Shown here in pieces: positions 1 through 64,000 of a stretch of 64,000 bases of DNA. The stretch covers positions 1 to 64,000 of the forward strand of contig NZ_QTZO01000007.1 in assembly GCF_004025585.1 (NCBI RefSeq), read 5' to 3'. The notes under the pieces were generated by a model. That model had not been told where the DNA came from. It saw only the letters and a list, made by a program, of their open reading frames with translations, and made no database searches. This DNA is from Pseudodesulfovibrio sp. S3. Lineage in GTDB: Bacteria; Desulfobacterota; Desulfovibrionia; Desulfovibrionales; Desulfovibrionaceae. The stretch's first letter is position 1, and every line of letters starts with the position of its first letter. Made by a program: the position numbers and the translations under genes.

Positions 1-271
1 CCCCCCTCCCGCACAAGCCTCCCCCTACGACAGCAAGCCCTCCCGCCAACGCCCAGACCTCCCGGCAAACGAATGCACCAGCCCTTGATCGGAAGGCCTA
101 GAAGCTGACGATGAAGGGGCGGCGGCTCTTTTGCCGGGGTCAGGGGATGTGGCTTGACGGGTCACGTCAGGGAGGGGAAGCGCCTATAGGCCAAGGCAGG
201 GAGCCACCCCGAATCGATCAGCTTCTTGCCGCCGATCACCGGGCGGCCAAAATCCAAAGCCGCATTTTTTT

Positions 272-307
272 GGTTCTTTTTTGGGGCGGCTCAGCCAAAA
301 AAGAACC
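272..307. repeat. 13-bp inverted repeat (hairpin)
   Basis: GGTTCTTTTTTGG at 272-284 is exactly complementary to CCAAAAAAGAACC at 295-307, with a 10-base loop. There is no adjacent gene that it would obviously terminate. It resembles the intergenic hairpin repeats common in Desulfovibrio-type genomes, but that family assignment is an inference. Confidence 0.6.
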
Positions 308-464
308 CCGCCGGGAGGGCTGAAAAAAAACATGGAGGAGCGATGAGCGACGGCTCTTCTTCAGACTTGCTGCAAGGGGAACACGCACACATCCGCGAAG
401 AAGGACATGGAATGCCTTTGGGGCGGCAAGCCCCAAACAATGCCTCTCGCGCCAAAGGCGCACA

Positions 465-497
465 TCCCAAAACAAGAAGCCGCCCCCTGGGCGGCCT
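465..497 (-). terminator. Probable terminator of the small membrane-protein gene
   Basis: GCCGCCC (479-485) pairs with GGGCGGC (489-495). Read on the minus strand it is followed by a T-rich tract, CTTCTTGTTTTG. It lies about 40 bases past the stop of the gene at 538-858. Confidence 0.6.
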
Positions 498-537
498 TCC
501 TTATTCCTCAAGGCCGGTTGCCCGAAGCGAAAGCCCG

Positions 538-858
538 CTACTTCTGGTAACGGGCATCACCAAATCCGAGAATCGGATAGAAAACAAAGGGCAGCAGGAA
601 AATCCCGACCCCGAAAATGATGGGCAGGCCGAATTTCTTTGCAATGGCAAAGGAAAGCAGCAGGAGCAGGACGAGGTTGACCACCGGGATGAAGTAGCCG
701 ACGAACCAGTACCACTCTTTGCCGCCGATGCGGTTGAGGACCCAGAGGTTGTAAAAGGGGATGAGACATGCCCATCCATATTCGCCTGCTTTTTCGAACA
801 TCTTCCACAAGCCGATGACAACGGCGATCAATATGACGAGATAAATGAGAGTGCCCAT
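538..858 (-). CDS. Small multi-pass membrane protein (DUF5684/signal-peptidase-like)
   Basis: A 106-residue protein that is almost entirely hydrophobic. One membrane segment lies at about residues 3-18, and further segments cover about residues 48-70 and 76-98. The middle carries aromatic motifs (EYGWACLIPFYNLWVL, GGKEWYWFVGYFIPVVN) typical of the DUF5684 family of small inner-membrane proteins, which are sometimes annotated as signal peptidase I-like. No catalytic serine/lysine pair is visible, so a peptidase activity should not be assumed. It is encoded alone, and a hairpin terminator follows the stop codon. The function is unknown. Confidence 0.75.
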   Translation of the reverse strand: MGTLIYLVILIAVVIGLWKMFEKAGEYGWACLIPFYNLWVLNRIGGKEWYWFVGYFIPVVNLVLLLLLSFAIAKKFGLPIIFGVGIFLLPFVFYPILGFGDARYQK

Positions 859-988
859 GTGAAATCCTCCTGCTGACTGGTTAAACCGGCAATCTCTTGC
901 TTCATAGCTTTGCGCGTGAACCAGGTCAACGGGGGGAACTGAAAAAGGGCACGCTCGAAGACGTGGCCTTGAAGTCGGTGCAGAAGGG

Positions 989-1645
989 CTAGAAGCCGTG
1001 CTTGCGCAAGTAGTCCATGGTGATGCCGGTTTTGGCCTCGGTCTGCTGGTCGTTCACCCAGGGGGAGACCATGCGTTCCACGTATTTCCCGATGATGTCG
1101 GTTTCCATGTTGACCTTGGTGCCGGGCGTCCAGTCGGAGATGGTGGTCATCTTCTGGGTCTCGGGGATGATGTTCACCTCAAGCCAGGTGGGGGCGCATT
1201 GGTTGACTGTCAGGCTGATGCCGTCCAGGGTTACCGACCCTTTGGGAATGACGTATTTGCCGTTGGCCGCATCAAAGGTCAGGCGGTAGATTTTCGATTG
1301 GCCCGCCGGGCGCACTTCGGCGATTTCGGCCAGGCAGTCCACATGGCCCGAGACGATGTGCCCGCCGAACCGGTCGCCCATGGCCATGGCCCGTTCCAGA
1401 TTGACGGTGCTCCCTATGCGCAGGCCGCCCAGGCTGGTGACCGACAGTGTTTCTTTACTGGCGTAGCAGGTGAACCAATTGTCACCGTAGGTTTCCACGG
1501 TCAGGCAGGTGCCGTTCACGGCAATGGACTCGCCGGGTTCGATGTCAGGCAGGTCGAAGAGTGTGGAGATGCGATAGCGCGTTTCCGCGCCTCTGTTGTC
1601 GGCGGCATCGATGCGGCCCATGCCTATGACCAGTCCGGTGAACAT
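989..1645 (-). CDS. ribE: Riboflavin synthase, alpha subunit
   Basis: A 218-residue enzyme that dismutates two 6,7-dimethyl-8-ribityllumazine molecules into riboflavin and a pyrimidinedione, the last step of riboflavin synthesis. It starts with the family-typical MFTGLV and contains two homologous lumazine-binding barrels: GESIAVNGTCLTV in the first and GSVTLDGISLTVN in the second. The length is normal for the family. It is the last gene of a minus-strand series, but about 3.1 kb of unrelated genes separate it from ribD, its usual neighbour. No FMN riboswitch is visible in the 70 bases upstream. Identification is secure; the naming ribE versus ribC varies between organisms. Confidence 0.95.
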   Translation of the reverse strand: MFTGLVIGMGRIDAADNRGAETRYRISTLFDLPDIEPGESIAVNGTCLTVETYGDNWFTCYASKETLSVTSLGGLRIGSTVNLERAMAMGDRFGGHIVSGHVDCLAEIAEVRPAGQSKIYRLTFDAANGKYVIPKGSVTLDGISLTVNQCAPTWLEVNIIPETQKMTTISDWTPGTKVNMETDIIGKYVERMVSPWVNDQQTEAKTGITMDYLRKHGF

Positions 1646-1715
1646 AGATAAAACCTCGCTTTAGGCGTTGAATGACGCAGTTGTAACAGTCTGCGGGGCG
1701 GGTGTAAATCCGGGA

Positions 1716-2534
1716 TCAGTCCAGGTAGGTGTTCAGGAGTTCCTGATAGGCCGGTCCGGCCTTGACTCTGTCCAGGGCTGACTGGAAGGTCCGGACGATG
1801 CCGGGCGGCGTGGCCCGATGAAAGGCATAGTACACGGGAGTTTCGCGCAGGATGAAGACGGTATCGAAGTCCTCCTGCGAAAACCCGTTTCGTTCTGCCA
1901 TCTTGTGCCAACTCCGCTCTTCGTAGGCCACGAGGTCCAGCCTGTCGTCCATGAGTTTGTCGATGTTCTGCTGCATGTCGGCCACGGGTTCGACCCTGGC
2001 GACGTCCCGGTACCCCTGCATCAATGTGTCCGTGATATCGTCACGCAGGGTGCCGACTTTGAGACCGGCGAGATCGCACAGATTGTTCATGGCTATACCG
2101 CGCTCCTTTTTGGCGATCAGGACGAACCTGACGACTCGGATGGGGCCTGCCCAGAGGAACTCGTTTTCGCGCTCCACAGTCCTGGCCATGCAGAAAAGCA
2201 TGGTGAAAGGTTCAAGCCTCAGACGCTGGTATGCCCTGGCCCAGGGCAGAGAAGTTATGGGCTGGTGGGGAATGCCGATCTGGTCCCAGGTCTGTTTGAG
2301 CAGATCCACTGCAAGACCCGTGACGGTGCCGTTTTCAGTGTAATTATACGGATAATACTCTTCGGTCAGATAAATGATGTCGGCCAGGGAGCGTTCCTGT
2401 GCAGCTGAGGACGACGCCAGACAAACCTGCCCCAGAATCAGACCGAACAGGAGGGAGAGCAGGAAAACGGTTTTCCAGCATGAGCGGATACAGGTTGCCG
2501 TGTCGGGGAAAGGGGAATCGTTATGGTAATCCAT
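1716..2534 (-). CDS. Periplasmic solute-binding protein, SBP_bac_3 type
   Basis: A 272-residue protein with an N-terminal hydrophobic segment (about residues 22-42) followed by a family 3 extracellular solute-binding fold (PF00497). The mature start carries YLTEEYYPYNYTENG, and further on LPWARAY and GPIRVVRFVLI. These same motifs occur in the next gene upstream (2576-3322), so the two are paralogues. No permease or ATPase gene lies nearby, so a sensing role or a partner elsewhere is possible. The ligand is unknown; the family often binds amino acids or other small polar molecules. It lies between ribD and ribE as part of an apparent insertion. Confidence 0.85.
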   Translation of the reverse strand: MDYHNDSPFPDTATCIRSCWKTVFLLSLLFGLILGQVCLASSSAAQERSLADIIYLTEEYYPYNYTENGTVTGLAVDLLKQTWDQIGIPHQPITSLPWARAYQRLRLEPFTMLFCMARTVERENEFLWAGPIRVVRFVLIAKKERGIAMNNLCDLAGLKVGTLRDDITDTLMQGYRDVARVEPVADMQQNIDKLMDDRLDLVAYEERSWHKMAERNGFSQEDFDTVFILRETPVYYAFHRATPPGIVRTFQSALDRVKAGPAYQELLNTYLD

Positions 2535-2575
2535 TTCGAAAAACTCTCAGGAGCGTGTTTTCGTGTAATCGGCAG

Positions 2576-3322
2576 TTAGTCAAGGTAATGGTTGACCATG
2601 TTCCGATAGGCCGGTTTTTGTTTGACAGAATCCAGGGCGTTTTGAAAACGGGCGATCAGCGTGTCCGGGGTTTTTGGGTTGAAGATGATATAGAGGTCTC
2701 CCTTGCTCAGAATCCAGATTCTTTTGAAGCGGTCGGCAGGGTATCCCATCTTTTTGGCCGTTGAGAAAAAAGCGTAATCGTCCATGGCCAGAACATCGAT
2801 TCTACCTGAATCGAGCATCTTGACGCCGCTTTCGATGTGAGCGTTGATGACGGTGTCAAAGCCATGTTTGTCCAGCAGTGACGTCGCCGGGAAGTTCCGA
2901 ATGGTGCCGATTCTGTATTTGGACAGGTCGTTGTATTCAGCGATGCGAATGTCATTCTGCTTCAGGGAAAAAAGGGAAATTCTGCCTTTGGCGATGGGGC
3001 CTACCCATTTGAAATCGGACTCTCTTTCGGTCGTTCGCAAGACGGAAAAGAGCACCGCTTCGGGTTCGGTCTGGACTTTGCTGTATGCCCGTGCCCACGG
3101 CATGACTTTGATAGGCTGTTCCGGCACTCCCATCTCTTGCCACATGAGCTTGAGCGTGTTTACGGACAAGCCCGTGAGTATGCCCTTATCCGTGTAATTG
3201 TATGGCGCATATTCCTCTGTGAAGTAGACGAACGCAACGGGGTTCTGGGATTGGTCTGCAGAACATGGAGGATCTGTAAAAAAACAGAACAAAAGGACCA
3301 GCAGAAAACATATTACCTGCAT
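2576..3322 (-). CDS. Periplasmic solute-binding protein, SBP_bac_3 type
   Basis: A 248-residue protein with a clear signal peptide (hydrophobic residues 2-17, likely cleavage near SADQ). The mature part has YFTEEYAPYNYTDKG, MPWARAY, RTTERESDFKWVGPI and a C-terminal YRNMVNHYLD that match the downstream paralogue at 1716-2534 (which ends LLNTYLD). The two genes are 41 bases apart on the same strand and probably arose by tandem duplication. No transport partners are adjacent. The ligand cannot be told from the sequence. Confidence 0.85.
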   Translation of the reverse strand: MQVICFLLVLLFCFFTDPPCSADQSQNPVAFVYFTEEYAPYNYTDKGILTGLSVNTLKLMWQEMGVPEQPIKVMPWARAYSKVQTEPEAVLFSVLRTTERESDFKWVGPIAKGRISLFSLKQNDIRIAEYNDLSKYRIGTIRNFPATSLLDKHGFDTVINAHIESGVKMLDSGRIDVLAMDDYAFFSTAKKMGYPADRFKRIWILSKGDLYIIFNPKTPDTLIARFQNALDSVKQKPAYRNMVNHYLD

Positions 3323-3404
3323 TACTCAAAACTAGCTAACTGTGTTTGAAATAGCAAGTTCAAGGTTGATAGGCCGGGATCACGTTTCGCGGGGCGGGTG
3401 GAGG

Positions 3405-4037
3405 TTACAAGGGGGCATCCGGGTTTTGAAACAGGTAGACGGCTGTCATGTCGACCAGGGCGTCATAGAGCCGTTCCCGGCCGATGGCTTGGCCGGTGAC
3501 AGCCACTGAGTGCATGGTTTCCTCAAAGGCATTGGACACGATCCGTGCTGCGGCCTCCAGGTCATCGACCCGGAGATGGCTGCGCAGAGTTTCGAGAAAT
3601 CGGGTCAGCTTTGCCACCAGTTCGTTGTCCTGCCGTTCGGAGAGTTGGGCAAAATCTTCATCCGTGTAGCGCATGGCAAGCAGTACCCGGAGGAGTTCCG
3701 GCGACTGCTTGTGCGATATGTGCCCCAGTTCGACCACACAGCGCATGAGCTCCCGGCCGGTGGTTTTGCCTGCGGACAGGGATTTCAGTTCGGTGAAAAC
3801 GGAATGGTCGACATTGGCCATGTGCTGGGTGAATATTTCTATAAGCATGGCTTTCTTGTCGGTGAAATAGGCATAGAAGGTACCCACGGACACCCCTGCA
3901 GCATTGGCAATTTCCCTGGCAGTGGTCCCCTGGAATCCTTTTTGGCCGAACAGGTCCATGGCTGCATCGACAAGGCGGTTTCGCTTGTCGATGCTCCGGG
4001 CCTGTTGCGGTATGCGGACTGTGGTGTCGTTGGTCAT
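3405..4037 (-). CDS. TetR-family transcriptional repressor
   Basis: A 210-residue regulator with an N-terminal TetR helix-turn-helix at about residues 20-66. Its recognition part reads GTTAREIANAAGVSVGTFYAYF, split here as GTTAREIANAAG and VSVGTFYAYF. The C-terminal ligand-binding part is divergent, as is normal for the family. It lies 46 bases downstream of a methyltransferase gene on the same strand. A perfect TGAAC/GTTCA dyad stands upstream of that pair, so it is likely to repress its own two-gene operon. The inducer is unknown. Confidence 0.88.
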   Translation of the reverse strand: MTNDTTVRIPQQARSIDKRNRLVDAAMDLFGQKGFQGTTAREIANAAGVSVGTFYAYFTDKKAMLIEIFTQHMANVDHSVFTELKSLSAGKTTGRELMRCVVELGHISHKQSPELLRVLLAMRYTDEDFAQLSERQDNELVAKLTRFLETLRSHLRVDDLEAAARIVSNAFEETMHSVAVTGQAIGRERLYDALVDMTAVYLFQNPDAPL

Positions 4038-4083
4038 TCGTGCGCTCCTTTGAGGGGGGGGATATTCCGCTTGCCGTTTCCCA

Positions 4084-4653
4084 TCAAGATTTCTTTAGCA
4101 CCGCAGCATGACTGAGGAAAATATTTGGACTGGATTCCCTGACGAATCCTGCACTGACTGAGGCGGACATCTCGGTGTCGAAATGCGCGGGGGATACATG
4201 GAATTTCGGTTCCAACAGCAGCAGCCTGCCGCCGGGGCGGACGCACCGGCTCATCTGAAGGAAATAGGTGTCTATGTCTGGCACTTCGTGAACCATGTAG
4301 GCTGCAAGGGCAAAGTCCGCAATGGGCAATTCGCCCATGTCGTCGGCCCGGCTTTCCATGGTTTTGATGATTCCGCTCAGGCCTGCCATGGCCGCCTTTT
4401 CATTGAGCCGGTTCAGGGCACCTGCCTGGATGTCTACGCCGACGACCGTGCCTGTGTTTCCCACCATTCTGGCCAGTGCCATGGTGAAAAAACCGGTGCC
4501 GCACCCCGTGTCCACTACGGTCATTCCAGGTTCCACCATGTGGCCGAAGAGCTTCTTGGGTGGGTGCATCATGCCTCGTACCGGGTTGTCGAGGGTCCAT
4601 TGCTTGCGCCACGAATACACGTGGTCTCCCTGCTTTTTGTACCCAAAATTCAT
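4084..4653 (-). CDS. SAM-dependent methyltransferase (class I)
   Basis: A 189-residue Methyltransf_11/31-type enzyme. The SAM-binding motif I is VVDTGCGTGFFTMALA near residue 48. VVGVDIQ, the acidic end of strand 2, follows, then the post-motif PIADFALAAYMVHEVPD and GGRLLLLEPKFHV. The start was chosen at 4653 because AAGGAGG lies 6 bases upstream; an in-frame ATG at 4701 falls inside the operator dyad and lacks a ribosome site. The substrate is unknown. Co-transcription with the downstream TetR gene suggests an inducible modification or detoxification role (inference). Confidence 0.85.
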   Translation of the reverse strand: MNFGYKKQGDHVYSWRKQWTLDNPVRGMMHPPKKLFGHMVEPGMTVVDTGCGTGFFTMALARMVGNTGTVVGVDIQAGALNRLNEKAAMAGLSGIIKTMESRADDMGELPIADFALAAYMVHEVPDIDTYFLQMSRCVRPGGRLLLLEPKFHVSPAHFDTEMSASVSAGFVRESSPNIFLSHAAVLKKS

Positions 4654-4683
4654 GTCGGCCTCCTTGTTCTTGTTAAAATATAA

Positions 4684-4703
4684 ATATGAACTCATGTTCA
4701 TAT
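4684..4703 (-). promoter_or_regulatory. Candidate TetR operator upstream of methyltransferase-tetR
   Basis: ATATGAAC (4684-4691) is the exact reverse complement of GTTCATAT (4696-4703), separated by TCAT. This 20-base dyad stands about 30 bases upstream of the methyltransferase start, where a repressor would block transcription. Binding by the downstream TetR protein is inferred. Confidence 0.65.
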
Positions 4704-4750
4704 TGTCAACAAAAAAATGGAGTTTGGCCTGCCAGTGAAAAAGGGGGGGG

Positions 4751-5884
4751 TCATTTCGAGCGAAGTGTCAGGATGACGTCCGTGCCACAGGCTTCCGTCT
4801 TGAGTATGCGGAAGTTCAGGGCCTTGGACATGGGGATATGTTCGCGGCCGGAATAGGCTGCCGGGGCTGTGTCATCGCCCAGGATGCGCGGGGTCACGAT
4901 GTGAACCAATTCGTCTGCCAGCTTTTGTTCTATGAGGGCCAGTGCGAACTTTCCGCCACCTTCACACAGGGTGTAGTGGCAGTCGCAATCGTATCGCAGC
5001 CTTTCGAAACCGTAGGAGAGCGAAAGCCCGCCGGAATGCCCAGGCAGTGGCCAGACAGAGGTGCCGCGCTGGCGCAGCCGGTCGGCGGCCTTGCTTCGTG
5101 CGGCTGTGGCGGTGGTCATGAAGATGGCCCGTTCGGGCCGGTCGCGCAACAGGGCGAACCGGGGTGGATCCTCGGGCAGTTTGGAAGTTACCACCACACC
5201 GAAGGGCTGGACAAAGTCGGCTTCCAGTCCTTTCTTGCGGCAGGTCAGGCTCGGGTCGTCCGCGTAAAAAGTGTTGCCGCCGATGACCACGGCACCGACC
5301 CGTGCGCGCATTTCATGCACCCGGGCAAAGGATTCCGGGCAGGAAACCGGTTCGGGCTTACGCTGGCTGGAGGCGATTTTGCCGTCCAGGGTGGCGGCCA
5401 TCTTGAGGATGTTGAACGGGGAGTGTGAACGCTGCCAGAGCAGGAAGTCGGCGACGAGGTCCAGGCATGGCTGTTCAAGCACGCCCACCTTTACCTTGAT
5501 GCCATGTTCAAGGAGTTTTTCCACGCCTCCGGCGGCCACCGGGTTGGGATCGCGGGTGCCCACGACGACCCTGGCGATGCCTGCCTCAATGAGGGCGTCG
5601 GTGCAGGGCGGGGTTTTGCCGTGGTGATTGCACGGCTCCAGGGTGACGAACATGGTCAGCCCTTTGGGGTCCACGTCTTTCTTGCGGGCATCAGCCAGAC
5701 ACTTGCGCTCTGCGTGCAGCTGCCCATAGCGGGTGTGCCACCCCTCGGCCACGATCTGATCATCGCGCACCAGCACGGCGCCCACGCAGGGATTGGGGGC
5801 CGTGGCTCCCCGGCCTTGATAGGCCAGGTCCACGGCTCGGGCCATGAACAGCTCTTCGCTATTTGAAATCGTCTGTAAAGACAT
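4751..5884 (-). CDS. ribD: Bifunctional diaminohydroxyphosphoribosylaminopyrimidine deaminase / reductase
   Basis: A 377-residue two-domain riboflavin enzyme. The N-terminal deaminase domain (about 1-145) has the zinc-site motifs HAERKC and PCNHHGKTPPC; the C-terminal reductase domain begins with FNILKMAATLDGKIAS and ends in a Rossmann-like region with CEGGGKFALALIE. Together they convert the pyrimidine product of GTP cyclohydrolase II towards the ribityl-uracil precursor. The start at 5884 gives the normal N-terminus (SEELFMARAVDLA). Upstream lies a 30-bp element that also precedes the dCMP deaminase gene. ribE, the expected next gene, has been displaced by a four-gene insertion. Confidence 0.95.
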   Translation of the reverse strand: MSLQTISNSEELFMARAVDLAYQGRGATAPNPCVGAVLVRDDQIVAEGWHTRYGQLHAERKCLADARKKDVDPKGLTMFVTLEPCNHHGKTPPCTDALIEAGIARVVVGTRDPNPVAAGGVEKLLEHGIKVKVGVLEQPCLDLVADFLLWQRSHSPFNILKMAATLDGKIASSQRKPEPVSCPESFARVHEMRARVGAVVIGGNTFYADDPSLTCRKKGLEADFVQPFGVVVTSKLPEDPPRFALLRDRPERAIFMTTATAARSKAADRLRQRGTSVWPLPGHSGGLSLSYGFERLRYDCDCHYTLCEGGGKFALALIEQKLADELVHIVTPRILGDDTAPAAYSGREHIPMSKALNFRILKTEACGTDVILTLRSK

Positions 5885-5963
5885 TAATCTCTCCGACTGT
5901 TGCGCACGTCTGCCCGGACAGCTCTTGGGACGGTTGTTTCCCGGCCTGTTTTATCTGGTCCAT

Positions 5964-5993
5964 CTAGCATTTCTTGCCAGGAAAGGGAACGGG
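5964..5993 (-). repeat. 30-bp conserved element, copy A (upstream of ribD)
   Basis: On the plus strand it begins CTAGCATTTCTTG and ends GAACGGG. It matches 27 of 30 positions of copy B at 6893-6922 in the same orientation. It lies 80 bases upstream of the ribD start, directly after the stop of a small hypothetical gene. It may be a leader RNA element or an operator; no known riboswitch is recognised. Confidence 0.6.
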
Positions 5994-5996
5994 TGC

Positions 5997-6236
5997 TCAG
6001 CATCTCATGGGGTGTTTATGCCAGCCCATTTCCCATCTGTCTGTCTTTTTGTCCAGAAAGTACAGCCCGTTCCCGCCGCTTTCGGCTTCCGTTGACGGAT
6101 GGCTGCCGGTGATTTCGTAATGATCGTCATGGATGACGGACATGGAGCCCGATCTCAGGAAGTGGTTCCTGAACGTCGTCAGGGTGGCCTGCTGTCTGCT
6201 GTCGGGTGCCCGGCCGGTGACGTGTTGGATATTCAT
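5997..6236 (-). CDS. Hypothetical small protein
   Basis: An open frame between the dCMP deaminase gene and ribD on the same strand. From the ATG at 6236 it encodes 79 residues, starting MNIQHVTGRAP and ending GWHKHPMRC. The composition is protein-like (IHDDHYEITG, GLYFLDKKTDRWEMGW) and unlike a shadow frame. No family is recognised. The frame stays open upstream to 6419, with another ATG at 6308 that would add a Cys-containing hydrophobic segment (CRLLPFLC). No start has a strong ribosome site; GCAGGAC precedes 6236 at short spacing. Function unknown, and the reality of the gene is moderately likely. Confidence 0.45.
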   Translation of the reverse strand: MNIQHVTGRAPDSRQQATLTTFRNHFLRSGSMSVIHDDHYEITGSHPSTEAESGGNGLYFLDKKTDRWEMGWHKHPMRC

Positions 6237-6390
6237 GTCCTGCACGGATGCCGGGTCGCTGCATTCGGCTCTGTTCGCGCACAGGAACGGGAGAAGGCGG
6301 CAGGACCCCATGGCGCGAAGGCCAGGCCCGGTTGTGTGCCGGTCGCCACTCGGAAAAGGGAACGCGCCCATGGGTGCGCAAGGTCCCCGG

Positions 6391-6849
6391 CTAGGTAAAA
6401 TCGCCTTCCATGAAAACATAGTTCACACCTGCTTCCGCAAGCATCTGCTCGGAAAGTTCGTCTGGATAGTTCTGGGCAAAATAGATGTTCTTCACCTCGC
6501 AGTTGATGAGCATCTTGGTGCACAGGATGCACGGTTTCGTGGTGCAGTATATGTCGCACCCCTTGAGGTCCAGGCTGTGAGTGGCGGCCTGGATGATAAC
6601 ATTTTGCTCGGCGTGCAGTCCTCTGCACAGCTCATGGCGTTCACCCGAGGGAATGCCGAGCTGGTCGCGGAGGCAACCAACCTCTTCGCAGTGGGCGATG
6701 CCCGACGGCACCCCGTTGTAGCCGGTTGCCAGGATGCGCTTGTCACCAACGGCGATGGCTCCCACGGCGCGGCGGGTGCAGGTGGAGCGCTGGGCCACCA
6801 GATGGGCGATGCGCATGAAATATTCGGGCCAGGGGAGTCGGTTGGACAT
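6391..6849 (-). CDS. dCMP/CMP deaminase (ComEB-like)
   Basis: A 152-residue zinc-dependent cytidine deaminase-fold enzyme. The zinc site is formed by HAEQNVI (His and the proton-shuttling Glu) and PCILC (two Cys). CTRRAVGAI and [13 protein letters not shown] match the deoxycytidylate deaminase family, which makes dUMP from dCMP for thymidylate synthesis. In relatives this gene commonly precedes ribD, as here. A 30-bp element shared with the ribD leader lies 44 bases upstream of its start. Confidence 0.92.
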
Positions 6850-6892
6850 GGAGGTTCCTCATGTGGTCAGGGGTAACGTCAGTTCGGTTCAA

Positions 6893-6922
6893 CTAGCATT
6901 TCTTGATAGGAAAGTGAACGGG
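6893..6922 (-). repeat. 30-bp conserved element, copy B (upstream of dCMP deaminase)
   Basis: It differs from copy A (5964-5993) at only three positions: two adjacent bases in the middle and one in the AGGAAAGNGAACGGG part. It lies 44 bases before the deaminase start, in the gap after the fmdB-like gene. That gap also holds a 9-bp perfect palindromic hairpin at 6987-7005 (TCGTCCCGG arm), so the leader is probably structured. Confidence 0.6.
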
Positions 6923-7018
6923 GGAGTCTCGGGGCCGAATGGCTGTACGCCCGGTCCATGGAGTTGTTTGCGGGAAGGAAATGGAGTCGTCCCGGACCGG
7001 GACGAGGGGTTATACGCC

Positions 7019-7219
7019 TCAACCTTTGCCTGATCCGCAACTTGACCCTTGGAGCGCATCCAGGTTCGGTCCGCCTTTCACCCGGGCGCGGCAGGCGCTC
7101 ATGATTTTTTCTGTGTTTTCAGATCGGCAGGAGGGGCAGGGCACCGGTTCATCCTGTGAAAAGACAAGTTCCTCAAACTCATTGTCGCAGTTGAGGCAGA
7201 TGTACTCGTATATGGGCAT
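7019..7219 (-). CDS. FmdB-family zinc-ribbon protein
   Basis: A 66-residue protein beginning MPIYEYICLNCDNEFE, the hallmark of the FmdB/CxxC_CxxC_SSSS regulatory-protein family (PF09723). It has a zinc ribbon made by CLNC and CPSC, followed by ENTEKIMSACRARVKGG. The start at 7219 was chosen because of this conserved N-terminus and AGAGGA upstream; the frame upstream of it is low-complexity promoter DNA. The family has no firmly established function. It is divergently arranged to the zraP-like gene and heads the minus-strand dCMP deaminase-ribD series. Confidence 0.88.
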   Translation of the reverse strand: MPIYEYICLNCDNEFEELVFSQDEPVPCPSCRSENTEKIMSACRARVKGGPNLDALQGSSCGSGKG

Positions 7220-7296
7220 GTCGTATCCTCTGGAATTCATGGTATGGTCTTGCGAAAATAATGCGTCCGGTCCGGTCGTTGTCAAGGGCCGGGGCT

Positions 7297-7365
7297 TGCA
7301 CACCGAATTGCATATGTGCAATATATGCATACGGTGTGTGCAGCCTGTGTGCATTATGCTGCACA
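7297..7365 (+). promoter_or_regulatory. Clustered TGTGCA sites (candidate enhancer for the sigma-54 activator)
   Basis: Five copies of TGTGCA or its complement TGCACA occur at 7297, 7315, 7337, 7348 and 7360. The last two form an exact inverted pair (TGTGCA-N6-TGCACA). They end 63 bases before the -24 element, a normal distance for an upstream activating sequence. Recognition by the response regulator encoded at 10850-12238 is inferred. Confidence 0.65.
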
Positions 7366-7427
7366 TATAAAGGTCTTGGCGACAAGTTGTATTTGTGAAA
7401 AATCTTATATTTCTGTTGGTTGTGGGT

Positions 7428-7445
7428 TTGGCACACTCCCTGCTT
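7428..7445 (+). promoter_or_regulatory. Sigma-54 promoter (-24/-12) of the zraP-like gene
   Basis: TTGGCACACTCCCTGCTT has the invariant GG and GC separated by exactly 10 bases and fits the consensus TGGCAC-N5-TTGC well. It lies 74 bases upstream of the start codon. An activator of the right class (GAFTGA-containing) is encoded in the same locus. Confidence 0.8.
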
Positions 7446-7518
7446 CATGTAAGTCAAAGAAGATAGGCAAACTCCTCTTCCCGTTTGCATGAACAATTTA
7501 ATATTTGGAGGCAACACA

Positions 7519-8025
7519 ATGTCCAAGAAAAACATCACAACTTCTGCTCTGGCAATCGCTCTTGTTCTGAGCATGGCCGCATTTGCCGTGGCCGGTCCCG
7601 GTTATGGCCGGGGATGCGGCGGTCCCGGTTACGGTCCCAACAGCGCGTATGTCCCGCTGACCCCTGAGCAGCAGGCTGCCGCAGATCAGATTGTTGAAAA
7701 GTACGATGCGCAGTTCGACGAATTGCGCGATCAGATGTGGACCAAGCATTCGGTCCTGCAGGCCATGATCAACGGCGGCAACGCTGATGAGAAGAAGATC
7801 GGCAAGCTGACATCCGACATCTCGGCCCTGCGCAATCAGATGTGGGACCTGCGCAATGCCATGTCCGCCGAATTGGTCAAGGCGGGTGTCCCTGCCGGAA
7901 GAGGCTTCGGTAATTGTCAGGGCTACGGAAGATTCTCCGGCGATGACGACGGCCCCGGTTACGGCAGAGGCATGGGCCAGGGCCGCGGATACGGCCATGG
8001 ATATGGTCCCGGAATGATGAACTAG
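7519..8025 (+). CDS. zraP: ZraP-like periplasmic metal-binding/chaperone protein
   Basis: A 168-residue exported protein with a signal peptide (hydrophobic residues 8-24, cleavage near AVAGPG). The central helical part (LTPEQQAAADQIVEKYDAQF to DLRNAMSAELVKAG) is typical of the ZraP/CpxP/heavy-metal resistance family. Gly/Tyr/Arg-rich tails flank it (GPGYGRGCGGPGYGP, and GRGMGQGRGYGHGYGPGMM). ZraP of enterobacteria is a zinc-binding chaperone that dampens its cognate ZraSR system. The start at 7519 has GGAGG 7 bases upstream. A sigma-54 promoter with enhancer-like repeats lies upstream, and a histidine kinase/regulator pair follows downstream. The metal specificity here is not shown. Confidence 0.82.
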   Translation: MSKKNITTSALAIALVLSMAAFAVAGPGYGRGCGGPGYGPNSAYVPLTPEQQAAADQIVEKYDAQFDELRDQMWTKHSVLQAMINGGNADEKKIGKLTSDISALRNQMWDLRNAMSAELVKAGVPAGRGFGNCQGYGRFSGDDDGPGYGRGMGQGRGYGHGYGPGMMN

Positions 8026-8062
8026 ACGAGAAATGATTTTCCGTTAACCGGAAAACAGGATA

Positions 8063-8101
8063 TTGCGGGACAGTCGGTCATGTGCGCCGGTTGTCCCGCA
8101 A
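8063..8101 (+). terminator. Strong hairpin after zraP (possible attenuator or processing site)
   Basis: TTGCGGGACA (8063-8072) pairs perfectly with TGTCCCGCAA (8092-8101) around a 19-base loop. No T-run follows, so it may protect the 3' end or reduce read-through into the sensor genes rather than terminate fully. A smaller hairpin (TTTTCCG/CGGAAAA) precedes it. Confidence 0.5.
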
Positions 8102-8181
8102 GTTTCAACAGCGTAATCGTGTACGCCGGAGATACGACTGAGTGATGCTGAGGTCGTACAGTCACCCGAGGAGGATTCACT

Positions 8182-9000
8182 ATGTTCCGAAAAATTATAT
8201 CCCTGACCGCGCTCCTGTCTTTCATCGTCACGCTGATCACCAGCGTGATTCTCTACATTGTTCCCGAGGGCAGGGTGGCCTACTGGGCGGACTGGCATCT
8301 GTTGGGCATGACCAAGACGCAGTGGGGGGATACCCACACCACAGTCGGAACGTTGTTCCTCATTGCCTTGCTCCTGCACATTTGGCTCAACTGGAAGCCG
8401 CTCATGGCCTATATGAAGAACCGGGCCCGCGAGACTGTGGTCATGACCGCGCCCATGATCATCAGTTTCATTCTGACGTTCGTGGTGTTTGCCGGCACGC
8501 TGGCCGGGTTGCCGCCCATGCAGCAGTTGCTCGATCTGGGCGCACAGATCAAGGACGAGGCCACCGAGACCTACGGGAATCCGCCCTACGGCCATGCAGA
8601 AACCAGCCCACTCAAGAAATTTTGCGGATTCCTCGGACTGGACGTGGAAAAGGCCCTGGCTTCCCTCTATGCGGCCGGATACGACACGTCCATCAATGAG
8701 CAGACCCTGGTGCAGGACATTGCCCGCTCCAGAGGCGTCAGCCCGCAACATGTGTTCGACGCCATCCGTGCCGGGCAGGGCATTAATCCGTTTGAAATGA
8801 TGCCCCCGCAACCTCCCGAAGGTACCGGCAAGCTGACGATCTCCTCTTTGTGCACGAGTTATGGACTGGATCAGGGCGCAGTCCTGAGCAAGCTCGAGGC
8901 CGCCGGCGTGGAAGCCACCCCCGAGAGCACGCTCAAGGACCTTTCCGACACGATCGGAGGCTCGCCCAAGGACCTCTATCTGCTCATCAGGGAACAGTAG
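8182..9000 (+). CDS. DUF4405-type membrane protein with two cytosolic or periplasmic repeats
   Basis: A 272-residue protein starting after a strong GAGGAGG site. Three membrane segments lie at about residues 8-27, 52-70 and 88-113, with His residues (WHLLG, HTTVG, LHIWLNW) characteristic of the DUF4405/cytochrome b561-like fold. The rest is a soluble tail containing two related blocks of about 50 residues: PLKKFCGFLGLDVEKALASL to SPQHVFDAI, and TISSLCTSYGLDQGAVLSKL to SPKDLYLLI. Each has a Cys before GLD and ends in GxSP. The gene precedes the kinase by 9 bases and probably belongs to its operon. A role as an accessory sensor or redox component is possible but not shown. Confidence 0.75.
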   Translation: MFRKIISLTALLSFIVTLITSVILYIVPEGRVAYWADWHLLGMTKTQWGDTHTTVGTLFLIALLLHIWLNWKPLMAYMKNRARETVVMTAPMIISFILTFVVFAGTLAGLPPMQQLLDLGAQIKDEATETYGNPPYGHAETSPLKKFCGFLGLDVEKALASLYAAGYDTSINEQTLVQDIARSRGVSPQHVFDAIRAGQGINPFEMMPPQPPEGTGKLTISSLCTSYGLDQGAVLSKLEAAGVEATPESTLKDLSDTIGGSPKDLYLLIREQ

Positions 9001-9009
9001 CGGTACGCC

Positions 9010-10857
9010 ATGGATGTCGTTCATCCGGACGGACGGGAAAAAGGCCCGCTGGTCGCCCTGGTCCTGGCACTCATCGTGCTGGGACTGGGGAGTCTCTATC
9101 TGACGTGGCAGTCCATTGCGCAGCAGCGCAGGATTGTCGAGGATCATATGATCATGACCGGCAATTCCATCCTGCGCGGCGTGGATAACAACATCCTTCG
9201 CATTGCCCGCACCGTGCATATGGGCAGCCAGTCGTCCGCACTTTTCCTGGCCATGACCGAAGAGCTGTTCACCGAGCTTGCCAAATCCGAGGACATCGAG
9301 TTCGTCACCCTGTTCGGCCTGGACGGGCAGCCCCTGGTCTCCTCGGTCAAGGAGGGCATCCATCCCATATTCAAACTGCCCGACCTGGTGACCAACGATA
9401 TCGAACCGGGCCGGGCCTGGCACGTCATGGCCGAGGTGAACAAGACGAACGTGCTCATTTCGGGACTTCAGGTGCGGTCTGACATAGCGGCCCTGACCGG
9501 ACTGGTCCCTCCGGGAGGGCTTAACGGTCATAGCCAAGGTCGCAATCAGGGCCAGGGCCGTGGATTGGGCCGGGGCATGGGGGCGGGCATGATGCATGAA
9601 AAAGACGACGCATCGCTTGTCTTTCTTGTGGTGGGTCTCAACGCGGAAAAACACATGCGCCAGTTCAGGCAGTATCGGCAGGCCGCCACCTACCAGACAG
9701 GATACGTGTTTCTGGCCGCTGTGGTGCTCTGGTCGCTGGCATTCGCCTATCTGCGGCGCAGAGGTGCCAGTCGGAAGCTGGTCCGCCTTGAGCGGTTCCA
9801 GAGCAAGCTTCTGGACAATATGCCCGACGGACTGGTCACCCTGGCCGAAAATGGGGAGGTCATGGCCGCCAATCATTCGGCCAAGAAATTCCTTGCCCCC
9901 GAGGGGGACGGGCCTGCGCCCGAGATCATCGGGGCCAACTGGCATGATATCGCCTTTGGCCGTCATGCGGGTGAGAACGGTTTGTCCGTGCCCTATGAGT
10001 GGGAGCAGTTCGACTATCAGGGCCGTCAGCTTGAGATTCTGTCCCTGCCATTTCAGGAACACGATGAAGACGCAGCCCCGGAATTGGGGCAGTTGTTGGT
10101 TCTTATCCGGGACCGTACCGAGATACGTTCCCTTGAAGAGGATTTGAACGAGGCCAAGCGGCTGGCCGCCATAGGCTCCCTGGCCGCGGGCGTGGCCCAT
10201 GAGGTGCGCAATCCGTTGAGCGCTTTGCGCGGCTTTGCTCAACTGTTCGCCACCAAGCTCAAGGGGCAGGCCCCGCTGGATCAGTACGCCACGGCCATGG
10301 TCCAGGAAGCGGACCGACTCAATCGAGTGGTCACGGACCTGCTCTATCTGGCCCGGCCTCGCCAGCTCGATCCTTCGTATATCGATCTCGCCCTGGTGGG
10401 GGACTCGCTCAAGCAGCTCATGCGCTTTGATTTTGCGGACAAGCAGATCGAACCTGAGTTCGACTTCGGGCCGGACCCGGTCTTTGCCGACCCGGACGCC
10501 CTCAGGCAGGTGCTGCTCAACCTGATCTCCAACAGTCTCGATGCCATTCACGGGTGCACCGACTGCGACAAGCCCGGACATATCCACCTGACTTCTGTGC
10601 GGGACGGCGGCGGAATCTGGATCACCGTGGCCGACGACGGTCCGGGGATGAACCCGGATATTCGCGACGAGGTGTTCAAGCCGTTCGTCACGGGCAAGAA
10701 AACCGGCACGGGGTTGGGCCTGGCCATTGTTCAGAACATCATGCGCGCCCATAGGGGGCGGGTGATCATCGAGTCCGAGCAAGGATACGGGACGGAAATG
10801 AAACTGTTTTTCCCTGATGTCAATGAAGGCGACAAAGAAGGAACGCATCATGATTGA
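9010..10857 (+). CDS. zraS: Sensor histidine kinase, ZraS/NtrB-like
   Basis: A 615-residue membrane kinase. Segments at about residues 15-33 and 230-250 bracket a periplasmic sensor domain; a PAS-like domain follows (SKLLDNMPDGLVTLAENGEV), then the phosphoacceptor box (AAGVAHEVRNPLSALRG) and an ATPase domain with N box LLNLISNSLDAI, VADDGPGM and GTGLGLAIVQNI. Near residues 175-200 the sensor region has a Gly/Arg/Met-rich patch (GRGLGRGMGAGMMHE) that resembles the tail of the ZraP-like protein encoded upstream. The stop overlaps the regulator start by 8 bases, so the pair is translationally coupled. The symbol reflects family resemblance only. Confidence 0.88.
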   Translation: MDVVHPDGREKGPLVALVLALIVLGLGSLYLTWQSIAQQRRIVEDHMIMTGNSILRGVDNNILRIARTVHMGSQSSALFLAMTEELFTELAKSEDIEFVTLFGLDGQPLVSSVKEGIHPIFKLPDLVTNDIEPGRAWHVMAEVNKTNVLISGLQVRSDIAALTGLVPPGGLNGHSQGRNQGQGRGLGRGMGAGMMHEKDDASLVFLVVGLNAEKHMRQFRQYRQAATYQTGYVFLAAVVLWSLAFAYLRRRGASRKLVRLERFQSKLLDNMPDGLVTLAENGEVMAANHSAKKFLAPEGDGPAPEIIGANWHDIAFGRHAGENGLSVPYEWEQFDYQGRQLEILSLPFQEHDEDAAPELGQLLVLIRDRTEIRSLEEDLNEAKRLAAIGSLAAGVAHEVRNPLSALRGFAQLFATKLKGQAPLDQYATAMVQEADRLNRVVTDLLYLARPRQLDPSYIDLALVGDSLKQLMRFDFADKQIEPEFDFGPDPVFADPDALRQVLLNLISNSLDAIHGCTDCDKPGHIHLTSVRDGGGIWITVADDGPGMNPDIRDEVFKPFVTGKKTGTGLGLAIVQNIMRAHRGRVIIESEQGYGTEMKLFFPDVNEGDKEGTHHD

Positions 10858-12238
10858 AGATCGTATTGCCCTCATCGTCGATGACGAACCCGGCCACAGG
10901 ATGATGGTTCGGGCGGTGCTGGAAGAGGACAGGTGGACCGTCCTTGAGGCTGATTCCGGAGAGCGGGCATTGACGGTGCTGGCCGAGGAGGCCGAGTCGG
11001 GAACCTACCCGGACGTGGCCATGGTGGACATGAAGATGCCCGGCATGGACGGGATGCAGCTGCTCAAGGAATTGCAGATCCGCAGACCGAGTATGCCCGT
11101 GGTCCTGCTGACCGCGTTCGGCTCCGTGGGCAGTGCCGTGGACGCCATGAAGCGGGGGGCCTTCGACTACCTGACCAAGCCTGCGGACAACGACGAACTG
11201 ACCGCCGTGCTCGGCAAGGCCTACGAATATCACAAGCTGTTGGACGAAAACGCCCGCCTCAGGGCCGAAGTCGGCAGTGAGCCGGATTTCATCGGCACCA
11301 GTCCGGGCATCGAGCGGGTCCGCGATCTCATAGGTCAGGCCGGGCCGTCCGAGGCCACGGTGCTCATCCTCGGGCCGAGCGGAACCGGCAAGGAGCTGGT
11401 GGCCGAAGGGCTGCACCGGGCGAGCAACCGGGCGGACAGGCCGCTCATCAAGGTCAACTGCGCGGCCCTGCCCGACGATCTGCTGGAGTCCGAACTTTTC
11501 GGCTACGAAAAGGGAGCGTTCACCGGCGCGGTCAAGGACAAACCCGGCCGGTTCCAGTTGGCGGACGGCGGCACGCTTTTCCTGGACGAAATCGGGGAAA
11601 TGCCCGGCGCGCTTCAGGCCAAGCTGTTGCGAGTCCTTCAGGAAAAAACCATCGAACCCCTGGGATCGGTCAAGACCATCCAGGTGGACACCCGCATCAT
11701 CGCGGCCACCAACCGCAATCTGAAAAGGGAAGTGGAGGCCGGAAGGTTCCGCGAAGACCTGTATTATCGGCTGGCGGTACTGGAGATCCGTATCCCGCCA
11801 CTGAACGAACGCAAGGAAGACCTGCCCCTGTTGGTCAGTTTCCTGTTGCGCCGCCTGGGCAACAAGAACAGCAAGATCATCCGCACGGTGACCCCTGCCT
11901 TTCTCGACGCCCTGTCCGGGTACGACTGGCCCGGCAATGTCCGTGAATTGGAAAACGTGCTGGAGCGGGCCTTGATCCTGTCCCGTTCCGATGCGCTCGG
12001 TACGGACCTTTTGCCGCCCCAGATATCCGGTGCACGTGAGGACGGTATCATGATGGACATGGTGCACATCGTCCCGCCACAGTCCAGTCCGGCCAATCTG
12101 GAAGAGGCTGAGAAGCAGGCCATCATTCAGGCCCTGGAAGAGAACGGCAACCATCGCGAACGCACGGCGGACGCCCTTGGAATCAGCCGTCGCACGCTCC
12201 AGTACAAGCTCAAGAAATACGGATTGACCCGAAGATGA
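10850..12238 (+). CDS. zraR: Sigma-54-dependent response regulator, ZraR/NtrC-like
   Basis: A 462-residue three-domain activator. The receiver domain (about 1-120) has the phosphorylatable Asp in [10 protein letters not shown] and the conserved Lys in LTKPAD. The AAA+ domain has Walker [10 protein letters not shown], the sigma-54 contact loop GAFTGA and Walker [14 protein letters not shown]-terminal Fis-type helix-turn-helix reads [19 protein letters not shown]. The start at 10850 is preceded by AAGGAA and gives a normal N-terminus ([12 protein letters not shown]). Its likely targets are the sigma-54 promoters at 7428 and 22166 with nearby TGTGCA clusters. Confidence 0.92.
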
Positions 12239-12248
12239 GTTCGATTCT

Positions 12249-13577
12249 TCAGGTTCCGGTTTCTATCAAGGGATTATCCGGTTCGGTGGCGTCGAAATGG
12301 GCTCCCAGAAGACTCTTTCTGGTTTGGTAGGACATGAAGTCCAGGATGTCCGTGCCCGGGGTGCTGATATAATCGAAGATGAAATCGATCAGCGTGCTTC
12401 GAAGCTGGCAGAGATCTGATTTGACTCCCTGACTCTGGCCCTTGTTTATGGCGGGCAGCGGGCAGTTGGCACCGCAGATCTGTCTGTAGGCACAGTCGCT
12501 GCACCCGGGGATATCCTTGACATTGCGCCGGGGAAAGATCCGGTTGTTTTCACTGTGCAGCATCTCCAGGAGATCTTCCTCAAAAATGTTGCCCAAGGTG
12601 ATGTTCTGGTTGGATATTCCTCCTGAGCAAGGCCAAACCTGCCCGTTGGGACCTATGACGACCAGCAGGCTGCCCGCGCCGCAGGGGCTCATTTCGCAAT
12701 AACTGGAAGATCGATTGGTCAGTATTGAAAGCGATAACGATTCCATGTGGTTTATGAATAGGGGATGGTGCGGATCGTTTCTTGTCGTGTCCAGCGCATA
12801 CCCGACGCATGACAGATACGTCGAAATAACGTCCTCCATGGGGGCCATGTGTTCGGCGGCATCGTCCGTGTAGGGAGTGATCGGGTTGAGCGTCAGGCTG
12901 GATACGCCTATGGCGTGGAGCTTTTTGATCAACGTTGGGACCGTCTTGACATTGAATTTTGACAGGGTGACGAGAATGTTTGGTGAACAGCCGTTGGCGC
13001 ACATGTGCCCAATGGATTGAATTACCCTGGAGTTGTCCAGTCCCTGTCTGACGGGACATTTGCCCGAGAGCGTATCGATCGAAAATCCCACATCAATCTG
13101 TCTGGAAATGAAAAAATCCAACTGGCGCTCATTCAGGATCGAGCCGTTGGTTTGCATGACGAATTTGAAATCCGCCCCATACTCGGTGATGATTTTTTTG
13201 ATCATCTCGTAATGGAGTGTCGGCTCGCCGCCATGGAGATTGATGGCCGGGCGCTTCCCCGTGATTTTCGAGTAGCCGTCGATTTTTCCCAGTATGAATT
13301 TCACATCGGCATAGGCAAGCTGCGTGGGTTGCCGCTTGAGGCTGTTGGGGACATAGCAATATCGGCAATCGAGATTGCACTTGTGAGATATGTGCAATTC
13401 AACCAGATCAAGACGCCTGTTGGCCCTGTCTCGCTGTATGGCGTCCTTTCGCTCTCGTATTTGAGCCTCGGAAAATCGGAATCGGACTGCTTCGCTGTGC
13501 GAATCGGCAATGACCCAGGACAGGCTGTCCGGTTCAAGAACAAGAAATCCCTTTTTGAGTTTTTTGATATGCTTCAT
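12249..13577 (-). CDS. Radical SAM/SPASM peptide-maturase-like enzyme
   Basis: A 442-residue protein. The radical SAM cluster motif is CNLDCRYC (with ELHISHK before it) at about residue 70, followed by NLHGGEPTLH. A C-terminal SPASM region supplies the auxiliary-cluster cysteines (MSPCGAGS, WPCSG, CSDC, CGANCPLP, CQLR). The first 60 residues (LKKGFLVLEPDSLSWVIADS) form a short N-terminal domain. The architecture matches enzymes that modify ribosomal peptides or mature proteins such as sulfatases and quinohaemoproteins. No sulfatase is nearby; an 88-residue His-rich protein is encoded 38 bases upstream and is the obvious candidate substrate. The start at 13577 was chosen over 13697 because the extra residues look non-coding and overlap the upstream gene. 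The gene converges on zraR. Confidence 0.85.
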   Translation of the reverse strand: MKHIKKLKKGFLVLEPDSLSWVIADSHSEAVRFRFSEAQIRERKDAIQRDRANRRLDLVELHISHKCNLDCRYCYVPNSLKRQPTQLAYADVKFILGKIDGYSKITGKRPAINLHGGEPTLHYEMIKKIITEYGADFKFVMQTNGSILNERQLDFFISRQIDVGFSIDTLSGKCPVRQGLDNSRVIQSIGHMCANGCSPNILVTLSKFNVKTVPTLIKKLHAIGVSSLTLNPITPYTDDAAEHMAPMEDVISTYLSCVGYALDTTRNDPHHPLFINHMESLSLSILTNRSSSYCEMSPCGAGSLLVVIGPNGQVWPCSGGISNQNITLGNIFEEDLLEMLHSENNRIFPRRNVKDIPGCSDCAYRQICGANCPLPAINKGQSQGVKSDLCQLRSTLIDFIFDYISTPGTDILDFMSYQTRKSLLGAHFDATEPDNPLIETGT

Positions 13578-13615
13578 GGGGATACTTCCCCCCTCCGCAT
13601 GGAGGGGGGCAGGAG

Positions 13616-13882
13616 TCAGATTTTTTTGATTTTGGTGTCCAGGATCGAAGACATCTGTTTGATGTCTTCGATGCCGACGGCGTCTTTCACCGTCCAATAG
13701 AATTGTTCCACCTGTTTCTTGATCTCATAGACTTCGGCATCGGTCTTTCCCTTTGCAACCGTGTCGATCAGATCCCCGATGTCCCTGAGCAATACGCTGT
13801 TCGCCGTGTGGTAATGCCCGTGACCGTGGGCAACCCGGAGTTGCCCCCCCTCGCTGACAAGTTTAAAACCAGTGACTGCCAT
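13616..13882 (-). CDS. Small His-rich protein, candidate substrate of the adjacent radical SAM enzyme
   Basis: An 88-residue protein with an excellent ribosome site (AAAGGAGG, 5 bases before the ATG at 13882). Its N-terminal part carries a His/Gly cluster, VAHGHGHYH, at residues 17-25; the rest is charged and helical (DLIDTVAKGKTDAEVYEI, KKQVEQFYWTVKDAVGIED) and ends in Lys/Ile. No signal peptide or known domain is recognised. The position directly before a SPASM maturase suggests a RiPP-like precursor or a protein modified at His/Tyr, but it could equally be a metal-binding partner. Function unknown. Confidence 0.7.
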   Translation of the reverse strand: MAVTGFKLVSEGGQLRVAHGHGHYHTANSVLLRDIGDLIDTVAKGKTDAEVYEIKKQVEQFYWTVKDAVGIEDIKQMSSILDTKIKKI

Positions 13883-14066
13883 GTTGACCTCCTTTCGGGT
13901 TGGTTTTTGGGGTGACCATACATCGCCTGTTGAGTTGTGTATAGGTTTTTTGTTATTTTGTGGACAGGCAATCACAAAAGACACTTCAGCCCCTGACAGG
14001 GGCGATTGTTCGAGTCGGCAGACGGATACAGGCGTACGGGGTCCTTTGACCCGAAGATGGCCGAGC

Positions 14067-15242
14067 TCAGCCCAGGGCCGAGGCCTTGATCTCGTCGATG
14101 CGCCGGAGGTAGTCCGTCCGGTAGAGGGGACCGTTGTCCGTGAACTGCTCGGCGGTCTTCCTGTGCGCGTCGCACCATTTCGCCAGCATTGGGTTCCTGG
14201 TGATGCGCCCGTAGTTCTTGATCATGTGCAGGGTGTTGTGGCAGACCGGCATGAGATGCCCGGTCCCGGCCAGCAGCGGGGTGTAATCCGTTTGCAGATC
14301 CATGAAGAACGCGCCCACGGCCTCGGCCCAGGGATAATTGCCGGTCGAGGCGAGCTTTTGCAGCATGGCGTCCTCATCCATCCGGCTCGGCTGCCATGGC
14401 CGGTTCCATTCTTCGGGTACGGTTTCGTCGGCGGCATAGGCGATTTCGCCTGTTTCCATGAACTTCGCTATCTTCCCGGCCAATTTCGGCCACATGGAAC
14501 CGATGTGTTCCATGTCCCGGCTGGCATGCAACCCGGTAATGACCTCGTTCGTCTCTTCCAGCGTGATCTTGAGAAACGGGCAGTGCGTTTCGATGCGCTG
14601 TTCGGTTTCGGCCCAGATGCCTCCGAAAACGCGGTCCATATCCAGCACGTGGACCTTGTCCAACCCTCTCTGCCAGACCCGGTAATGGGCCGGAGCCTCC
14701 CGGCTCAGTTTGTTCCAGTCCTCAAGATAAGAGTATGGGTTGGGACCGAATGCGGGGAAGTGGGAGAGGCGCGAAACCACGACTATGGGCACGTCGGGGA
14801 ACCGGTCCCTGACCAGTTCCAGGAATTGGCCGTACCGCTTCAGATAGGTTGTCGGGTTGGGTTGGATCATGCCGCATTCGGCATTGAGCCACGCCTCCAG
14901 TTCCGGCTTGTCCTGCCAGGCCGCCGGGTCCATGAAGAAGATATACCGGTCGCGGTTGTGGACGAAGAGCGGGGTGTTCTCGTGGAACAGGTTCATGACG
15001 ATGAGCGACGGGGACGCGTCCTCGGGCGTGATCATTTGATACTGGTTTTCGGGCAGCCGGTCATGGAAGAAGTCTTGCAGCTTCATGTCGCGGACCAGGC
15101 GGTTCAGCCCCGGCGGCACCTGTCCGGGGTGGCTTGCATAGGTCAGCGGCGAGGCGAGGACGCGATAGGCGACATCAAATCCCAGGGCCGCCATGGCCCG
15201 GCTCAGGAAATCCATTTGACAGTTGCCCAAAAAGTACAGCAT
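14067..15242 (-). CDS. WcbI-like (polysaccharide biosynthesis putative acetyltransferase) protein
   Basis: A 391-residue protein whose N-terminus, MLYFLGNCQMDFLSRAM, matches the start of the WcbI domain (PF18588), a GDSL-like fold found in capsule-biosynthesis proteins. Other notable parts are PLTYASHPGQ, FMDPAAW, and a C-terminal half without recognised motifs. The start at 15242 fits the family and has AAGGA upstream. A GTG at 15287 with a very close GAAGGAGG site would add 15 residues. It is divergently transcribed from the hydrolase at 15309. No other capsule genes are present. The substrate is unknown. Confidence 0.6.
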   Translation of the reverse strand: MLYFLGNCQMDFLSRAMAALGFDVAYRVLASPLTYASHPGQVPPGLNRLVRDMKLQDFFHDRLPENQYQMITPEDASPSLIVMNLFHENTPLFVHNRDRYIFFMDPAAWQDKPELEAWLNAECGMIQPNPTTYLKRYGQFLELVRDRFPDVPIVVVSRLSHFPAFGPNPYSYLEDWNKLSREAPAHYRVWQRGLDKVHVLDMDRVFGGIWAETEQRIETHCPFLKITLEETNEVITGLHASRDMEHIGSMWPKLAGKIAKFMETGEIAYAADETVPEEWNRPWQPSRMDEDAMLQKLASTGNYPWAEAVGAFFMDLQTDYTPLLAGTGHLMPVCHNTLHMIKNYGRITRNPMLAKWCDAHRKTAEQFTDNGPLYRTDYLRRIDEIKASALG

Positions 15243-15308
15243 TCTTATCCTTGTGAAATCGTTATCGGTACTGATGTCATATGCCACACCCCTCCTTCAA
15301 GGCAAGCC

Positions 15309-15935
15309 ATGGGAAAACTGACCATTGAGACCTTCATCCTCGGTCCCCAGGAAACCAACTGTTACTTGCTCAGTATGGACGGGCAGGCCGTGGTGGTGGA
15401 TGTGGGCATCGAGCCGGACAGGCTCCTTGATCGTATCGATGCGCTGAAGCTCGACCTTCAGGGGGTGTATCTGACTCATTTTCACATGGATCATATCGGC
15501 GGGGTCAAGGAGCTTCGTGAGAGATACCCGGTCCCGGTTTTTGCCAGCGACGGGGATGAGTTTCTCAAAGAGCTTTCCTTTGAGGCGGGCGGGGTCCGGG
15601 AATTCAACGGTTACATCGATTTTCCGTATACCCCGATAGCCCCCGGCAGGCGAACCGTCCTCGGTCAGACCATGCTCGTCCTGGACACGCCCGGCCATAC
15701 GCCCGGCAGTCTCTCCTACTTTTTCCCGGCCGCCGGGTGCGTCTTCGTGGGCGATCTGCTGTTCATGATCGCCGTGGGCCGTACCGACCTGCCGCGCGGC
15801 AACTCTGCCGACCTGCTCGGCTCCATCCGATCCCGCATCTTTCCCCTCCCGGCCGCAACCCGCATCTATTCCGGTCATGGTCCCATGACCACGGTCGTTC
15901 ACGAACGGGAAAACAATCCGCATTTTCTCTTTTAG
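15309..15935 (+). CDS. Metallo-beta-lactamase-fold hydrolase (glyoxalase II-like)
   Basis: A 208-residue enzyme with the zinc-binding motif THFHMDHIGG (HxHxDH), DTPGHTPGSLSYF, FVGDLLF and a final SGHGPMTT. These are the metal ligands of the small hydroxyacylglutathione hydrolase-like branch of the superfamily. It starts ETFILGPQETNCYLL, as is usual for this branch. The real substrate may be a thioester or another small ester. It stands alone, divergent from the WcbI-like gene. Confidence 0.9.
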   Translation: MGKLTIETFILGPQETNCYLLSMDGQAVVVDVGIEPDRLLDRIDALKLDLQGVYLTHFHMDHIGGVKELRERYPVPVFASDGDEFLKELSFEAGGVREFNGYIDFPYTPIAPGRRTVLGQTMLVLDTPGHTPGSLSYFFPAAGCVFVGDLLFMIAVGRTDLPRGNSADLLGSIRSRIFPLPAATRIYSGHGPMTTVVHERENNPHFLF

Positions 15936-15987
15936 AATGTACCGTTAGGCATTTACTTATTTCACTTCGCTAAGGTAGGGTTCCTCC

Positions 15988-16156
15988 ATGTCGTATGAGT
16001 TGGTGTTCATGCGTTTCATCGCGGAGGACGCGACGGCGTCTTTCCGGCACGCACGTTGCCGGATTCTTCGGGGCCGATTCTTCCCTGCGCTGGAACGATG
16101 GCGTCCATGTCTGCGGCGGCAGCGGTGCTTTCACCCTGTCCCGGGATGAGCGCTGA
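15988..16156 (+). pseudogene. Possible frameshifted small gene remnant
   Basis: Reading from ATG at 15988 gives MSYELVFMRFIAEDA. Around 16030-16050 the protein-like reading moves to another frame, SGTHVAGFFGADSSLRWND, and then continues to GAFTLSRDER with a stop at 16154-16156. The total span is 169 bases, one base away from a multiple of three. Either a single-base indel broke a roughly 55-residue gene or this is coincidence. No family is recognised. Confidence 0.3.
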
Positions 16157-16187
16157 TTATCAATGAAACATACTTTGAGGATTCGTT

Positions 16188-17444
16188 ATGATGAAGAATA
16201 TGCCCATGTGCTTCAGTGTTGTTGTCGCCGGTCTTGTGGTTTTGCTTTGTGCGTTGCCGTGCCTGGCGGCGGAAGAGGAGGCTGGTCAGTCGGAATACGG
16301 CACCCTGACCGGCCAGACCCGACTGTACTACTTCACCCAGCGGAACAAGAACACGGGAGACGGCTTTGACGACGTCAAGGAGTCCCTGGCCCTGGGCGGT
16401 TATCTCAAGTACGAGACCCCGTGGCTGGCCGATTATGTCGGAGCCGGGATTGCCGGGTACGCCTCTGTGCCGTTCGTGGATACCTTCAACCAGCGGGATG
16501 AAGGCGGAACCGGCCTGCTCACCGGCAGGAACAACAGCATTTTTGCCCTGGGCGAGGCCTATATCAAGCTTCGCTATGACGAGACCGAGGGGCGCTACTG
16601 GCGGCAGCGTATCGAGACGCCGTTCATCAACGGCAACGACAGCCGCATGCTCCCGCAGACCTTCGAGGCTTATGGAGTGAAATCAAACGACTTTGACAAC
16701 CTTGAACTCAGTCTCTACTGGGTGGACAAGGAAAAGGCCCGGGATACCGAACTGTTCAAGTCCATGACCGAACTGGCCGGGATGAACGGCACCAAGGGCG
16801 GCGTGGTCATGGCCGGTGCGGACTGGCAGGTCCTGGAGAAACTGCCCACCCGGTTCTGGAACTATTACGCTCCGGATCTGGACAACACCTTTTTCACCCA
16901 GCTCAAATACACGTTCGGCAGCGCCGAGGGGATGGAATACTCGGTCATGTTCCAGGGAGTGGACCAGCGCAGCGTGGGCGATGAGCGCAACGGCGAATAC
17001 AATTCCGCTGAAGCGGGACTCACGGGAACCCTCAAATTCAGCGGTTTCACCTTTGATCTGGGCGGAACCGTGGTGGACAATTCGGCTGGCATCCGCAATT
17101 CCTGGGGCACCTATCCCTTTTTCAACAACATGATGAGCTACGCCTTCAACCGGGCAGGGGAAAAGGCTCTGCTGGTCGGCGCGGGCTATGATTTCGCGCG
17201 CCTCGGGGTGGCGGGGTTCACGGCCAATGTCAAGGCCGTCTTCGGCGACACGCCCGATTCCGGTCGCAGCGCCTCCTTTGACCGTGACGAATACAACCTG
17301 AACCTGGACTATGCGTTCAGCGGCGACCTGGAGGGACTCTCCCTGCTCAATCGCTGGTCCTACCAGGACGCGGACGAGGATTTGGGCGGCCGTGACGGCT
17401 TTCAGGTCCGTCTTCGTATGCAATACAATTTCCAACTGATGTAG
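16188..17444 (+). CDS. Outer-membrane porin, OprD-like
   Basis: A 418-residue protein with a signal peptide (residues 1-28, cleavage after CLAA) and a beta-barrel composition with alternating aromatic strands, for example TLTGQTRLYYF near the N-terminus and a final strand, RLRMQYNFQLM. Motifs such as RNNSIFALGEAYIKLRYD, RIETPFINGNDSRMLP and MAGADWQ fit the OprD family of porins, whose members take up amino acids or organic acids. It is encoded alone and followed by a hairpin terminator. The substrate cannot be assigned. Confidence 0.8.
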   Translation: MMKNMPMCFSVVVAGLVVLLCALPCLAAEEEAGQSEYGTLTGQTRLYYFTQRNKNTGDGFDDVKESLALGGYLKYETPWLADYVGAGIAGYASVPFVDTFNQRDEGGTGLLTGRNNSIFALGEAYIKLRYDETEGRYWRQRIETPFINGNDSRMLPQTFEAYGVKSNDFDNLELSLYWVDKEKARDTELFKSMTELAGMNGTKGGVVMAGADWQVLEKLPTRFWNYYAPDLDNTFFTQLKYTFGSAEGMEYSVMFQGVDQRSVGDERNGEYNSAEAGLTGTLKFSGFTFDLGGTVVDNSAGIRNSWGTYPFFNNMMSYAFNRAGEKALLVGAGYDFARLGVAGFTANVKAVFGDTPDSGRSASFDRDEYNLNLDYAFSGDLEGLSLLNRWSYQDADEDLGGRDGFQVRLRMQYNFQLM

Positions 17445-17462
17445 CAGGCTGCTTTTAAACAC

Positions 17463-17485
17463 CTGTTTATTAAAAACAGCTTTTT
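17463..17485 (+). terminator. Terminator after the porin gene
   Basis: CTGTTT (17463-17468) pairs with AAACAG (17474-17479), followed by CTTTTT. It lies 18 bases beyond the porin stop codon. Confidence 0.6.
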
Positions 17486-17548
17486 GTTCAGTCTCTTTTT
17501 TTATATGGTCAAACACTGGCTTGCTTCATAAAACTCAAGGATTGATAC

Positions 17549-18613
17549 ATGGCAGTCGAAAATGTCACCCCGGAGAAAGGTGTTGATATCACGCCTGAGA
17601 CCCTTGAGGCAGCAAAAAAGCTGCTGTCCAAGCGGTTCAAGTTTATAAAGAGTCCCGATGAATCTTTGAAGTGTCTTGCCCGGCTCGGTGCCAAGCGTGT
17701 GGCTCTGGACATGACTCTGAATCCTGAACGGTATGTGCCCGAAGCCTCCGACAGCCCGCTTCCCAAGGTGGAGCCGTTGGACCCGTTGGATATCCTGCGT
17801 CAGGACCACCAACTCCCGGCACTGCCCCAGGTCTTCCTCGAATTGCAGCAGGCCATCGGAGGCAAGGCTACATCGGCCGACGATCTGGCCGAGATCATCA
17901 GTCAGGACCCCGGTCTGACCGCTTTTCTCCTGCGCATGGTCAACTCCGCCTTTTACAGCCTGCCCATGCAGATCGACACCATTTCCCGGGCTGTCACCGT
18001 GGTCGGGGTCAACCAGCTCTCCACCCTGGCCGTGGGAACGTCGGTCATGAGCCTGTTCAAGGACGTGCCTGCCGATGTCATCGACATGGAGCAGTTTTGG
18101 AAGCATTCAATTTGTTGCGGCCTGATCGCTCGCCGGTTGTGCCGAGTTACTGGCAAGGGCGATCCCGAGCGCGCCTTCGTGGCCGGATTGCTGCACGATA
18201 TCGGCCAGCTCATCCTGCTTCAGGCCGAGCCTGAGCGGGCCATGGCCGTGCATGTCCATGCCCGTGTCAAGGATGAGATTCTCTTTGTGGAGGAAAAGGC
18301 CCTGCTTGGATTTGACCATGCGACCCTGGGCGGCATGCTGCTCAGGAAATGGAATTTCCCCTTTGTGCTGGTGGCCTCGGTCCTGGAACACCACCAGCCC
18401 AAGGCCAATCAGAAGGAGCCCGAGCCGTTATTGGTGCATTGCGCCGAAACCCTTGCCACCGGGTTGGGGGTCGGTTCCAGTGGCGAGTATTTTGTGCAAC
18501 CTCCCGACAGGGGTGTATGGGAATCCATGGGATTTACCCCGGAGCGCATGGGTGAGATGGTCGAGGACCTGGACGAAGAGCTGGAAGAGGCCTTCGGTAT
18601 TCTCATCGAATAA
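17549..18613 (+). CDS. HDOD-domain signalling protein
   Basis: A 354-residue protein with a central HDOD domain at about residues 90-290: LPALPQVFLELQQAI, MVNSAFYSLPMQI, AVTVVGVNQLSTLAVG and LLHDIGQLILL. The family is a non-catalytic or weakly catalytic relative of HD phosphohydrolases found in bacterial signalling and stress proteins. The N-terminal 80 residues and an acidic C-terminus (EDLDEELEEAFG) are extra. No sensory or GGDEF/EAL domain is attached. Its partners are unknown. It is encoded alone. Confidence 0.85.
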   Translation: MAVENVTPEKGVDITPETLEAAKKLLSKRFKFIKSPDESLKCLARLGAKRVALDMTLNPERYVPEASDSPLPKVEPLDPLDILRQDHQLPALPQVFLELQQAIGGKATSADDLAEIISQDPGLTAFLLRMVNSAFYSLPMQIDTISRAVTVVGVNQLSTLAVGTSVMSLFKDVPADVIDMEQFWKHSICCGLIARRLCRVTGKGDPERAFVAGLLHDIGQLILLQAEPERAMAVHVHARVKDEILFVEEKALLGFDHATLGGMLLRKWNFPFVLVASVLEHHQPKANQKEPEPLLVHCAETLATGLGVGSSGEYFVQPPDRGVWESMGFTPERMGEMVEDLDEELEEAFGILIE

Positions 18614-18737
18614 TCACCTCGACACACTGCCGCATGTTTTTGATCGGTCCGGGCGTGTCTGACGAGCGTATTGTTTGACATCATCGCCCCCAGGCTTTAC
18701 TTCTTCCGTCCGAATACAAGAAACGGAGGCTGCTCAC

Positions 18738-18959
18738 ATGCGCGATAAAGTGGAAACTGTTTTGGACAAGGTCCGGCCCATGCTTCAGGCTGACGGCGGT
18801 GACGTGGAACTCGTGGAAATCACCGATTCCGGCGTGGTCCGTGTCAGGCTGACCGGTGCCTGCAAGGGGTGTCCCATGTCCCAGATGACCCTGCGAAACG
18901 GCATTGAACGGATTGTTCTCAAGGAAATCCCCGAAGTGAAGGGCGTAGAAGCCGTTTAG
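18738..18959 (+). CDS. NifU C-terminal domain (Nfu-type) iron-sulfur scaffold
   Basis: A 73-residue protein consisting only of the NifU-like domain: VRPMLQADGGDVELVEI, then the cluster-binding CKGCPMSQ (CxxC) and ERIVLKEIPEVKGVEAV. Such short Nfu proteins carry and deliver Fe-S clusters, which suits an anaerobe rich in Fe-S enzymes. The start at 18738 agrees with the family; the frame upstream is not conserved. Confidence 0.9.
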   Translation: MRDKVETVLDKVRPMLQADGGDVELVEITDSGVVRVRLTGACKGCPMSQMTLRNGIERIVLKEIPEVKGVEAV

Positions 18960-18997
18960 TCGAGGACGGCCTCCGGCCCCCCCATCCCCTCTCAACC

Positions 18998-19157
18998 TCC
19001 GAAACTTTTTGGGTGCGCTTGCGCATTTTAAGAAGTGAAGATGGTGGGAGTGGGGATTTATAGCTGTAACAACAATTTTCGCGCTCGCACGATCCCGCGA
19101 AGCGCGCCAAAAAGTTTTGAAGGGTCCAGGGAACCTTTTTCAAAAGGTTCCCTGGAC
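18998..19157. repeat. Nested intergenic inverted-repeat element before gltX
   Basis: An outer imperfect repeat pairs CCGAAACTTTTTGGG (19000-19013 region) with CCAAAAAGTTTTGAAGG (19108-19123). Directly after it stands an exact 16-bp stem, GTCCAGGGAACCTTTT (19124-19139), with its complement at 19142-19157 and a 2-base loop. The gltX ribosome site (CCGGAGGC) follows immediately. The pattern looks like a dispersed Desulfovibrio-type repeat; it may act as a terminator or a leader hairpin. Confidence 0.7.
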
Positions 19158-19174
19158 GCCGGAGGCATTCCATC

Positions 19175-20572
19175 ATGACCAAGATAGTTTCCCGTTTTGC
19201 TCCCAGCCCGACCGGGTACCTGCATATCGGCGGTGCGCGCACCGCACTGTTTTCCTGGCTGCTGGCCCGGGCTGCTGGCGGCGAATTCCGTCTGCGCATC
19301 GAGGATACGGACCTGGAACGTTCCACCCCGGAGGCCACACAGGCCATCATCGATTCCATGCGCTGGCTCGGTCTGGAGCATGACGGCGAGATCGTGTACC
19401 AGTCCGCCCGCGCCGACCGGCATAATGAGGTCATTGACCAGCTCATCGAGTCCGGCCATGCCTATTACTGCCGGTGTTCCAAGGAAGACGTGGACGCCAT
19501 GCGCGAGAAGGCCATGAAGGAAGGCCGCAAGCCCAAGTACGACGGCACCTGCCGCGACAAGGGGCTGACCTCGGGCGTGGTCAGGCTCAAGGCCCCTCAG
19601 GAGGGCGCCACCGGATACAAGGATATGGTCAAGGGCTTCATCAGCGTGGAGAACACGGAGATGGACGACATGATCCTCCGGCGCACGGACGGTTCGCCCA
19701 CCTACAACCTGGCCGTGGTGGTGGACGACCACGACATGGGCGTCAACCATGTCCTGCGCGGCGACGACCACGTCAACAACACCCCGCGCCAGATCCTCAT
19801 CTACCGCGCCATGGGGTGGGACGTGCCCGAGTTCGGCCATGTGCCCATGATCCTCGGCCCGGACAAGAAGAAGCTTTCCAAACGCCACGGCGCGCTGTCG
19901 GTCATGGAATACGAGAAGATGGGCTACCTGCCGGAGGCCGTGACCAATTATCTGGCCCGGCTGGGCTGGTCCCACGGCGACCAGGAATTGTTCACCATGG
20001 ACGAGATGGTGAAACTTTTTTCCACGGACAACCTGGGCAATTCCCCGTCGGTCTTCGACCTGACCAAGTTCGAGTGGGTCAACGGTCAGTACATGCAGAA
20101 GGGCGACCCTGACCGGCTGGCAGGGATGCTTTGCGATTTCCTGGCCCGGGAAGTGGGCGAGGAAGAAGCGGCCAATGTTTCCAGGGCCGATTTCGCCAGG
20201 ATCGCACCGCTCCTGCAGCCCCGCGCCAAGTCCATCCTCGACATGCTGGAACAGTCCCGTCCGTTCATCACGGACGCTTCTTTCCTGGCCTATGACGAGG
20301 CTGCGGTGAAGAAATTCCTGACCGAGGAGACCAGGCCGCTCCTCGAAGAGATCGCGGCCCGCATCGAGGCGCTTGAAACGTTCAGTGAAGAGACGCTGGA
20401 AGAGGTGCACCGTCAGTTCCTTGAGGACAAGGACATCAAGTTCAAGGCCGTTGCCCAGCCCATTCGCGTGGCCATCATGGGCAAGACCCAGTCTCCCGGC
20501 CTGTTCGAGACCATGATGGTGCTCGGCAAGGAACAGACCCTTGCGCGGATACGTCGGGCCGTGGCGCTGTAG
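19175..20572 (+). CDS. gltX: Glutamyl-tRNA synthetase
   Basis: A 465-residue class I aminoacyl-tRNA synthetase that charges tRNA-Glu. It has the HIGH motif within SPTGYLHIGGARTALFSWL, the Glu-family catalytic core with RIEDTDLERSTPEA, and the KMSKS motif as KKLSKRHG. The C-terminal anticodon-binding part runs from about residue 320. A Cys pair resembling the zinc site (YYCRC and TCRDKG) lies near residues 90-115. The length is typical. The start has GGAGG 9 bases upstream, just beyond a very strong hairpin. A terminator follows. Confidence 0.96.
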   Translation: MTKIVSRFAPSPTGYLHIGGARTALFSWLLARAAGGEFRLRIEDTDLERSTPEATQAIIDSMRWLGLEHDGEIVYQSARADRHNEVIDQLIESGHAYYCRCSKEDVDAMREKAMKEGRKPKYDGTCRDKGLTSGVVRLKAPQEGATGYKDMVKGFISVENTEMDDMILRRTDGSPTYNLAVVVDDHDMGVNHVLRGDDHVNNTPRQILIYRAMGWDVPEFGHVPMILGPDKKKLSKRHGALSVMEYEKMGYLPEAVTNYLARLGWSHGDQELFTMDEMVKLFSTDNLGNSPSVFDLTKFEWVNGQYMQKGDPDRLAGMLCDFLAREVGEEEAANVSRADFARIAPLLQPRAKSILDMLEQSRPFITDASFLAYDEAAVKKFLTEETRPLLEEIAARIEALETFSEETLEEVHRQFLEDKDIKFKAVAQPIRVAIMGKTQSPGLFETMMVLGKEQTLARIRRAVAL

Positions 20573-20593
20573 TCATCGGCACATCATTTTCTG

Positions 20594-20624
20594 AAAGGGC
20601 GGCTTCGCAGGAGTCGCCCTTTTT
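20594..20624 (+). terminator. Rho-independent terminator of gltX
   Basis: AAAGGGCG (20594-20601) pairs with CGCCCTTT (20615-20622), and a TTTTTG run follows. It is 22 bases past the gltX stop. Confidence 0.85.
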
Positions 20625-20694
20625 GTTTGGGTTTCGGCTGGTAGGGATGCCACTCTTCCGGCGGCCTTGCACGTAAAAAAAGAGTTGCTTTAAC

Positions 20695-20708
20695 TGAATG
20701 ATCATTTA
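20695..20708 (+). promoter_or_regulatory. Candidate TetR operator, site 1
   Basis: TGAATGATCATTTA contains the perfect dyad AATGATCATT and lies 12 bases upstream of the tetR start. Site 2 at 21323-21336 differs by one base. Autoregulation by the TetR protein is inferred. Confidence 0.65.
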
Positions 20709-20719
20709 TCATAGAGCTT

Positions 20720-21292
20720 ATGCGCATCAAAGACGACAGCAAGCGGGAAGCACTTTTGCGTGCCACGGTGTCGGTGGTCAACAAGACGGGTTTCGTGGCA
20801 GCGTCCGTGTCCAAGATCGCCGGAGCCGCCCAGGTCTCGCCAGCTACCCTGTACACCTATTTCGAGAACAAGGACGACCTGATCATCTCGACCTATATGG
20901 CACTCATGTCCCGCATGTCGGACGGCGTCTTCAGGGGGGTGGACACAGGTCTGCCGGTGCGGGCGGCCCTGTACGACATCTGGCGCAGGACCTTTGAGTA
21001 CGTGTCCCGGAACCGGGGGGATTTCCTCTACACCGAGCAGTTTGCAAAGTCCCCCTACGTCAAGCACCTCAGGCTTGAAGACCTGCAGGCCTTTTTCGCA
21101 CCGCTCATCAGCTTGGTCCGCCGGGGCGTGGACGAGAAGATTCTCAAGGATGTCCATTTTCATATGCACATCTTGTTCTTCTACTATCCGATCCTTACCC
21201 TGGCCAATCCGGGTAGCTGCCATTCCGTAGCTATTGAAGAAGCCACCATTGAGACCGCTTTCCAGCTTGCCTGGGATGCCATCAGACTCTAG
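20720..21292 (+). CDS. TetR-family transcriptional regulator
   Basis: A 190-residue regulator with an N-terminal helix-turn-helix (SVSKIAGAAQVSPATLYTYF, residues 33-52) followed by the usual ENKDDLI. The C-terminal part includes an unusual aromatic and His-rich stretch, FHMHILFFYYPILTL, that may form the ligand pocket. The next gene, 99 bases downstream, has the same operator sequence, so the protein probably controls both. The inducer is unknown. Confidence 0.9.
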   Translation: MRIKDDSKREALLRATVSVVNKTGFVAASVSKIAGAAQVSPATLYTYFENKDDLIISTYMALMSRMSDGVFRGVDTGLPVRAALYDIWRRTFEYVSRNRGDFLYTEQFAKSPYVKHLRLEDLQAFFAPLISLVRRGVDEKILKDVHFHMHILFFYYPILTLANPGSCHSVAIEEATIETAFQLAWDAIRL

Positions 21293-21322
21293 TTGCGGTT
21301 TTTTTTTGCAAACAATGTTAAT

Positions 21323-21336
21323 TGAATGTTCATTTA
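21323..21336 (+). promoter_or_regulatory. Candidate TetR operator, site 2
   Basis: TGAATGTTCATTTA is identical to site 1 (20695-20708) except for one central base. It lies 55 bases upstream of the PAS-like gene, in a position to overlap its promoter. Confidence 0.65.
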
Positions 21337-21391
21337 ATATGAGAGCCGGTATCTCCGGCGAAACCCTGTAACCGCCCATGGAGGTATAGCC

Positions 21392-21754
21392 ATGCAACAA
21401 GTTAGTGAATCCGTTTTGGAAGCCTTTGGAAAGATGTGGGGTCTTTACCCTGCGCCCGTGATGCTCATTCACGCCAGCCGCGAGGTGTTGGCCGTGAATG
21501 CCTGTGCCGATGGCTTGGGCATTGCTGCCGGGATCCAGTGCCATTCCCTCTACCCGAGGGACAAGGTGTGTCCGGGATGCCAGGCCAACAAGGCGCTCAA
21601 GACCGGATCAGCGGTCAGGAAGACCGCCATGGACAATCGGTCGGGCCGGTTTCTCGACGGATACTGGATTCCGGTGCAGGGCGAGTCGGACATATATGTG
21701 CATTTCGGCAGCGACATCACCGAATACGTCAAGCCGGAACTGATGACCGATTAG
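21392..21754 (+). CDS. Small PAS-like protein with Cys motif
   Basis: A 120-residue soluble protein. The opening (LEAFGKMWGLYPAPVMLIHA, SREVLAVNACADGLGI) resembles the start of a PAS domain. A three-Cys segment follows: CHSLYPRDKVCPGC at about residues 50-63. The end (GYWIPVQGESDIYVHFGSDITEYV) matches PAS-fold strands. It could bind a cofactor or metal, or sense a redox signal, but lacks any output domain. A strong ribosome site (GGAGG) precedes it, and its promoter shares an operator with the adjacent TetR gene. The exact function is unknown. Confidence 0.7.
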   Translation: MQQVSESVLEAFGKMWGLYPAPVMLIHASREVLAVNACADGLGIAAGIQCHSLYPRDKVCPGCQANKALKTGSAVRKTAMDNRSGRFLDGYWIPVQGESDIYVHFGSDITEYVKPELMTD

Positions 21755-21798
21755 AAATGATGAGGACGCTGTGTTTTCCCGCAGCTCCCGTCTTTGTC

Positions 21799-21833
21799 AA
21801 AGCTCCCGCCGGACATTCCGACGGGGGCTTTTT
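21799..21833 (+). terminator. Terminator after the PAS-like gene
   Basis: AAAGCTCCCGCCGG pairs imperfectly with CCGACGGGGGCTTT and is followed by a T-run. It lies 45 bases past the stop codon. Confidence 0.8.
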
Positions 21834-21855
21834 CAAGGGGAGGTGTATATGTCCA

Positions 21856-22137
21856 CTACCGTTTGTGGATCTCGTCTTTCATGGCCCGATAGGTCTGCTC
21901 ATCGATTTCACCGGCGGCAAAGCGGCGTTTGAGGATTTCCTCAGGCGTGCCTGTCCCTGTATCTGTGGCGGGTTTGCGGAGCAGGCGAACCGTGAAGTAT
22001 ATGATCAATCCGATGATGAGGAGCTGAAAGATGCCGCCGAAATGAAAGGGCATCCAACTCGACCAGCCCGGATGGCCGCCAGCCTGCCAGAACCCTGCTC
22101 CGGGACACCAATTACTGAATGCGGTAAGAAAATTCAT
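21856..22137 (-). CDS. SHOCT-domain membrane protein
   Basis: A 93-residue protein. The Trp/Gly-rich start (NWCPGAGFWQAGGHPGW) is followed by one membrane segment (IFQLLIIGLIIYFTVRLL) and a C-terminal SHOCT motif (PEEILKRRFAAGEIDEQTYR), a short domain often linked to oligomerisation. The start at 22137 has GAGGAG upstream. Its promoter is of the sigma-54 type with TGTGCA sites like those before the zraP-like gene, so it is probably part of the same envelope-stress regulon. Confidence 0.85.
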   Translation of the reverse strand: MNFLTAFSNWCPGAGFWQAGGHPGWSSWMPFHFGGIFQLLIIGLIIYFTVRLLRKPATDTGTGTPEEILKRRFAAGEIDEQTYRAMKDEIHKR

Positions 22138-22165
22138 GCTCTCTCCTCTCGTGTTTGCATACTCG

Positions 22166-22183
22166 TAGCATAGAGCGTGCCAA
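22166..22183 (-). promoter_or_regulatory. Sigma-54 promoter of the SHOCT gene
   Basis: Read on the minus strand: TTGGCACGCTCTATGCTA, with GG and GC exactly 10 bases apart. It is 29 bases upstream of the start codon and nearly the same as the promoter at 7428. Confidence 0.8.
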
Positions 22184-22235
22184 TTTAAATAATCAATAGA
22201 TACAGGCTGTTGTAAACTTAAGGGAAAGAGGGGGA

Positions 22236-22284
22236 TGTGCAACCATGCAAATATGTGCACTCTGGCCGGGCACTCTTCTGCACA
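22236..22284 (-). promoter_or_regulatory. TGTGCA cluster upstream of the SHOCT gene
   Basis: TGTGCA occurs at 22236 and 22254 and TGCACA at 22279, starting 53 bases upstream of the -24 element. This is the same hexamer as in the zraP promoter cluster. The remaining part of the 22138-22513 gap, from about 22300 to 22450, shows no gene. Confidence 0.6.
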
Positions 22285-22452
22285 TGAGGTTGCAGCCGGC
22301 ATCACATTTTTATCGAGCAAAGAGGGGAGGCTGACGGGGATGGTGGAAGGTTCGGGTTGTCAGCAGGAGGTTCACGACGCTGAGGGTTGATTTCCTCCTG
22401 GCGGCGGGGTTGATTTGTCGCTATGCTGTGTCCGCGCAGGGTACACAGGGCG

Positions 22453-22486
22453 CAAAAAAGCTGCCGCCGAAACAATCGGCGGCAGC
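22453..22486 (-). terminator. Terminator of rpmB
   Basis: GCTGCCGCCGA (22460-22470) pairs with TCGGCGGCAGC (22476-22486). On the minus strand it is followed by a run of six T. It is 28 bases beyond the rpmB stop. Confidence 0.9.
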
Positions 22487-22513
22487 AATGCTAAAAAAGC
22501 AAAATGTATCAGC

Positions 22514-22729
22514 TTAGGCTTCGGGCTTCTTGGAAACCACGGGCTTGATTATGGCGCCGCTGCGGATGCAGCGCGTGCAAGCCTTGATAGTGACGACCTG
22601 GCCGGACTCAAGCTGGTGGCGGACCTTCTGCAGGTTAGGCATGAAACGACGCTTGGTCTTGATGTGGGAGTGGCTGACATTGTTGCCGCTCTGGGGACCC
22701 TTTCCGCAAATATCGCAAACCTGGGACAT
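22514..22729 (-). CDS. rpmB: 50S ribosomal protein L28
   Basis: A 71-residue large-subunit protein with the family signature [20 protein letters not shown] and [12 protein letters not shown]. It has four cysteines as two CxxC pairs (CDIC and CTRC), so it is the zinc-binding version. It is transcribed away from the yceD-rpmF block and has its own terminator. Confidence 0.97.
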
Positions 22730-22939
22730 TGCGACCTCCTAATGTATGCTGATGAAATAGTTTGTTTATAATCGTAACTTGCCGCTGAAGGTTGGTAGCT
22801 TCTCCAGGCAGCGGGAGAGAATCCTTACCGAGCCTTCCAGCAAATGGCAAGGGTTTTTTTTCTTGACAGGATAATTTGTTACCATATAGGAAGCACCGGT
22901 TGCCCGGCCATATGGTCGGCACTCAAGGCGGAGAATACT

Positions 22940-23458
22940 ATGTTTGAACTTTGGTTACCGATCAGCGATATTGCCGCCGAGGGCAGAAGCTTTACTTTTG
23001 ACGATCAGGCCTTCTGGCGTGAAGGGTGGCGTGAGTTCAAGCTGGGCATTCGTCCGGGCAGGGACCTGGTGGCCGAGTACACCGTCATGCCCCAGTCGGA
23101 CAACGGCGCTCTCGTTCGCGGCAAGCTCAACGGCTCCGTGAACATGGCTTGCGACCGCTGCACCGGAACGTTCGAGCTGGATATCGATGTCGAGTTCGAT
23201 GCCTTTGAGATGCTTCCTGATGGCGAGTATGACGGCGAACCTCGCGTTCGTTTGGAAAACGGCCAGTTGCAACTGGACATGGGCGCGATCCTCTGGGAGG
23301 AATTCGCCCTGGCTCTGCCCTTCAAGCCTTTGTGCTCCGAAGACTGCAAGGGTATTTGCCCGGGATGCGGAGTGGATCTCAATTCCGGCAAATGCGAATG
23401 CAAGCAGGAAGAGGGCGACGAAAGGCTTGCGGTTTTCCGCAACTTGAAGATAAAGTAA
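22940..23458 (+). CDS. yceD: DUF177/YceD family protein
   Basis: A 172-residue protein of the YceD family, which lies next to rpmF in most bacteria and is linked to 23S rRNA or ribosome assembly. Cys motifs (MACDRCTGTF; CSEDCKGICPGCG; CEC) suggest a bound metal. The start at 22940 is supported by position after GGCGGAG and by the family N-terminus. It heads an operon with rpmF and the fatty-acid genes. Confidence 0.9.
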   Translation: MFELWLPISDIAAEGRSFTFDDQAFWREGWREFKLGIRPGRDLVAEYTVMPQSDNGALVRGKLNGSVNMACDRCTGTFELDIDVEFDAFEMLPDGEYDGEPRVRLENGQLQLDMGAILWEEFALALPFKPLCSEDCKGICPGCGVDLNSGKCECKQEEGDERLAVFRNLKIK

Positions 23459-23530
23459 CGCCCCTTGCCCGGACGTCTTCATGACCCAGGGCAGGTCGAC
23501 GAGAATAAATCATATTAAGAGGTATACATC

Positions 23531-23710
23531 ATGGCTGTCCCTAAAAAAAGAACTTCCCGGTCCCGTAAGGGCATGCGCCGCTCCCACGACGGTATCGTCG
23601 CTCCAAACGTTGTTTACTGCGAGTGCGGTGAGCCGAATCTTCCCCATCGCGTCTGCGCCGTCTGTGGATCCTACAAGGGTCGTCAGGTAGTCAGCGGCGA
23701 CGATGCCTAG
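23531..23710 (+). CDS. rpmF: 50S ribosomal protein L32
   Basis: A 59-residue protein starting AVPKKRTSRSRKGMRRSHD, the L32 signature, with a zinc ribbon (CECG and CAVCG). The last 8 bases overlap the plsX start. The overlap and order rpmF-plsX are classic. Confidence 0.97.
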   Translation: MAVPKKRTSRSRKGMRRSHDGIVAPNVVYCECGEPNLPHRVCAVCGSYKGRQVVSGDDA

Positions 23711-24752
23711 CGCTGAATCCGTCCTGGTTCCACGCATTGCCGTGGATGCCATGGGGGGCGATTTCGGCCCCCGCATAGTCGTGCCTGCTGCGGTTCTGGC
23801 CGCGCGTGAAGGCATTGCTGTCACGCTTGTCGGCGATGAGTCCGCTATCAATGGCGTGCTTGACGGTCTCGACACCCAGGGGCTGGACATTTCCATTGTC
23901 CATGCCTCCCAGGTCGTCGAGATGGACGACAAGCCCGCAGACGCACTTCGGCGCAAGAAGGATTCGTCCATCCAGGTGGCTTGCCGCCTGGTCAAACAGG
24001 GCGATGCCCATGGCGTGGTTTCGGCAGGCAACTCCGGAGCTACCGTGGCTTGCGGTATGTTCATCCTGGGTCGTATTCCCGGTGTGCAGCGTCCGGCCCT
24101 GGCCGGCATTCTGCCCACGGAGAAGAACCCGATGGTGCTCATCGACGTGGGTGCCAACGTGGACTCCAAGCCCCAGCATCTCTTGCAGTTTGGTCTCATG
24201 GCCGACGTGTTCGCCCGGTATGTCCTTGGCATAAAGGATCCTTCCGTGGGCATCTTGTCCATCGGCGAGGAAGAGGGCAAAGGCAACGCTGCGGTACGTG
24301 AGGCCTTTGACCTGTTCAAGAAGTCTCAGATGCGGTTCATCGGCAACGTCGAGGGGCGCGATATCTTCACCGGAGAGGTGGATGTCGTGGTCTGTGACGG
24401 GTTCGTGGGTAACGTGGCCCTGAAACTTTCCGAGGGTTTGGCGCGTTCCTTGAGCCACATCCTCAGGGACGAGCTGAAGTCCAGTTGGCTTTCCAAGCTG
24501 GGCACGCTGCTTTCACTTGGCGCCTTCAAGCGATTCAAGAAGATCGTGGACTACGCCGAATACGGCGGAGCGCCCCTGCTGGGCTTGCATGACATCGTCA
24601 TCGTGGCCCATGGCAAGTCCAATGAACTGGCCATCGTCAATTGCATTCGCATGGCCGCGACCAGTGTTCGCAACAATGCTCACGAACATCTGGCCGAAGG
24701 TCTGGCCGCCCACAAGGGTTTGGCCGGAAAGCCCGATCGGGACGCGGCGTAA
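23703..24752 (+). CDS. plsX: Phosphate acyltransferase PlsX
   Basis: A 349-residue enzyme that makes acyl-phosphate from acyl-ACP for phospholipid synthesis. Signature parts are IAVDAMGGDFGP, GVVSAGNSGATVA, GVQRPALAGILPT and LIDVGANVDSKP. The start at 23703 overlaps the rpmF stop, giving translational coupling, and adds about 10 residues before the usual IAVDAMGGD start. Confidence 0.95.
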   Translation: MPSAESVLVPRIAVDAMGGDFGPRIVVPAAVLAAREGIAVTLVGDESAINGVLDGLDTQGLDISIVHASQVVEMDDKPADALRRKKDSSIQVACRLVKQGDAHGVVSAGNSGATVACGMFILGRIPGVQRPALAGILPTEKNPMVLIDVGANVDSKPQHLLQFGLMADVFARYVLGIKDPSVGILSIGEEEGKGNAAVREAFDLFKKSQMRFIGNVEGRDIFTGEVDVVVCDGFVGNVALKLSEGLARSLSHILRDELKSSWLSKLGTLLSLGAFKRFKKIVDYAEYGGAPLLGLHDIVIVAHGKSNELAIVNCIRMAATSVRNNAHEHLAEGLAAHKGLAGKPDRDAA

Positions 24753-24829
24753 GCACGTCCGAAAAAGCGGTTCGTGAAAAACTTTTCCCAACTTGACCGC
24801 ATCTGCCCATTGGCATACACACTCTTTCC

Positions 24830-25816
24830 ATGATGAACTTCACCCTTCGCGGCTTTGGCATGTATGCTCCTGAAAAGGTGCTGACCAACGCTGATCTCGA
24901 AAAAATCGTCGATACCACCGACGAGTGGATAACGACCCGCACCGGCATCAAGGAGCGGCATATTGCCGCCGAGGATCAGGCCACGTCGGATATGGCACTT
25001 GAGTCCTCCAAGCAGGCCTTGGCCGAGGCGGGCATGGACCCTGCCGAGTTGACCCACATCATTTGCGCCACCTTTACGCCGGATTCCATGATTCCGTCCT
25101 CTGCCTGCCGGTTGCAGGAGAAGTTCGGCATCAAGGGGCAGATGTGTCTCGACGTACAGGCAGCCTGTTCCGGCTTCCTCTATGCTTTGCAGACCGGCCG
25201 CGGCTACCTCTGCCTGGAGCCTGACAGCAAGGTCTTGGTGGTTGCCAGTGAGATCGTCTCCCGCCGGACCAACTGGGAGGACAGGGCCACCTGCGTCCTG
25301 TTCGGCGATGCCTCCGGCGCCGTGGTCATGACTGCGGGCGAAGCCGCCGATACTCCGCGCGTACTGGACGTCATGTTGGCCGCCGACGGGTCCCTGGGGG
25401 ATCTGCTCACCGTCAATGGCGGCGGCTCGGCCTATTCCTACAAACTGGGAGAAGCGGTCGGACCCGAATTTTTCGTCGAATTTCAGGGCCGCGAGGTCTT
25501 CAAGCACGCCGTGCGGAACATGACCGATATGTGCGAGGCCGTTCTTGAGCGCAACGGGCTGCAGAAGTCCGACGTGGACGTGCTCCTTCCGCATCAGGCC
25601 AATTATCGCATCATCGACGCCGTGGGACGCAGGTTCAACATCCCCGAAGAGCGGGTGTTCGTCAACGTCCACAAATACGGCAATACCTCTGCGGCCGCTG
25701 TGCCCGTGGCCCTGGCCGAAGCCGTGCAGACCGGCTTTATCAAGCCGGGCGATCTGGTACTTATTCCCACTTTTGGCGGCGGTTTCACCTGGGGAGCCGC
25801 TCTCGTGCAGTTCTAG
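24830..25816 (+). CDS. fabH: 3-oxoacyl-ACP synthase III
   Basis: A 328-residue condensing enzyme that starts fatty-acid chains from acetyl-CoA and malonyl-ACP. The catalytic triad is visible: Cys in DVQAACSGFLYAL, His in LLPHQANYRI and Asn in NVHKYGNTSAA. TTDEWITTRTGIKERHIA is the usual N-terminal signature. It lies 77 bases after plsX. Confidence 0.96.
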   Translation: MMNFTLRGFGMYAPEKVLTNADLEKIVDTTDEWITTRTGIKERHIAAEDQATSDMALESSKQALAEAGMDPAELTHIICATFTPDSMIPSSACRLQEKFGIKGQMCLDVQAACSGFLYALQTGRGYLCLEPDSKVLVVASEIVSRRTNWEDRATCVLFGDASGAVVMTAGEAADTPRVLDVMLAADGSLGDLLTVNGGGSAYSYKLGEAVGPEFFVEFQGREVFKHAVRNMTDMCEAVLERNGLQKSDVDVLLPHQANYRIIDAVGRRFNIPEERVFVNVHKYGNTSAAAVPVALAEAVQTGFIKPGDLVLIPTFGGGFTWGAALVQF

Positions 25817-25891
25817 GTTTTCAAACAGCCGTTTGTTTGCTTTTTGCTGTTAAATGGGGATACACATTCAGGTGACAATTTGAGCATCAAT

Positions 25892-25918
25892 TTGCAGTTC
25901 GGGACCATTTGGTATATT
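25892..25918 (+). promoter_or_regulatory. Possible sigma-70 promoter before fabG
   Basis: TTGCAG (25892) and TATATT (25913) are spaced by 15 bases, shorter than the optimum of 17. The 138-base gap between fabH and fabG is the largest in this block, so an internal promoter is plausible but unproven. Confidence 0.35.
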
Positions 25919-25954
25919 GGGTCCAGACCAAAGACACTAGCACGAGGTTATTAG

Positions 25955-26698
25955 ATGAGCGATCTTTCCAAAGTCGCGTTGGTAACGGGTGGTTCCCGAG
26001 GCATCGGACGTACTGTTGCCCAAAGACTGGCCGCCGATGGCTTCGAGGTGTATCTGACCTATGTGAGTCGTCCGGAATCTGCGGAAGAAGTGGTTGCGGA
26101 TATTGAAGCAGCCGGTGGTAAGGCAAGGGCTTTCAAGCTCGACTCGGGTGACCGTGACGCTGTTGCTGCCTTCTTCAATGACGAGATCAAAGGAAAGGTG
26201 TCCCTCGATGTGCTCGTCAACAATGCCGGCATCACCCGCGACGGGCTGATGATGCGCATGAAGGACGAGGATTGGGACAAGGTCATCCATATCAACCTTA
26301 CCGGCTGTTTTGCTTTTCTCAAGGAAGCGTCCAAGATCATGGGCAAGCAGCGTCAGGGCCGGGTCATCAACATCACGTCCATTGTGGGCCAGATGGGCAA
26401 TGCCGGTCAGACCAATTATTGCGCGGCCAAGGCAGGGCTTATAGGCCTGACCAAGTCCGCAGCCCGTGAACTGGCCGGGCGCGGGATCACGGTCAATGCC
26501 GTGGCACCCGGTTTTATCGAGACCGACATGACTGCCGCACTGCCGGAAAAGGTAGTCGAGGCCATGTTGGCACAAATTCCGTTAAAATCCCTCGGGCAGT
26601 CCGAGGATATCGCAGCCGCCGTCTCTTTCCTGGCTGGACCCGGAGCCGGGTACATCACCGGCCAGGTGCTGGGAGTCAATGGCGGCATGTACATGTAA
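25955..26698 (+). CDS. fabG: 3-oxoacyl-ACP reductase
   Basis: A 247-residue short-chain dehydrogenase. It has the NADPH motif TGGSRGIG, the NNAG motif and the catalytic Ser/Tyr/Lys (NITSIVGQMG and NYCAAKAG). It performs the first reduction of fatty-acid elongation. It is followed closely by acpP. Confidence 0.95.
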   Translation: MSDLSKVALVTGGSRGIGRTVAQRLAADGFEVYLTYVSRPESAEEVVADIEAAGGKARAFKLDSGDRDAVAAFFNDEIKGKVSLDVLVNNAGITRDGLMMRMKDEDWDKVIHINLTGCFAFLKEASKIMGKQRQGRVINITSIVGQMGNAGQTNYCAAKAGLIGLTKSAARELAGRGITVNAVAPGFIETDMTAALPEKVVEAMLAQIPLKSLGQSEDIAAAVSFLAGPGAGYITGQVLGVNGGMYM

Positions 26699-26734
26699 TT
26701 AAGCAAAAAAACTCACTGGTAGTGGAGGAAAAGT

Positions 26735-26968
26735 ATGTCCGACGTAGCAGCAAAAGTGAAAGCGATCATTGTTGAGCAGTTGGGTGTGTCCGAAGACGAA
26801 GTCGTTGAAAGCGCAGCCTTTGTTGAAGATCTGGGTGCAGATTCCCTGGACCTGACCGAACTGATCATGGCCATGGAAGAGGAATTCGACCTGGAAATCG
26901 ATGATGAACAGGCTCAGAAGATCCTCAAGGTCAGTGATGCCATCTCGCACATCGAGAAGGCAGTCTAG
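26735..26968 (+). CDS. acpP: Acyl carrier protein
   Basis: A 77-residue acidic protein with the phosphopantetheine site [10 protein letters not shown] (Ser37). It carries the growing acyl chains. A strong ribosome site, TGGAGGA, precedes it. A hairpin lies between it and fabF. Confidence 0.97.
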
Positions 26969-26997
26969 TTCGCTTTTCTAAGAAAAGTATATATTGT

Positions 26998-27033
26998 GAG
27001 CGTCTTACGCACCCATAGCGGTGTAAGGCGCTC
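26998..27033 (+). terminator. Hairpin between acpP and fabF (partial terminator)
   Basis: GAGCGTCTTACGCACC pairs with GGTGTAAGGCGCTC with few mismatches, followed by CTTTCATT. It could raise acpP mRNA relative to fabF, as is useful for an abundant carrier protein (inference). Confidence 0.6.
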
Positions 27034-27071
27034 CTTTCATTACATCAACGTAGACACTACGGGCAGGTATT

Positions 27072-28310
27072 ATGAACAGGGTAGTTGTTACCAGTGTTGC
27101 CGCCGTCACGCCTTTGGGCAATGACGCCGAGTCCAGCTGGCAGAACCTCCTGGCCGGTAAGTCCGGCATCGGCAAGATTACCAAGTTCGACACCACGGAC
27201 TTTGCCACTAAAATTGCGGGCGAGGTCAAGGGCTTTGACCCCGACGTATACATCGGCAAGAAAGAAGCGCGCCGCATGGAAATGTTCACCCAGTATGCGG
27301 TGGTCGCTTCCAAGATGCTCTTTGAAACAGCCGGTTGGACCATTCCCGAATCCGAACGGGATCGGGTCGGCACCATCATCGGTGTGGGGCTGGGCGGCCT
27401 TGAGACCATTGAGGACTGCCATGAAAAACTCCTGAAGCGGGGCCCGAGCAAGATTTCGCCTTTCTTCATTCCCGTGCTCATCGCCAACATGGCCGCCGGT
27501 CAGGTGTCCATCGCCACCGGGGCCATGGGCCCAAACATTTGCACCACCACGGCATGCGCTTCCGGCACCCATGGCGTGGGAACGGCCTATACGGACATCG
27601 CCATGGGCCGCGTCAATGCCATGATTTGCGGTGGGGCCGAATCCACCATCACTCCGCTGGCCGTGGCCGGTTTCAATGCCATGAAGGCATTGTCCGTGCG
27701 AAACGACGAGCCCGAGCTTGCCTCCCGTCCGTTCGACAAGGACCGGACCGGTTTCATCATGGGTGAGGGTTGCGGCCTGTTGCTTCTGGAATCCCTGGAG
27801 CACGCCAAGGCGCGCGGCGCCAACATCCTGGCCGAGGTGGTCGGGTATGGCGCATCCGGTGACGCCTACCACATGACTGCGCCGCCCGAGGACGGTTCCG
27901 GCATGGCGTATGCCATGGCCGCCGCCATCCGTGAGGCCAAGATCGATCCGACCGTGATCGACCACATCAATGCTCACGGCACCTCCACCTATCTCAATGA
28001 CCTGTGCGAGACGCGGGCCATCAAGAAGGTCTTTGGCGACCATGCCTATAATATCAATATCTGCGCCAACAAGTCCCAGATCGGGCACCTGCTCGGCGCA
28101 GCCGGCGGGGTGGAAGCGGTCTTTGCCGTCAAGACCCTTGCCGAAGGTGTCATTCCCGGCACCATCAACCGGGATACCCCGGACCCTGAATGTGATCTCG
28201 ACGTGTGCGCCGACGGTCCGCGTGAGAAGCAGGTCGAATACGCCCTGTCGAACTCGTTCGGCTTCGGCGGCACCAACGCCTGCGTTCTGTTCAAAAGGTT
28301 CACTGGATAG
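27072..28310 (+). CDS. fabF: 3-oxoacyl-ACP synthase II
   Basis: A 412-residue elongating condensing enzyme. Catalytic Cys is in TTACASGTHGVG, and the two His residues are in INAHGTSTYLND and NKSQIGHLLGAAGG. It is the fifth gene of the fatty-acid block. A terminator follows. Confidence 0.96.
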   Translation: MNRVVVTSVAAVTPLGNDAESSWQNLLAGKSGIGKITKFDTTDFATKIAGEVKGFDPDVYIGKKEARRMEMFTQYAVVASKMLFETAGWTIPESERDRVGTIIGVGLGGLETIEDCHEKLLKRGPSKISPFFIPVLIANMAAGQVSIATGAMGPNICTTTACASGTHGVGTAYTDIAMGRVNAMICGGAESTITPLAVAGFNAMKALSVRNDEPELASRPFDKDRTGFIMGEGCGLLLLESLEHAKARGANILAEVVGYGASGDAYHMTAPPEDGSGMAYAMAAAIREAKIDPTVIDHINAHGTSTYLNDLCETRAIKKVFGDHAYNINICANKSQIGHLLGAAGGVEAVFAVKTLAEGVIPGTINRDTPDPECDLDVCADGPREKQVEYALSNSFGFGGTNACVLFKRFTG

Positions 28311-28315
28311 CCGAC

Positions 28316-28343
28316 AAGGGAGGCTGAACGGCCTCCCTTTTTT
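28316..28343 (+). terminator. Terminator of the fab block
   Basis: AAGGGAGGC (28316-28324) pairs with GCCTCCCTT (28331-28339) and runs into TTTTTT. It starts 6 bases beyond fabF, so glyA probably has its own promoter in 28344-28499. Confidence 0.9.
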
Positions 28344-28499
28344 GATATAAGGACGGATCTCCATCCCGCCTGTGGCGACTGCAGCGTCTGCCCTGGACCG
28401 ATGAAAAAGTTGGCCTTCAGGACGGATCGCCATGACCGGTCGAACGCATGTTCGGGATGGGAAGCCATTCGTATCCACATTCAACCAGAGGATCAAACC

Positions 28500-29738
28500 A
28501 TGGAAGAACTGTTTATCCAGGATCCGGCGGTTGCCGCCGCCATTGCCGATGAGGTCGACCGTCAGGTCTCCAAGCTGGAACTCATTGCCAGCGAAAATTT
28601 CGTTTCCGTTGCCGTGCGCCAGGCGCAGGGCTCGGTCATGACCCATAAGTACGCTGAGGGCTATCCCGGCAAACGTTGGTATGGCGGTTGCGAATTCGTG
28701 GACGAGGTCGAAGACCTGGCTCGCGAACGCGCCAAGGAACTGTTCGGGGCCACCTACGCCAACGTTCAGCCGCATTCCGGCTCCCAGGCCAACATGGCCG
28801 TGTATTTCGCGGCCTGCCAGCCCGGCGACACCGTCCTCGGCATGGACCTGTCCCACGGCGGCCATCTGACCCACGGATCTCCGGTCAACTTTTCGGGCAA
28901 GCTCTTCAACATGGTGCATTACGGCGTCTCCAAGGAGACCCAGACCATTGATTACGATCAGGTCGAGGCCTTGGCCAAAGAGCACAAGCCTGCCATGATC
29001 ATCGCCGGTGCCTCCGCCTATCCGCGCATCATCGACTTTGCCCGGTTCCGGGCCATTGCCGACGAGGTGGGCGCCAAGTTGATGGTGGACATGGCCCACA
29101 TCGCCGGATTGATCGCTGCCGGCGAACATCCGTCCTGCATCGAACACGCCCACTACACCACCACCACGACCCACAAGACCCTGCGCGGTCCCCGCGGCGG
29201 CATGATCCTGAGCAGTGAAGATCTGGAGCAGGAACTCAACTCCAACATCTTCCCCGGCATTCAGGGCGGTCCGCTGATGCACGTCATTGCCGCCAAGGCA
29301 GTGGCCTTTGGCGAGGCCCTGTCCCCCGGCTTCATCGAGTATCAGCAGCAGGTGGTCCGCAACGCCAAGCAGCTCGCAACCTCCCTGACCGAGTCGGGCT
29401 ACTCCCTGGTTTCCGGGGGAACGGACAACCACATGATGTTGCTCGACCTGTCCGGCAAGGACTACACAGGCAAGGATGCCCAGATCGCCTTGGACAAGGC
29501 TGGCATCACCGTCAACAAGAACACCATCCCGTTCGAGACCAAATCCCCGTTCCAGACCTCCGGCGTGCGCCTGGGCACCCCTGCCCTGACCACCCGTGGC
29601 ATGATCGAGGAAGACATGATCGTGGTTTCCGAGGCCATTGTAGCGGCTCTCGACAACATGAACGACGACAAGGTCCTTCAGGAGATCGCCGACGAAGTAG
29701 AGGAATTTGCCCGCGAATTTCCGCTCTTCGCCTGGTAG
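28500..29738 (+). CDS. glyA: Serine hydroxymethyltransferase
   Basis: A 412-residue PLP enzyme that interconverts serine and glycine with tetrahydrofolate. The PLP lysine is in [11 protein letters not shown], and [14 protein letters not shown] and the [12 protein letters not shown] segment (Asp of the cofactor pocket) are conserved. The ATG at 28500 gives the usual start. No glycine or folate riboswitch was recognised upstream. Confidence 0.96.
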
Positions 29739-29762
29739 GCCCTGACCATACGACTCATACAG

Positions 29763-29792
29763 AAAACCCCGGTCCGTCTGGATCGGGGTTTT
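29763..29792 (+). terminator. Terminator of glyA
   Basis: AAAACCCCGGTCC pairs with GGATCGGGGTTTT. The arrangement is symmetric, so it may also serve the convergent gene that ends at 29833. Confidence 0.9.
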
Positions 29793-29832
29793 CTCCTTTT
29801 CGAGGCTGAGGCACGGGAATTGGGAGACGCCG

Positions 29833-30585
29833 TCAGTAGCTGTCTATGATAGCCTGAATGGCGCCGTCCGCCCACATGCTCCTGAGGGCATGATTGATCT
29901 TTTTCAGGTCATCGCCTGCACACATGTCCTTGTGGAAGCCTATGTAGTTGGGATCGCTTGTGAATGGGGTGGGCAGGATGACGAGCTTATCCTTTTGGCG
30001 TTTGAGGATGTCGTTATTTTCAATGATATATCTGACGGAAGCCTCACCCGGTCCTATGAGGGCGGCGTCGATGCGCCCTGCCAGCACCATGCGGAGGCGG
30101 CATACCGGATCGACGTCTTCGCTGGCGATGAATATGGTCTTTTTGGCCAGGTCGAATTCGTCGCCGTAGGAGGCGCCTCGGGTGTAGCCCAGGGTTTTTC
30201 CCTTGACGTCTTCCATGGTATTGTACTGGAATTCCCTGCCCTTGAGAACCACTAGTCGCAATTCGTCGTAGCAGAGTACGCTGGAATAATCGAAGATATC
30301 CAGCCGTTCCGTGTTCATCGAGAGTCCGATGATACCCCCCTTGCATTCAAGGGCCTGCATGTAGGATCGCTTCCAGGGCATGAGCTGGATGTCGAAGACA
30401 AGGTCGGTTCGTTTTTCGATTTCGCGCAGAATGTCGACGAGGATGCCTTTGGGCGTATGTCCATCAATCCAGGCCTTGGGCGGTTTGCAATCATTGCCGA
30501 AGATGACGATCGGTCCGGCTGCAAAAGATACGGATGCAAGGAGGATGACAAGAACGCAACTCCATATCGCTATCCGCTGGCGCAT
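29833..30585 (-). CDS. Periplasmic solute-binding protein, SBP_bac_3 type
   Basis: A 250-residue protein with a signal peptide (residues 1-22, cleavage near SFAAG). Family 3 binding-protein motifs include GILVDILREIEKRT, LMPWKRSYMQAL and GYTRGASYGDEFDL. No permease is adjacent. It is separated by 20 bases from the radical SAM gene upstream on the same strand. It is one of five such orphan binding proteins in the window. Ligand unknown. Confidence 0.85.
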   Translation of the reverse strand: MRQRIAIWSCVLVILLASVSFAAGPIVIFGNDCKPPKAWIDGHTPKGILVDILREIEKRTDLVFDIQLMPWKRSYMQALECKGGIIGLSMNTERLDIFDYSSVLCYDELRLVVLKGREFQYNTMEDVKGKTLGYTRGASYGDEFDLAKKTIFIASEDVDPVCRLRMVLAGRIDAALIGPGEASVRYIIENNDILKRQKDKLVILPTPFTSDPNYIGFHKDMCAGDDLKKINHALRSMWADGAIQAIIDSY

Positions 30586-30605
30586 GATTGTCTCCCGTTG
30601 CCCTA

Positions 30606-32246
30606 CTATTTATCCAGCATGGTTTCCATGCCGCACATCCGGCATGTTTTGCAGTCAATGGATGGGCAGCCGGGTGAAACTTTGGCTTCCTTGGCCTTTT
30701 CCCATTCCTTCCAGAGAAATTCGCGCTTTACACCGATGTCCACGACTTCCCATGGAAAGGCTTCGTCATGGCCGCGTTCCCGGTCCAGGATGTCGGCAGG
30801 GTTGCCATTCCAGAGTTTGAGCGCTTTTTTCCAGCCCCCCTGGTCTGCGGCCAGGAGGATGAATTCGGCCAGATCCTCGCCGCCCCTTGCGAGCAGACCC
30901 TGGAGGCGGGCCTGGAACGGGTTGTCGTGCTGCAAGGTGACGCCCTTGAAAGGCTTGGCCATCTTGACGAGTTGCTTCATGCGGGCTTCCAGCGCCTTTT
31001 CGCCCATCATGGGGGACCATTGAAACGGGGTGAAGGGCTTGGGCACCAGGGAGCTGATCCCGATGGTGATGCGCATGAACTGCTTTTTCCTGCCGCCCGG
31101 TTCCTCGCTTCGGATGCGCACGATCTCTTCGAGAAAAAGGGCGAACTCCTCGTAATCTTCGTCGGTTTCACCGGGCCAGCCGATTATCATATAGAGCTTG
31201 AGGTGGTTTACGCCGTAGCGTGCGCAGAGCCGGACTGCGTTCAGGAAGTCCTTGGGGTCGAGCTTCTTGCTCATCATGCGCCGGAGCCGCTCCGAAGCCC
31301 CTTCCAGGGCCAGGGTTATGGTGCGGATGCCGCATTCGCGCAGGTACATCAGCAATTCCTCGGTGATGCCGTCGGCGCGCATGGAGGAGAGCGAAAATTT
31401 TTTCTTTTTCCCGTTCAGCCACTTCAGGAACGCGAGCAGGTCGGGCCAATCCGTCAGGGCCGTGCCCACCAGTCCGACTTTGTGCGGGTCGGTCAGTTCC
31501 ACGATTCGTTTGAGCTCGTCTATTTCGGCCAGGCGGGGAGGGCGGTATATGTATCCTGCGGCGCAGAAGCGGCAGCCGTAGGGACATCCCCGGTTCACTT
31601 CAAGCAACATGGTGTCGCGGAAGGCGGCGTGCCCGGAAATGAAGCAGGAGAATGCCGGGTCGAGCAGGGGACCTGTTTCGCCCGTGGAAATGCGTTTGAC
31701 CGGGGTTTTGGATCTGCCCGGCACATATACGCCCGGCATATCCTTCACCGTATCAAGAATGACTTCCTTGTCCCGGCCGTCAAAGACCAGTCGTTTCAGG
31801 CTGTCGAAGAAATTGATGAAGCGGTCTTCGGCCTCGCCCACCCAGAAGCAGTCCACAAATGGGGCTATGGGGGCCGGGTTGAGAAACGCGATCGGGCCTC
31901 CCGCAATGACCAGCGGGAGAGAAGGGCGTTCCGCCGCAAGAGGCGGAACGCCCGCCGCCCGGAGCGTTCGAGGAAGGCTGAGGAAGTCCTCCTCGAACGT
32001 AATGCTCCAGGCTATTACAGGGAATGAGGATAGTGGGCTGTTTGATTCGCGTGTTCTTGGTTCGGCTCCGTCGGTCAGTCCCAGCTTGTCCGGGAAGACA
32101 CGTTCTACGGCCAGGCCGGGTTCCTCGGTCAGCGTCCGAAATACGGCTTGCCATCCGAGAGCGGATATGGCGGCCTTGTCGCCTCCGGGAACGGTCAGCG
32201 CAACAGGCAGCCGTCCTCCGAGGTCGGGAGCTACAGGCTCCGACAC
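30606..32246 (-). CDS. Radical SAM protein (B12-binding-like N-terminus, TIGR03960/YgiQ-like)
   Basis: About 546 residues. The N-terminal half resembles a Rossmann-type region (FPVIAWSITFEEDFLSLPRTL, VIAGGPIAFLNPAPIAPFVD) followed by the cluster motif CPYGCRFC in LLEVNRGCPYGCRFCAAGY. The C-terminal part contains KLYMIIGWPGETDEDYEEF. A Cys-rich end (CPSIDCKTCRMCG) may bind another metal or cluster. The only in-frame start in this area is a GTG at 32246 without a clear ribosome site, so the start is uncertain. It follows ftsZ by about 60 bases. Its substrate is unknown. Confidence 0.8.
   Translation of the reverse strand: MSEPVAPDLGGRLPVALTVPGGDKAAISALGWQAVFRTLTEEPGLAVERVFPDKLGLTDGAEPRTRESNSPLSSFPVIAWSITFEEDFLSLPRTLRAAGVPPLAAERPSLPLVIAGGPIAFLNPAPIAPFVDCFWVGEAEDRFINFFDSLKRLVFDGRDKEVILDTVKDMPGVYVPGRSKTPVKRISTGETGPLLDPAFSCFISGHAAFRDTMLLEVNRGCPYGCRFCAAGYIYRPPRLAEIDELKRIVELTDPHKVGLVGTALTDWPDLLAFLKWLNGKKKKFSLSSMRADGITEELLMYLRECGIRTITLALEGASERLRRMMSKKLDPKDFLNAVRLCARYGVNHLKLYMIIGWPGETDEDYEEFALFLEEIVRIRSEEPGGRKKQFMRITIGISSLVPKPFTPFQWSPMMGEKALEARMKQLVKMAKPFKGVTLQHDNPFQARLQGLLARGGEDLAEFILLAADQGGWKKALKLWNGNPADILDRERGHDEAFPWEVVDIGVKREFLWKEWEKAKEAKVSPGCPSIDCKTCRMCGMETMLDK
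31924..31953. repeat. Perfect 12-bp inverted repeat inside the radical SAM gene
   Basis: GGGCGTTCCGCC (31924-31935) is exactly complementary to GGCGGAACGCCC (31942-31953) with a 6-base loop. It sits in codons for AAGVPPLAAERP. No T-run follows, so it is unlikely to be a terminator. Confidence 0.7.
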
Positions 32247-32307
32247 GCCATGATACAGGGTACGTGATCCTATGACGGCACCCCCTCAAACACGCGACAT
32301 AATCATC

Positions 32308-33564
32308 CTAGTCGACATTCTTGCGAATGAAGGCCGGGACATCCAGGTTGTCTTCCTCGAAGATGAATTCCTCCTCGCCGGGACCGGCCACGGCGCGCTG
32401 GCTCATCTGCCGTGACGGCAGTTCCGTGGTGTCCAGTTCCCCCCCTGCCTTACGCAGGTAGGCTGGAATGTTGCGGTCGGTATTGATGACTTTCTGGTGC
32501 CCGGAACGTCTGGGCTGGGCCACGGTCTGTGCCATGCCGCGAGGCTTGCCGAGCAGCAGGAGTTTCTGCTGTTCCGCCTTGCTTATGACCGGTTCCGGTT
32601 CTTCCATGGCGGTTTCGATGCCGGTGGCGATGACCGTGATGCGCATCTCGTCGCCCGCGTCAGGATCGAAGACCGTGCCGAAGAAGATCTCGGCGTCTTC
32701 GTGGGCTTCCTTGTAGATGATATCGGCGGCTTCGGAGACCTCGTCAATGAGCATGTCCGGGCCGCAGGTGATGTTGATGAGCACGCCCTTGGCGCCTTCG
32801 ATGGAGACGTCTTCGAGCAGCGGGCTGGTGATGGCTTTCATGGCCGCTTCCTTGGCGCGGGATTCGCCGGAGGCGATGCCGGTTCCCATCAGCGCCATGC
32901 CGGAGTTGGACATGGCCGCCTTGACGTCGGCAAAGTCCAGGTTGATCAGGCCGTGTACGGTGATCAGGTCGGCAATGCCCTTGACCGCGTAGTAGAGTAC
33001 TTCGTCGGCCTTTTTGAGCATGTCGGAGAAGGACGCTTTCTTGGCGGCCAGTTGCAGCAGGCGGTCGTTGGGGATGGTGATGATCGAATCAACGACATCG
33101 GCCAGGGCCCGTGTGCCCTCGTCGGCCTGTTCCAGGCGGCGTTTGCCCTCGAAGTAGAAGGGCTTGGTGACCACACCCACGGTAAGCGCACCGAGTTCCT
33201 TGGCCACCTGGGCCACCACGGGTGCGGAGCCGGTGCCGGTTCCGCCGCCCATGCCTGCGGTGATGAAGACCATGTCTGCGCCGTCCAGGGCCTCGCGGAT
33301 CTGGTCCACGGATTCAAGGGCGGCCGAGCGGCCGATTTCCGGGTTGGCGCCGGCGCCCAGGCCCTTGGTCAGTTTTTCGCCGATCTGGATTTTGTGTTCC
33401 GCCAGAGATTTGTGGATGTCCTGGCAATCCGTGTTGGCAACGATGAACTTCACGCCCTTGAGTGCGGATAGGATCATGTTGTTGACTGCGTTTCCGCCGC
33501 CACCGCCGCAACCCACGACCTTGATCTTGGCGTTGCTTTCGTGTTCGATTTCAAAATATTCCAT
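32308..33564 (-). CDS. ftsZ: Cell division protein FtsZ
   Basis: A 418-residue tubulin-like GTPase that forms the division ring. It has the GTP loop [13 protein letters not shown], an N-terminal [16 protein letters not shown] and the T7 loop [11 protein letters not shown]. The C-terminal peptide [14 protein letters not shown] is the contact site for FtsA. It is the last gene of the dcw cluster, 67 bases after ftsA. Confidence 0.98.
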
Positions 33565-33631
33565 GTGTCTTCCTCCTCAGAATATTCCCTGTTTGAAGTT
33601 TCCCTGTATCTTCATAAAATCATTCCCAATT

Positions 33632-34870
33632 TTAGGCGATGTCCGTAAACCATTTCTTCATGCGCGAAACGATGCGGTCAAAGCCTGAGTCGTCTCGGAT
33701 CTTGAAGGGCCGGACCCTGTTGTGCAGGCCTTCCTCATCTGCTCCGTGGAGCAGCAGGCCTACTGCGGTTGCGTATTGAGGGCTTTTCACTTCAGCGGCC
33801 AGGCCGCCGATGCCTTCGGACGGAATACCGATGCGCACGGGCAGGTCGAATATCTGTTCGGCCAGTTCCTGCATGCCGTCGATCAGCACTGTGCCGCCGG
33901 TCAGGACCACGCCAGCGGCGATCAGGTTCTTGAAGCCGGATTTGATCAGCTCCTGGTCCACCAGGGCGAGGATTTCCTCGCAACGCGGTTCGCAGATTTC
34001 GGCCAGCACGCGTTTGCTCATCTTGCGGGATTCGCGGCCGCCCACGCTGGGCACTTCGATGATTTCCTCGTTCGTGACCAGATCAGCCATGGCGCAGCCA
34101 TAGTCCATCTTGATCTTTTCCGCGGACATCATGGGGGTGCGCAGCCCGTAGGCGATGTCGTTGGTCAGGTTGTGACCGCCGAGCGCCAACACGCTGGTGT
34201 GCTTGATGGAGTCCTTGGAAAAGACCGCGATATCCGTGGTGCCGCCGCCGATGTCCACCAGGGCCACGCCGATCTCGCGTTCCTCGGCCGAGAGCACGGC
34301 CTTGCTGGAGGCCAGCGATTCCAGGACGATGTTGGACACGTCGAGGCCGGAACGGTTGCAGGAGCGGATGATGTTCTGGGCCGAGGTTACCGCGCCGGTA
34401 ACGATATGGACCTTCACCTCCAGGCGCACTCCGGCCATGCCCAGGGGGTCGGCTATGCCGCGTTGGTCGTCCACTATGAATTCCTGTGGCAGTGTATGCA
34501 GCACTTCGCGATCCATGGGGATGGCGATGGCCTTGGCTGCTTCGATGACCCGGTCCACATCGCGCTGGGTGACTTCGCCGCCCTTGACCGCGATCACGCC
34601 ATGGGAGTTGAAGCCCTGGATGTGACTGCCCGCGATGCCCGCGTACACGGTGCGGATGTCACAGCCCGCCATTAACTCGGCGTCCTCCAGTGATTTCTTG
34701 ATGCACTGGACGGTTTTTTCGATGTTGACGACCACCCCGCGCCGAAGCCCGGTGCTGGGGGCCGTACCAATACCGATGATGTCGACTCCGGTCTCGGAGG
34801 CCTCGCCCACCACGGTGCATATTTTGGTGGTTCCTACGTCGAGGCCCACTATGAGATCGTTTTTAGCCAT
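33632..34870 (-). CDS. ftsA: Cell division protein FtsA
   Basis: A 412-residue actin-fold protein that tethers FtsZ to the membrane. It has LIVGLDVGTTKICTVVGE, VALVDIGGGTTDIAVF and GVVLTGGTVLIDGM nucleotide motifs and ends in RMKKWFTDIA, a short amphipathic membrane-anchoring helix. Confidence 0.97.
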   Translation of the reverse strand: MAKNDLIVGLDVGTTKICTVVGEASETGVDIIGIGTAPSTGLRRGVVVNIEKTVQCIKKSLEDAELMAGCDIRTVYAGIAGSHIQGFNSHGVIAVKGGEVTQRDVDRVIEAAKAIAIPMDREVLHTLPQEFIVDDQRGIADPLGMAGVRLEVKVHIVTGAVTSAQNIIRSCNRSGLDVSNIVLESLASSKAVLSAEEREIGVALVDIGGGTTDIAVFSKDSIKHTSVLALGGHNLTNDIAYGLRTPMMSAEKIKMDYGCAMADLVTNEEIIEVPSVGGRESRKMSKRVLAEICEPRCEEILALVDQELIKSGFKNLIAAGVVLTGGTVLIDGMQELAEQIFDLPVRIGIPSEGIGGLAAEVKSPQYATAVGLLLHGADEEGLHNRVRPFKIRDDSGFDRIVSRMKKWFTDIA

Positions 34871-34912
34871 GATTACTCCTCTGTTGTTCCCTGTAGTAAT
34901 ATCTTTTGGCGA

Positions 34913-35806
34913 TCAGCTCTTTGCCGGAGCCGGACGCTTTTGTATCCATATCTTGTCGCCGCTGGCCGCGATGATGGCGGCATCCTTGAATTCGTTTCTG
35001 CGCAGAAGGTCTCTCCAGACCACCTTGAGCCGCTCGAGCTGGACTTCCCATCGGTCCATGGAGAGCTTGACGGTCAAACCCTGGCCGCCTGCGTGGCTGT
35101 CCAGGTAGATTTCCAGCTCGTGGGCGCTGGTCAGCTTGATCCAGGCGGTCTGGGCCTGGGTGAAGGGCGTCTGGTGGTCGGCCATCTTTCGGAGGATGCC
35201 GTTCAGGACCTCGGGGCCGTCGTCCAGGCTCTCGGCCACACTCAGGACAGGCAGTGAAGCCATTTCGCCGGGGTGCATGGGCGCGATCACCTTGCCGTGG
35301 GCATCGGCGAAGTACAGGCCGTCCCCCTGGCGAATCCAGAAGGCCGGGACTTTCTCCTTCACGTCGATGTGCAGTCGGTCGGGGATTTCCCTGCGCACGA
35401 TCACGGATTCGATCCAGGGATTGGCGGAGAGGCGGTTCTCCACCTCGCCCACGTTCATGCTCAGGCAGTTCAGTCCGAGCGCCACGTCAGCGCAGTTCAG
35501 GATGTCACCGTTGGTCAGCCGGTCGGTTCCGGTGACGTTGATCTCCTTGAGCTCGAAATACGGATGTGTCGTGATGTAGCGGTAGCCGAAGAGCAGCCCC
35601 ACGCCGAGCACGGAGATCAGTGACAGGACCAGCATGGTCATGACGAGTCGCATGAAGAACTGGCCGACATTGACCAGCTTGCCGACGGAGACACTCCGGC
35701 TTTGCAGGGTCCTGGCAGGGGCCTTGCGTTTGTGCGAGTTACCGCGTGCGGTGCGCTTGCCGCCGAGATTCAGACGACTTTGTTTACCCATGGTCAGGGT
35801 GCTCAT
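34913..35806 (-). CDS. ftsQ: Cell division protein FtsQ (POTRA domain)
   Basis: A 297-residue single-pass protein. A basic cytoplasmic N-terminus is followed by a membrane segment (FFMRLVMTMLVLSLISVLG, about residues 50-74) and a POTRA domain beginning YFELKEINVTGTDRLTNGDI. It is a scaffold of the divisome. The start overlaps the murB stop (ATGA). An in-frame ATG 15 bases later would also work. Confidence 0.92.
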   Translation of the reverse strand: MSTLTMGKQSRLNLGGKRTARGNSHKRKAPARTLQSRSVSVGKLVNVGQFFMRLVMTMLVLSLISVLGVGLLFGYRYITTHPYFELKEINVTGTDRLTNGDILNCADVALGLNCLSMNVGEVENRLSANPWIESVIVRREIPDRLHIDVKEKVPAFWIRQGDGLYFADAHGKVIAPMHPGEMASLPVLSVAESLDDGPEVLNGILRKMADHQTPFTQAQTAWIKLTSAHELEIYLDSHAGGQGLTVKLSMDRWEVQLERLKVVWRDLLRRNEFKDAAIIAASGDKIWIQKRPAPAKS

Positions 35807-36684
35807 AATATGATGACCTCCATTTCGAGGTTTATGCCGAATTGTTCTTTGACCCGTGTCTGCCCCATCTCGATCAATTCCAGAGCGTCGGCGCTGATGC
35901 CGTTGTTCCAGTTGACCAGGAAGTTTGCATGGATACTGGAGAAAGCCATACCGCCAAGGCGCACGCCTTTCATCCCGGCTTTGTCGAGCAGCATTCCCGC
36001 ACTGGTGTTCTCGGGGTTTTTGAATACGCAGCCCGCACTTCTGGCCGTCACCGGCTGGGTGGCCTTCTTTTTCTCGTAGACGTCCTGCATGGCGGAGCGG
36101 ACGAGCTTGGGGTCGGATTCACCCAGAGCCAATTCCACCTGCCAGACCAGGCATTTTCCCGTGGACTGGGGGATGGAGAAGTGGCGGTAGCCAAAAGAGC
36201 ACTCGGACCGTTCCAGCCAGACCAGTCCCTGTCCGGGTGTCCATACGCGGATGCGGGAAATCAGGTCGCCGAATTCGGTGCCGTAGGAACCGGCGTTCAT
36301 GGCCACGGCTCCGCCCACGGAGCCGGGGATGCCGGTCAGCCCTTCCAGGCCGCTCAATCCGGCCATCTGAGCCCATCCGAGCAGGCCGGGAAGACGCTGG
36401 CCTGCGCCGCAGCGGGTGATGAGTTTACCATCCCTCTTTTCCACGCGCTCGGGACCCGACTGAGGTTCCACACGGATCAAGGCCAGGTCGAGGTGGCCGT
36501 CGTTCGCGAGCAGATTGCTTCCTTCGCCGATGACAAAGGGGCGCAGGGACTCCTTGAGGAGGAACTCGGAAAGATCGTCGAGGTCCCGTCTGTCGCGCAC
36601 GACCACCTCCACGGCGGCAGTGCCGCCCAGGCGCAGGGTGGTACGCTCCGCGAGCGAGGGGTTGACGATCAGTTCAAGGGGCAT
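35803..36684 (-). CDS. murB: UDP-N-acetylenolpyruvoylglucosamine reductase
   Basis: A 293-residue FAD enzyme that reduces UDP-GlcNAc-enolpyruvate to UDP-MurNAc. FAD motifs are VIGEGSNLLAND and GIPGSVGGAVAMNAGSYG. The catalytic segment reads RSAGCVFKNP, with a Cys (residue 219) where E. coli-type enzymes have a Ser as proton donor. The compact length fits the type II group. The long frame upstream of 36684 overlaps murC and is not coding. Confidence 0.95.
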   Translation of the reverse strand: MPLELIVNPSLAERTTLRLGGTAAVEVVVRDRRDLDDLSEFLLKESLRPFVIGEGSNLLANDGHLDLALIRVEPQSGPERVEKRDGKLITRCGAGQRLPGLLGWAQMAGLSGLEGLTGIPGSVGGAVAMNAGSYGTEFGDLISRIRVWTPGQGLVWLERSECSFGYRHFSIPQSTGKCLVWQVELALGESDPKLVRSAMQDVYEKKKATQPVTARSAGCVFKNPENTSAGMLLDKAGMKGVRLGGMAFSSIHANFLVNWNNGISADALELIEMGQTRVKEQFGINLEMEVIIL

Positions 36685-36692
36685 GACTTCTC

Positions 36693-38144
36693 CTATTCTC
36701 CGTTTTCGCTGTTGTCGGTTTCCGGCTCCTCCGGTTGGTCGAGCCAGTGTTCGCCCACGTGCCAGATGGAACCGGCCCCCTGTGTCATGAACAGGTCGCC
36801 CGGTTTCAAAATATCCTTGAGCCGTTTTTCCATGGCTTCGAAATCCGGGAAGAACTGCACCTTTGTATCCGAGACCTGTTTGATCCCCTGTGCCAGGGAA
36901 AGGCCTGAAACACCCGGTATCGGTGATTCCGACGCGGGATATATCTCCGTGAGCAGGAGCAGGTCCGCTTCGGTGAAGGCTTTGCAGAAATCGCCGAACA
37001 GGGCCTGGGTCCGGGAGAAACGATGGGGCTGGAAAGCCACCACCAGCCGCCGGTCCGGGAAACATTCCTTGGCAGTCTTGAGGTTGGCGACGATTTCCGC
37101 AGGATGGTGACCGTAGTCGTCGACCACGATAACGCCGTGCCGTTCGCCCTTGCGTTCGAATCGCCGACCCACGCCGCCGAAGTTGGCCAGCCCGCCGATG
37201 ATGTCCTTCTTTTCCAGTCCCGCCTCCAGGGCCACGCCGATGCAGGCCAGGGCGTTGAGCACGTTGTGCGTGCCGGGCTGGGCCACGGTCACTTCGCCCC
37301 ATTCCTCGCCCTCGTAATGGACCTTGAACAGGGAGCGCAGGTGGGAGCTGACGATCTCGCCGCGAAGTTTGTTGTGCTTGCCCAGTCCATAGGTCAGGTA
37401 GGGCCGCTTGATCAACGGGAGGAGTCGCTGTACGCCGTCGTCGTCGCCGCAGACCACGTTCATGCCGTAGAAGGGCGTGGAGTTCATGAACCGGATGAAG
37501 GAAAGGTCTATGGCGTCCTGGTTGTCGTAGAAATCCATGTGGTCCAGGTCCACGTTGGTGACCACGGTGATGATGGGGGCCAGACGCAGGAAGGAGCCGT
37601 CGGACTCGTCGGCCTCGGCAATGAGATAGTCGCCTTCGCCCAGCCGCGCATTGGCCCCGTAGGTGTTGAGCTTGCCGCCGATGATGACGGTGGGGTCCAG
37701 GCCCGCTTCGGTGAAGACCGTGGCCAGCAGGGAGGTGGTGGTCGTCTTGCCGTGGGTTCCGGCCACGGCGATGCCCGTGCGCAACCGCATGAGTTCGGCC
37801 AGCATCTCGGCGCGGGGAATGATGGGGATGCCGCGTTCGCGCGCTTCCACCAGCTCCGGGTTCTTGTCCGGGATGGCCGTGGACTTGATGAGCACGTCCG
37901 CATTGCCGACGTTGTCCGCGCCGTGGCCGATGAAGACGTTGGCTCCGAGCTTTTCCAGCCGTCGGACTGCTGCCGATGCGGACAGGTCCGACCCGGTGAC
38001 GTTGAAGCCCATGTTGATGAGCACCTCGGCAATGCCGTTCATGCCCGAGCCGCCGATGCCGACCATATGGATGTTGTTCACCCGTGCCCGCATGGCCGGG
38101 CAGGCCTCGCCGCCAACTGTGAGATACGGTCCCTGTGCTGCCAT
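36693..38144 (-). CDS. murC: UDP-N-acetylmuramate-L-alanine ligase
   Basis: A 483-residue Mur ligase adding L-Ala to UDP-MurNAc. It has a Rossmann start ([20 protein letters not shown]), the ATP loop [13 protein letters not shown] and a C-terminal domain with [15 protein letters not shown]. The start at 38144 has AGGAG 7 bases upstream; an internal ATG at 38093 is nearer the usual N-terminus. Confidence 0.96.
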
Positions 38145-38154
38145 AACTATACTC

Positions 38155-39234
38155 CTACGCGGTCAGGGCTTCCAGCCCTGCCACTATATCCGCGGCCGCG
38201 TGTTCCTTGGCCAGACCGCGTGCCGCCGCTTCCATTTCGGTCAACTGTTCGCGGTCGGCGAGCAGTTCAAGGACGGTCCCGGCCAGCTTTTCCCCGGTCA
38301 ACGTCGACTGGGGCAGGAGCCGGGCCGCGCCGGCGTCCGACATGGCTTTGGCATTCATTGTCTGATGATCGTGGGTGGCCTGGGGGAAGGGCACGAAGAT
38401 GGCCGGAACCCCTGCCGCCGCGATTTCGAAGACCGTGCTTGCACCGGCCCGGCAGACCGTCAGGTCGCAGGCCGCATATTCGGTCCCCATGTCCTCGATG
38501 AATTCCCGGACCTGCGCCGGGTCCGCGCCTGCGGCCTGGTAGGCCGCACGCACGCGGGAAAAATCAATCCTGCCCGCCTGGTGGACCAGTGTCACTCCGG
38601 CCTCCATGAACCTGGGCAGGGCTTCAATGACGGCATCGTTGATGGGCTTGGCACCCTGGCCGCCGCCGAAGATCAGCACCCGTTTGCCCTGAATCCGGCT
38701 CCGCCGCCTGATGCCCGATTTGAATATTTCGGTCCGCACCGGATTGCCGGTCAGGTAGGTCTTGTTTGCTGGGAACACTTTGAGCGTGTCCGGGAAACTC
38801 AGAAAGACGCGTTTGACCAGTTTGCCGAGTACCTTGTTTGCCACGCCCGGTATCGAGTTCTGCTCATGAACCGCCGTGGGGATGCTAAGCATTTTTGCGG
38901 CCAGCACCGGGCAGAAGCTCGCGTATCCGCCGAATCCGATGACCGCATCCGGGCGGAAACGCCAGGCCTGGAACAGGGCTTTGGGGATACCGGCACCGAG
39001 CCAGCCCAGCCCGGACAGGATGCCGGTGACGCCGCGTCCCATGATGCCGCTGGCCGGGAGTTCCAAAAAATCGAGACCGTGCCTGCGGGCAAGATTTCCT
39101 TCCGGTCCGGGGCCGCCCATGAACAGTATCCGGATGCCCTTGTTGCGCAGGGTGAGGGCCGAGGCCACGGACAGGGCCGGGAAGATGTGGCCGCAGGTGC
39201 CGCCGGTGGTCAGGATGACGCGGTTCAGGCTCAT
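38155..39234 (-). CDS. murG: UDP-GlcNAc:lipid I glycosyltransferase MurG
   Basis: A 359-residue membrane-associated glycosyltransferase forming lipid II. The N-terminal glycine loop reads [11 protein letters not shown], a Cys variation on the usual GGTGGH. The C-terminal UDP-GlcNAc site includes [24 protein letters not shown]. The ATG overlaps the ftsW stop (39231). Confidence 0.96.
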
Positions 39235-40355
39235 GTTTTCACCCTCCGGGAGAGGTTGAGCAGGATGCCCGCACAGATGAAGGACACGGTCAGGCTCGAC
39301 CCGCCGTAGCTGATGAACGGCATGGCCACGCCCTTGGGCGGTACCGTGCCCAGGACCACGGCCAGGTTCAGAATGATGCCCAGCGCCAGGATGCAGGTCA
39401 CGCCAAACGCCGTGAAGCGGTCCTGGAGGTCTTCCAGCTTGAGGGCGATGTTGAAGGACCGGAACAGGAAGAAGCTGATGCCCAGGAAGAACAGGGACAT
39501 GCCTACGAAGCCCAGCTCCTCTCCCACCACGGCCATGATGAAGTCGTTGTGCGCCTCGGGCAGGAAAAAGAGTTTGCGCTGGCCTGCGCCGATGCCGGAC
39601 CCGAAGATCTTGCCGGACCCGAAGGCGTACAGGGACTGGACCAGTTGGTAGCCTTCGTTTTGGGCGGAGGCGAACGGGTCCAGGAAGGCGGTCCACCGCT
39701 TGAAGCGGTAGGGCGACGACGAGATGAGCAGCCAGCCTGCGCCGCTCGCGAAGATGAGTGACAGGAACAGGTAGCTGAACCGGGTGCCGCCCACAAGGCA
39801 CATCAGGAAGAGCAGGCCGGACAGGACCACGGCCCCGCCGAAATCGGGTTGCAGCAGGAGCAGGCCGCACAAAAGACCGGTCACAAAGAACGGGGGAAGG
39901 AAGCCCACCGAGAAGGTTCGGACCATTGCCTGCTTGTGGGCGAAGAAATAGGCCAGGTAGAAGACCAACGCCACCTTGGCGTACTCCAGCGGCTGGACAT
40001 TGACCGGCCCGACCTTGATCCAGCGGTGGGCGCCGTTGACCGTGGCCCCCAAAGGGGAAGAACACAAGGCAAGGAGCACCACGGCCAGTCCCACCCAGAC
40101 GTAGGTCAGGGAATAGAGCAGCCGTCTGGGCACCTGCATGCACAGGAACATGGCCACAAGCCCCACGCCGGTGAATGCGAGCTGCCGTTTGAAGAAGTAG
40201 TATTTGTCGGCATAGATCCGCTCGGCCATGATGCCCGAGGAGGACAGGACCATGATCAGGCCGAAACCGGCGAGCAGCAGGGTGGCGGTCAGCAGCCAGG
40301 GATCGATGCGGCCTGCTGCGTTGGCGGATTGGGAGGATTTGAGACTAGTCATCAA
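39231..40355 (-). CDS. ftsW: Lipid II polymerase FtsW
   Basis: A 374-residue SEDS-family protein with about ten membrane segments. Conserved parts are GAHRWIKVGPVNVQPLEYAK, QPDFGGAVV and PPKGVAMPFISYGGSS. It polymerises septal peptidoglycan together with FtsI. The start overlaps the murD stop by 11 bases. Confidence 0.96.
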   Translation of the reverse strand: MMTSLKSSQSANAAGRIDPWLLTATLLLAGFGLIMVLSSSGIMAERIYADKYYFFKRQLAFTGVGLVAMFLCMQVPRRLLYSLTYVWVGLAVVLLALCSSPLGATVNGAHRWIKVGPVNVQPLEYAKVALVFYLAYFFAHKQAMVRTFSVGFLPPFFVTGLLCGLLLLQPDFGGAVVLSGLLFLMCLVGGTRFSYLFLSLIFASGAGWLLISSSPYRFKRWTAFLDPFASAQNEGYQLVQSLYAFGSGKIFGSGIGAGQRKLFFLPEAHNDFIMAVVGEELGFVGMSLFFLGISFFLFRSFNIALKLEDLQDRFTAFGVTCILALGIILNLAVVLGTVPPKGVAMPFISYGGSSLTVSFICAGILLNLSRRVKT

Positions 40356-41649
40356 GTCCCTCCACCACGCGCTTGAAGTCGCCGCCGCGTTCGGCCATGC
40401 CGTTGTACTGGTCGAAACTGGCCGTGGCCGGGGAGAGCAGGATCACGTCACCGGAAACGGCTTCTGCGGTCTGCCGTTTCAAGGCCGCTTCCAGGGTCTC
40501 GTCCCAGGTCACGGGGAAAAGGTCTTTCAGGCCCGGTTCCAGCTCCTCGCGTGCGCCGCCGAACAGCCCCACGCTGACGACGGAACCCTTGATGTCCCTT
40601 GCGAACTGCGCCACGTCGCCGCCCTTCCAGACGCCGCCCATGAGGATGCGTACGGGACGGTCAAAGGAACGGACCGCGGCCAGAGCGGCGTCCAGGGTGG
40701 TGGCCTTGGAATCGTTCACGTAGAGCACGCCCTTTTTCTCGGCCACAGGTTCGATGCGGTGGGCCAGGGGTTTAAAATTGCGGATGGTCTCGGCGGCCTG
40801 CGCCTCGGTTATGCCGAACCGCTTCACGGCCTGCCATGCGGCCTCCACATTGGAGCGGTTGTGCTCGCCGGGAAGGTGCGGGGCCTCGAAACGGTCGGTG
40901 GGGCCGAACCACTGCACATGGGCATTGGTGAAGGAGCGTCCTTCCAGCAATGGGCGCATGGACTCGTGCAGGAGTGCGGTATCCTCGCCGGTCATGCGAT
41001 GGAACATGGCCAGCTTGGCGTCCAGATATTCGTCCATGTTTTCATGGTAATCTAGATGGTTGGCGGAAAAATTCAGGAAAAGGCCAACGTGCGGTTTGAA
41101 CAGACGGGAGTTCTGGAGTTGGAAACTGGAGACTTCGAGCACAATGATCTCGGCAGGTTCCATGTCCAGCAGGTATTCGCACAGGGGGACGCCGATATTG
41201 CCGCCCGTGAAGACGCGCCGACCCGCCTGCTCGAAGATCTGGGAGATGAGCGTGGTGGTCGTGGTCTTGCCGTTGGAGCCGGTCACGGCCAGCACCGGGG
41301 CCTCGATGAACCAGGAGGCAAACTCCAGTTCGGCCACGATGTTCCGGGACGGGATGCCTTCCAGCACCGGAGCGAGCTTCTTTACGGCAACGCCCGGAGA
41401 CAGGACAATGATGTCCGCATCCGTGAAATGTTCCTTCTTGTGAGGACCGGTGATCAGTTCGGCCTTGCCCTTGAGCGCCCCAAGCACTGCTTCGGTGACC
41501 TGTTCGTTGCGGTCCACAATGCGCACTCGTGCGCCGAGCACGTCGAGCAGCCTGGCCGCGGCCAGGCCGGACTTGCCGGTACCCACCACCACGGACTGTT
41601 TGCCCGAGAGGATGGATTCATTGATGAAGTTGCGGACGATGCGATTCAC
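40345..41649 (-). CDS. murD: UDP-N-acetylmuramoyl-L-alanine-D-glutamate ligase
   Basis: A 434-residue Mur ligase adding D-Glu. It has VVGTGKSGLAAARLL at the start, the ATP loop VTGSNGKTTTTTLI, the Asn/His segment NFSANHLDYH and YVNDSKATTLDA. It is directly after mraY, separated by 4 bases. Confidence 0.96.
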   Translation of the reverse strand: MNRIVRNFINESILSGKQSVVVGTGKSGLAAARLLDVLGARVRIVDRNEQVTEAVLGALKGKAELITGPHKKEHFTDADIIVLSPGVAVKKLAPVLEGIPSRNIVAELEFASWFIEAPVLAVTGSNGKTTTTTLISQIFEQAGRRVFTGGNIGVPLCEYLLDMEPAEIIVLEVSSFQLQNSRLFKPHVGLFLNFSANHLDYHENMDEYLDAKLAMFHRMTGEDTALLHESMRPLLEGRSFTNAHVQWFGPTDRFEAPHLPGEHNRSNVEAAWQAVKRFGITEAQAAETIRNFKPLAHRIEPVAEKKGVLYVNDSKATTLDAALAAVRSFDRPVRILMGGVWKGGDVAQFARDIKGSVVSVGLFGGAREELEPGLKDLFPVTWDETLEAALKRQTAEAVSGDVILLSPATASFDQYNGMAERGGDFKRVVEGLDD

Positions 41650-41653
41650 GGTC

Positions 41654-42730
41654 TTACCTCAGTTTCAGCGTGGACAGGGCCATCAGGGCCATGAGTATGG
41701 AGAGAATCCAGAAACGGACGATGATCTTGGATTCCGGGATGCCTTTGAGTTCGAAGTGGTGATGCAGCGGGGCCATCTTGAAGATGCGTTTGCCCCCGGT
41801 CAGCTTGAAATAGCCTACCTGGAGGATGACCGAGAGGGTTTCGAACACGAACACGCCGCCCACTATGGCCAGCAGCAGTTCCTGTTTTGCCAGCACGGCC
41901 ACGAACCCGAGGGCGCCGCCAAGTCCCAGTGAGCCGACATCGCCCATGAAGACCTGGGCCGGGTGTGCGTTGAACCAGAGGAATCCGAGGCCTGCGCCGA
42001 CCATGGCCCCGCAGAAAACCGACACCTCGCCGATGCCCTGGATGTTTTGCACCTGGAGATATTCGGCCATGGTGGCGTGGCCCGACACGTAGACGAAGAT
42101 GGCGAAGGTGGCCATGGCCACCACCATGGGACCGATGGCCAGGCCGTCCAGCCCGTCGGTCAGGTTGACCGCGTTGCTGGCTCCTACCATGACCACCATG
42201 GCAAAGGGCAGATAGAACCAGCCGAGGTCCGGGTTGAAATTCTTGAAGAACGGCACGGACAACTGGGTGGAATAGGCCGGTTCGTTGATGAGCAGGGCTA
42301 TGGCCGCCGTTGCGACAAAGCATTGCAGGGAGAATTTGGCCTTGGCGGACAGTCCCTCGTTCTGGCGTTTGACGACCTTGATGTAATCGTCGGCAAAGCC
42401 GATGGCACTGAATCCGGTGAACACGAGCAGGGTCAGCCAGACGTAAATGTTGGTCAGGTCTGCCCAGAGCAGGGTCGAGATGCCCACGGAGAAGAGGATC
42501 ATGATGCCGCCCATGGTGGGCGTGCCCTGCTTGGCCTGATGCTGGGGACCGTCCTCGCGGATGTATTGGCCGCATTTGATGCGGGTCAGCCAGCGGATCA
42601 TGGCCGGTCCGAACACGATGGACAGGATGAGCGCGGTCAGGAGCGCCCACACCGAGCGGAAGGTGATGTACCGGAAGACATTGAGGATGCCAACGTCCGT
42701 GCTGAACGGTACGAGCAGATTGTAAATCAA
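41654..42730 (-). CDS. mraY: Phospho-MurNAc-pentapeptide transferase (lipid I synthase)
   Basis: A 358-residue integral membrane enzyme with about ten segments. It has [21 protein letters not shown] and [15 protein letters not shown], the conserved Asp-containing catalytic loops. The start is a TTG at 42730, chosen because GGAGG lies 6 bases upstream and it yields the family N-terminus IYNLLVPFS. This TTG overlaps the murF stop codon (TTGA), so the two are translationally coupled. A longer ATG-start frame would run into murF. Confidence 0.95.
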
Positions 42731-44115
42731 TTGGTGCCTCCTTGTGCTTCCGCGTTCAGTTCCCGGCACAGGCCGTTTGCCAGGGTCTCCATTTTCAGCG
42801 AGCGCGAGCCCTTGACCAGGACCACGGCCCGGTCAATGCCCAGGCCGCGCCATGCATCAAGAAATTCTTCAAGGTTCCCGGTCTGGTGAATCGGTCCGCC
42901 ATAGCCACGGGCCACGGCGTCGAGAAATTCGCCCTTGTAGAAGATCGCGGCAGGCGCGGTTTCACGGATGACCCGACCGAGGGCTTCGTGGTGCAGGGTT
43001 GCTTCGTTTCCAAGCTCGCGCATGTCGCCGAGGACCAGGATCAGGGGGCGTCCGTCGGCCAGGTTCGCCGCCGTGCGGATGGACCGGGCCATGGACAGGG
43101 GGTTGGCGTTGTATGTGTCGTCGATAACCATGACTTCGCCGCCGACCTTGCAGCAGAAACGCTGTGCGTCGGCAGCCATGGTCTGTACGCCCGAGATGAC
43201 CTCTTCCCGCGTCAGGCCTAGCTGATGGGCAACGGCGGCCACGCAGGCAAGGTTCTCGGCGTAGTGGTCGCCGCAGAACGGGGCGGTCAGTTCGCCGTCG
43301 CCTTCGGGGGTACGGAGCCGGAAGCGTCCCCACCCGCCGTCGGATGCTCCGAGGAACGAGGCGGCATAGGCGGCCTCGGAATCGGGCTTGCCGGAAAAGG
43401 CCACGGGCGCATCCACGATCTCGCGGGCCGCGTTCCAGAGCAGCGGGTAATCACTGGAGACGATGGCCGTACCGCTCTGGCGGAGGTATTTGAGCAGGGT
43501 TGTTTTGGCCTGGGCCACACCGGCTTCGTTGCCCAGCCCTTCGAGGTGGCCGGGGCCGACGTTGGTGATGACCGCCAGGTCCGGGCTGGCCACCGGGGCG
43601 AGCTCTTCCATGTCGCCGTGCCTGGAGATGCCCAGTTCCATGATCCAGAGCTCCTGGGCCGCCGTGGCCTTGAGCATGGACAGGGGCAGGCCTATCTGAT
43701 TGTTGAAATTGCGGTAGTTCTTGGCCGTGTCGAATCTTTGCGAGGCCACGGCATGGAGCATCTCCTTGACCGTGGTCTTGCCCGCAGTGCCGGTGACAGC
43801 CACCAGCTTGGCGCCGCACATGTCGCGCCAGCAGGCGGCCAGGCGTCCCAGGGCGCCCACGGTGTCGCGAACCATGATTACCGGGGCGTGGGCATCGGGG
43901 ATCATGCGTGAGGCAATGACGGCTGCCGCGCCGTTTTTGACAGCCTGGCCCACGAATTCGTGGCCGTCGTACTGCTCGCCTGCAATGCAGAAGAACAGAT
44001 CGCCCGGCTCCACGGTACGGGAGTCGGTCTTCACCTCTTTCAAGGTGATGTCCTGCCAGCCTTCTTCGGCCATGCCGCCTAGGCAGCGTGCTGTGTCAGC
44101 CAGGGTCAGGTTCAC
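42727..44115 (-). CDS. murF: UDP-MurNAc-tripeptide-D-alanyl-D-alanine ligase
   Basis: A 462-residue Mur ligase that adds D-Ala-D-Ala. It has the ATP loop [14 protein letters not shown], an N-terminal domain with [18 protein letters not shown] and [11 protein letters not shown]. The ATG overlaps the murE stop. Confidence 0.96.
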
Positions 44116-45638
44116 GAATACACTTCCTCAATGGCCTTGAGTGCCGCTTCGACGTCGGAGAAATGCCGTTTGGTCGTGCCGATGACCTGGTAGTCCTCAT
44201 GGCCCTTGCCTGCGATGAGCAGCGCGTCGCCGGGTTCCATTTCGGCCACGGCCATGGTGATGGCGGCCTGCCGGTTCGGGTGTTCCAGTACGTGTTTGGC
44301 CCGCGCCAGACCGGGCCGGGCGTCGTCCATGATCGCTTCGGGCTCTTCGGTGCGGGGGTTGTCCGAGGTGAGCACCGCCACGTCCGCATACCGGGCGGCG
44401 GATTCGGCCATGAGCGGTCGTTTGGCCTTGTCGCGGTCGCCGCCGCAGCCGAACACCGTGATCAGTCGCTTGAAATTGAGTCCCTTGAGGGTGTGCTGCA
44501 CGTTTTCCAGGGCGTCCGGGGTGTGGGCAAAGTCAACGAAGATGTCGAGTTGCCGGTCGTTCATGACCCGTTCGAGGCGACCGGGTACGCCGGGGAAAGT
44601 GGACAGTTTGCGCATGTCCTTGCAGTTGAGGCCCAGTTGCAGGCCCACGGCCTGTGCGGCCAGCAGGTTCATGGCGTTGAACGAACCCACCAGCGGGGAG
44701 TGTATCACCCAGCTTTTGCCTTTGTAGGAGGTTTCAAGCTCCATGCCCTGGCCGGTCATGGACATGATCCGTCCGCTGACCAGTTGCCTGTTGCCCACTT
44801 CATGCTCCACAAGGGAGGTGTCGCCGATGCCGTATCCGATGCCGTCCTCGCACTCGGTCAGGAGGCGGCGGCCGTACGGGTCGTTGTAGTTGAGGACGCC
44901 GGGCTTGCCGGGGCGGAGGTAGTCCTTGAACAACAGGGATTTGGCGCGGAAGTATTCTTCCATGGAGCCGTGGTAGTCCAGGTGGTCCTGGGTGAGATTG
45001 GTGAACACGGCCGCGTCGAAGTCCAGTCCGGCCACCCTGTATTGGTCCAGGGCGTGGGAGGAGACCTCCATGATGGCCACGTCAACGTCCGCCTTTTTCA
45101 TGTTGAAGAGGAGCTCGTGGATCATCCAGCAGTCCGGGGTGGTCAGGGGAGCATCCATGGCAAAACCGGGCCAGCGGTAGTTGACCGTGCCAAGGACGCC
45201 GACCTTCAGTCCGCTGGAGACCAGCAGGTGTTCCAGGATGTAGGAGGTGGTCGTCTTGCCGTTGGTGCCGGTGATGCCCACCAGCTTGAGATCACGGTCC
45301 ATGACGTGGAAGTAGGCGCGGGCCAGTTCGCCCAGGGCCACGGCCGGATTTTCCACGTAAACGGCCACGGCCTTGTGCTCCACCACAGGAGCTACCAGGT
45401 CGCGGGCGGACTCGGGGGCCACTATGTAGCGCGCGCCGTTGTCCAGGGCGTTGGGGATGTAGTCTAGGCCGCGAACGGCTGTTCCGGGCATTGCCACGAA
45501 ACATTCGTCGCTCTGAATCTTGCGTGAATCAGTGCGCACCACCATGCCTTTTGCCGCTTTGTCCAACAGGGTTTGAAATTCCATGACGCCCTGATCCTTT
45601 TCCTTTCCGCTATGAGAGCCAGAGAACAAAAACATCAT
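44112..45638 (-). CDS. murE: UDP-MurNAc-L-Ala-D-Glu-meso-diaminopimelate ligase
   Basis: A 508-residue Mur ligase. The ATP loop is ITGTNGKTTTSYIL. The DNPRTEEPEAI segment contains the DNPR motif that marks meso-diaminopimelate specificity, so the wall is the usual Gram-negative type. The ATG at 45638 has AAAGGAGG 6-7 bases upstream and overlaps the ftsI end by 29 bases; the ATG at 45584 (MEFQTLL) is closer to the usual start but has a weaker site. Confidence 0.95.
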   Translation of the reverse strand: MMFLFSGSHSGKEKDQGVMEFQTLLDKAAKGMVVRTDSRKIQSDECFVAMPGTAVRGLDYIPNALDNGARYIVAPESARDLVAPVVEHKAVAVYVENPAVALGELARAYFHVMDRDLKLVGITGTNGKTTTSYILEHLLVSSGLKVGVLGTVNYRWPGFAMDAPLTTPDCWMIHELLFNMKKADVDVAIMEVSSHALDQYRVAGLDFDAAVFTNLTQDHLDYHGSMEEYFRAKSLLFKDYLRPGKPGVLNYNDPYGRRLLTECEDGIGYGIGDTSLVEHEVGNRQLVSGRIMSMTGQGMELETSYKGKSWVIHSPLVGSFNAMNLLAAQAVGLQLGLNCKDMRKLSTFPGVPGRLERVMNDRQLDIFVDFAHTPDALENVQHTLKGLNFKRLITVFGCGGDRDKAKRPLMAESAARYADVAVLTSDNPRTEEPEAIMDDARPGLARAKHVLEHPNRQAAITMAVAEMEPGDALLIAGKGHEDYQVIGTTKRHFSDVEAALKAIEEVYS

Positions 45639-47571
45639 CCGCTCCCTCCTTTGTTCGGTTTCCCGGCCATGGCAGCCCTGCAGAGGGCTGCTGGCGTTTG
45701 ACCGTCATCCCCTGGCCCTTGAGCACAGGGACTATTCCCATTTTTGCCAATAGTTCCAAAGCCCGCCGCACAGGCATTCCCTCAATGTCCGGGACTTTGT
45801 CCGTGACGGTCTGAGGCATTGGTGCGTCCATTGTCTGATTGAGCGGTTCGTTCTCCAATCCGTCCACCGACACGCTTTCCTCGACGTTGGCGTGCAAGGT
45901 TTCGGACAACTGGCCGTGGTAGGCCAGGGTGCGCACGGTCACTTCCCGGCAGACCGGGGCCGCGACCATGGAGCCGTAATTGGCCTTTTGCGGTTCGTCG
46001 ATCATGGTGATGACCAGCAACTCCGGTTCCTCGGCCGGGACCAGAGCCACGAAAGAGGAAAGGTACTGGTTGCCGTACCCGCCGTTCTTGGAGGCCTTCT
46101 GGGCCGTGCCGGTCTTGCCCGCCATGGTGATTCCCTCGATGAGCGCACTGCGACCGGTGCCGTCCTCATGGACCACGTCCTTCATCATGGAGAGTACCGC
46201 GGCAGTGGTCTCGGGGCGGAAGATCTGGATGGTGGCGTTCTTGCGGTCCGTTGCCGGGAACTTGATCAGGTTGAGTTCCTTGGTGGCTCCCTGGTTGGCG
46301 ATGCAGAGGAAGGCGCGGGCCATTTGCAGGGCCGTGACGCCTATGGCCTGGCCGAAGCTGATGGCAGCCAGGTCCACGGAGGTCCATTTGCTCGGAGGCA
46401 TGAGGATGCCGACGGATTCGCCGGGAAGGCCGATGTTGGTCTTTTCGCCGAATCCGAGTTTGGAAAGATAGTCGTAATAGACGCCGGCGCCGAGGTCCAT
46501 GCCGATCTTGGCCGAGCCGATGTTGGAGGAGTAGCGGAGCACCTTGTGGGCAGGCAGCCATCTTGCGGGGTGGGTGTCCCGGATGACTTTGCGGGCCACG
46601 GTCCAGCGGCCGTTTTCGCAATCGATCAGGGTGTCCGGGGTGATGACGTTTTCTTCCAGGGCGGCAGCGAACAGGAAGGGCTTCATGCTGGACCCTGGTT
46701 CGTAGATGTCAGTCAGGGACCGGAGCCTGCGCTGTGCCGGAGTGGAGGCGCGCACCGTGTTCGGATTGAAGAAGGGCTGGTTGGCCATGGCCAGGATGTC
46801 GCCGGATTTGACGTCCACGACCATGACGATGCCTGCCTTGGCATCGTATTTGGCGATGGAATTGGCCAGGGCCTGTTCCGCGGCGTGCTGGATGTGGGTG
46901 TCGATGGTCAGGCGCACGTCCAGGCCGTTGATATCCACTTCGCGGCCGTGGGCGTCCAGGTACATGTGCCGTCCCATGGCATCGCGTTGGACCACGAATT
47001 CGGCCTTGCCGGGGGTGAGCCTGTCATTGAGGGCGTATTCGATGCCCTCGCGGCCCCGACCGTCGATGTCCACGAAGCCGAGGAGTTGGCCTGCCAAATG
47101 ACCGTTGGGGTAGATGCGGGAAAATTCACTCGTCAGGCGGATGCCCTTGACGTCGGCCTTGACCACGGCAGCGGCCTCGCGGTCAGTGACCTGCCGCTTG
47201 ATCCAGATGAACTTCTTTGAGGACTTGAGCTTCCTGTAAACCGAGGAACGGGAAAGCTTGAGGTCGCGGGAAAGGACATCGGCAGCCACGTCGATATTTT
47301 CGATCTCGTAGGGACGGATAAAAATGGATTTGGCCTCCACGGACGTAGCCAGCATCTGACCGTTGCGGTCGAAGATGCGGCCCCGTTCACCGTATTCGTA
47401 TTCGGCGGCGAGGCTTTGCCTGGAGGCCATTTCGGCCAAGATGTCGCCTTCATGGAGTTGTATCCATCCGGCGCGAACCCACAGAGCACAAAGTGCAACC
47501 GAAAACAGGGTCATTACAAACCCTATCTTGATCCCACTGTGATCCGTGCGCCCCTTGCTGTCCTTTGCCAT
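45610..47571 (-). CDS. ftsI: Septal transpeptidase FtsI/PBP3 with a C-terminal PASTA domain
   Basis: A 653-residue class B penicillin-binding protein. One membrane segment (about 15-32) and a dimerisation domain precede the transpeptidase part, with SSMKPF (catalytic Ser), YSSNIGSAK and AGKTGTAQ. The last 65 residues, from PDIEGMPVRRALELLAKMG, form a PASTA-type module that is absent from the E. coli protein. It crosslinks septal peptidoglycan. 51 bases separate it from ftsL. Confidence 0.95.
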   Translation of the reverse strand: MAKDSKGRTDHSGIKIGFVMTLFSVALCALWVRAGWIQLHEGDILAEMASRQSLAAEYEYGERGRIFDRNGQMLATSVEAKSIFIRPYEIENIDVAADVLSRDLKLSRSSVYRKLKSSKKFIWIKRQVTDREAAAVVKADVKGIRLTSEFSRIYPNGHLAGQLLGFVDIDGRGREGIEYALNDRLTPGKAEFVVQRDAMGRHMYLDAHGREVDINGLDVRLTIDTHIQHAAEQALANSIAKYDAKAGIVMVVDVKSGDILAMANQPFFNPNTVRASTPAQRRLRSLTDIYEPGSSMKPFLFAAALEENVITPDTLIDCENGRWTVARKVIRDTHPARWLPAHKVLRYSSNIGSAKIGMDLGAGVYYDYLSKLGFGEKTNIGLPGESVGILMPPSKWTSVDLAAISFGQAIGVTALQMARAFLCIANQGATKELNLIKFPATDRKNATIQIFRPETTAAVLSMMKDVVHEDGTGRSALIEGITMAGKTGTAQKASKNGGYGNQYLSSFVALVPAEEPELLVITMIDEPQKANYGSMVAAPVCREVTVRTLAYHGQLSETLHANVEESVSVDGLENEPLNQTMDAPMPQTVTDKVPDIEGMPVRRALELLAKMGIVPVLKGQGMTVKRQQPSAGLPWPGNRTKEGADDVFVLWLS

Positions 47572-47622
47572 CAGTATTCCCTGTTTCCCACTGTGGCGGC
47601 GCGTGTATGGCTCAGCGCGTCG

Positions 47623-47904
47623 CTATTGTGAGGCTATGCGTCGTATCTGGCCCGGCGCAGCCACTCCCAGGCCGAGTTGGCCCGCGAGCTTTTTGAGCCG
47701 ATAGGGTGAAACCAGGTTGTTCCTCTCAACCGTCAGTTTCACGGCCAGATCCTCTTTCTGGCCCAGGCTCATCTCCATCTTGCGCAGATCGTATGCCAGA
47801 TCCATGCGCTCGATGTTCAACCAAACCGCTCCCAAACCCAGAGTGAGAGCCATGCCCAGCAGGCAGAGCACCATCCAGAGGAGCGTCTTGTCGGTCTTGC
47901 TCAT
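47623..47904 (-). CDS. ftsL: FtsL-like division protein
   Basis: A 93-residue single-pass protein with a membrane segment (TLLWMVLCLLGMALTLGLG), followed by a coiled-coil stretch (DLRKMEMSLGQKEDLAVKL). Sequence similarity is low in this family; position between rsmH and ftsI and the topology support the call. It starts inside the rsmH stop codon (ATGA). Confidence 0.8.
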   Translation of the reverse strand: MSKTDKTLLWMVLCLLGMALTLGLGAVWLNIERMDLAYDLRKMEMSLGQKEDLAVKLTVERNNLVSPYRLKKLAGQLGLGVAAPGQIRRIASQ

Positions 47905-48881
47905 GCGTCTTCTCCGTCGGGACCGAGTTTTTCCGCGATTCGGAGTTTGGCACTCCTGGCGCGGGGATTACCGTCCCGCTCAGCTTCCGAGGCGACCATC
48001 GGTTTCTTGGTGAGCACTTTCATTTCGGGCACGCCGCCGCAGGTGCAGTGGAGTTGATGCGGGGGGCATTTGCACCCTTTGGCGGCATCCCGAAATGCGT
48101 GCTTCACGGCCCTGTCCTCCAGGGAGTGAAACGAAATAATGGCCAACCTTGCGCCCGGTTTCAGGCGTCCGACTATGGTTTCAAGGTAATGTTCAAGTTC
48201 CTCAGTTTCCCTGTTGACCGCTATTCGCAGTCCTTGGAAGGTGCGGGTCGCCGGATGATTGCGGGCTGTGTGCCGCATCTTGGGCGGATATGCCAGCCGC
48301 ACTATCTCGGCCAGCTGAAGCGTCCTCGTGATCGCTTTGTTTTCCCGTGCCTTCAATATTGCCGACGCGATTTTTCCGGCCAGGGGGTCTTCCCCGTAGA
48401 CTCGGATGATCCGCGCCAGATCACCGTGTTTCAGCGTATTGACCAGGTCTTCCGCCGAAGGGCCGGAGTCGGGGTCCATGCGCATGTCCAGCGGACCGTC
48501 GTGGATGAAGCTGAATCCCCGGTCGGCTTCGTCCAACTGCATGGAGGAGACGCCGAGATCCAGAACCGCGCCGTCCACCTGATCCCATCCGATCTCGTCC
48601 AGGGCTTCCTCAAACCGGGAAAAGGGCAGGTGGAACAGATGCACTTGATCTGTGAAGTCCACCAGACGCCGTCTTGCCAGCGTCAATGCCTCCTGGTCCC
48701 GGTCAAGCCCTACGAGCTCGGCCTTGCCGCCTGCCGCTTGCAAAAGCGCCAGGCTGTGGCCTCCCATGCCCAGGGTGCCGTCCATGTAACGGCCGCCGGG
48801 GCGTGGTCGTAACCACTCAACCACTTCATGTAAAAGAACCGTCGTGTGCCTTGATGCAGGGTCTACTGCTTCCGGTGTCAT
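47901..48881 (-). CDS. rsmH: 16S rRNA (cytosine-N4) methyltransferase RsmH
   Basis: A 326-residue SAM enzyme that methylates C1402 of 16S rRNA. Characteristic parts are HTTVLLHEVVEWL, YMDGTLGMGGHS, LDLGVSSMQLDEADRGFSF and SFHSLEDRAVKHAF. The ATG overlaps the mraZ stop (TGATG). Confidence 0.96.
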   Translation of the reverse strand: MTPEAVDPASRHTTVLLHEVVEWLRPRPGGRYMDGTLGMGGHSLALLQAAGGKAELVGLDRDQEALTLARRRLVDFTDQVHLFHLPFSRFEEALDEIGWDQVDGAVLDLGVSSMQLDEADRGFSFIHDGPLDMRMDPDSGPSAEDLVNTLKHGDLARIIRVYGEDPLAGKIASAILKARENKAITRTLQLAEIVRLAYPPKMRHTARNHPATRTFQGLRIAVNRETEELEHYLETIVGRLKPGARLAIISFHSLEDRAVKHAFRDAAKGCKCPPHQLHCTCGGVPEMKVLTKKPMVASEAERDGNPRARSAKLRIAEKLGPDGEDA

Positions 48882-49327
48882 CAGAAGGGCAGCGAGACGT
48901 TGTGTTCAGCCAGCTCCGAGGACACGTCATAGTCCTCATCGAGCAGCATTTCGAAGCTTTCCGCGGACCAGATCTCAAATCGCTTGCCTGCACCCAGAAC
49001 CACCACGTCCTTGTCCAGCTTGCCGGATTTACGCAGGTGCGCGGGAATGGCTATGCGTCCCTGCGAGCCGACATGGGTCTCGGTATAACCGGAGTTGAAC
49101 AGGCGGATGGTGTTCTGGAGATCGCGGCTGGGCGTTTTGACCTTTTCCAGTTCGCTTTCAAGCCGGGTCCATTGTTCGGGAGTGATGCCGATGACATGTT
49201 TGTCGTAGATGGTCAGCACGATGGTCGCGTCCGGAAGCTCGGCGCGAATCAAGTCCTTGAACTCAGGCGGCAATATCAGCCGACCCTTGTCGTCCAGACT
49301 TCTGTGTGCGTGACCACGAAACTTCAT
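48881..49327 (-). CDS. mraZ: Transcriptional regulator MraZ
   Basis: A 148-residue protein with two AbrB/MraZ-type domains. The two copies of the signature are DDKGRLILPPEF in the first half and GSQGRIAIPAHLRK in the second. It represses the dcw operon it heads in E. coli. The start at 49327 has GGAGG 6 bases upstream. A run of phased MraZ boxes stands just upstream. Confidence 0.95.
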   Translation of the reverse strand: MKFRGHAHRSLDDKGRLILPPEFKDLIRAELPDATIVLTIYDKHVIGITPEQWTRLESELEKVKTPSRDLQNTIRLFNSGYTETHVGSQGRIAIPAHLRKSGKLDKDVVVLGAGKRFEIWSAESFEMLLDEDYDVSSELAEHNVSLPF

Positions 49328-49350
49328 CAAATCCTCCGGAACAATTTCAA

Positions 49351-49396
49351 TCCACATCTTTACACATTCTGTACACTAAATTCCACTTCTTCCCAC
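49351..49396 (-). promoter_or_regulatory. MraZ operator: five phased direct repeats
   Basis: On the minus strand, pentamers GTGGG (49392-49396), GTGGA (49382-86), GTGTA (49372-76), GTGTA (49361-65) and GTGGA (49351-55) follow at 10, 10, 11 and 10-base steps. Known MraZ boxes are TGGGN repeats with 5-base spacers, the same period. The remaining gap up to pyk shows no gene. Confidence 0.8.
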
Positions 49397-49609
49397 CTCT
49401 GCTCGAATTTCAAGGGAAAGTCAACCTCCCAAAACGAAATGATCGGCAAAGATCGTCGAGTCTCATTGATTTTTTTTGGTCAGGAGCCTAGACTTGCTTC
49501 AATCTGAAACGAACGTTCTTTGTGAAAATACTGTAAATACAAAATGTAAGACATTTATTCCGGCTTAGGCGGCGTCTTCTCGCAGTCGAACCGGGACAAG
49601 GAGGCTGTC

Positions 49610-51052
49610 ATGGACAGGCACATAAAGATCATCGCCACCCTGGGACCCGGCACTGAAACCTACGAAGCGGTCAAAGCATTGGTGGAGAACGGGGCCAAGA
49701 TTTTTCGGCTCAATTTTTCCCACGGAGGTCGTGAGTTCTTTTCCAAGATGGTGGACATCATCCGCCGACTGGAAGAAGAAACCGGATTGACCCTGACCAT
49801 CCTTCAGGACCTGTCCGGGCCGAAAATTCGTACCTGCGACGTGGGGCTGGGAGCCTTCGAAGTGACCAAGGGAAGTGAGGTTTTGCTGGGAACGCCCGAC
49901 AAGGCTGCGAAAGTGGACGAGCCGTTCATCTGTCTGGATATCCCCGAGATGTTCGCGAGCGTGAAGGTGGGCGATCCCGTGGCCCTGTCCGACGGCATGA
50001 TCCGTTTCAACGTGATCAAGATCGAAGAGGAAAACCTCATTCGTATGGAAGCCACCAATTCCGGCATGTGTCCGCCGCGAAAGGGGATAACCTTCCCGGG
50101 CACCACCACGCCGCTGGCCCCGCTTACGGACAAGGACAAGGCCGATCTGGCCATTGGCATGGACCTGGGCGTGGACGTGGTCGCCATGAGTTTCGTGCAG
50201 AAACCCGACGACATCCGAAATCTGCGTGATGAAATGCTTCAGTATGGACGATGCATTCCCATCATTGCCAAGTTGGAGCGTACCGCTGCCCTGGCCTGCC
50301 TGGGTGAGATCATTCAGGAAGCGGACGGGATCATGGTGGCGCGGGGCGATCTTGGCCTTGAACTCGATCTGGCCGAGTTGCCTGTGGCCCAGAAAAGGAT
50401 CATCAATGCCTGCAACCTGGCGGGCAAGCCGGTCATCGTGGCCACGCAGATGCTGCTTTCCATGGTCAATTCGCCCATGGCCACCAGGGCCGAGACCACG
50501 GACGTGGCCAATGCCATTCTGGACGGCGCTGATTGCGTCATGCTTTCCGAGGAAACGGCCATCGGGCGGTATCCCAGCGAGACCGTCAAGTTCATGCGCA
50601 AGATTGCCTACGAGATCGAGGCGTACATGTTCGAATCCCATCGGGCCGAGCTGGATCGGGGCGGAGAAAAGGACCATCCCTCCACTTTCCTGGCCTATGC
50701 GGCGGCCATGCTGGCGGGCAAGACCAATGCCAAGGCCATTGTCTGCCATTCGACTTCGGGTGCCACATCCAGGCTGCTTTCTTCGTGCAGGCCCAAACAG
50801 TCAATATACGCACTTTCTTCCGACCACACGGTCAGGCACTTCACAAATCTGTCTTGGGGGGTTATTCCTGCCATACCGCTGGACGTCATTCATGACCATC
50901 AGGAACGAGCCGAGGTGTTCGTCCGGCAGTCCCCGGCATTTGAAGAAGGGGATATCGTCATCGTCACGGCGGGGCAGCCCGAGAGGGGCAAGTCCTCGAC
51001 CCAGACCAACGTGGTCAAGTTGTATGAAAAGTCAAGCAAAGAAGTGAGTTAA
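49610..51052 (+). CDS. pyk: Pyruvate kinase
   Basis: A 480-residue glycolytic enzyme making pyruvate and ATP from phosphoenolpyruvate. Visible signatures are KIIATLGPGTET, IFRLNFSHGG, LQDLSGPKIR, MVARGDLGLEL (active site) and VATQMLLSM. GAGGCTGTC precedes the ATG. Its stop overlaps the next start (TAATG). Confidence 0.96.
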   Translation: MDRHIKIIATLGPGTETYEAVKALVENGAKIFRLNFSHGGREFFSKMVDIIRRLEEETGLTLTILQDLSGPKIRTCDVGLGAFEVTKGSEVLLGTPDKAAKVDEPFICLDIPEMFASVKVGDPVALSDGMIRFNVIKIEEENLIRMEATNSGMCPPRKGITFPGTTTPLAPLTDKDKADLAIGMDLGVDVVAMSFVQKPDDIRNLRDEMLQYGRCIPIIAKLERTAALACLGEIIQEADGIMVARGDLGLELDLAELPVAQKRIINACNLAGKPVIVATQMLLSMVNSPMATRAETTDVANAILDGADCVMLSEETAIGRYPSETVKFMRKIAYEIEAYMFESHRAELDRGGEKDHPSTFLAYAAAMLAGKTNAKAIVCHSTSGATSRLLSSCRPKQSIYALSSDHTVRHFTNLSWGVIPAIPLDVIHDHQERAEVFVRQSPAFEEGDIVIVTAGQPERGKSSTQTNVVKLYEKSSKEVS

Positions 51053-52062
51053 TGCGCCCCGACCAGAAACACGACATCCCCGACGGCCTGAATGAAGAGT
51101 ACTACCAGATCAGCGGCGACATCCTGGGCAGTTTCAATAAATACCGTCCTCCCTTGAACATCTTCATGTTCAAGGAGGACGTGGCCCGGGTCATGCCCTT
51201 CTTCAAGGTGGGCGGCAGGTTGACCAACGAGCAGGTGGCCGAGCTGGCAGAGATAACCAAGGAAGGATTGGTCTTTGTTTCCCGCGAAGACCACCCGGTC
51301 TATGTCAAGCATATCAGTTATCAGCTTGATCTGGTGCTGGTGGACAAGAATCTCAAGGAAAAGGAGATCGCGGACATCTTCACCCAGGCCCTGACCCGCA
51401 GGTTGGCGGAGTTTTTCGAGCAGCCTGTGATCCAGGTTTTCGAAAAGCTGTGGGTTGATCTGATGGTCTTGTCCGAATACCTCTACGCCGATATCCGGCG
51501 TGCCCGCGCTCTGGTCCGGCGGCTGCACACCGAACACACTTTGGAAAATCATTCCGTGAATACCGGGTTTCTCGGTGTGGCCCTGTGGGGCAAGCTCAAG
51601 GAAAAGGGATTTGCAGAGGCGGTCAAGCGCAAGAGTTTTGACCGCGTTCTCGCGGGGTTGTTCCTGCATGATCTGGGCATGGCCAAGGTGCCGCTTTTCC
51701 TCCGCACCAAGGACAAGCCCCTCACTGGCGAAGAGCGCAACAAGATCAACGCTCACACCAAGGTGGGTTTCGAGATGTTGAGCAAACTCAACCTGCGTTA
51801 CGCCGAAATCGAGCAGTGCGTATCCGAGCACCACGAGAGGATCAACGGCTCGGGCTATCCGCTCAAGTCGGTCAAGCAGGAGTTCCCCGGCAGATTGACT
51901 GCCGTGGCCGATTCCTTCTGTGCCATGATCAGCAAGCGGCCCTATGCCGAGGCCATGGGCTTTGTTCAGGCCGCATCCGCCCTGGCACAGGACGCCAAGT
52001 ATGACCGTGAAATCACCAAGGCGTTGCAGATGTTGATCATGCTGGATCTCAAGATGAAGTAA
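51052..52062 (+). CDS. HD-GYP-type phosphohydrolase
   Basis: A 336-residue cytosolic protein. The HD pair is LFLHDLGMAK, preceded by ENHSVNTGFL and followed by NKINAHTKVGFEML, with the GYP box HHERINGSGYP. These residues are as in active cyclic-di-GMP phosphodiesterases. The N-terminal half has no recognised sensor domain. Translational coupling to pyk is unusual. Activity not proven. Confidence 0.85.
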   Translation: MRPDQKHDIPDGLNEEYYQISGDILGSFNKYRPPLNIFMFKEDVARVMPFFKVGGRLTNEQVAELAEITKEGLVFVSREDHPVYVKHISYQLDLVLVDKNLKEKEIADIFTQALTRRLAEFFEQPVIQVFEKLWVDLMVLSEYLYADIRRARALVRRLHTEHTLENHSVNTGFLGVALWGKLKEKGFAEAVKRKSFDRVLAGLFLHDLGMAKVPLFLRTKDKPLTGEERNKINAHTKVGFEMLSKLNLRYAEIEQCVSEHHERINGSGYPLKSVKQEFPGRLTAVADSFCAMISKRPYAEAMGFVQAASALAQDAKYDREITKALQMLIMLDLKMK

Positions 52063-52116
52063 GGCTGCTCCCAAAAGGAGTGCCTGAATTATCGCCGCTT
52101 CAATAATGTACACAAG

Positions 52117-52147
52117 AAAAGGCCCGGATGAATTCCAGGCCTTTTTT
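52117..52147 (+). terminator. Terminator of pyk-HD-GYP
   Basis: AAAAGGCC (52117-52124) with GGCCTTTTTT (52138-52147) forms a hairpin extended by GGA/TCC pairs, followed by a T-run. It lies 55 bases after the stop codon. Confidence 0.9.
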
Positions 52148-52287
52148 TAGGTGTTTGTTTCACCGGATTCAGAAAGTTATGGATAAGTGATCCACTCAAA
52201 CTGAGTGGAAGGCTTGTTCCCATTTCATCATGAATTTTCGAGAGGCTATAAGCACGAGTGCCAGTATTTTGGCTTAATCGGTGCGAT

Positions 52288-52776
52288 TTATTTGAAAATC
52301 TGGACCATGTCGCGGGTCATTTCGCGGTACACGTCGGTCACGTAGACCACGCCCATGACCTTTTCGCCTTCCATCACCAAGGCCCAGTCGCGGCGGGACT
52401 TGAGGAACACGTCCAGCACCACCAGGATGGGGTCGTTGGGCTTGAGGATGGGGGGATCGGTGATGATGTATTCGTCCAGCCTGAGTTGAGTGCAGATCAG
52501 GCAGGCGTTGGCGAACTGCTGGTCCCAATCGACCTTGCCGTCGGCCTTGAGGTTGTCGTCCTTGAGGACCGATTGCTTGACCGCCTTGAAGAGCTTCCAC
52601 AGGTTGATGGTGCCTCTGAGCCGTCCGCCCTTGGTCTTGACCACCACCACCTGAGAGTCCGGGGCCTCGATCATGGCCTCGCGCATGACGCGGATGGTTT
52701 CGGCCAGGCTGGCATCTTCCTGTACGGTCGGATATTCGTCGCGCATCATGTCCCAGGCGCGTTTTCTAAGCATCAT
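52288..52776 (-). CDS. CBS-domain protein
   Basis: About 162 residues forming two CBS repeats (DEYPTVQEDASLAETIRVMR, then DEYIITDPPILKPNDPILVV), a fold that usually binds adenine nucleotides. MEGEKVMGVVYVTDVYREM closes the second repeat. The start at 52776 has GGAGG 11 bases upstream, somewhat far; a longer frame to 52965 would overlap the divergent gene. No partner domain. Function unknown. Confidence 0.75.
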   Translation of the reverse strand: MMLRKRAWDMMRDEYPTVQEDASLAETIRVMREAMIEAPDSQVVVVKTKGGRLRGTINLWKLFKAVKQSVLKDDNLKADGKVDWDQQFANACLICTQLRLDEYIITDPPILKPNDPILVVLDVFLKSRRDWALVMEGEKVMGVVYVTDVYREMTRDMVQIFK

Positions 52777-52908
52777 AAGAGCGTATTCCTCCGGTAACTT
52801 GCAATTAAATGGGCCTCTGCTTTCCCATCTCCTACCGCCTGCGCCTTTTTTTGTCCATACCAACAGCTCTGCTGCCCGCTCCTTGACTTGATCTTCGATG
52901 GTGGCGAT

Positions 52909-53685
52909 ATGGATGCCATGCGAAACATCACCATGACATTCATTTTTTTCGGTTTCCTCTTGCATGTGTCACCGGCTTGGGCAGTGGATGCCCTGCCGTT
53001 TGGTCCGGGCGAACGCATGAAATATGAGATCTATTGGGCTTTTATCCATGCGGCAGACGCGGAACTTGAGGTCATGGAGAACGTGGAGATGGACGGCGTG
53101 CCCGCCAGATATTTCCTGGCCAGGGCCAGGTCCGCGTCCTGGATCGATTCCATCTACAAGGTCCGTGACACCATCGAAGCCTGGACCGACATGGGTGTGA
53201 CTTATTCCCTGCGCTACAAAAAAGACCAGAACGAAGGGTCGTACCACAAGAAGGTGGACCTGATTTTCGACAAGACGGCCAATCAGTCCTATCGCTACGC
53301 TCGGGGGAAACTCCAGCACACCATCGATCAGCCCGCGGATGTGTTTGACCCCATGTCCATCCTGTTCAGCTTTCGCAAAATCCCTCTGTACGAAGGGATG
53401 CATTTTGTGGCCAATGTTTCCGACGGGAAGAAGTCCGTGAAGAGCGAAGCCTTTGTCGAGGGCGTGGAGACCGTGAAGACGCCCCGGGGCAAGTTCAAGA
53501 CCTACAAGGTCAAGTTGGATATCAAGCACCTGTCGGGCGTGTTCCAGAAGTCGAAGGATGCGGAACTCTATGTCTGGTTCTCTGCGGACGAGCGGAGGAT
53601 ACCGGTCAAGGTCAAGTCCAAGGTAACGGTTGGGTATTTTACCATGGAACTGGTGGATTACCGCCCGCCCAGGGTTGTCGACTAG
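52909..53685 (+). CDS. DUF3108 exported protein
   Basis: A 258-residue protein with a signal peptide (TMTFIFFGFLLHVSPAWA). The mature part is typical of DUF3108 (PF11306): PFGPGERMKYEIYWAFIHA at the start, DPMSILFSFRKIPL in the middle and DAELYVWFSADERRIPVKVK near the end. The family is periplasmic and of unknown function. The start could be 52909 or 52918. The 3' end overlaps the convergent gene by 4 bases. Confidence 0.8.
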   Translation: MDAMRNITMTFIFFGFLLHVSPAWAVDALPFGPGERMKYEIYWAFIHAADAELEVMENVEMDGVPARYFLARARSASWIDSIYKVRDTIEAWTDMGVTYSLRYKKDQNEGSYHKKVDLIFDKTANQSYRYARGKLQHTIDQPADVFDPMSILFSFRKIPLYEGMHFVANVSDGKKSVKSEAFVEGVETVKTPRGKFKTYKVKLDIKHLSGVFQKSKDAELYVWFSADERRIPVKVKSKVTVGYFTMELVDYRPPRVVD

Positions 53686-53951
53686 CTGCCGGACTCCTGC
53701 ACCCGGACCTTGTTCGAGCGCGGGAACTCGCGTTTCAGCAGGGTTTTGAGCAGTTTTTTCATGGATTCGAGGTCAACTTCGAAGACCTCGGTCCTGAAGC
53801 CGAACTCCCGGACCCGGAAGGCGTTGTCGCCGGTTCTGCCGATGCGCAGCCCCCGGTCCCGTTTGTAGGTCAGCAGTTCCAGGGAATTGCCTACGGGCAG
53901 CTTCTTCAGCCGTGCAAGGGTTGCCGGGATGGCCGAGCCGATGTCGATCAT
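53682..53951 (-). CDS. Small protein of unknown function, paralogue of next gene
   Basis: An 89-residue basic protein. It shares TYKR, RTG-AF-V, GF and KKLLK-LLK-EFPRSNKVR with the 101-residue protein encoded immediately upstream. The two overlap by ATGA, so they are co-translated tandem duplicates. No known domain is recognised. They could form a heterodimer. Confidence 0.75.
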   Translation of the reverse strand: MIDIGSAIPATLARLKKLPVGNSLELLTYKRDRGLRIGRTGDNAFRVREFGFRTEVFEVDLESMKKLLKTLLKREFPRSNKVRVQESGS

Positions 53952-54253
53952 ATCTTCTTCCGCTCCACATGCTCGTCCGGGCCGGTCTCGCCCAGGTCGT
54001 AGAGCCTGATCTTGGTGGATCGGGGAAATTCCTTTTTGAGCAGCCCCTTGAGCAGCTTCTTCATCCTGGACAGGGGGATCAGGAACCGTTCCTCGTGAAA
54101 ACCGCTTTCGGTCACCTCGAAGGCGTCCGGCCCGGTACGCCTGATGAGTACGGACCGGTTGCGCTTGTAGGTGCGCATGTCCATGGCGTGTCCCATCGGC
54201 AGTTTATCGAGTCTGCGAAGCACGGTTTCCAGAGCGGTTGCCTTGTCGATCAT
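53948..54253 (-). CDS. Small protein of unknown function, paralogue of previous gene
   Basis: A 101-residue basic protein starting MIDKATALETVLRRLDKLP and containing TYKRNRSVLIRRTGPDAFEV and KKLLKGLLKKEFPRSTKIRL. It has a longer charged tail (DEHVERKKI) than its partner. No domain is recognised. It is transcribed away from rlmD, 68 bases from the rlmD start. Confidence 0.75.
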   Translation of the reverse strand: MIDKATALETVLRRLDKLPMGHAMDMRTYKRNRSVLIRRTGPDAFEVTESGFHEERFLIPLSRMKKLLKGLLKKEFPRSTKIRLYDLGETGPDEHVERKKI

Positions 54254-54321
54254 GATGATTACAATAGACAGGCGGGTAAATCCGTGTCAAACCACCGCTC
54301 CTGCAACAAACCGGAGGCACC

Positions 54322-55704
54322 ATGTCCCTGAATAAAGACGACGTCATCGAATGTCCCATCGAATCCCTGGCCTTTGGCGGGAGGGGAGTGGCTCATGTCG
54401 ACGGCATGGCCCTTTTCGTGGAGGGCGGACTGCCCGGCGACACTGTGACCGCACGCGTGGTGCGCGCCAAGAAGCGCTTTGCCGAGGCTGTTGTGGAAAC
54501 CGTGGTCACGCCGTCCTTGCACCGGGTTGACCCTCGTTGTCCTCACTTCGGCCAGTGCGGCGGCTGTGTGTTGCAGGATCTCGAGTACGCCGAGCAGCTT
54601 TCGCAGAAGGCGGCCCAGGTCGAAAGCGCGCTCAAGCGCATCGGCGGCGTGGACTCCCTGACCCTGGATCCGCCCGCGGGTTCTCCTGCCCAGTGGAACT
54701 ACCGCAACAAGATGGAGTTCGCCTTTGAGCGGCGGGACGGTTCCCTGCATCTGGGACTGCGCAGCGTTCAACCTGCCGGACAAAAGGGGCTGGCCCCGGT
54801 GCTGGACATCGAGGAATGCCATTTGTGCGCCGGTCGGGACATGGAGATCATGCGCATGGTCCGCGAGTATTGCCGCGAATCGGGCGTGGCCGCCTACGAC
54901 GCCAAGACCGACAACGGGTTCTGGCGGCATCTGATCATCCGGCACACGGCCCTGGGCGAGCTCATGGTGCATGTGATCACCACGGCGGACAAGCGCAAGT
55001 TCAAGCAGGTTGAGGGACTGGGCGCGGCCCTGGTGGACCGGTTCCCGGAGCTGACCTCCTTTATCCATTCCTCCCGTGCCAAGCGGAGCATCGTTGCCGC
55101 AGGCGAATTCGTGGAATTCAGGCTCGGCACCAAGACCGTGGAAGAAATGGTCACCCATGACGGCCGTGAGGCCCGCTATCATATTTCCCCCAACGCCTTT
55201 TTCCAGACCAACTCGGCCGGGGCAGGCGAGCTCTTCGGCACCGTGGCCGATTTCGGCGGTTTCACCGGTTCCGAAACCCTGCTCGACCTCTACTGCGGCA
55301 TCGGCGCCATCGGTCTTTTTCTGGCCGACCGGGTCAAGCGCGTCATCGGCTACGAGATCAGCGAGGAAGCCGTGGCCAAGGCATGGAGCAGCGCCAAGCT
55401 CAACGATGTGTCCAACTGCGACTTCGTGGCCGGGACCCTGGACGCCGTGGACAATCTCAAATCCCTGCCCAAGGCCGACGTGCTGGTCATCGACCCGCCC
55501 CGGTCCGGCATGCACGAGAACACGGCCCTGGCCCTGCTCAAGCTGGCCCCGCCCAAGATCATCGCCGTATCCTGCGACCCGGCCACCCTGGCCCGCGACG
55601 TGAAACGCCTGTCCGAGAAATACGAACTCAAACGCGCCCGCGCCGTGGACATGTTCCCGCACACCCACCACATCGAGACCGTGGCGTTGCTGGAACTGAA
55701 ATAG
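54322..55704 (+). CDS. rlmD: 23S rRNA (uracil-5-)-methyltransferase RlmD/RumA-like
   Basis: A 460-residue SAM- and Fe-S-dependent enzyme. The N-terminal TRAM domain starts KDDVIECPIESLAFGGRGVA. Cys residues for a cluster are in CPHFGQCGGC. The methyltransferase part has FQTNSAGAGELF, LDLYCGIGAIGLFLA, DPPRSGMHENT and the catalytic SCDPATLARD. RlmD/RlmC/TrmA assignment cannot be decided by sequence alone. Confidence 0.9.
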   Translation: MSLNKDDVIECPIESLAFGGRGVAHVDGMALFVEGGLPGDTVTARVVRAKKRFAEAVVETVVTPSLHRVDPRCPHFGQCGGCVLQDLEYAEQLSQKAAQVESALKRIGGVDSLTLDPPAGSPAQWNYRNKMEFAFERRDGSLHLGLRSVQPAGQKGLAPVLDIEECHLCAGRDMEIMRMVREYCRESGVAAYDAKTDNGFWRHLIIRHTALGELMVHVITTADKRKFKQVEGLGAALVDRFPELTSFIHSSRAKRSIVAAGEFVEFRLGTKTVEEMVTHDGREARYHISPNAFFQTNSAGAGELFGTVADFGGFTGSETLLDLYCGIGAIGLFLADRVKRVIGYEISEEAVAKAWSSAKLNDVSNCDFVAGTLDAVDNLKSLPKADVLVIDPPRSGMHENTALALLKLAPPKIIAVSCDPATLARDVKRLSEKYELKRARAVDMFPHTHHIETVALLELK

Positions 55705-55725
55705 ATTCAAAGCGGAATTTGTCTG

Positions 55726-55766
55726 AAAAAGGCCTTGATGGACGGTAGTCCATCAAGGCCTTTTTT
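55726..55766 (+). terminator. Terminator of rlmD
   Basis: A perfect hairpin with arms of 18 bases (AAAAAGGCCTTGATGGAC and its complement), a 4-base loop and a T-run. It is one of the strongest terminators in the window. Confidence 0.95.
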
Positions 55767-56022
55767 ATGTTTATTGGAATGGAGGTTGGCAGCTTTGGGG
55801 GTGTAAATATGTGGGTACACTCTATTGAGATTCCGCCGGGTAGGTAGTAGCTTGGTAGAAAGGATCGGCTTGGGAGGTATGATTTTGAGGCCGGATGTGA
55901 TCTTGGATGGAATGAAAGGGGGATCCATTTTCGTGGGAGGTGTGGGAAGAACCTAATGGGGGAAGTTATCCCAGACGGAATACGTGCGTACCCTTTCACT
56001 CTTTGCTTTCATGTTTTTACGC
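55767..56022. other. Intergenic stretch, no gene seen
   Basis: AT-richer sequence between the rlmD terminator and the accessory genes. Only short frames without recognisable features were found. It marks the start of a patch whose composition differs from the core regions. Confidence 0.5.
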
Positions 56023-56664
56023 TTACTTGTCTGGGGCAGCGAAATTCTTGTCTTTCCACTCTCTCCATATTCGCTGCTGGTCATGGTATTTGGCCTCCTC
56101 AACCTCAAGGCATTGGAGCATGTTCCAGCTATCAGAAAGAACATTGCGAGACTTCAGGCCATACCGTTTACGCAACTCTGTAGCTATCTTCCATGCCTGA
56201 ACTCCACGGTAGCCACAGTGCAGTAGGCATTCAGCAGTTGCCAGTTCTGTATCGTCTGGGAAATGGTCTTCTGCAACAAAGGTCGTAATGTCGTTGCTTA
56301 CAAGGAGTTGGTTGGGGAATGACAACACTTCATCCACAAGGGAAGGCTCTAATGATTTCCAGTCAATCTCATCGGGATATGGTGGGATTTTTGGTAACCG
56401 CCCATGGAGTTTTCCATAGTATCCGTTTGAGGCAAGGCTCGTTTTCACTTCTTCGATTCGCCTAGCACATTCTATGGCATACGTTTCGAGCTGGACTGCT
56501 AACCGCAAAGCAGCGTAAGAGGCTCTTCTTGCACGTTTTGTCCTGTCTTCTAGCCAATCACGAAACATACCAAAAAGATGTGTACAAAGAGCAGACAGAA
56601 CCCCCGTTGATCCAACCACAGTGATGATGCTGGTCAGCGATACTTGCGTTAGATCGAAGTCCAT
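56023..56664 (-). CDS. Hypothetical membrane-anchored protein
   Basis: A 213-residue protein with one N-terminal hydrophobic segment (SLTSIITVVGSTGVLSALC, about residues 9-28), then a charged helical region (DRTKRARRASYAALRLAVQL) and a soluble domain. No known family is recognised. It uses more A/T-rich codons than the flanking genes. It is transcribed together with the next small membrane protein, 19 bases away. Confidence 0.6.
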   Translation of the reverse strand: MDFDLTQVSLTSIITVVGSTGVLSALCTHLFGMFRDWLEDRTKRARRASYAALRLAVQLETYAIECARRIEEVKTSLASNGYYGKLHGRLPKIPPYPDEIDWKSLEPSLVDEVLSFPNQLLVSNDITTFVAEDHFPDDTELATAECLLHCGYRGVQAWKIATELRKRYGLKSRNVLSDSWNMLQCLEVEEAKYHDQQRIWREWKDKNFAAPDK

Positions 56665-56683
56665 ACCTTCTTTCTCCGGTTGG

Positions 56684-56953
56684 TTAGTCCAAGAAGAGGA
56701 CGGTATCAGGATGAGGGTTCAGTTTTAGCAGTATGATGTCATAGAACCAGCTTACCAAGAAGAAAACGAACGACCAGCCCAAAATGATCCATGGGATGTA
56801 CCATTGAAGTTTGGCATCAAAACCATAGACAGCGATAAGCATCCCGATCCCACCGAGCAGAGAAAGCCCTGCAAACAGCCGAAGAATCCATTGGAGAATG
56901 CCGCGCAGGAACATCATTGGGAAGAATAGCATGGACTTGAGAAAAGTAATCAT
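56684..56953 (-). CDS. Hypothetical small membrane protein
   Basis: An 89-residue protein with at least two membrane segments (LRLFAGLSLLGGIGMLIAVY and WIILGWSFVFFLVSWFYDII). The start at 56953 has AAGGTGGG upstream; the extension to 57058 is less likely. It probably works with the gene downstream (56023-56664). Function unknown. Confidence 0.6.
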   Translation of the reverse strand: MITFLKSMLFFPMMFLRGILQWILRLFAGLSLLGGIGMLIAVYGFDAKLQWYIPWIILGWSFVFFLVSWFYDIILLKLNPHPDTVLFLD

Positions 56954-57058
56954 TTGTCCCACCTTTGGTATTGTTAGTTCATGGTTATTTAGAGCCTCAT
57001 ACTCAACATGCGAAGAGTAGGCAAGATGCCATGAAACTGTTGCGGTAAGGCACAGCAT

Positions 57059-57485
57059 TCATCAAACCAAGAGTAGACTATAACCTATTGCTATGATGGG
57101 AAGTGATGTTTTGATAACGAGCATCCTCTCCGCCAGATTGCATCAAAGCCCCTCAAGCTGAGGGGCTTTTCTTATCTAATCCCTCCTCCGAAGCCACAAA
57201 CGGCCTGACCTGCACCTTGACTCCCTGATCCGGCCGGATTTCGTCACGAATACAAGCAAAGCCGTGACGGGATTGGCAGGGGAAAAATCATGGTTTATCA
57301 GGTGGTTGAATTAAAAATCTCCCAGGCGTTGCGTGTTGCAGGATGCGTTTGTCTGTGGGGAAAGGCTAATCATTCCGGCGTGTTGGTGTTTTTGGGTTTG
57401 GGCTTTGAAAATGTATTTTCAAAACCGTAACGACCTGTTGCGCCGGGAAAATCTGTGGCGAGGAATCAAATCAAGAGAGGCTGTT
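57059..57485. other. Intergenic stretch with orphan terminator
   Basis: About 430 bases with no convincing gene. A strong hairpin at 57145-57170 belongs to no visible plus-strand gene. On the minus strand, codons just before it read RPDQGVKVQVRPFVASEEG without a start codon, perhaps the 3' relic of a lost gene, but this is weak. Confidence 0.45.
57145..57170 (+). terminator. Orphan terminator hairpin
   Basis: AAAGCCCCTCA (57145-57155) pairs with TGAGGGGCTTT around a short loop and is followed by TTTCTT. No plus-strand gene ends upstream within 1.4 kb. Confidence 0.7.
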
Positions 57486-58529
57486 TTGAAACGACTTACG
57501 GTATTTTTATCCGTCTGCGCATGGCTGATGCTGGTCGGGGGGCCGCATCAGGTTCATGCCGGATCAAACGCAGAGGCGGACCCGGAATCTGAGCAGAAGG
57601 TGGCGGCCAAACCCGCTGGCAAGCCGGTCAAGTGTATCGCTCCGGTCAATATGTCCAACGGGATGGTGCTTCCCAAGGGCAAGTACGCTGCCAATGTCAA
57701 GTATCGCTATGTTCACAAGGATTCGCTGTACAACGGCAGCACCAAAAAGAACGGCAGTTACGGCGGCAAGTACGACCGCGTGAACCAGTCGGTTCAGCTC
57801 ACGCTCAAAGCCGGGTTGTTCGAGAACTTCGAGGCGCGCGTCATGGTGCCGTTCTGGGACAAGCAGGTCAAACGCAAGCCGGGCAACCTGGCAAAGCCGT
57901 GGGACACGGATACGGTTTCCGGCCTCGGCGATGTCGTTGTCATGGGCCGTTACGCGCTCATGACCCAACGCGGCGGGGATTGGATGAATCTCGCCCTTGG
58001 CGCGGGACTCAAACTGCCTACCGGTGACGCCGATCATGAGAACGGGTTGCCGTACTCCAATACGCACAAGTACATCGGTCCCAGCGGCCAGCTCGGTTCC
58101 GGTTCATGGGACCCGAAATTCGAGATAGGCGCTACAAAGATTATCGGTCGGTCGCGTTTCGATGCACACATGATGTACACGGTTACCGGCCAGGGAGCGC
58201 ATGATTCCCGCGTGGGCAACCAGTTCAAGTATGACTTCGGATACGGATATGCCCTGAACAAGTACTTTGATCTGGAACTGGAACTCAACGGGGTGGATCA
58301 GCAACGCCAATGGTTTGACGGCTCTGCCGACGACTCCAACGGCGGCCATACCATTTTCATTACCCCGGGCGTGCATTGGAAGATGACGGAAAGCAGCCAT
58401 CTGTCCGTGGGCGTGCCCCTGGTCGTTTACCGTGACCTCAACGGATATTCGGCTACGCCGGAGCGGAACAGCCGCTACGGAATCGGGGAGGATTTCCAGG
58501 TCGTTACCCGGATCGGAATCAGTTTCTAG
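57486..58529 (+). CDS. Outer-membrane transporter-like protein (PF13557-type)
   Basis: A 347-residue exported protein. The TTG start at 57486 is preferred: GAGAGG precedes it and the product begins with a classic signal peptide (KRLTVFLSVCAWLMLVGG). An upstream ATG at 57411 would add 25 unlikely residues. The mature part is a beta-barrel type protein resembling the phenol-degradation MetA-like family (LGAGLKLPTGD, FEIGATKIIGRSRFDAHMMY). It ends in RIGISF. The substrate is unknown. Confidence 0.75.
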   Translation: MKRLTVFLSVCAWLMLVGGPHQVHAGSNAEADPESEQKVAAKPAGKPVKCIAPVNMSNGMVLPKGKYAANVKYRYVHKDSLYNGSTKKNGSYGGKYDRVNQSVQLTLKAGLFENFEARVMVPFWDKQVKRKPGNLAKPWDTDTVSGLGDVVVMGRYALMTQRGGDWMNLALGAGLKLPTGDADHENGLPYSNTHKYIGPSGQLGSGSWDPKFEIGATKIIGRSRFDAHMMYTVTGQGAHDSRVGNQFKYDFGYGYALNKYFDLELELNGVDQQRQWFDGSADDSNGGHTIFITPGVHWKMTESSHLSVGVPLVVYRDLNGYSATPERNSRYGIGEDFQVVTRIGISF

Positions 58530-58628
58530 CTTTACAGGCGAATGCGGCAACATCGGGATGCTCTTGATGGCCATGGGTCAAGACAGTTTGGCAGTGTCCC
58601 GGCTGAACTAGCCGGGCCGGGCCTTCGG

Positions 58629-59495
58629 TCAGGGGGTGAACCATAACTCCGGCCGGTCCAGGGGCGTCTCATCGGAAAGGAGCGGGTTGTCTATCTTGAA
58701 GACAGTCCGCTCCTTGAGTCTTGCCCTGGCGATGTGTGTGCCGAAATGCTTCTGAAAGAGGGCATCCAGTTCGCCGTTGGCACTGATGATTTCCATGCCC
58801 CGCCTTATGCGGTCCGCCAATTTCGGGTAGGCCGGAGAAACGAAGAAATAACATGGCATGGGGCAGTAGAGGGCCAGGTTCGGTTCGATGCACAGGTCGG
58901 GGATGCATTTTTTCCTGAGTTGCAGTTCCTCGAATATTTCGTTGACTCCGCGAGAGAAGTAGTCGAAGCGGCCGAAGTCGAGCATGCAGAAAAGCCCTTC
59001 GTAGTTGTTGCCGGTGACCAGGGCGAATCCGTTGTGCCGGAATATCTTGGTTATGGTCCACTGCATGCCGCTTCCCCCCTTGAGCCGTTTCAGGGCTTCG
59101 AGCGAGTCGACACACTTGAATTTGTCCAGATTCCGGCCGTTGATCAGAAGCAGGCGGTAGCTCAGCAATCCCCGTAAAACCGGGATGCGGATCGGTAGGG
59201 CTTTATCCTCCAGCTCTCGACAGGTGGCCACGACGATGACGTTGACGTGCTCGCCTGAGACCAGTTCGCTCAGGGCGCGTTTCTGGGTCATCCTCAAATG
59301 GCTGAGGGTGATTCGATACGGGCCGTCAGAGTCCCGAGTGACCTCAAGGATTCTGATCAGCACTGCATTGGGGTACGCCTGCCGGCGATCCTTATCGGAG
59401 GAACCCGGCAGAATCTTGATTTCGTCCAGGCAATATCCGTGAGAGGGCAAGCCGAGTATCAGGGCGAGGAGGAGAATAACGCTGGCCGGGTGCAC
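58629..59495 (-). CDS. Periplasmic solute-binding-like protein (copy 1 of duplicated pair)
   Basis: A 288-residue protein with a signal peptide (ILLLALILGLPSHGYC). It is a divergent family 3 binding-protein-like product: LDEIKILPGSS, LLSYRLLLINGRN and FDYFSRGVNEIF. Its last 90 residues are nearly identical to those of the gene at 60788-61666, while the rest is only moderately similar. No transporter genes are adjacent. Confidence 0.8.
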   Translation of the reverse strand: MHPASVILLLALILGLPSHGYCLDEIKILPGSSDKDRRQAYPNAVLIRILEVTRDSDGPYRITLSHLRMTQKRALSELVSGEHVNVIVVATCRELEDKALPIRIPVLRGLLSYRLLLINGRNLDKFKCVDSLEALKRLKGGSGMQWTITKIFRHNGFALVTGNNYEGLFCMLDFGRFDYFSRGVNEIFEELQLRKKCIPDLCIEPNLALYCPMPCYFFVSPAYPKLADRIRRGMEIISANGELDALFQKHFGTHIARARLKERTVFKIDNPLLSDETPLDRPELWFTP

Positions 59496-59852
59496 TACAA
59501 TTGTCGCCTCTTTGACTATAGGAATTTTTGCTATGTCTATGAGTGGCTATAATGGCAGGTTGACCTTTCATCGGGCGCTGATCGCTGCCAACGTGCTTGC
59601 GGCTACGAGCGAACGTTTTTGCATCCCGCCTCCTCTTCGTGTCGGGTTTTGTGAGGGGGCCAACGTTGACCCCCTCACTAAGCGGGTGATAGGGTTTATG
59701 TAACAGTTCCTTTGTCAACCACTTGATGGTGTTGTTATACTTCTGGTTGATTGAAATCAACTTAAATTAAATTTTTTAATTGCGTATAATAAACCATTTC
59801 TTGCATCGCCTCAAGAGGGTTGACGTTCTATGTAAACTCGGAGGTTGCAAGT
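59496..59852. other. Intergenic stretch upstream of the HTH gene
   Basis: No gene was seen in these 357 bases. It contains a good -10 box (TATAAT, 59785) and an AT-rich tract. It lies between the solute-binding gene and the HTH gene, transcribed in opposite directions. Confidence 0.5.
59762..59790 (+). promoter_or_regulatory. Possible promoter of the HTH gene
   Basis: TATAAT at 59785-59790 is a perfect -10 box. Seventeen bases upstream lies TTAAAT, a weak -35. The start codon is 62 bases downstream of the -10 box. Confidence 0.45.
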
Positions 59853-60332
59853 TTGGTTGCAGATTGTTATGAAGAAGAAACCGCTTTGGCGCTGAGGCTT
59901 GGGCGCATGATCCAAGCTGTCGGGGTAAGAAGTGAGGCCGCTTTGGCCCGGGAGTTGGGTATCTCGCATCAAGCGATTTATAACGCCAAAAAAAGGGGCA
60001 ATATCCCTCTGGCCTGGATAAAACAAATTGCCGAAAAAACAGGCCGTTCCGTTGAGTGGCTGCTCAACGAGAAGCAGGGCGTCTTGCAAGATTCCGGTTT
60101 TTCGGGGAGCCTTGAAAAAAAAAGGACCGGAGTTGTCTGCTTTGGCGACGTTCAAGGAATGCAAAACAAGATAAATGAGCTGTACGAAGAGAACAGATCA
60201 CTTCTTAAGGAAAACGCCGAACTGAAAATCCTTGTGACCGAGCAGAAAGTTGAATTGGAGGCTTTGAGAATGCGGGATAGGCCGGAGATGGAAATGGGTC
60301 CAAGGGACTTCGAGGGCGCGCATGACAAGTGA
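59853..60332 (+). CDS. Phage-repressor-like HTH regulator with coiled-coil tail
   Basis: A 159-residue protein. The helix-turn-helix domain (MIQAVGVRSEAALARELG, then SHQAIYNAKKRGNIPLAWI) is of the CI-repressor/bacteriophage type (PF07022); a coiled coil follows (GMQNKINELYEENRSLLKEN). There is no LexA-like peptidase. Two TTG starts are possible: 59853 with GGAGG 8 bases upstream, and 59820 with a weaker site. The gene sits between the two halves of a duplicated region and may be a later insertion. Target unknown. Confidence 0.7.
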   Translation: MVADCYEEETALALRLGRMIQAVGVRSEAALARELGISHQAIYNAKKRGNIPLAWIKQIAEKTGRSVEWLLNEKQGVLQDSGFSGSLEKKRTGVVCFGDVQGMQNKINELYEENRSLLKENAELKILVTEQKVELEALRMRDRPEMEMGPRDFEGAHDK

Positions 60333-60787
60333 TTAATCATGTCTTTTGAGGCATACTACTCCATTTAAAACATAGACCATTGCATGAAGCGTTTGCAAGG
60401 TTAATTTTATTAAGAATTTTATTGAACTGCATTGGTAATTCCTGTCTTGATCCGATTTCGGCTATCCGCATCTGAATGGTAACATCAATACTCTCGGCTG
60501 CACCTTCTGGTTCCGAGGAGTCACGACCATGTGCTGCGGTGAAGACCTCGAAAGCAAATATCAGGCTCGCTTCCATCCTTTTTTAAGCCTTCCGGTTCAC
60601 TTTAATTGGCATGGTCCTTTTGCTCAGAGATTGGTGGCCAAGGAAACACCGTACATCGTTACCAGCCAGCGGGGCTTTCGGAGTTTGGGTGATCGGAACC
60701 CGCCGGCAGCGCGTTGACCTGGACACCGGCAATGATCGGTGTTTCGGTTCAGGCCTGGTGAATGCGGTGAGGGGGAGGGCGGGTCGG
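60333..60787. other. Gap holding a decayed gene fragment
   Basis: 455 bases without an intact gene. A fragment homologous to the HD-hydrolase 3' end occupies 60702-60772. A 79-codon minus-strand frame (60337-60576, starting MEASLIFAFEVFTAAHG) looks weakly protein-like but has no supporting ribosome site or family. Confidence 0.5.
60702..60772 (-). pseudogene. Decayed copy of the 3' end of the HD-hydrolase gene
   Basis: The minus strand reads HRIHQA, a stop codon, then IIAGVQVNAL. This matches YRIQQT and VIAGVQVSAL at the C-terminus of the HD protein encoded at 61787-63034. It lies just beyond the second solute-binding gene and carries an in-frame stop. It indicates a tandem duplication of the HD 3' end plus the binding-protein gene. 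Confidence 0.65.
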
Positions 60788-61666
60788 TCAGGGAGTGAAC
60801 CACAGTTCTGGGCGGTCCAGAGGCGTTTCCTTGGAAAGGAGCGGGTTGTCTATCCGGAAGACAGTCCGCTCCTTGAGTTTTGCCCTGGCGATGTCCGCGC
60901 CGAAATGCTTCTGAAAGAGGGCATCCAGTTCGCCGTTGGCACTGATGATTTCCATGCCCCGCCGTATGCGGTCAGCCAGTTTCGGGTAGGCGGGGGATAC
61001 GAAGAAATAGCTTGGAGAGGGGCTGTAGAGGGCCAGGGTCGGCTCGATGCACATGTCGGGGAAGCGTTCCTTCCGGGTCTCGTATTCGGTGAATATCTCG
61101 TTGATTCCGCGTGAGAAGTAATCGAAGCGTCCTGAATCGAGCATGGAGAATAGCCCTTCGTAGTCGTTGCCGGTGACCAGGGTGAAACCGTGGCGCCTGT
61201 GCACCTCGGTTATGGTCCATTGCAAGCCGGTCCCGCCTTTGAGCTGTTTCAGGGCTTGGAGAGAGTCGATCTTGGCGAACCTGTCCATGTCCCGGCAGTT
61301 GATCAGGAGCAGGCGGTAGCTCAGCAACCTCTTCATGATCGGGATGCGGATCGGGATGGTGCGTTCCTCCCAAGTATTCCGGGTGGCTGCGATGTACAGA
61401 TTAATGTGCTTCCCCGAGGCGATCTCTTCCAGGGCACGGTCCCGCGACATCCTCACCTGGCCGGGGGTTATCCTGAATGGTCCATCAGACTCCGCAGTGG
61501 CTTCGAGCGCTTTCATCAAAAGCGCAATGGGGTATGTATGCCTTAAATCCTCTTCGGATGAACCCGGCTGGATCCGTATTTCATCCAGGCAGTATCCCGG
61601 AGCTGCAAATCCGAGCAGCAGGATGAGCAGGATGGTGCAAATGGGGTTCAGGCGCATTGCGTTCAC
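60788..61666 (-). CDS. Periplasmic solute-binding-like protein (copy 2 of duplicated pair)
   Basis: A 292-residue protein with a signal peptide (CTILLILLLGFAAPGYC) starting from GTG at 61666 (GGAAAG upstream) or ATG at 61657. It carries LDEIRIQPGSS, RLLSYRLLLINCRD and FDYFSRGINEIF, and a C-terminus that is nearly identical to copy 1. A 65-base run (60899-60963) is identical in DNA to 58740-58804, which suggests gene conversion. It follows the HD gene by 120 bases. Confidence 0.8.
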   Translation of the reverse strand: MNAMRLNPICTILLILLLGFAAPGYCLDEIRIQPGSSEEDLRHTYPIALLMKALEATAESDGPFRITPGQVRMSRDRALEEIASGKHINLYIAATRNTWEERTIPIRIPIMKRLLSYRLLLINCRDMDRFAKIDSLQALKQLKGGTGLQWTITEVHRRHGFTLVTGNDYEGLFSMLDSGRFDYFSRGINEIFTEYETRKERFPDMCIEPTLALYSPSPSYFFVSPAYPKLADRIRRGMEIISANGELDALFQKHFGADIARAKLKERTVFRIDNPLLSKETPLDRPELWFTP

Positions 61667-61786
61667 TGTCTTTCCGCCAATTAAAAAAGTACTATTCTAC
61701 CTGACTGACACAATTCAGGGTACGCCGTCAATGCGGGTGAAAGAACGGGTGATAACCCGGATGTTGCAGAAAGCGGAGACTCGGGC

Positions 61787-63034
61787 CTAATCGAAGTCGG
61801 CCAGCAGCGCGCTGACCTGCACCCCGGCAATGACCGGCTTTTCGTTGTAAGTCTGCTGGATGCGGTACAGGGCGTGGTGGAGCTGGCCCGAGGAAATGCC
61901 GTTCTTGAGGGCGGTGTGAGCCTCGATATAGGCGGCGATGGAGTCCGAGACCTTGAGCAGGGGGCCGTCCTTGGGGTCAAGGGTGTCCTGATTGTATATC
62001 CCGGCGAGCTGGGCGTCCGTGGCCTCGTGGATTTTTCCGTCCAGGACCACGGTGGCCTTGAATTCGCTGCCCACCTCCAGGCCGAGCAGGTATTCCAGGC
62101 GGTCCGCTATTTCACTGAATCCGCCTTCCTTGAGCGGTGTGAGCACCACCCGGTTCAGTTCCACTATTTCGTACTCGTGGATCAGGTCGCTGATCTCCTG
62201 GGATGCGCCCTTGACCGGGGAGATGATGTCCCTGGTGAGCAGTTCCGGCAGGTCGTGGAACAGGCCGGAGAAGAAGTTGTTCTGGCTGCGGGCGCGGCAC
62301 GCTCCCACTTCCATGGAAAAGAACCAGGAGTATGAGGCCACTATGAACATGTGTCCGAGCACCGAGGTCTCGGGTACGCGCGGGGTCTGGGACCATCTTT
62401 TCTGAAAGCGCAGGCGACCGCACATGCGGGCGAACCGGCCGAGCACAGAGCCGTCTTCGTCGAGCAGGTCGGCCACGCCGTTCAGCTCGCGCATTCCATT
62501 GAGCCTGTCCTTGAAACTGTCTTCGATCTCGATAAGCTCGTGGTCCATCTGGTTGATGGACTTGAGCAGCTTGAATTCGGAGTAGCTGGCGTAAAGGTGG
62601 GCGGCGGACAGGATGCGCCGGGCCAATCCCTTGTCCTCGGGGTGCATGAGGTATTCGCCCATGCGTCTGGTGAAGTCCTCGCCCAGCGGCATGATGCGGG
62701 GGGTGAGCTGCTTGAGCACCCATTTTGACAGGGTCTTGTAATCCTCTGGGTTTTCCTTGATGCGGTAGAAGACCGGGGGCTTGATGTCCGTGATGACCAG
62801 CCGGTAGAGGTAGTCGAACAGCCCGCCCTCAATGATGGATTCGCCCAGGGAGCGCTTCCGGGCCACGTCCATGTCGCGGGAGTTGAGCAGGAAGAGCAGC
62901 CAGGCCACGATCATCTTGTGCCCCTGCTTGTCCACCTCGACCAGCTCCATGGGGCGGAGCTTGTCGTTCCAACGCTTCATGAATGCGCCGGAAAAAATAA
63001 GTTCAAGCAAGCTCTTTCTGATAATGACGGACAT
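61787..63034 (-). CDS. HD-domain hydrolase family protein
   Basis: A 415-residue protein. The HD metal motif is in VLGHMFIVASYSWFFS and FHDLPELLTRDIISPVKG, which resembles the YfbR/HD_3 family of nucleotide-related phosphohydrolases. The N-terminal 180 residues are family-specific. GGAGAG precedes the ATG. A decayed copy of its 3' end occurs at 60702-60772. The substrate is unknown. Confidence 0.8.
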   Translation of the reverse strand: MSVIIRKSLLELIFSGAFMKRWNDKLRPMELVEVDKQGHKMIVAWLLFLLNSRDMDVARKRSLGESIIEGGLFDYLYRLVITDIKPPVFYRIKENPEDYKTLSKWVLKQLTPRIMPLGEDFTRRMGEYLMHPEDKGLARRILSAAHLYASYSEFKLLKSINQMDHELIEIEDSFKDRLNGMRELNGVADLLDEDGSVLGRFARMCGRLRFQKRWSQTPRVPETSVLGHMFIVASYSWFFSMEVGACRARSQNNFFSGLFHDLPELLTRDIISPVKGASQEISDLIHEYEIVELNRVVLTPLKEGGFSEIADRLEYLLGLEVGSEFKATVVLDGKIHEATDAQLAGIYNQDTLDPKDGPLLKVSDSIAAYIEAHTALKNGISSGQLHHALYRIQQTYNEKPVIAGVQVSALLADFD

Positions 63035-63239
63035 GGTCTCTCCAATGGTTTTCCGTGATGCTCAACAGTGCCGAAAATGCTGGTCGAAGGCAATATGCAG
63101 GACATGCCTCGCGGGTGCAAACACTTCTTGAAATATGTGCTCTCAGGTTGTATACAAATTTGAATTTATTAACACGGTGGCGCAGTCTTCTTGAAATTCA
63201 TGCTATCACTTGCCCCCCGTTCAAACGAAAGCGGTACAC
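63035..63239. other. Intergenic region before cbiM
   Basis: About 200 bases between divergent genes. It has an AT-rich part with the palindrome TTGTATACAA near 63149. No cobalamin riboswitch (conserved GCCACTG box) and no clear NikR site were seen. Confidence 0.5.
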
Positions 63240-63836
63240 ATGCACATTTCCGAAGGGGTTCTTTCATGGCCGGTGCTTTTGGGCGGAGCCTCGTTGACGG
63301 TCGCCGGTACGGCCATGGGATTGAAGAAGATCGATTATGACCAGATCATGTCCGTGGCCATCCTGTCGGCTGCGTTTTTCATTGCCTCGCTCATCCATGT
63401 ACCCATCGGCCCGGCCAACGGCCATCTCATCCTGAACGGCCTGCTCGGCGTGGTCCTGGGCTGGGCGGCCTTCCCGTGCATTCTCGTGGGATTGACGTTG
63501 CAGGCCGTGCTCTTCCAGTACGGTGGCCTGACCGTGCTCGGGTTGAACTGTTTCAATATGGCTGCGCCCGCCGTGGTCTGTTTCTATGTGTTCCGGCCTA
63601 TGCTCTCCAGGCATAACGGCGGTCGGTTCGTGGCCGCATTCAGTTGTGGATTTCTGGCCATGCTGTTGAGCGCGGCCCTGACCGCAACGTCGCTGGCCCT
63701 GTCCGGGGAAGCCTTTCGCGAAGCCGCCAAGGTGTTGTTTTATGCCCATCTGCCCATCATGGTCGTGGAAGGCCTTATCACGGCGTTTGCCTATTCATTT
63801 CTTGCCAAAGTCAAACCGGAGGTCCTTGCCGCATGA
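63240..63836 (+). CDS. cbiM: Cobalt/nickel ECF transporter substrate-binding membrane protein
   Basis: A 198-residue membrane protein beginning MHISEGVLSWPVLLGG, where the N-terminal His is a metal ligand in the CbiM/NikM family. It has HVPIGPANGHLILNGLLGVV and about six membrane segments. It imports Co2+ or Ni2+ with the CbiN/CbiQ/CbiO (or NikL/NikO) partners. The ATG overlaps the next gene start by 4 bases (ATGA at its end). Metal choice is not decided. Confidence 0.93.
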   Translation: MHISEGVLSWPVLLGGASLTVAGTAMGLKKIDYDQIMSVAILSAAFFIASLIHVPIGPANGHLILNGLLGVVLGWAAFPCILVGLTLQAVLFQYGGLTVLGLNCFNMAAPAVVCFYVFRPMLSRHNGGRFVAAFSCGFLAMLLSAALTATSLALSGEAFREAAKVLFYAHLPIMVVEGLITAFAYSFLAKVKPEVLAA

Positions 63837-64000
63837 ACCGTCTTATTCTTGCCACATGTCTGGCCCTGGCCGTCACCCTCTGCCTGGCCGCCGCATCCGA
63901 GGCTCACAAGGTGAATATCTTTGCCTATGTTGACGGCGATTCCGTGGTTACGGACAGTGGTTACAGCCGCAGCAAGCGTGTTTATGACGGTGTGGTTGAG
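63833..64000 (+). CDS. Exported accessory protein of cobalt/nickel transporter (partial)
   Basis: The first 56 codons of a gene cut by the window end. It has a signal peptide (ILATCLALAVTLCLAAASEA) and then HKVNIFAYVDGDSVVTDS, the usual start of NikL-type or CbiL-type periplasmic subunits. It overlaps cbiM by ATGA and is surely in its operon. Confidence 0.7.
   Translation, partial: MNRLILATCLALAVTLCLAAASEAHKVNIFAYVDGDSVVTDSGYSRSKRVYDGVVE

Follow-up and report, generated by a model that had tools for sequence, protein, structure and literature searches.

A radical SAM/SPASM enzyme and an adjacent small protein with a conserved His/Tyr motif as a putative maturase and substrate pair in Pseudodesulfovibrio

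Described SPASM maturases and the CbpA/CbpB loci

The substrate of the His-Xaa-Ser system carries His, and the RiPP maturases CteB and TigE act on substrates other than that of the gene pair reported here. The radical SAM enzyme CbpB acts on CbpA, a short precursor peptide that it modifies. HxsB, of the His-Xaa-Ser system, is named among the annotated enzymes in PMC9062424, the main text of which makes no mention of CbpB. Action on His and Tyr side chains is described for HaaB, YhhB and the dynobactin enzymes in the relevant passages of PMC11002830. In the open-licence literature no paper was found with the NCBIfam models of CbpB (TIGR04163) or CbpA (TIGR04164), none that joins a cobalamin riboswitch, radical SAM and a modified peptide, and none with HGHGHYH or GLSHYIL; nothing was found there on the gene pair reported here.

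The pair lies in a stretch of 64,000 nucleotides of the genome of Pseudodesulfovibrio sp. S3, the whole of which is hereafter called the window. Among 395 genomes of the phylum, 34 besides that of the window matched the profile of the pair's enzyme at E ≤ 1e-40. The 34 cbp loci that were read consist of 30 from these genomes (G103, as locus L004, among them) and loci L005-L008, and G554, G384, G594 and G601 were left out of the reading. A short peptide with the core GL[SA]H[YF] and an upstream Cys was found in all 34 loci read (31 GLSHY, 2 GLSHF and 1 GLAHY; 32 distinct peptides), and these more distant relatives of the enzyme thus have a small peptide of a different kind next door throughout. 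A cobalamin riboswitch (RF00174) was found on the strand of the cbp genes in 32/34 loci (16/18 and 16/16), and for L104 and L105 no RF00174 was present in the DNA piece searched. The riboswitch adjoining CbpA/CbpB (L004-L008, L099-L127) suggests a role of CbpA with cobalamin or cobalt.

The gene pair and its counterpart in a second genus

The larger gene of the pair encodes a protein of 442 residues on the minus strand (positions 12249-13577, ATG at 13577) and is located 38 bases downstream of a gene for an 88-residue protein (13616-13882, minus strand, ATG at 13882). The ribosome site AAAGGAGGTCAAC, read from the sequence at 13883-13895 on the same strand, directly precedes the ATG of the small gene. 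A sequence-only reading of the locus had described a SPASM-type enzyme behind a small gene with a strong ribosome site, and the coordinates agree with this, as do the Pfam matches of the enzyme, which exceed the cut-offs for both Radical SAM (PF04055, 50.1 bits, cut-off 29.5, about residues 63-216) and SPASM (PF13186, 37.3 bits, cut-off 21.5, about residues 299-362). The CNLDCRYC motif pointed out in that reading supplies C67, C71 and C74, the Cys-rich C-terminal region that it also named contains C294, C299, C317, C359, C362, C368, C372 and C390, and all eleven cysteines are invariant across 24 aligned enzymes. From this invariance and a close structural match to anSME, the eight C-terminal cysteines are predicted to be able to ligate two auxiliary clusters. 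Nearly the whole of the enzyme, N-terminal region included, matches CteB and TigE in predicted fold, and the predicted beta3-alpha2 N-terminus (residues 1-52) is RRE-like in the model and falls within both alignments. Searches of Pfam and of PDB sequences gave no RRE for the N-terminal region; by its model the enzyme seems to possess an RRE-like N-terminal domain. Assignment as a viperin was rejected, the PADLOC match (68.3 bits) being confined to the radical SAM core. Elsewhere in the genome, the closest radical SAM match begins at window position 31131, at a distance of about 17.5 kb.

The cluster VAHGHGHYH was located at residues V17-H25 of the 88-residue protein, which has no Cys, and the putative modification site HGHGHYH corresponds to residues 19-25 (13808-13828, minus strand). 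It lies in the segment GFKLVSEGGQLRVAHGHGHYHT (residues 5-26) of this putative substrate, after which a three-helix region is predicted. That the protein has no known domain, as had been remarked, was borne out by the lack of any Pfam or NCBIfam match at E ≤ 1. Neither the PADLOC search nor a fold search with the structure model, which is of low confidence (mean pLDDT 63.7) and predicted helical in its C-terminal part, gave anything at E ≤ 0.001; PHROG returned a single 14.6-bit match of unknown function (E 0.067), and PDB sequences gave weak matches only (best E 0.19). Between the two genes is a G+C hairpin with a stem of 9 bp and a loop of 4 (13588-13609, minus strand), the 3' arm of which contains the GGAGG preceding the enzyme start; it could mask the ribosome site of the enzyme and so favour the small gene. 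The hairpin beats shuffled sequences in the window only, where an 81-nt piece gave z -2.1 and 5 of 200 shuffles folded equally well, against z -0.2 and 66 of 200 for the stem at the same place in the second genome described next. A consensus scan of the minus strand from 12150 to 14150 for a sigma-70-type promoter found none.

A second pair was found in another genus of the same family (genome G102), where a protein of 89 residues is encoded directly upstream of a homologous enzyme, adjacent as in the window. The small proteins are 42% identical and the enzymes 39-40%. Common to both small proteins are G5-F-K-L-V-S10, G13, L15, V17 and H19-G-H-G-H-Y-H-T26 (GFKLVS-x2-G-x-L-x-V-x-HGHGHYHT), and the alignment of homologues called for by the sequence-only reading accordingly gives an identical HGHGHYH; the G102 protein has one Cys, C18. 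Identical residues number 18 of 26 in the N-terminal part versus 19 of 62 in the remainder (Fisher p 0.0018, with the cut picked after the alignment was seen). Codons differ at 11 of the 18 identical N-terminal residues, with synonymous differences at 4 of the 7 codons of HGHGHYH, and the small protein is therefore conserved at the protein level, most highly at the motif. Since homologues of both genes also stand side by side in another genus, the association is more than chance, and on this comparison the pairing is real. An ordinary sulfatase maturase, an assignment that had been named as one that would speak against the system, or an orphan SPASM enzyme with an unrelated small gene as neighbour, is very improbable in view of the 109.5 bits obtained with TIGR03942 against a cut-off of 349.45 and of an adjacency that is conserved with a co-conserved partner at a different genomic place.

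The pair is rare in the genomes sampled, with only two members known. Among 148 relatives, enzyme matches at E ≤ 1e-40 occurred in three genomes, that of the window included, the others being G102 and G103, and the G103 enzyme is of the CbpB type with a CbpA-like peptide. In both genomes where the enzyme subfamily of the pair or the small gene was found (2/2), the two genes are adjacent to one another, and enzymes of this subfamily lacking the small gene, which the sequence-only reading had named as evidence against the system, were not found. The small-protein profile matched in 2/288 genomes of the family, 1/395 of the phylum sample and 2/348 of the order, these sets overlapping and the rarity holding for the genomes sampled. 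Three weak matches (E 2e-4 to 5e-4) were dropped from a raw family tally of 5/288 because each locus shows on the opposite strand a frame that we take to be prolyl-tRNA-synthetase-like. Viral contigs contained no close relative, their one partial match being distant (L094, 30% identity), a search with the motif as DNA had a single viral match (L097), which was discarded as sitting in a short unrelated frame, and plasmids and phages gave no small-protein match. A first scan of genome contigs gave no relative, and a second gave at least 80 distant SPASM enzymes, whose best segments are 20-28% identical, with no closer pair among the matches listed.

Insertion site and neighbouring genes

The pair is contained in an insert at 12239-14066 between two convergent genes, one for a sigma-54 response regulator and the other for a 406-residue protein without a Pfam family that starts with GNCQ and is presumably WcbI-like. 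In the window the pair has neither a peptidase nor an exporter next to it, in agreement with the sequence-only reading. Synteny was assessed in 36 genomes of the window's genus, and both flank matches were located within 5 kb on one contig in 14 relatives; G032 was left out of this count, its regulator match being partial (residues 11-298) and 3.5 kb from the other flank match. In the 14 syntenic relatives neither the small gene (0/14) nor an enzyme match at E ≤ 1e-40 (0/14) was found, and the flank matches were separated by 8-19 bases in seven, 105-242 bases in three and 1.5-4.9 kb in four. The G+C content of the two genes is 51-52% versus 58-62% in seven neighbouring genes of the window, and 61-64% versus 69% for the region in G102. 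Judged from these genomes, the pair is an insertion in the host genus between convergent genes, and it appears to move as a unit and is probably mobile.

The four relatives with large gaps (L168-L171) carry fragments that we take to be RHS-like, together with lipoprotein-like and hydrolase-like frames. The junction of the regulator and the GNCQ protein (window 12238-14067, L168-L175) is a cargo site in the genus, nearly empty in some species and occupied by RHS-like fragments or other genes elsewhere. In six relatives (L130-L132, L134-L136) the match to the GNCQ protein was flagged with one in-frame stop inside, and in two of the six (G006 and G024) an open frame of 391 residues begins a few codons later.

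A heavy-metal-resistance protein (PF13801), a DUF4405 protein, a sensor kinase and the sigma-54 response regulator are encoded in a row at 7489-12238. With these genes next door, the small protein could be a metal-homeostasis accessory of their operon, its His cluster buffering zinc or another metal. This is quite improbable when other genomes are considered, as a homologue of the regulator at E ≤ 1e-150 is present in 35 of the 36 genus genomes and the small gene in 1 of the same 36, no more than 242 bases separate the flank matches in 10/14 syntenic relatives, and an operon of this kind was not seen next to the pair in G102. The metal-operon neighbourhood looks accidental, and the two-component operon is most likely a chance neighbour because the 14 syntenic relatives are without the pair and the G+C of the pair is lower.

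The G102 pair is flanked on one side by a divergent gene set, the nearest members of which are a carbamoyltransferase, an amino-acid permease and an amino-acid kinase family gene and which is presumably the agmatine deiminase pathway, and on the other side by an MFS gene that begins 72 bases downstream of the enzyme, in G102 only. None of these neighbours was seen near the pair of the window, and no other gene was seen common to both loci. This speaks against a further explanation, that the small protein is a partner or chaperone in the manner of a PqqD-like carrier and that the true substrate is encoded elsewhere. Although the small protein is long, perhaps folded and predicted helical in its C-terminal part, a carrier role is unlikely, since it has no Pfam match at all and hence no PqqD, the enzyme model seems to have an RRE-like domain of its own and the strongest conservation is in the His/Tyr cluster.

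Proposed function and relation to known systems

We propose, with a probability of roughly two in three, that the pair is a two-gene precursor/maturase module in which the 88-residue protein is the dedicated substrate of the radical SAM/SPASM enzyme and is modified in HGHGHYH, probably by cross-linking. The pairing, conservation, cysteines and mobility behind this proposal are read from sequence and the fold type is predicted; we infer the identity of the substrate, the site of modification and the chemistry of the cross-link. The enzyme would bind the 88-residue protein through its RRE-like N-terminal domain, and the cluster held by C67, C71 and C74 would generate a 5'-deoxyadenosyl radical. 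The two auxiliary clusters would then serve oxidation of the substrate in its conserved N-terminal segment, most likely within HGHGHYH, and would leave His/Tyr side chains cross-linked, such as those of H-x-H or H-Y-H neighbours. The second, independently placed pair and the predicted fold support the peptide-modification system suggested earlier as regards the pairing, an enzyme of peptide-maturase type and the conservation of the His/Tyr cluster, and the modification itself and its residue stay at the level of a proposal. The kinship with CbpA/CbpB, the RRE-like N-terminus and the insertion history go beyond that reading.

Our guess is a product that binds metal, or a small protein with a redox or metal-handling role, and not an antibiotic for secretion, since both members keep the core unchanged and the window has no exporter or protease linked to the pair. 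With two members compared, the invariant core argues for a product of fixed function over a diversifying antibiotic. Against the proposed module speak its two known members, an RRE assigned by predicted fold, the low confidence of the small-protein model and the position of the motif near the N-terminus of an 88-residue protein with a predicted helical C-terminal part, a layout that differs from the customary peptide of leader and core. A bolder and rather speculative extension is that the SPASM enzyme of a mobile two-gene system, by cross-linking or other rewiring, turns the HGHGHYH loop of a small protein that is folded and left uncleaved into a new, built-in metal-binding or redox site, and that the pair would form with CbpA/CbpB a radical SAM branch for His-aromatic motifs devoted to metal or cofactor handling and not to antibiotics. 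The locus adds to SPASM chemistry a putative substrate family without a Pfam or NCBIfam model; its layout is unusual, the invariant His/Tyr core lying close to the N-terminus of a putative substrate that has the size of a protein.

HxsB (TIGR03978), also a SPASM enzyme, is the second-best NCBIfam match of the enzyme at 119.2 bits, below the cut-off of 370, and unlike the substrate of the HxsB system that of the pair has no His-Xaa-Ser repeat. The predicted fold is like that of CteB (PDB 5WGG/5WHY) and TigE (8VPO), yet identity is about 17%. Weak likeness was found to YhhB (69.9 bits, cut-off 445) and to the dynobactin model of NCBIfam (95.4 bits, cut-off 450), but the enzyme is remote in sequence from these and from HaaB, and a His/Tyr cross-link is what we infer here.

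The best NCBIfam model for both enzymes is CbpB, with 193.5 bits in the window and 220.4 bits in G102, and neither reaches the cut-off of 375. With the threshold set at E ≤ 1e-112, CbpB is matched by 22 of the 24 rows of alignment A3, but not by the window enzyme or, judged by its score, by that of G102. In phylogenetic trees the two pair enzymes form a group of their own (100/100), which lies outside the CbpB rows (98/99 in the first tree, 92/90 in the second). The fork between pair and CbpB has 92/73 in the first tree, with one long outgroup row between them, and is open in the second, from which nine long outgroup rows were dropped and in which CbpB itself has 92/90; CbpB is by these trees a candidate sister of the pair enzymes. 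The pair could be a divergent CbpA/CbpB that acts on the same His-aromatic pair with unchanged chemistry, its precursor changed beyond recognition and its riboswitch lost, which we regard as possible and yet doubtful. These best matches, enzyme N-terminal regions that align and a His followed by an aromatic residue in both substrates (HYH; GLSHY/F) are consistent with it, but the scores are below the cut-off, the CbpA model matches neither small protein, the GL[SA]H[YF] core with upstream Cys is missing here, the invariant Cys of CbpA has no counterpart in the window protein, no cobalamin riboswitch is found at either pair, the pair is placed outside CbpB in both trees and the H-Y likeness is one of two letters only. 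Membership in CbpA/CbpB was rejected on the enzyme score, the different substrate and the missing riboswitch.

With the pair taken as a module of its own, its gene order, small peptide then enzyme, is that of CbpA/CbpB, the enzymes are homologous with the N-terminal region included, and the substrate has a conserved His and then an aromatic residue. Unlike CbpB, the pair enzyme is far below the cut-off; unlike CbpA, which is a short peptide with its motif near the C-terminus, the substrate has 88-89 residues with the motif near the N-terminus, and the pair differs from both in being without a conserved Cys in the small protein and without the riboswitch. The pair brings into view a frequent relative, CbpA/CbpB, with a riboswitch next to it in 32 of the 34 loci read, and on these sequence features it is a relative of Cbp, yet separate in enzyme, in substrate and, it seems, in control.
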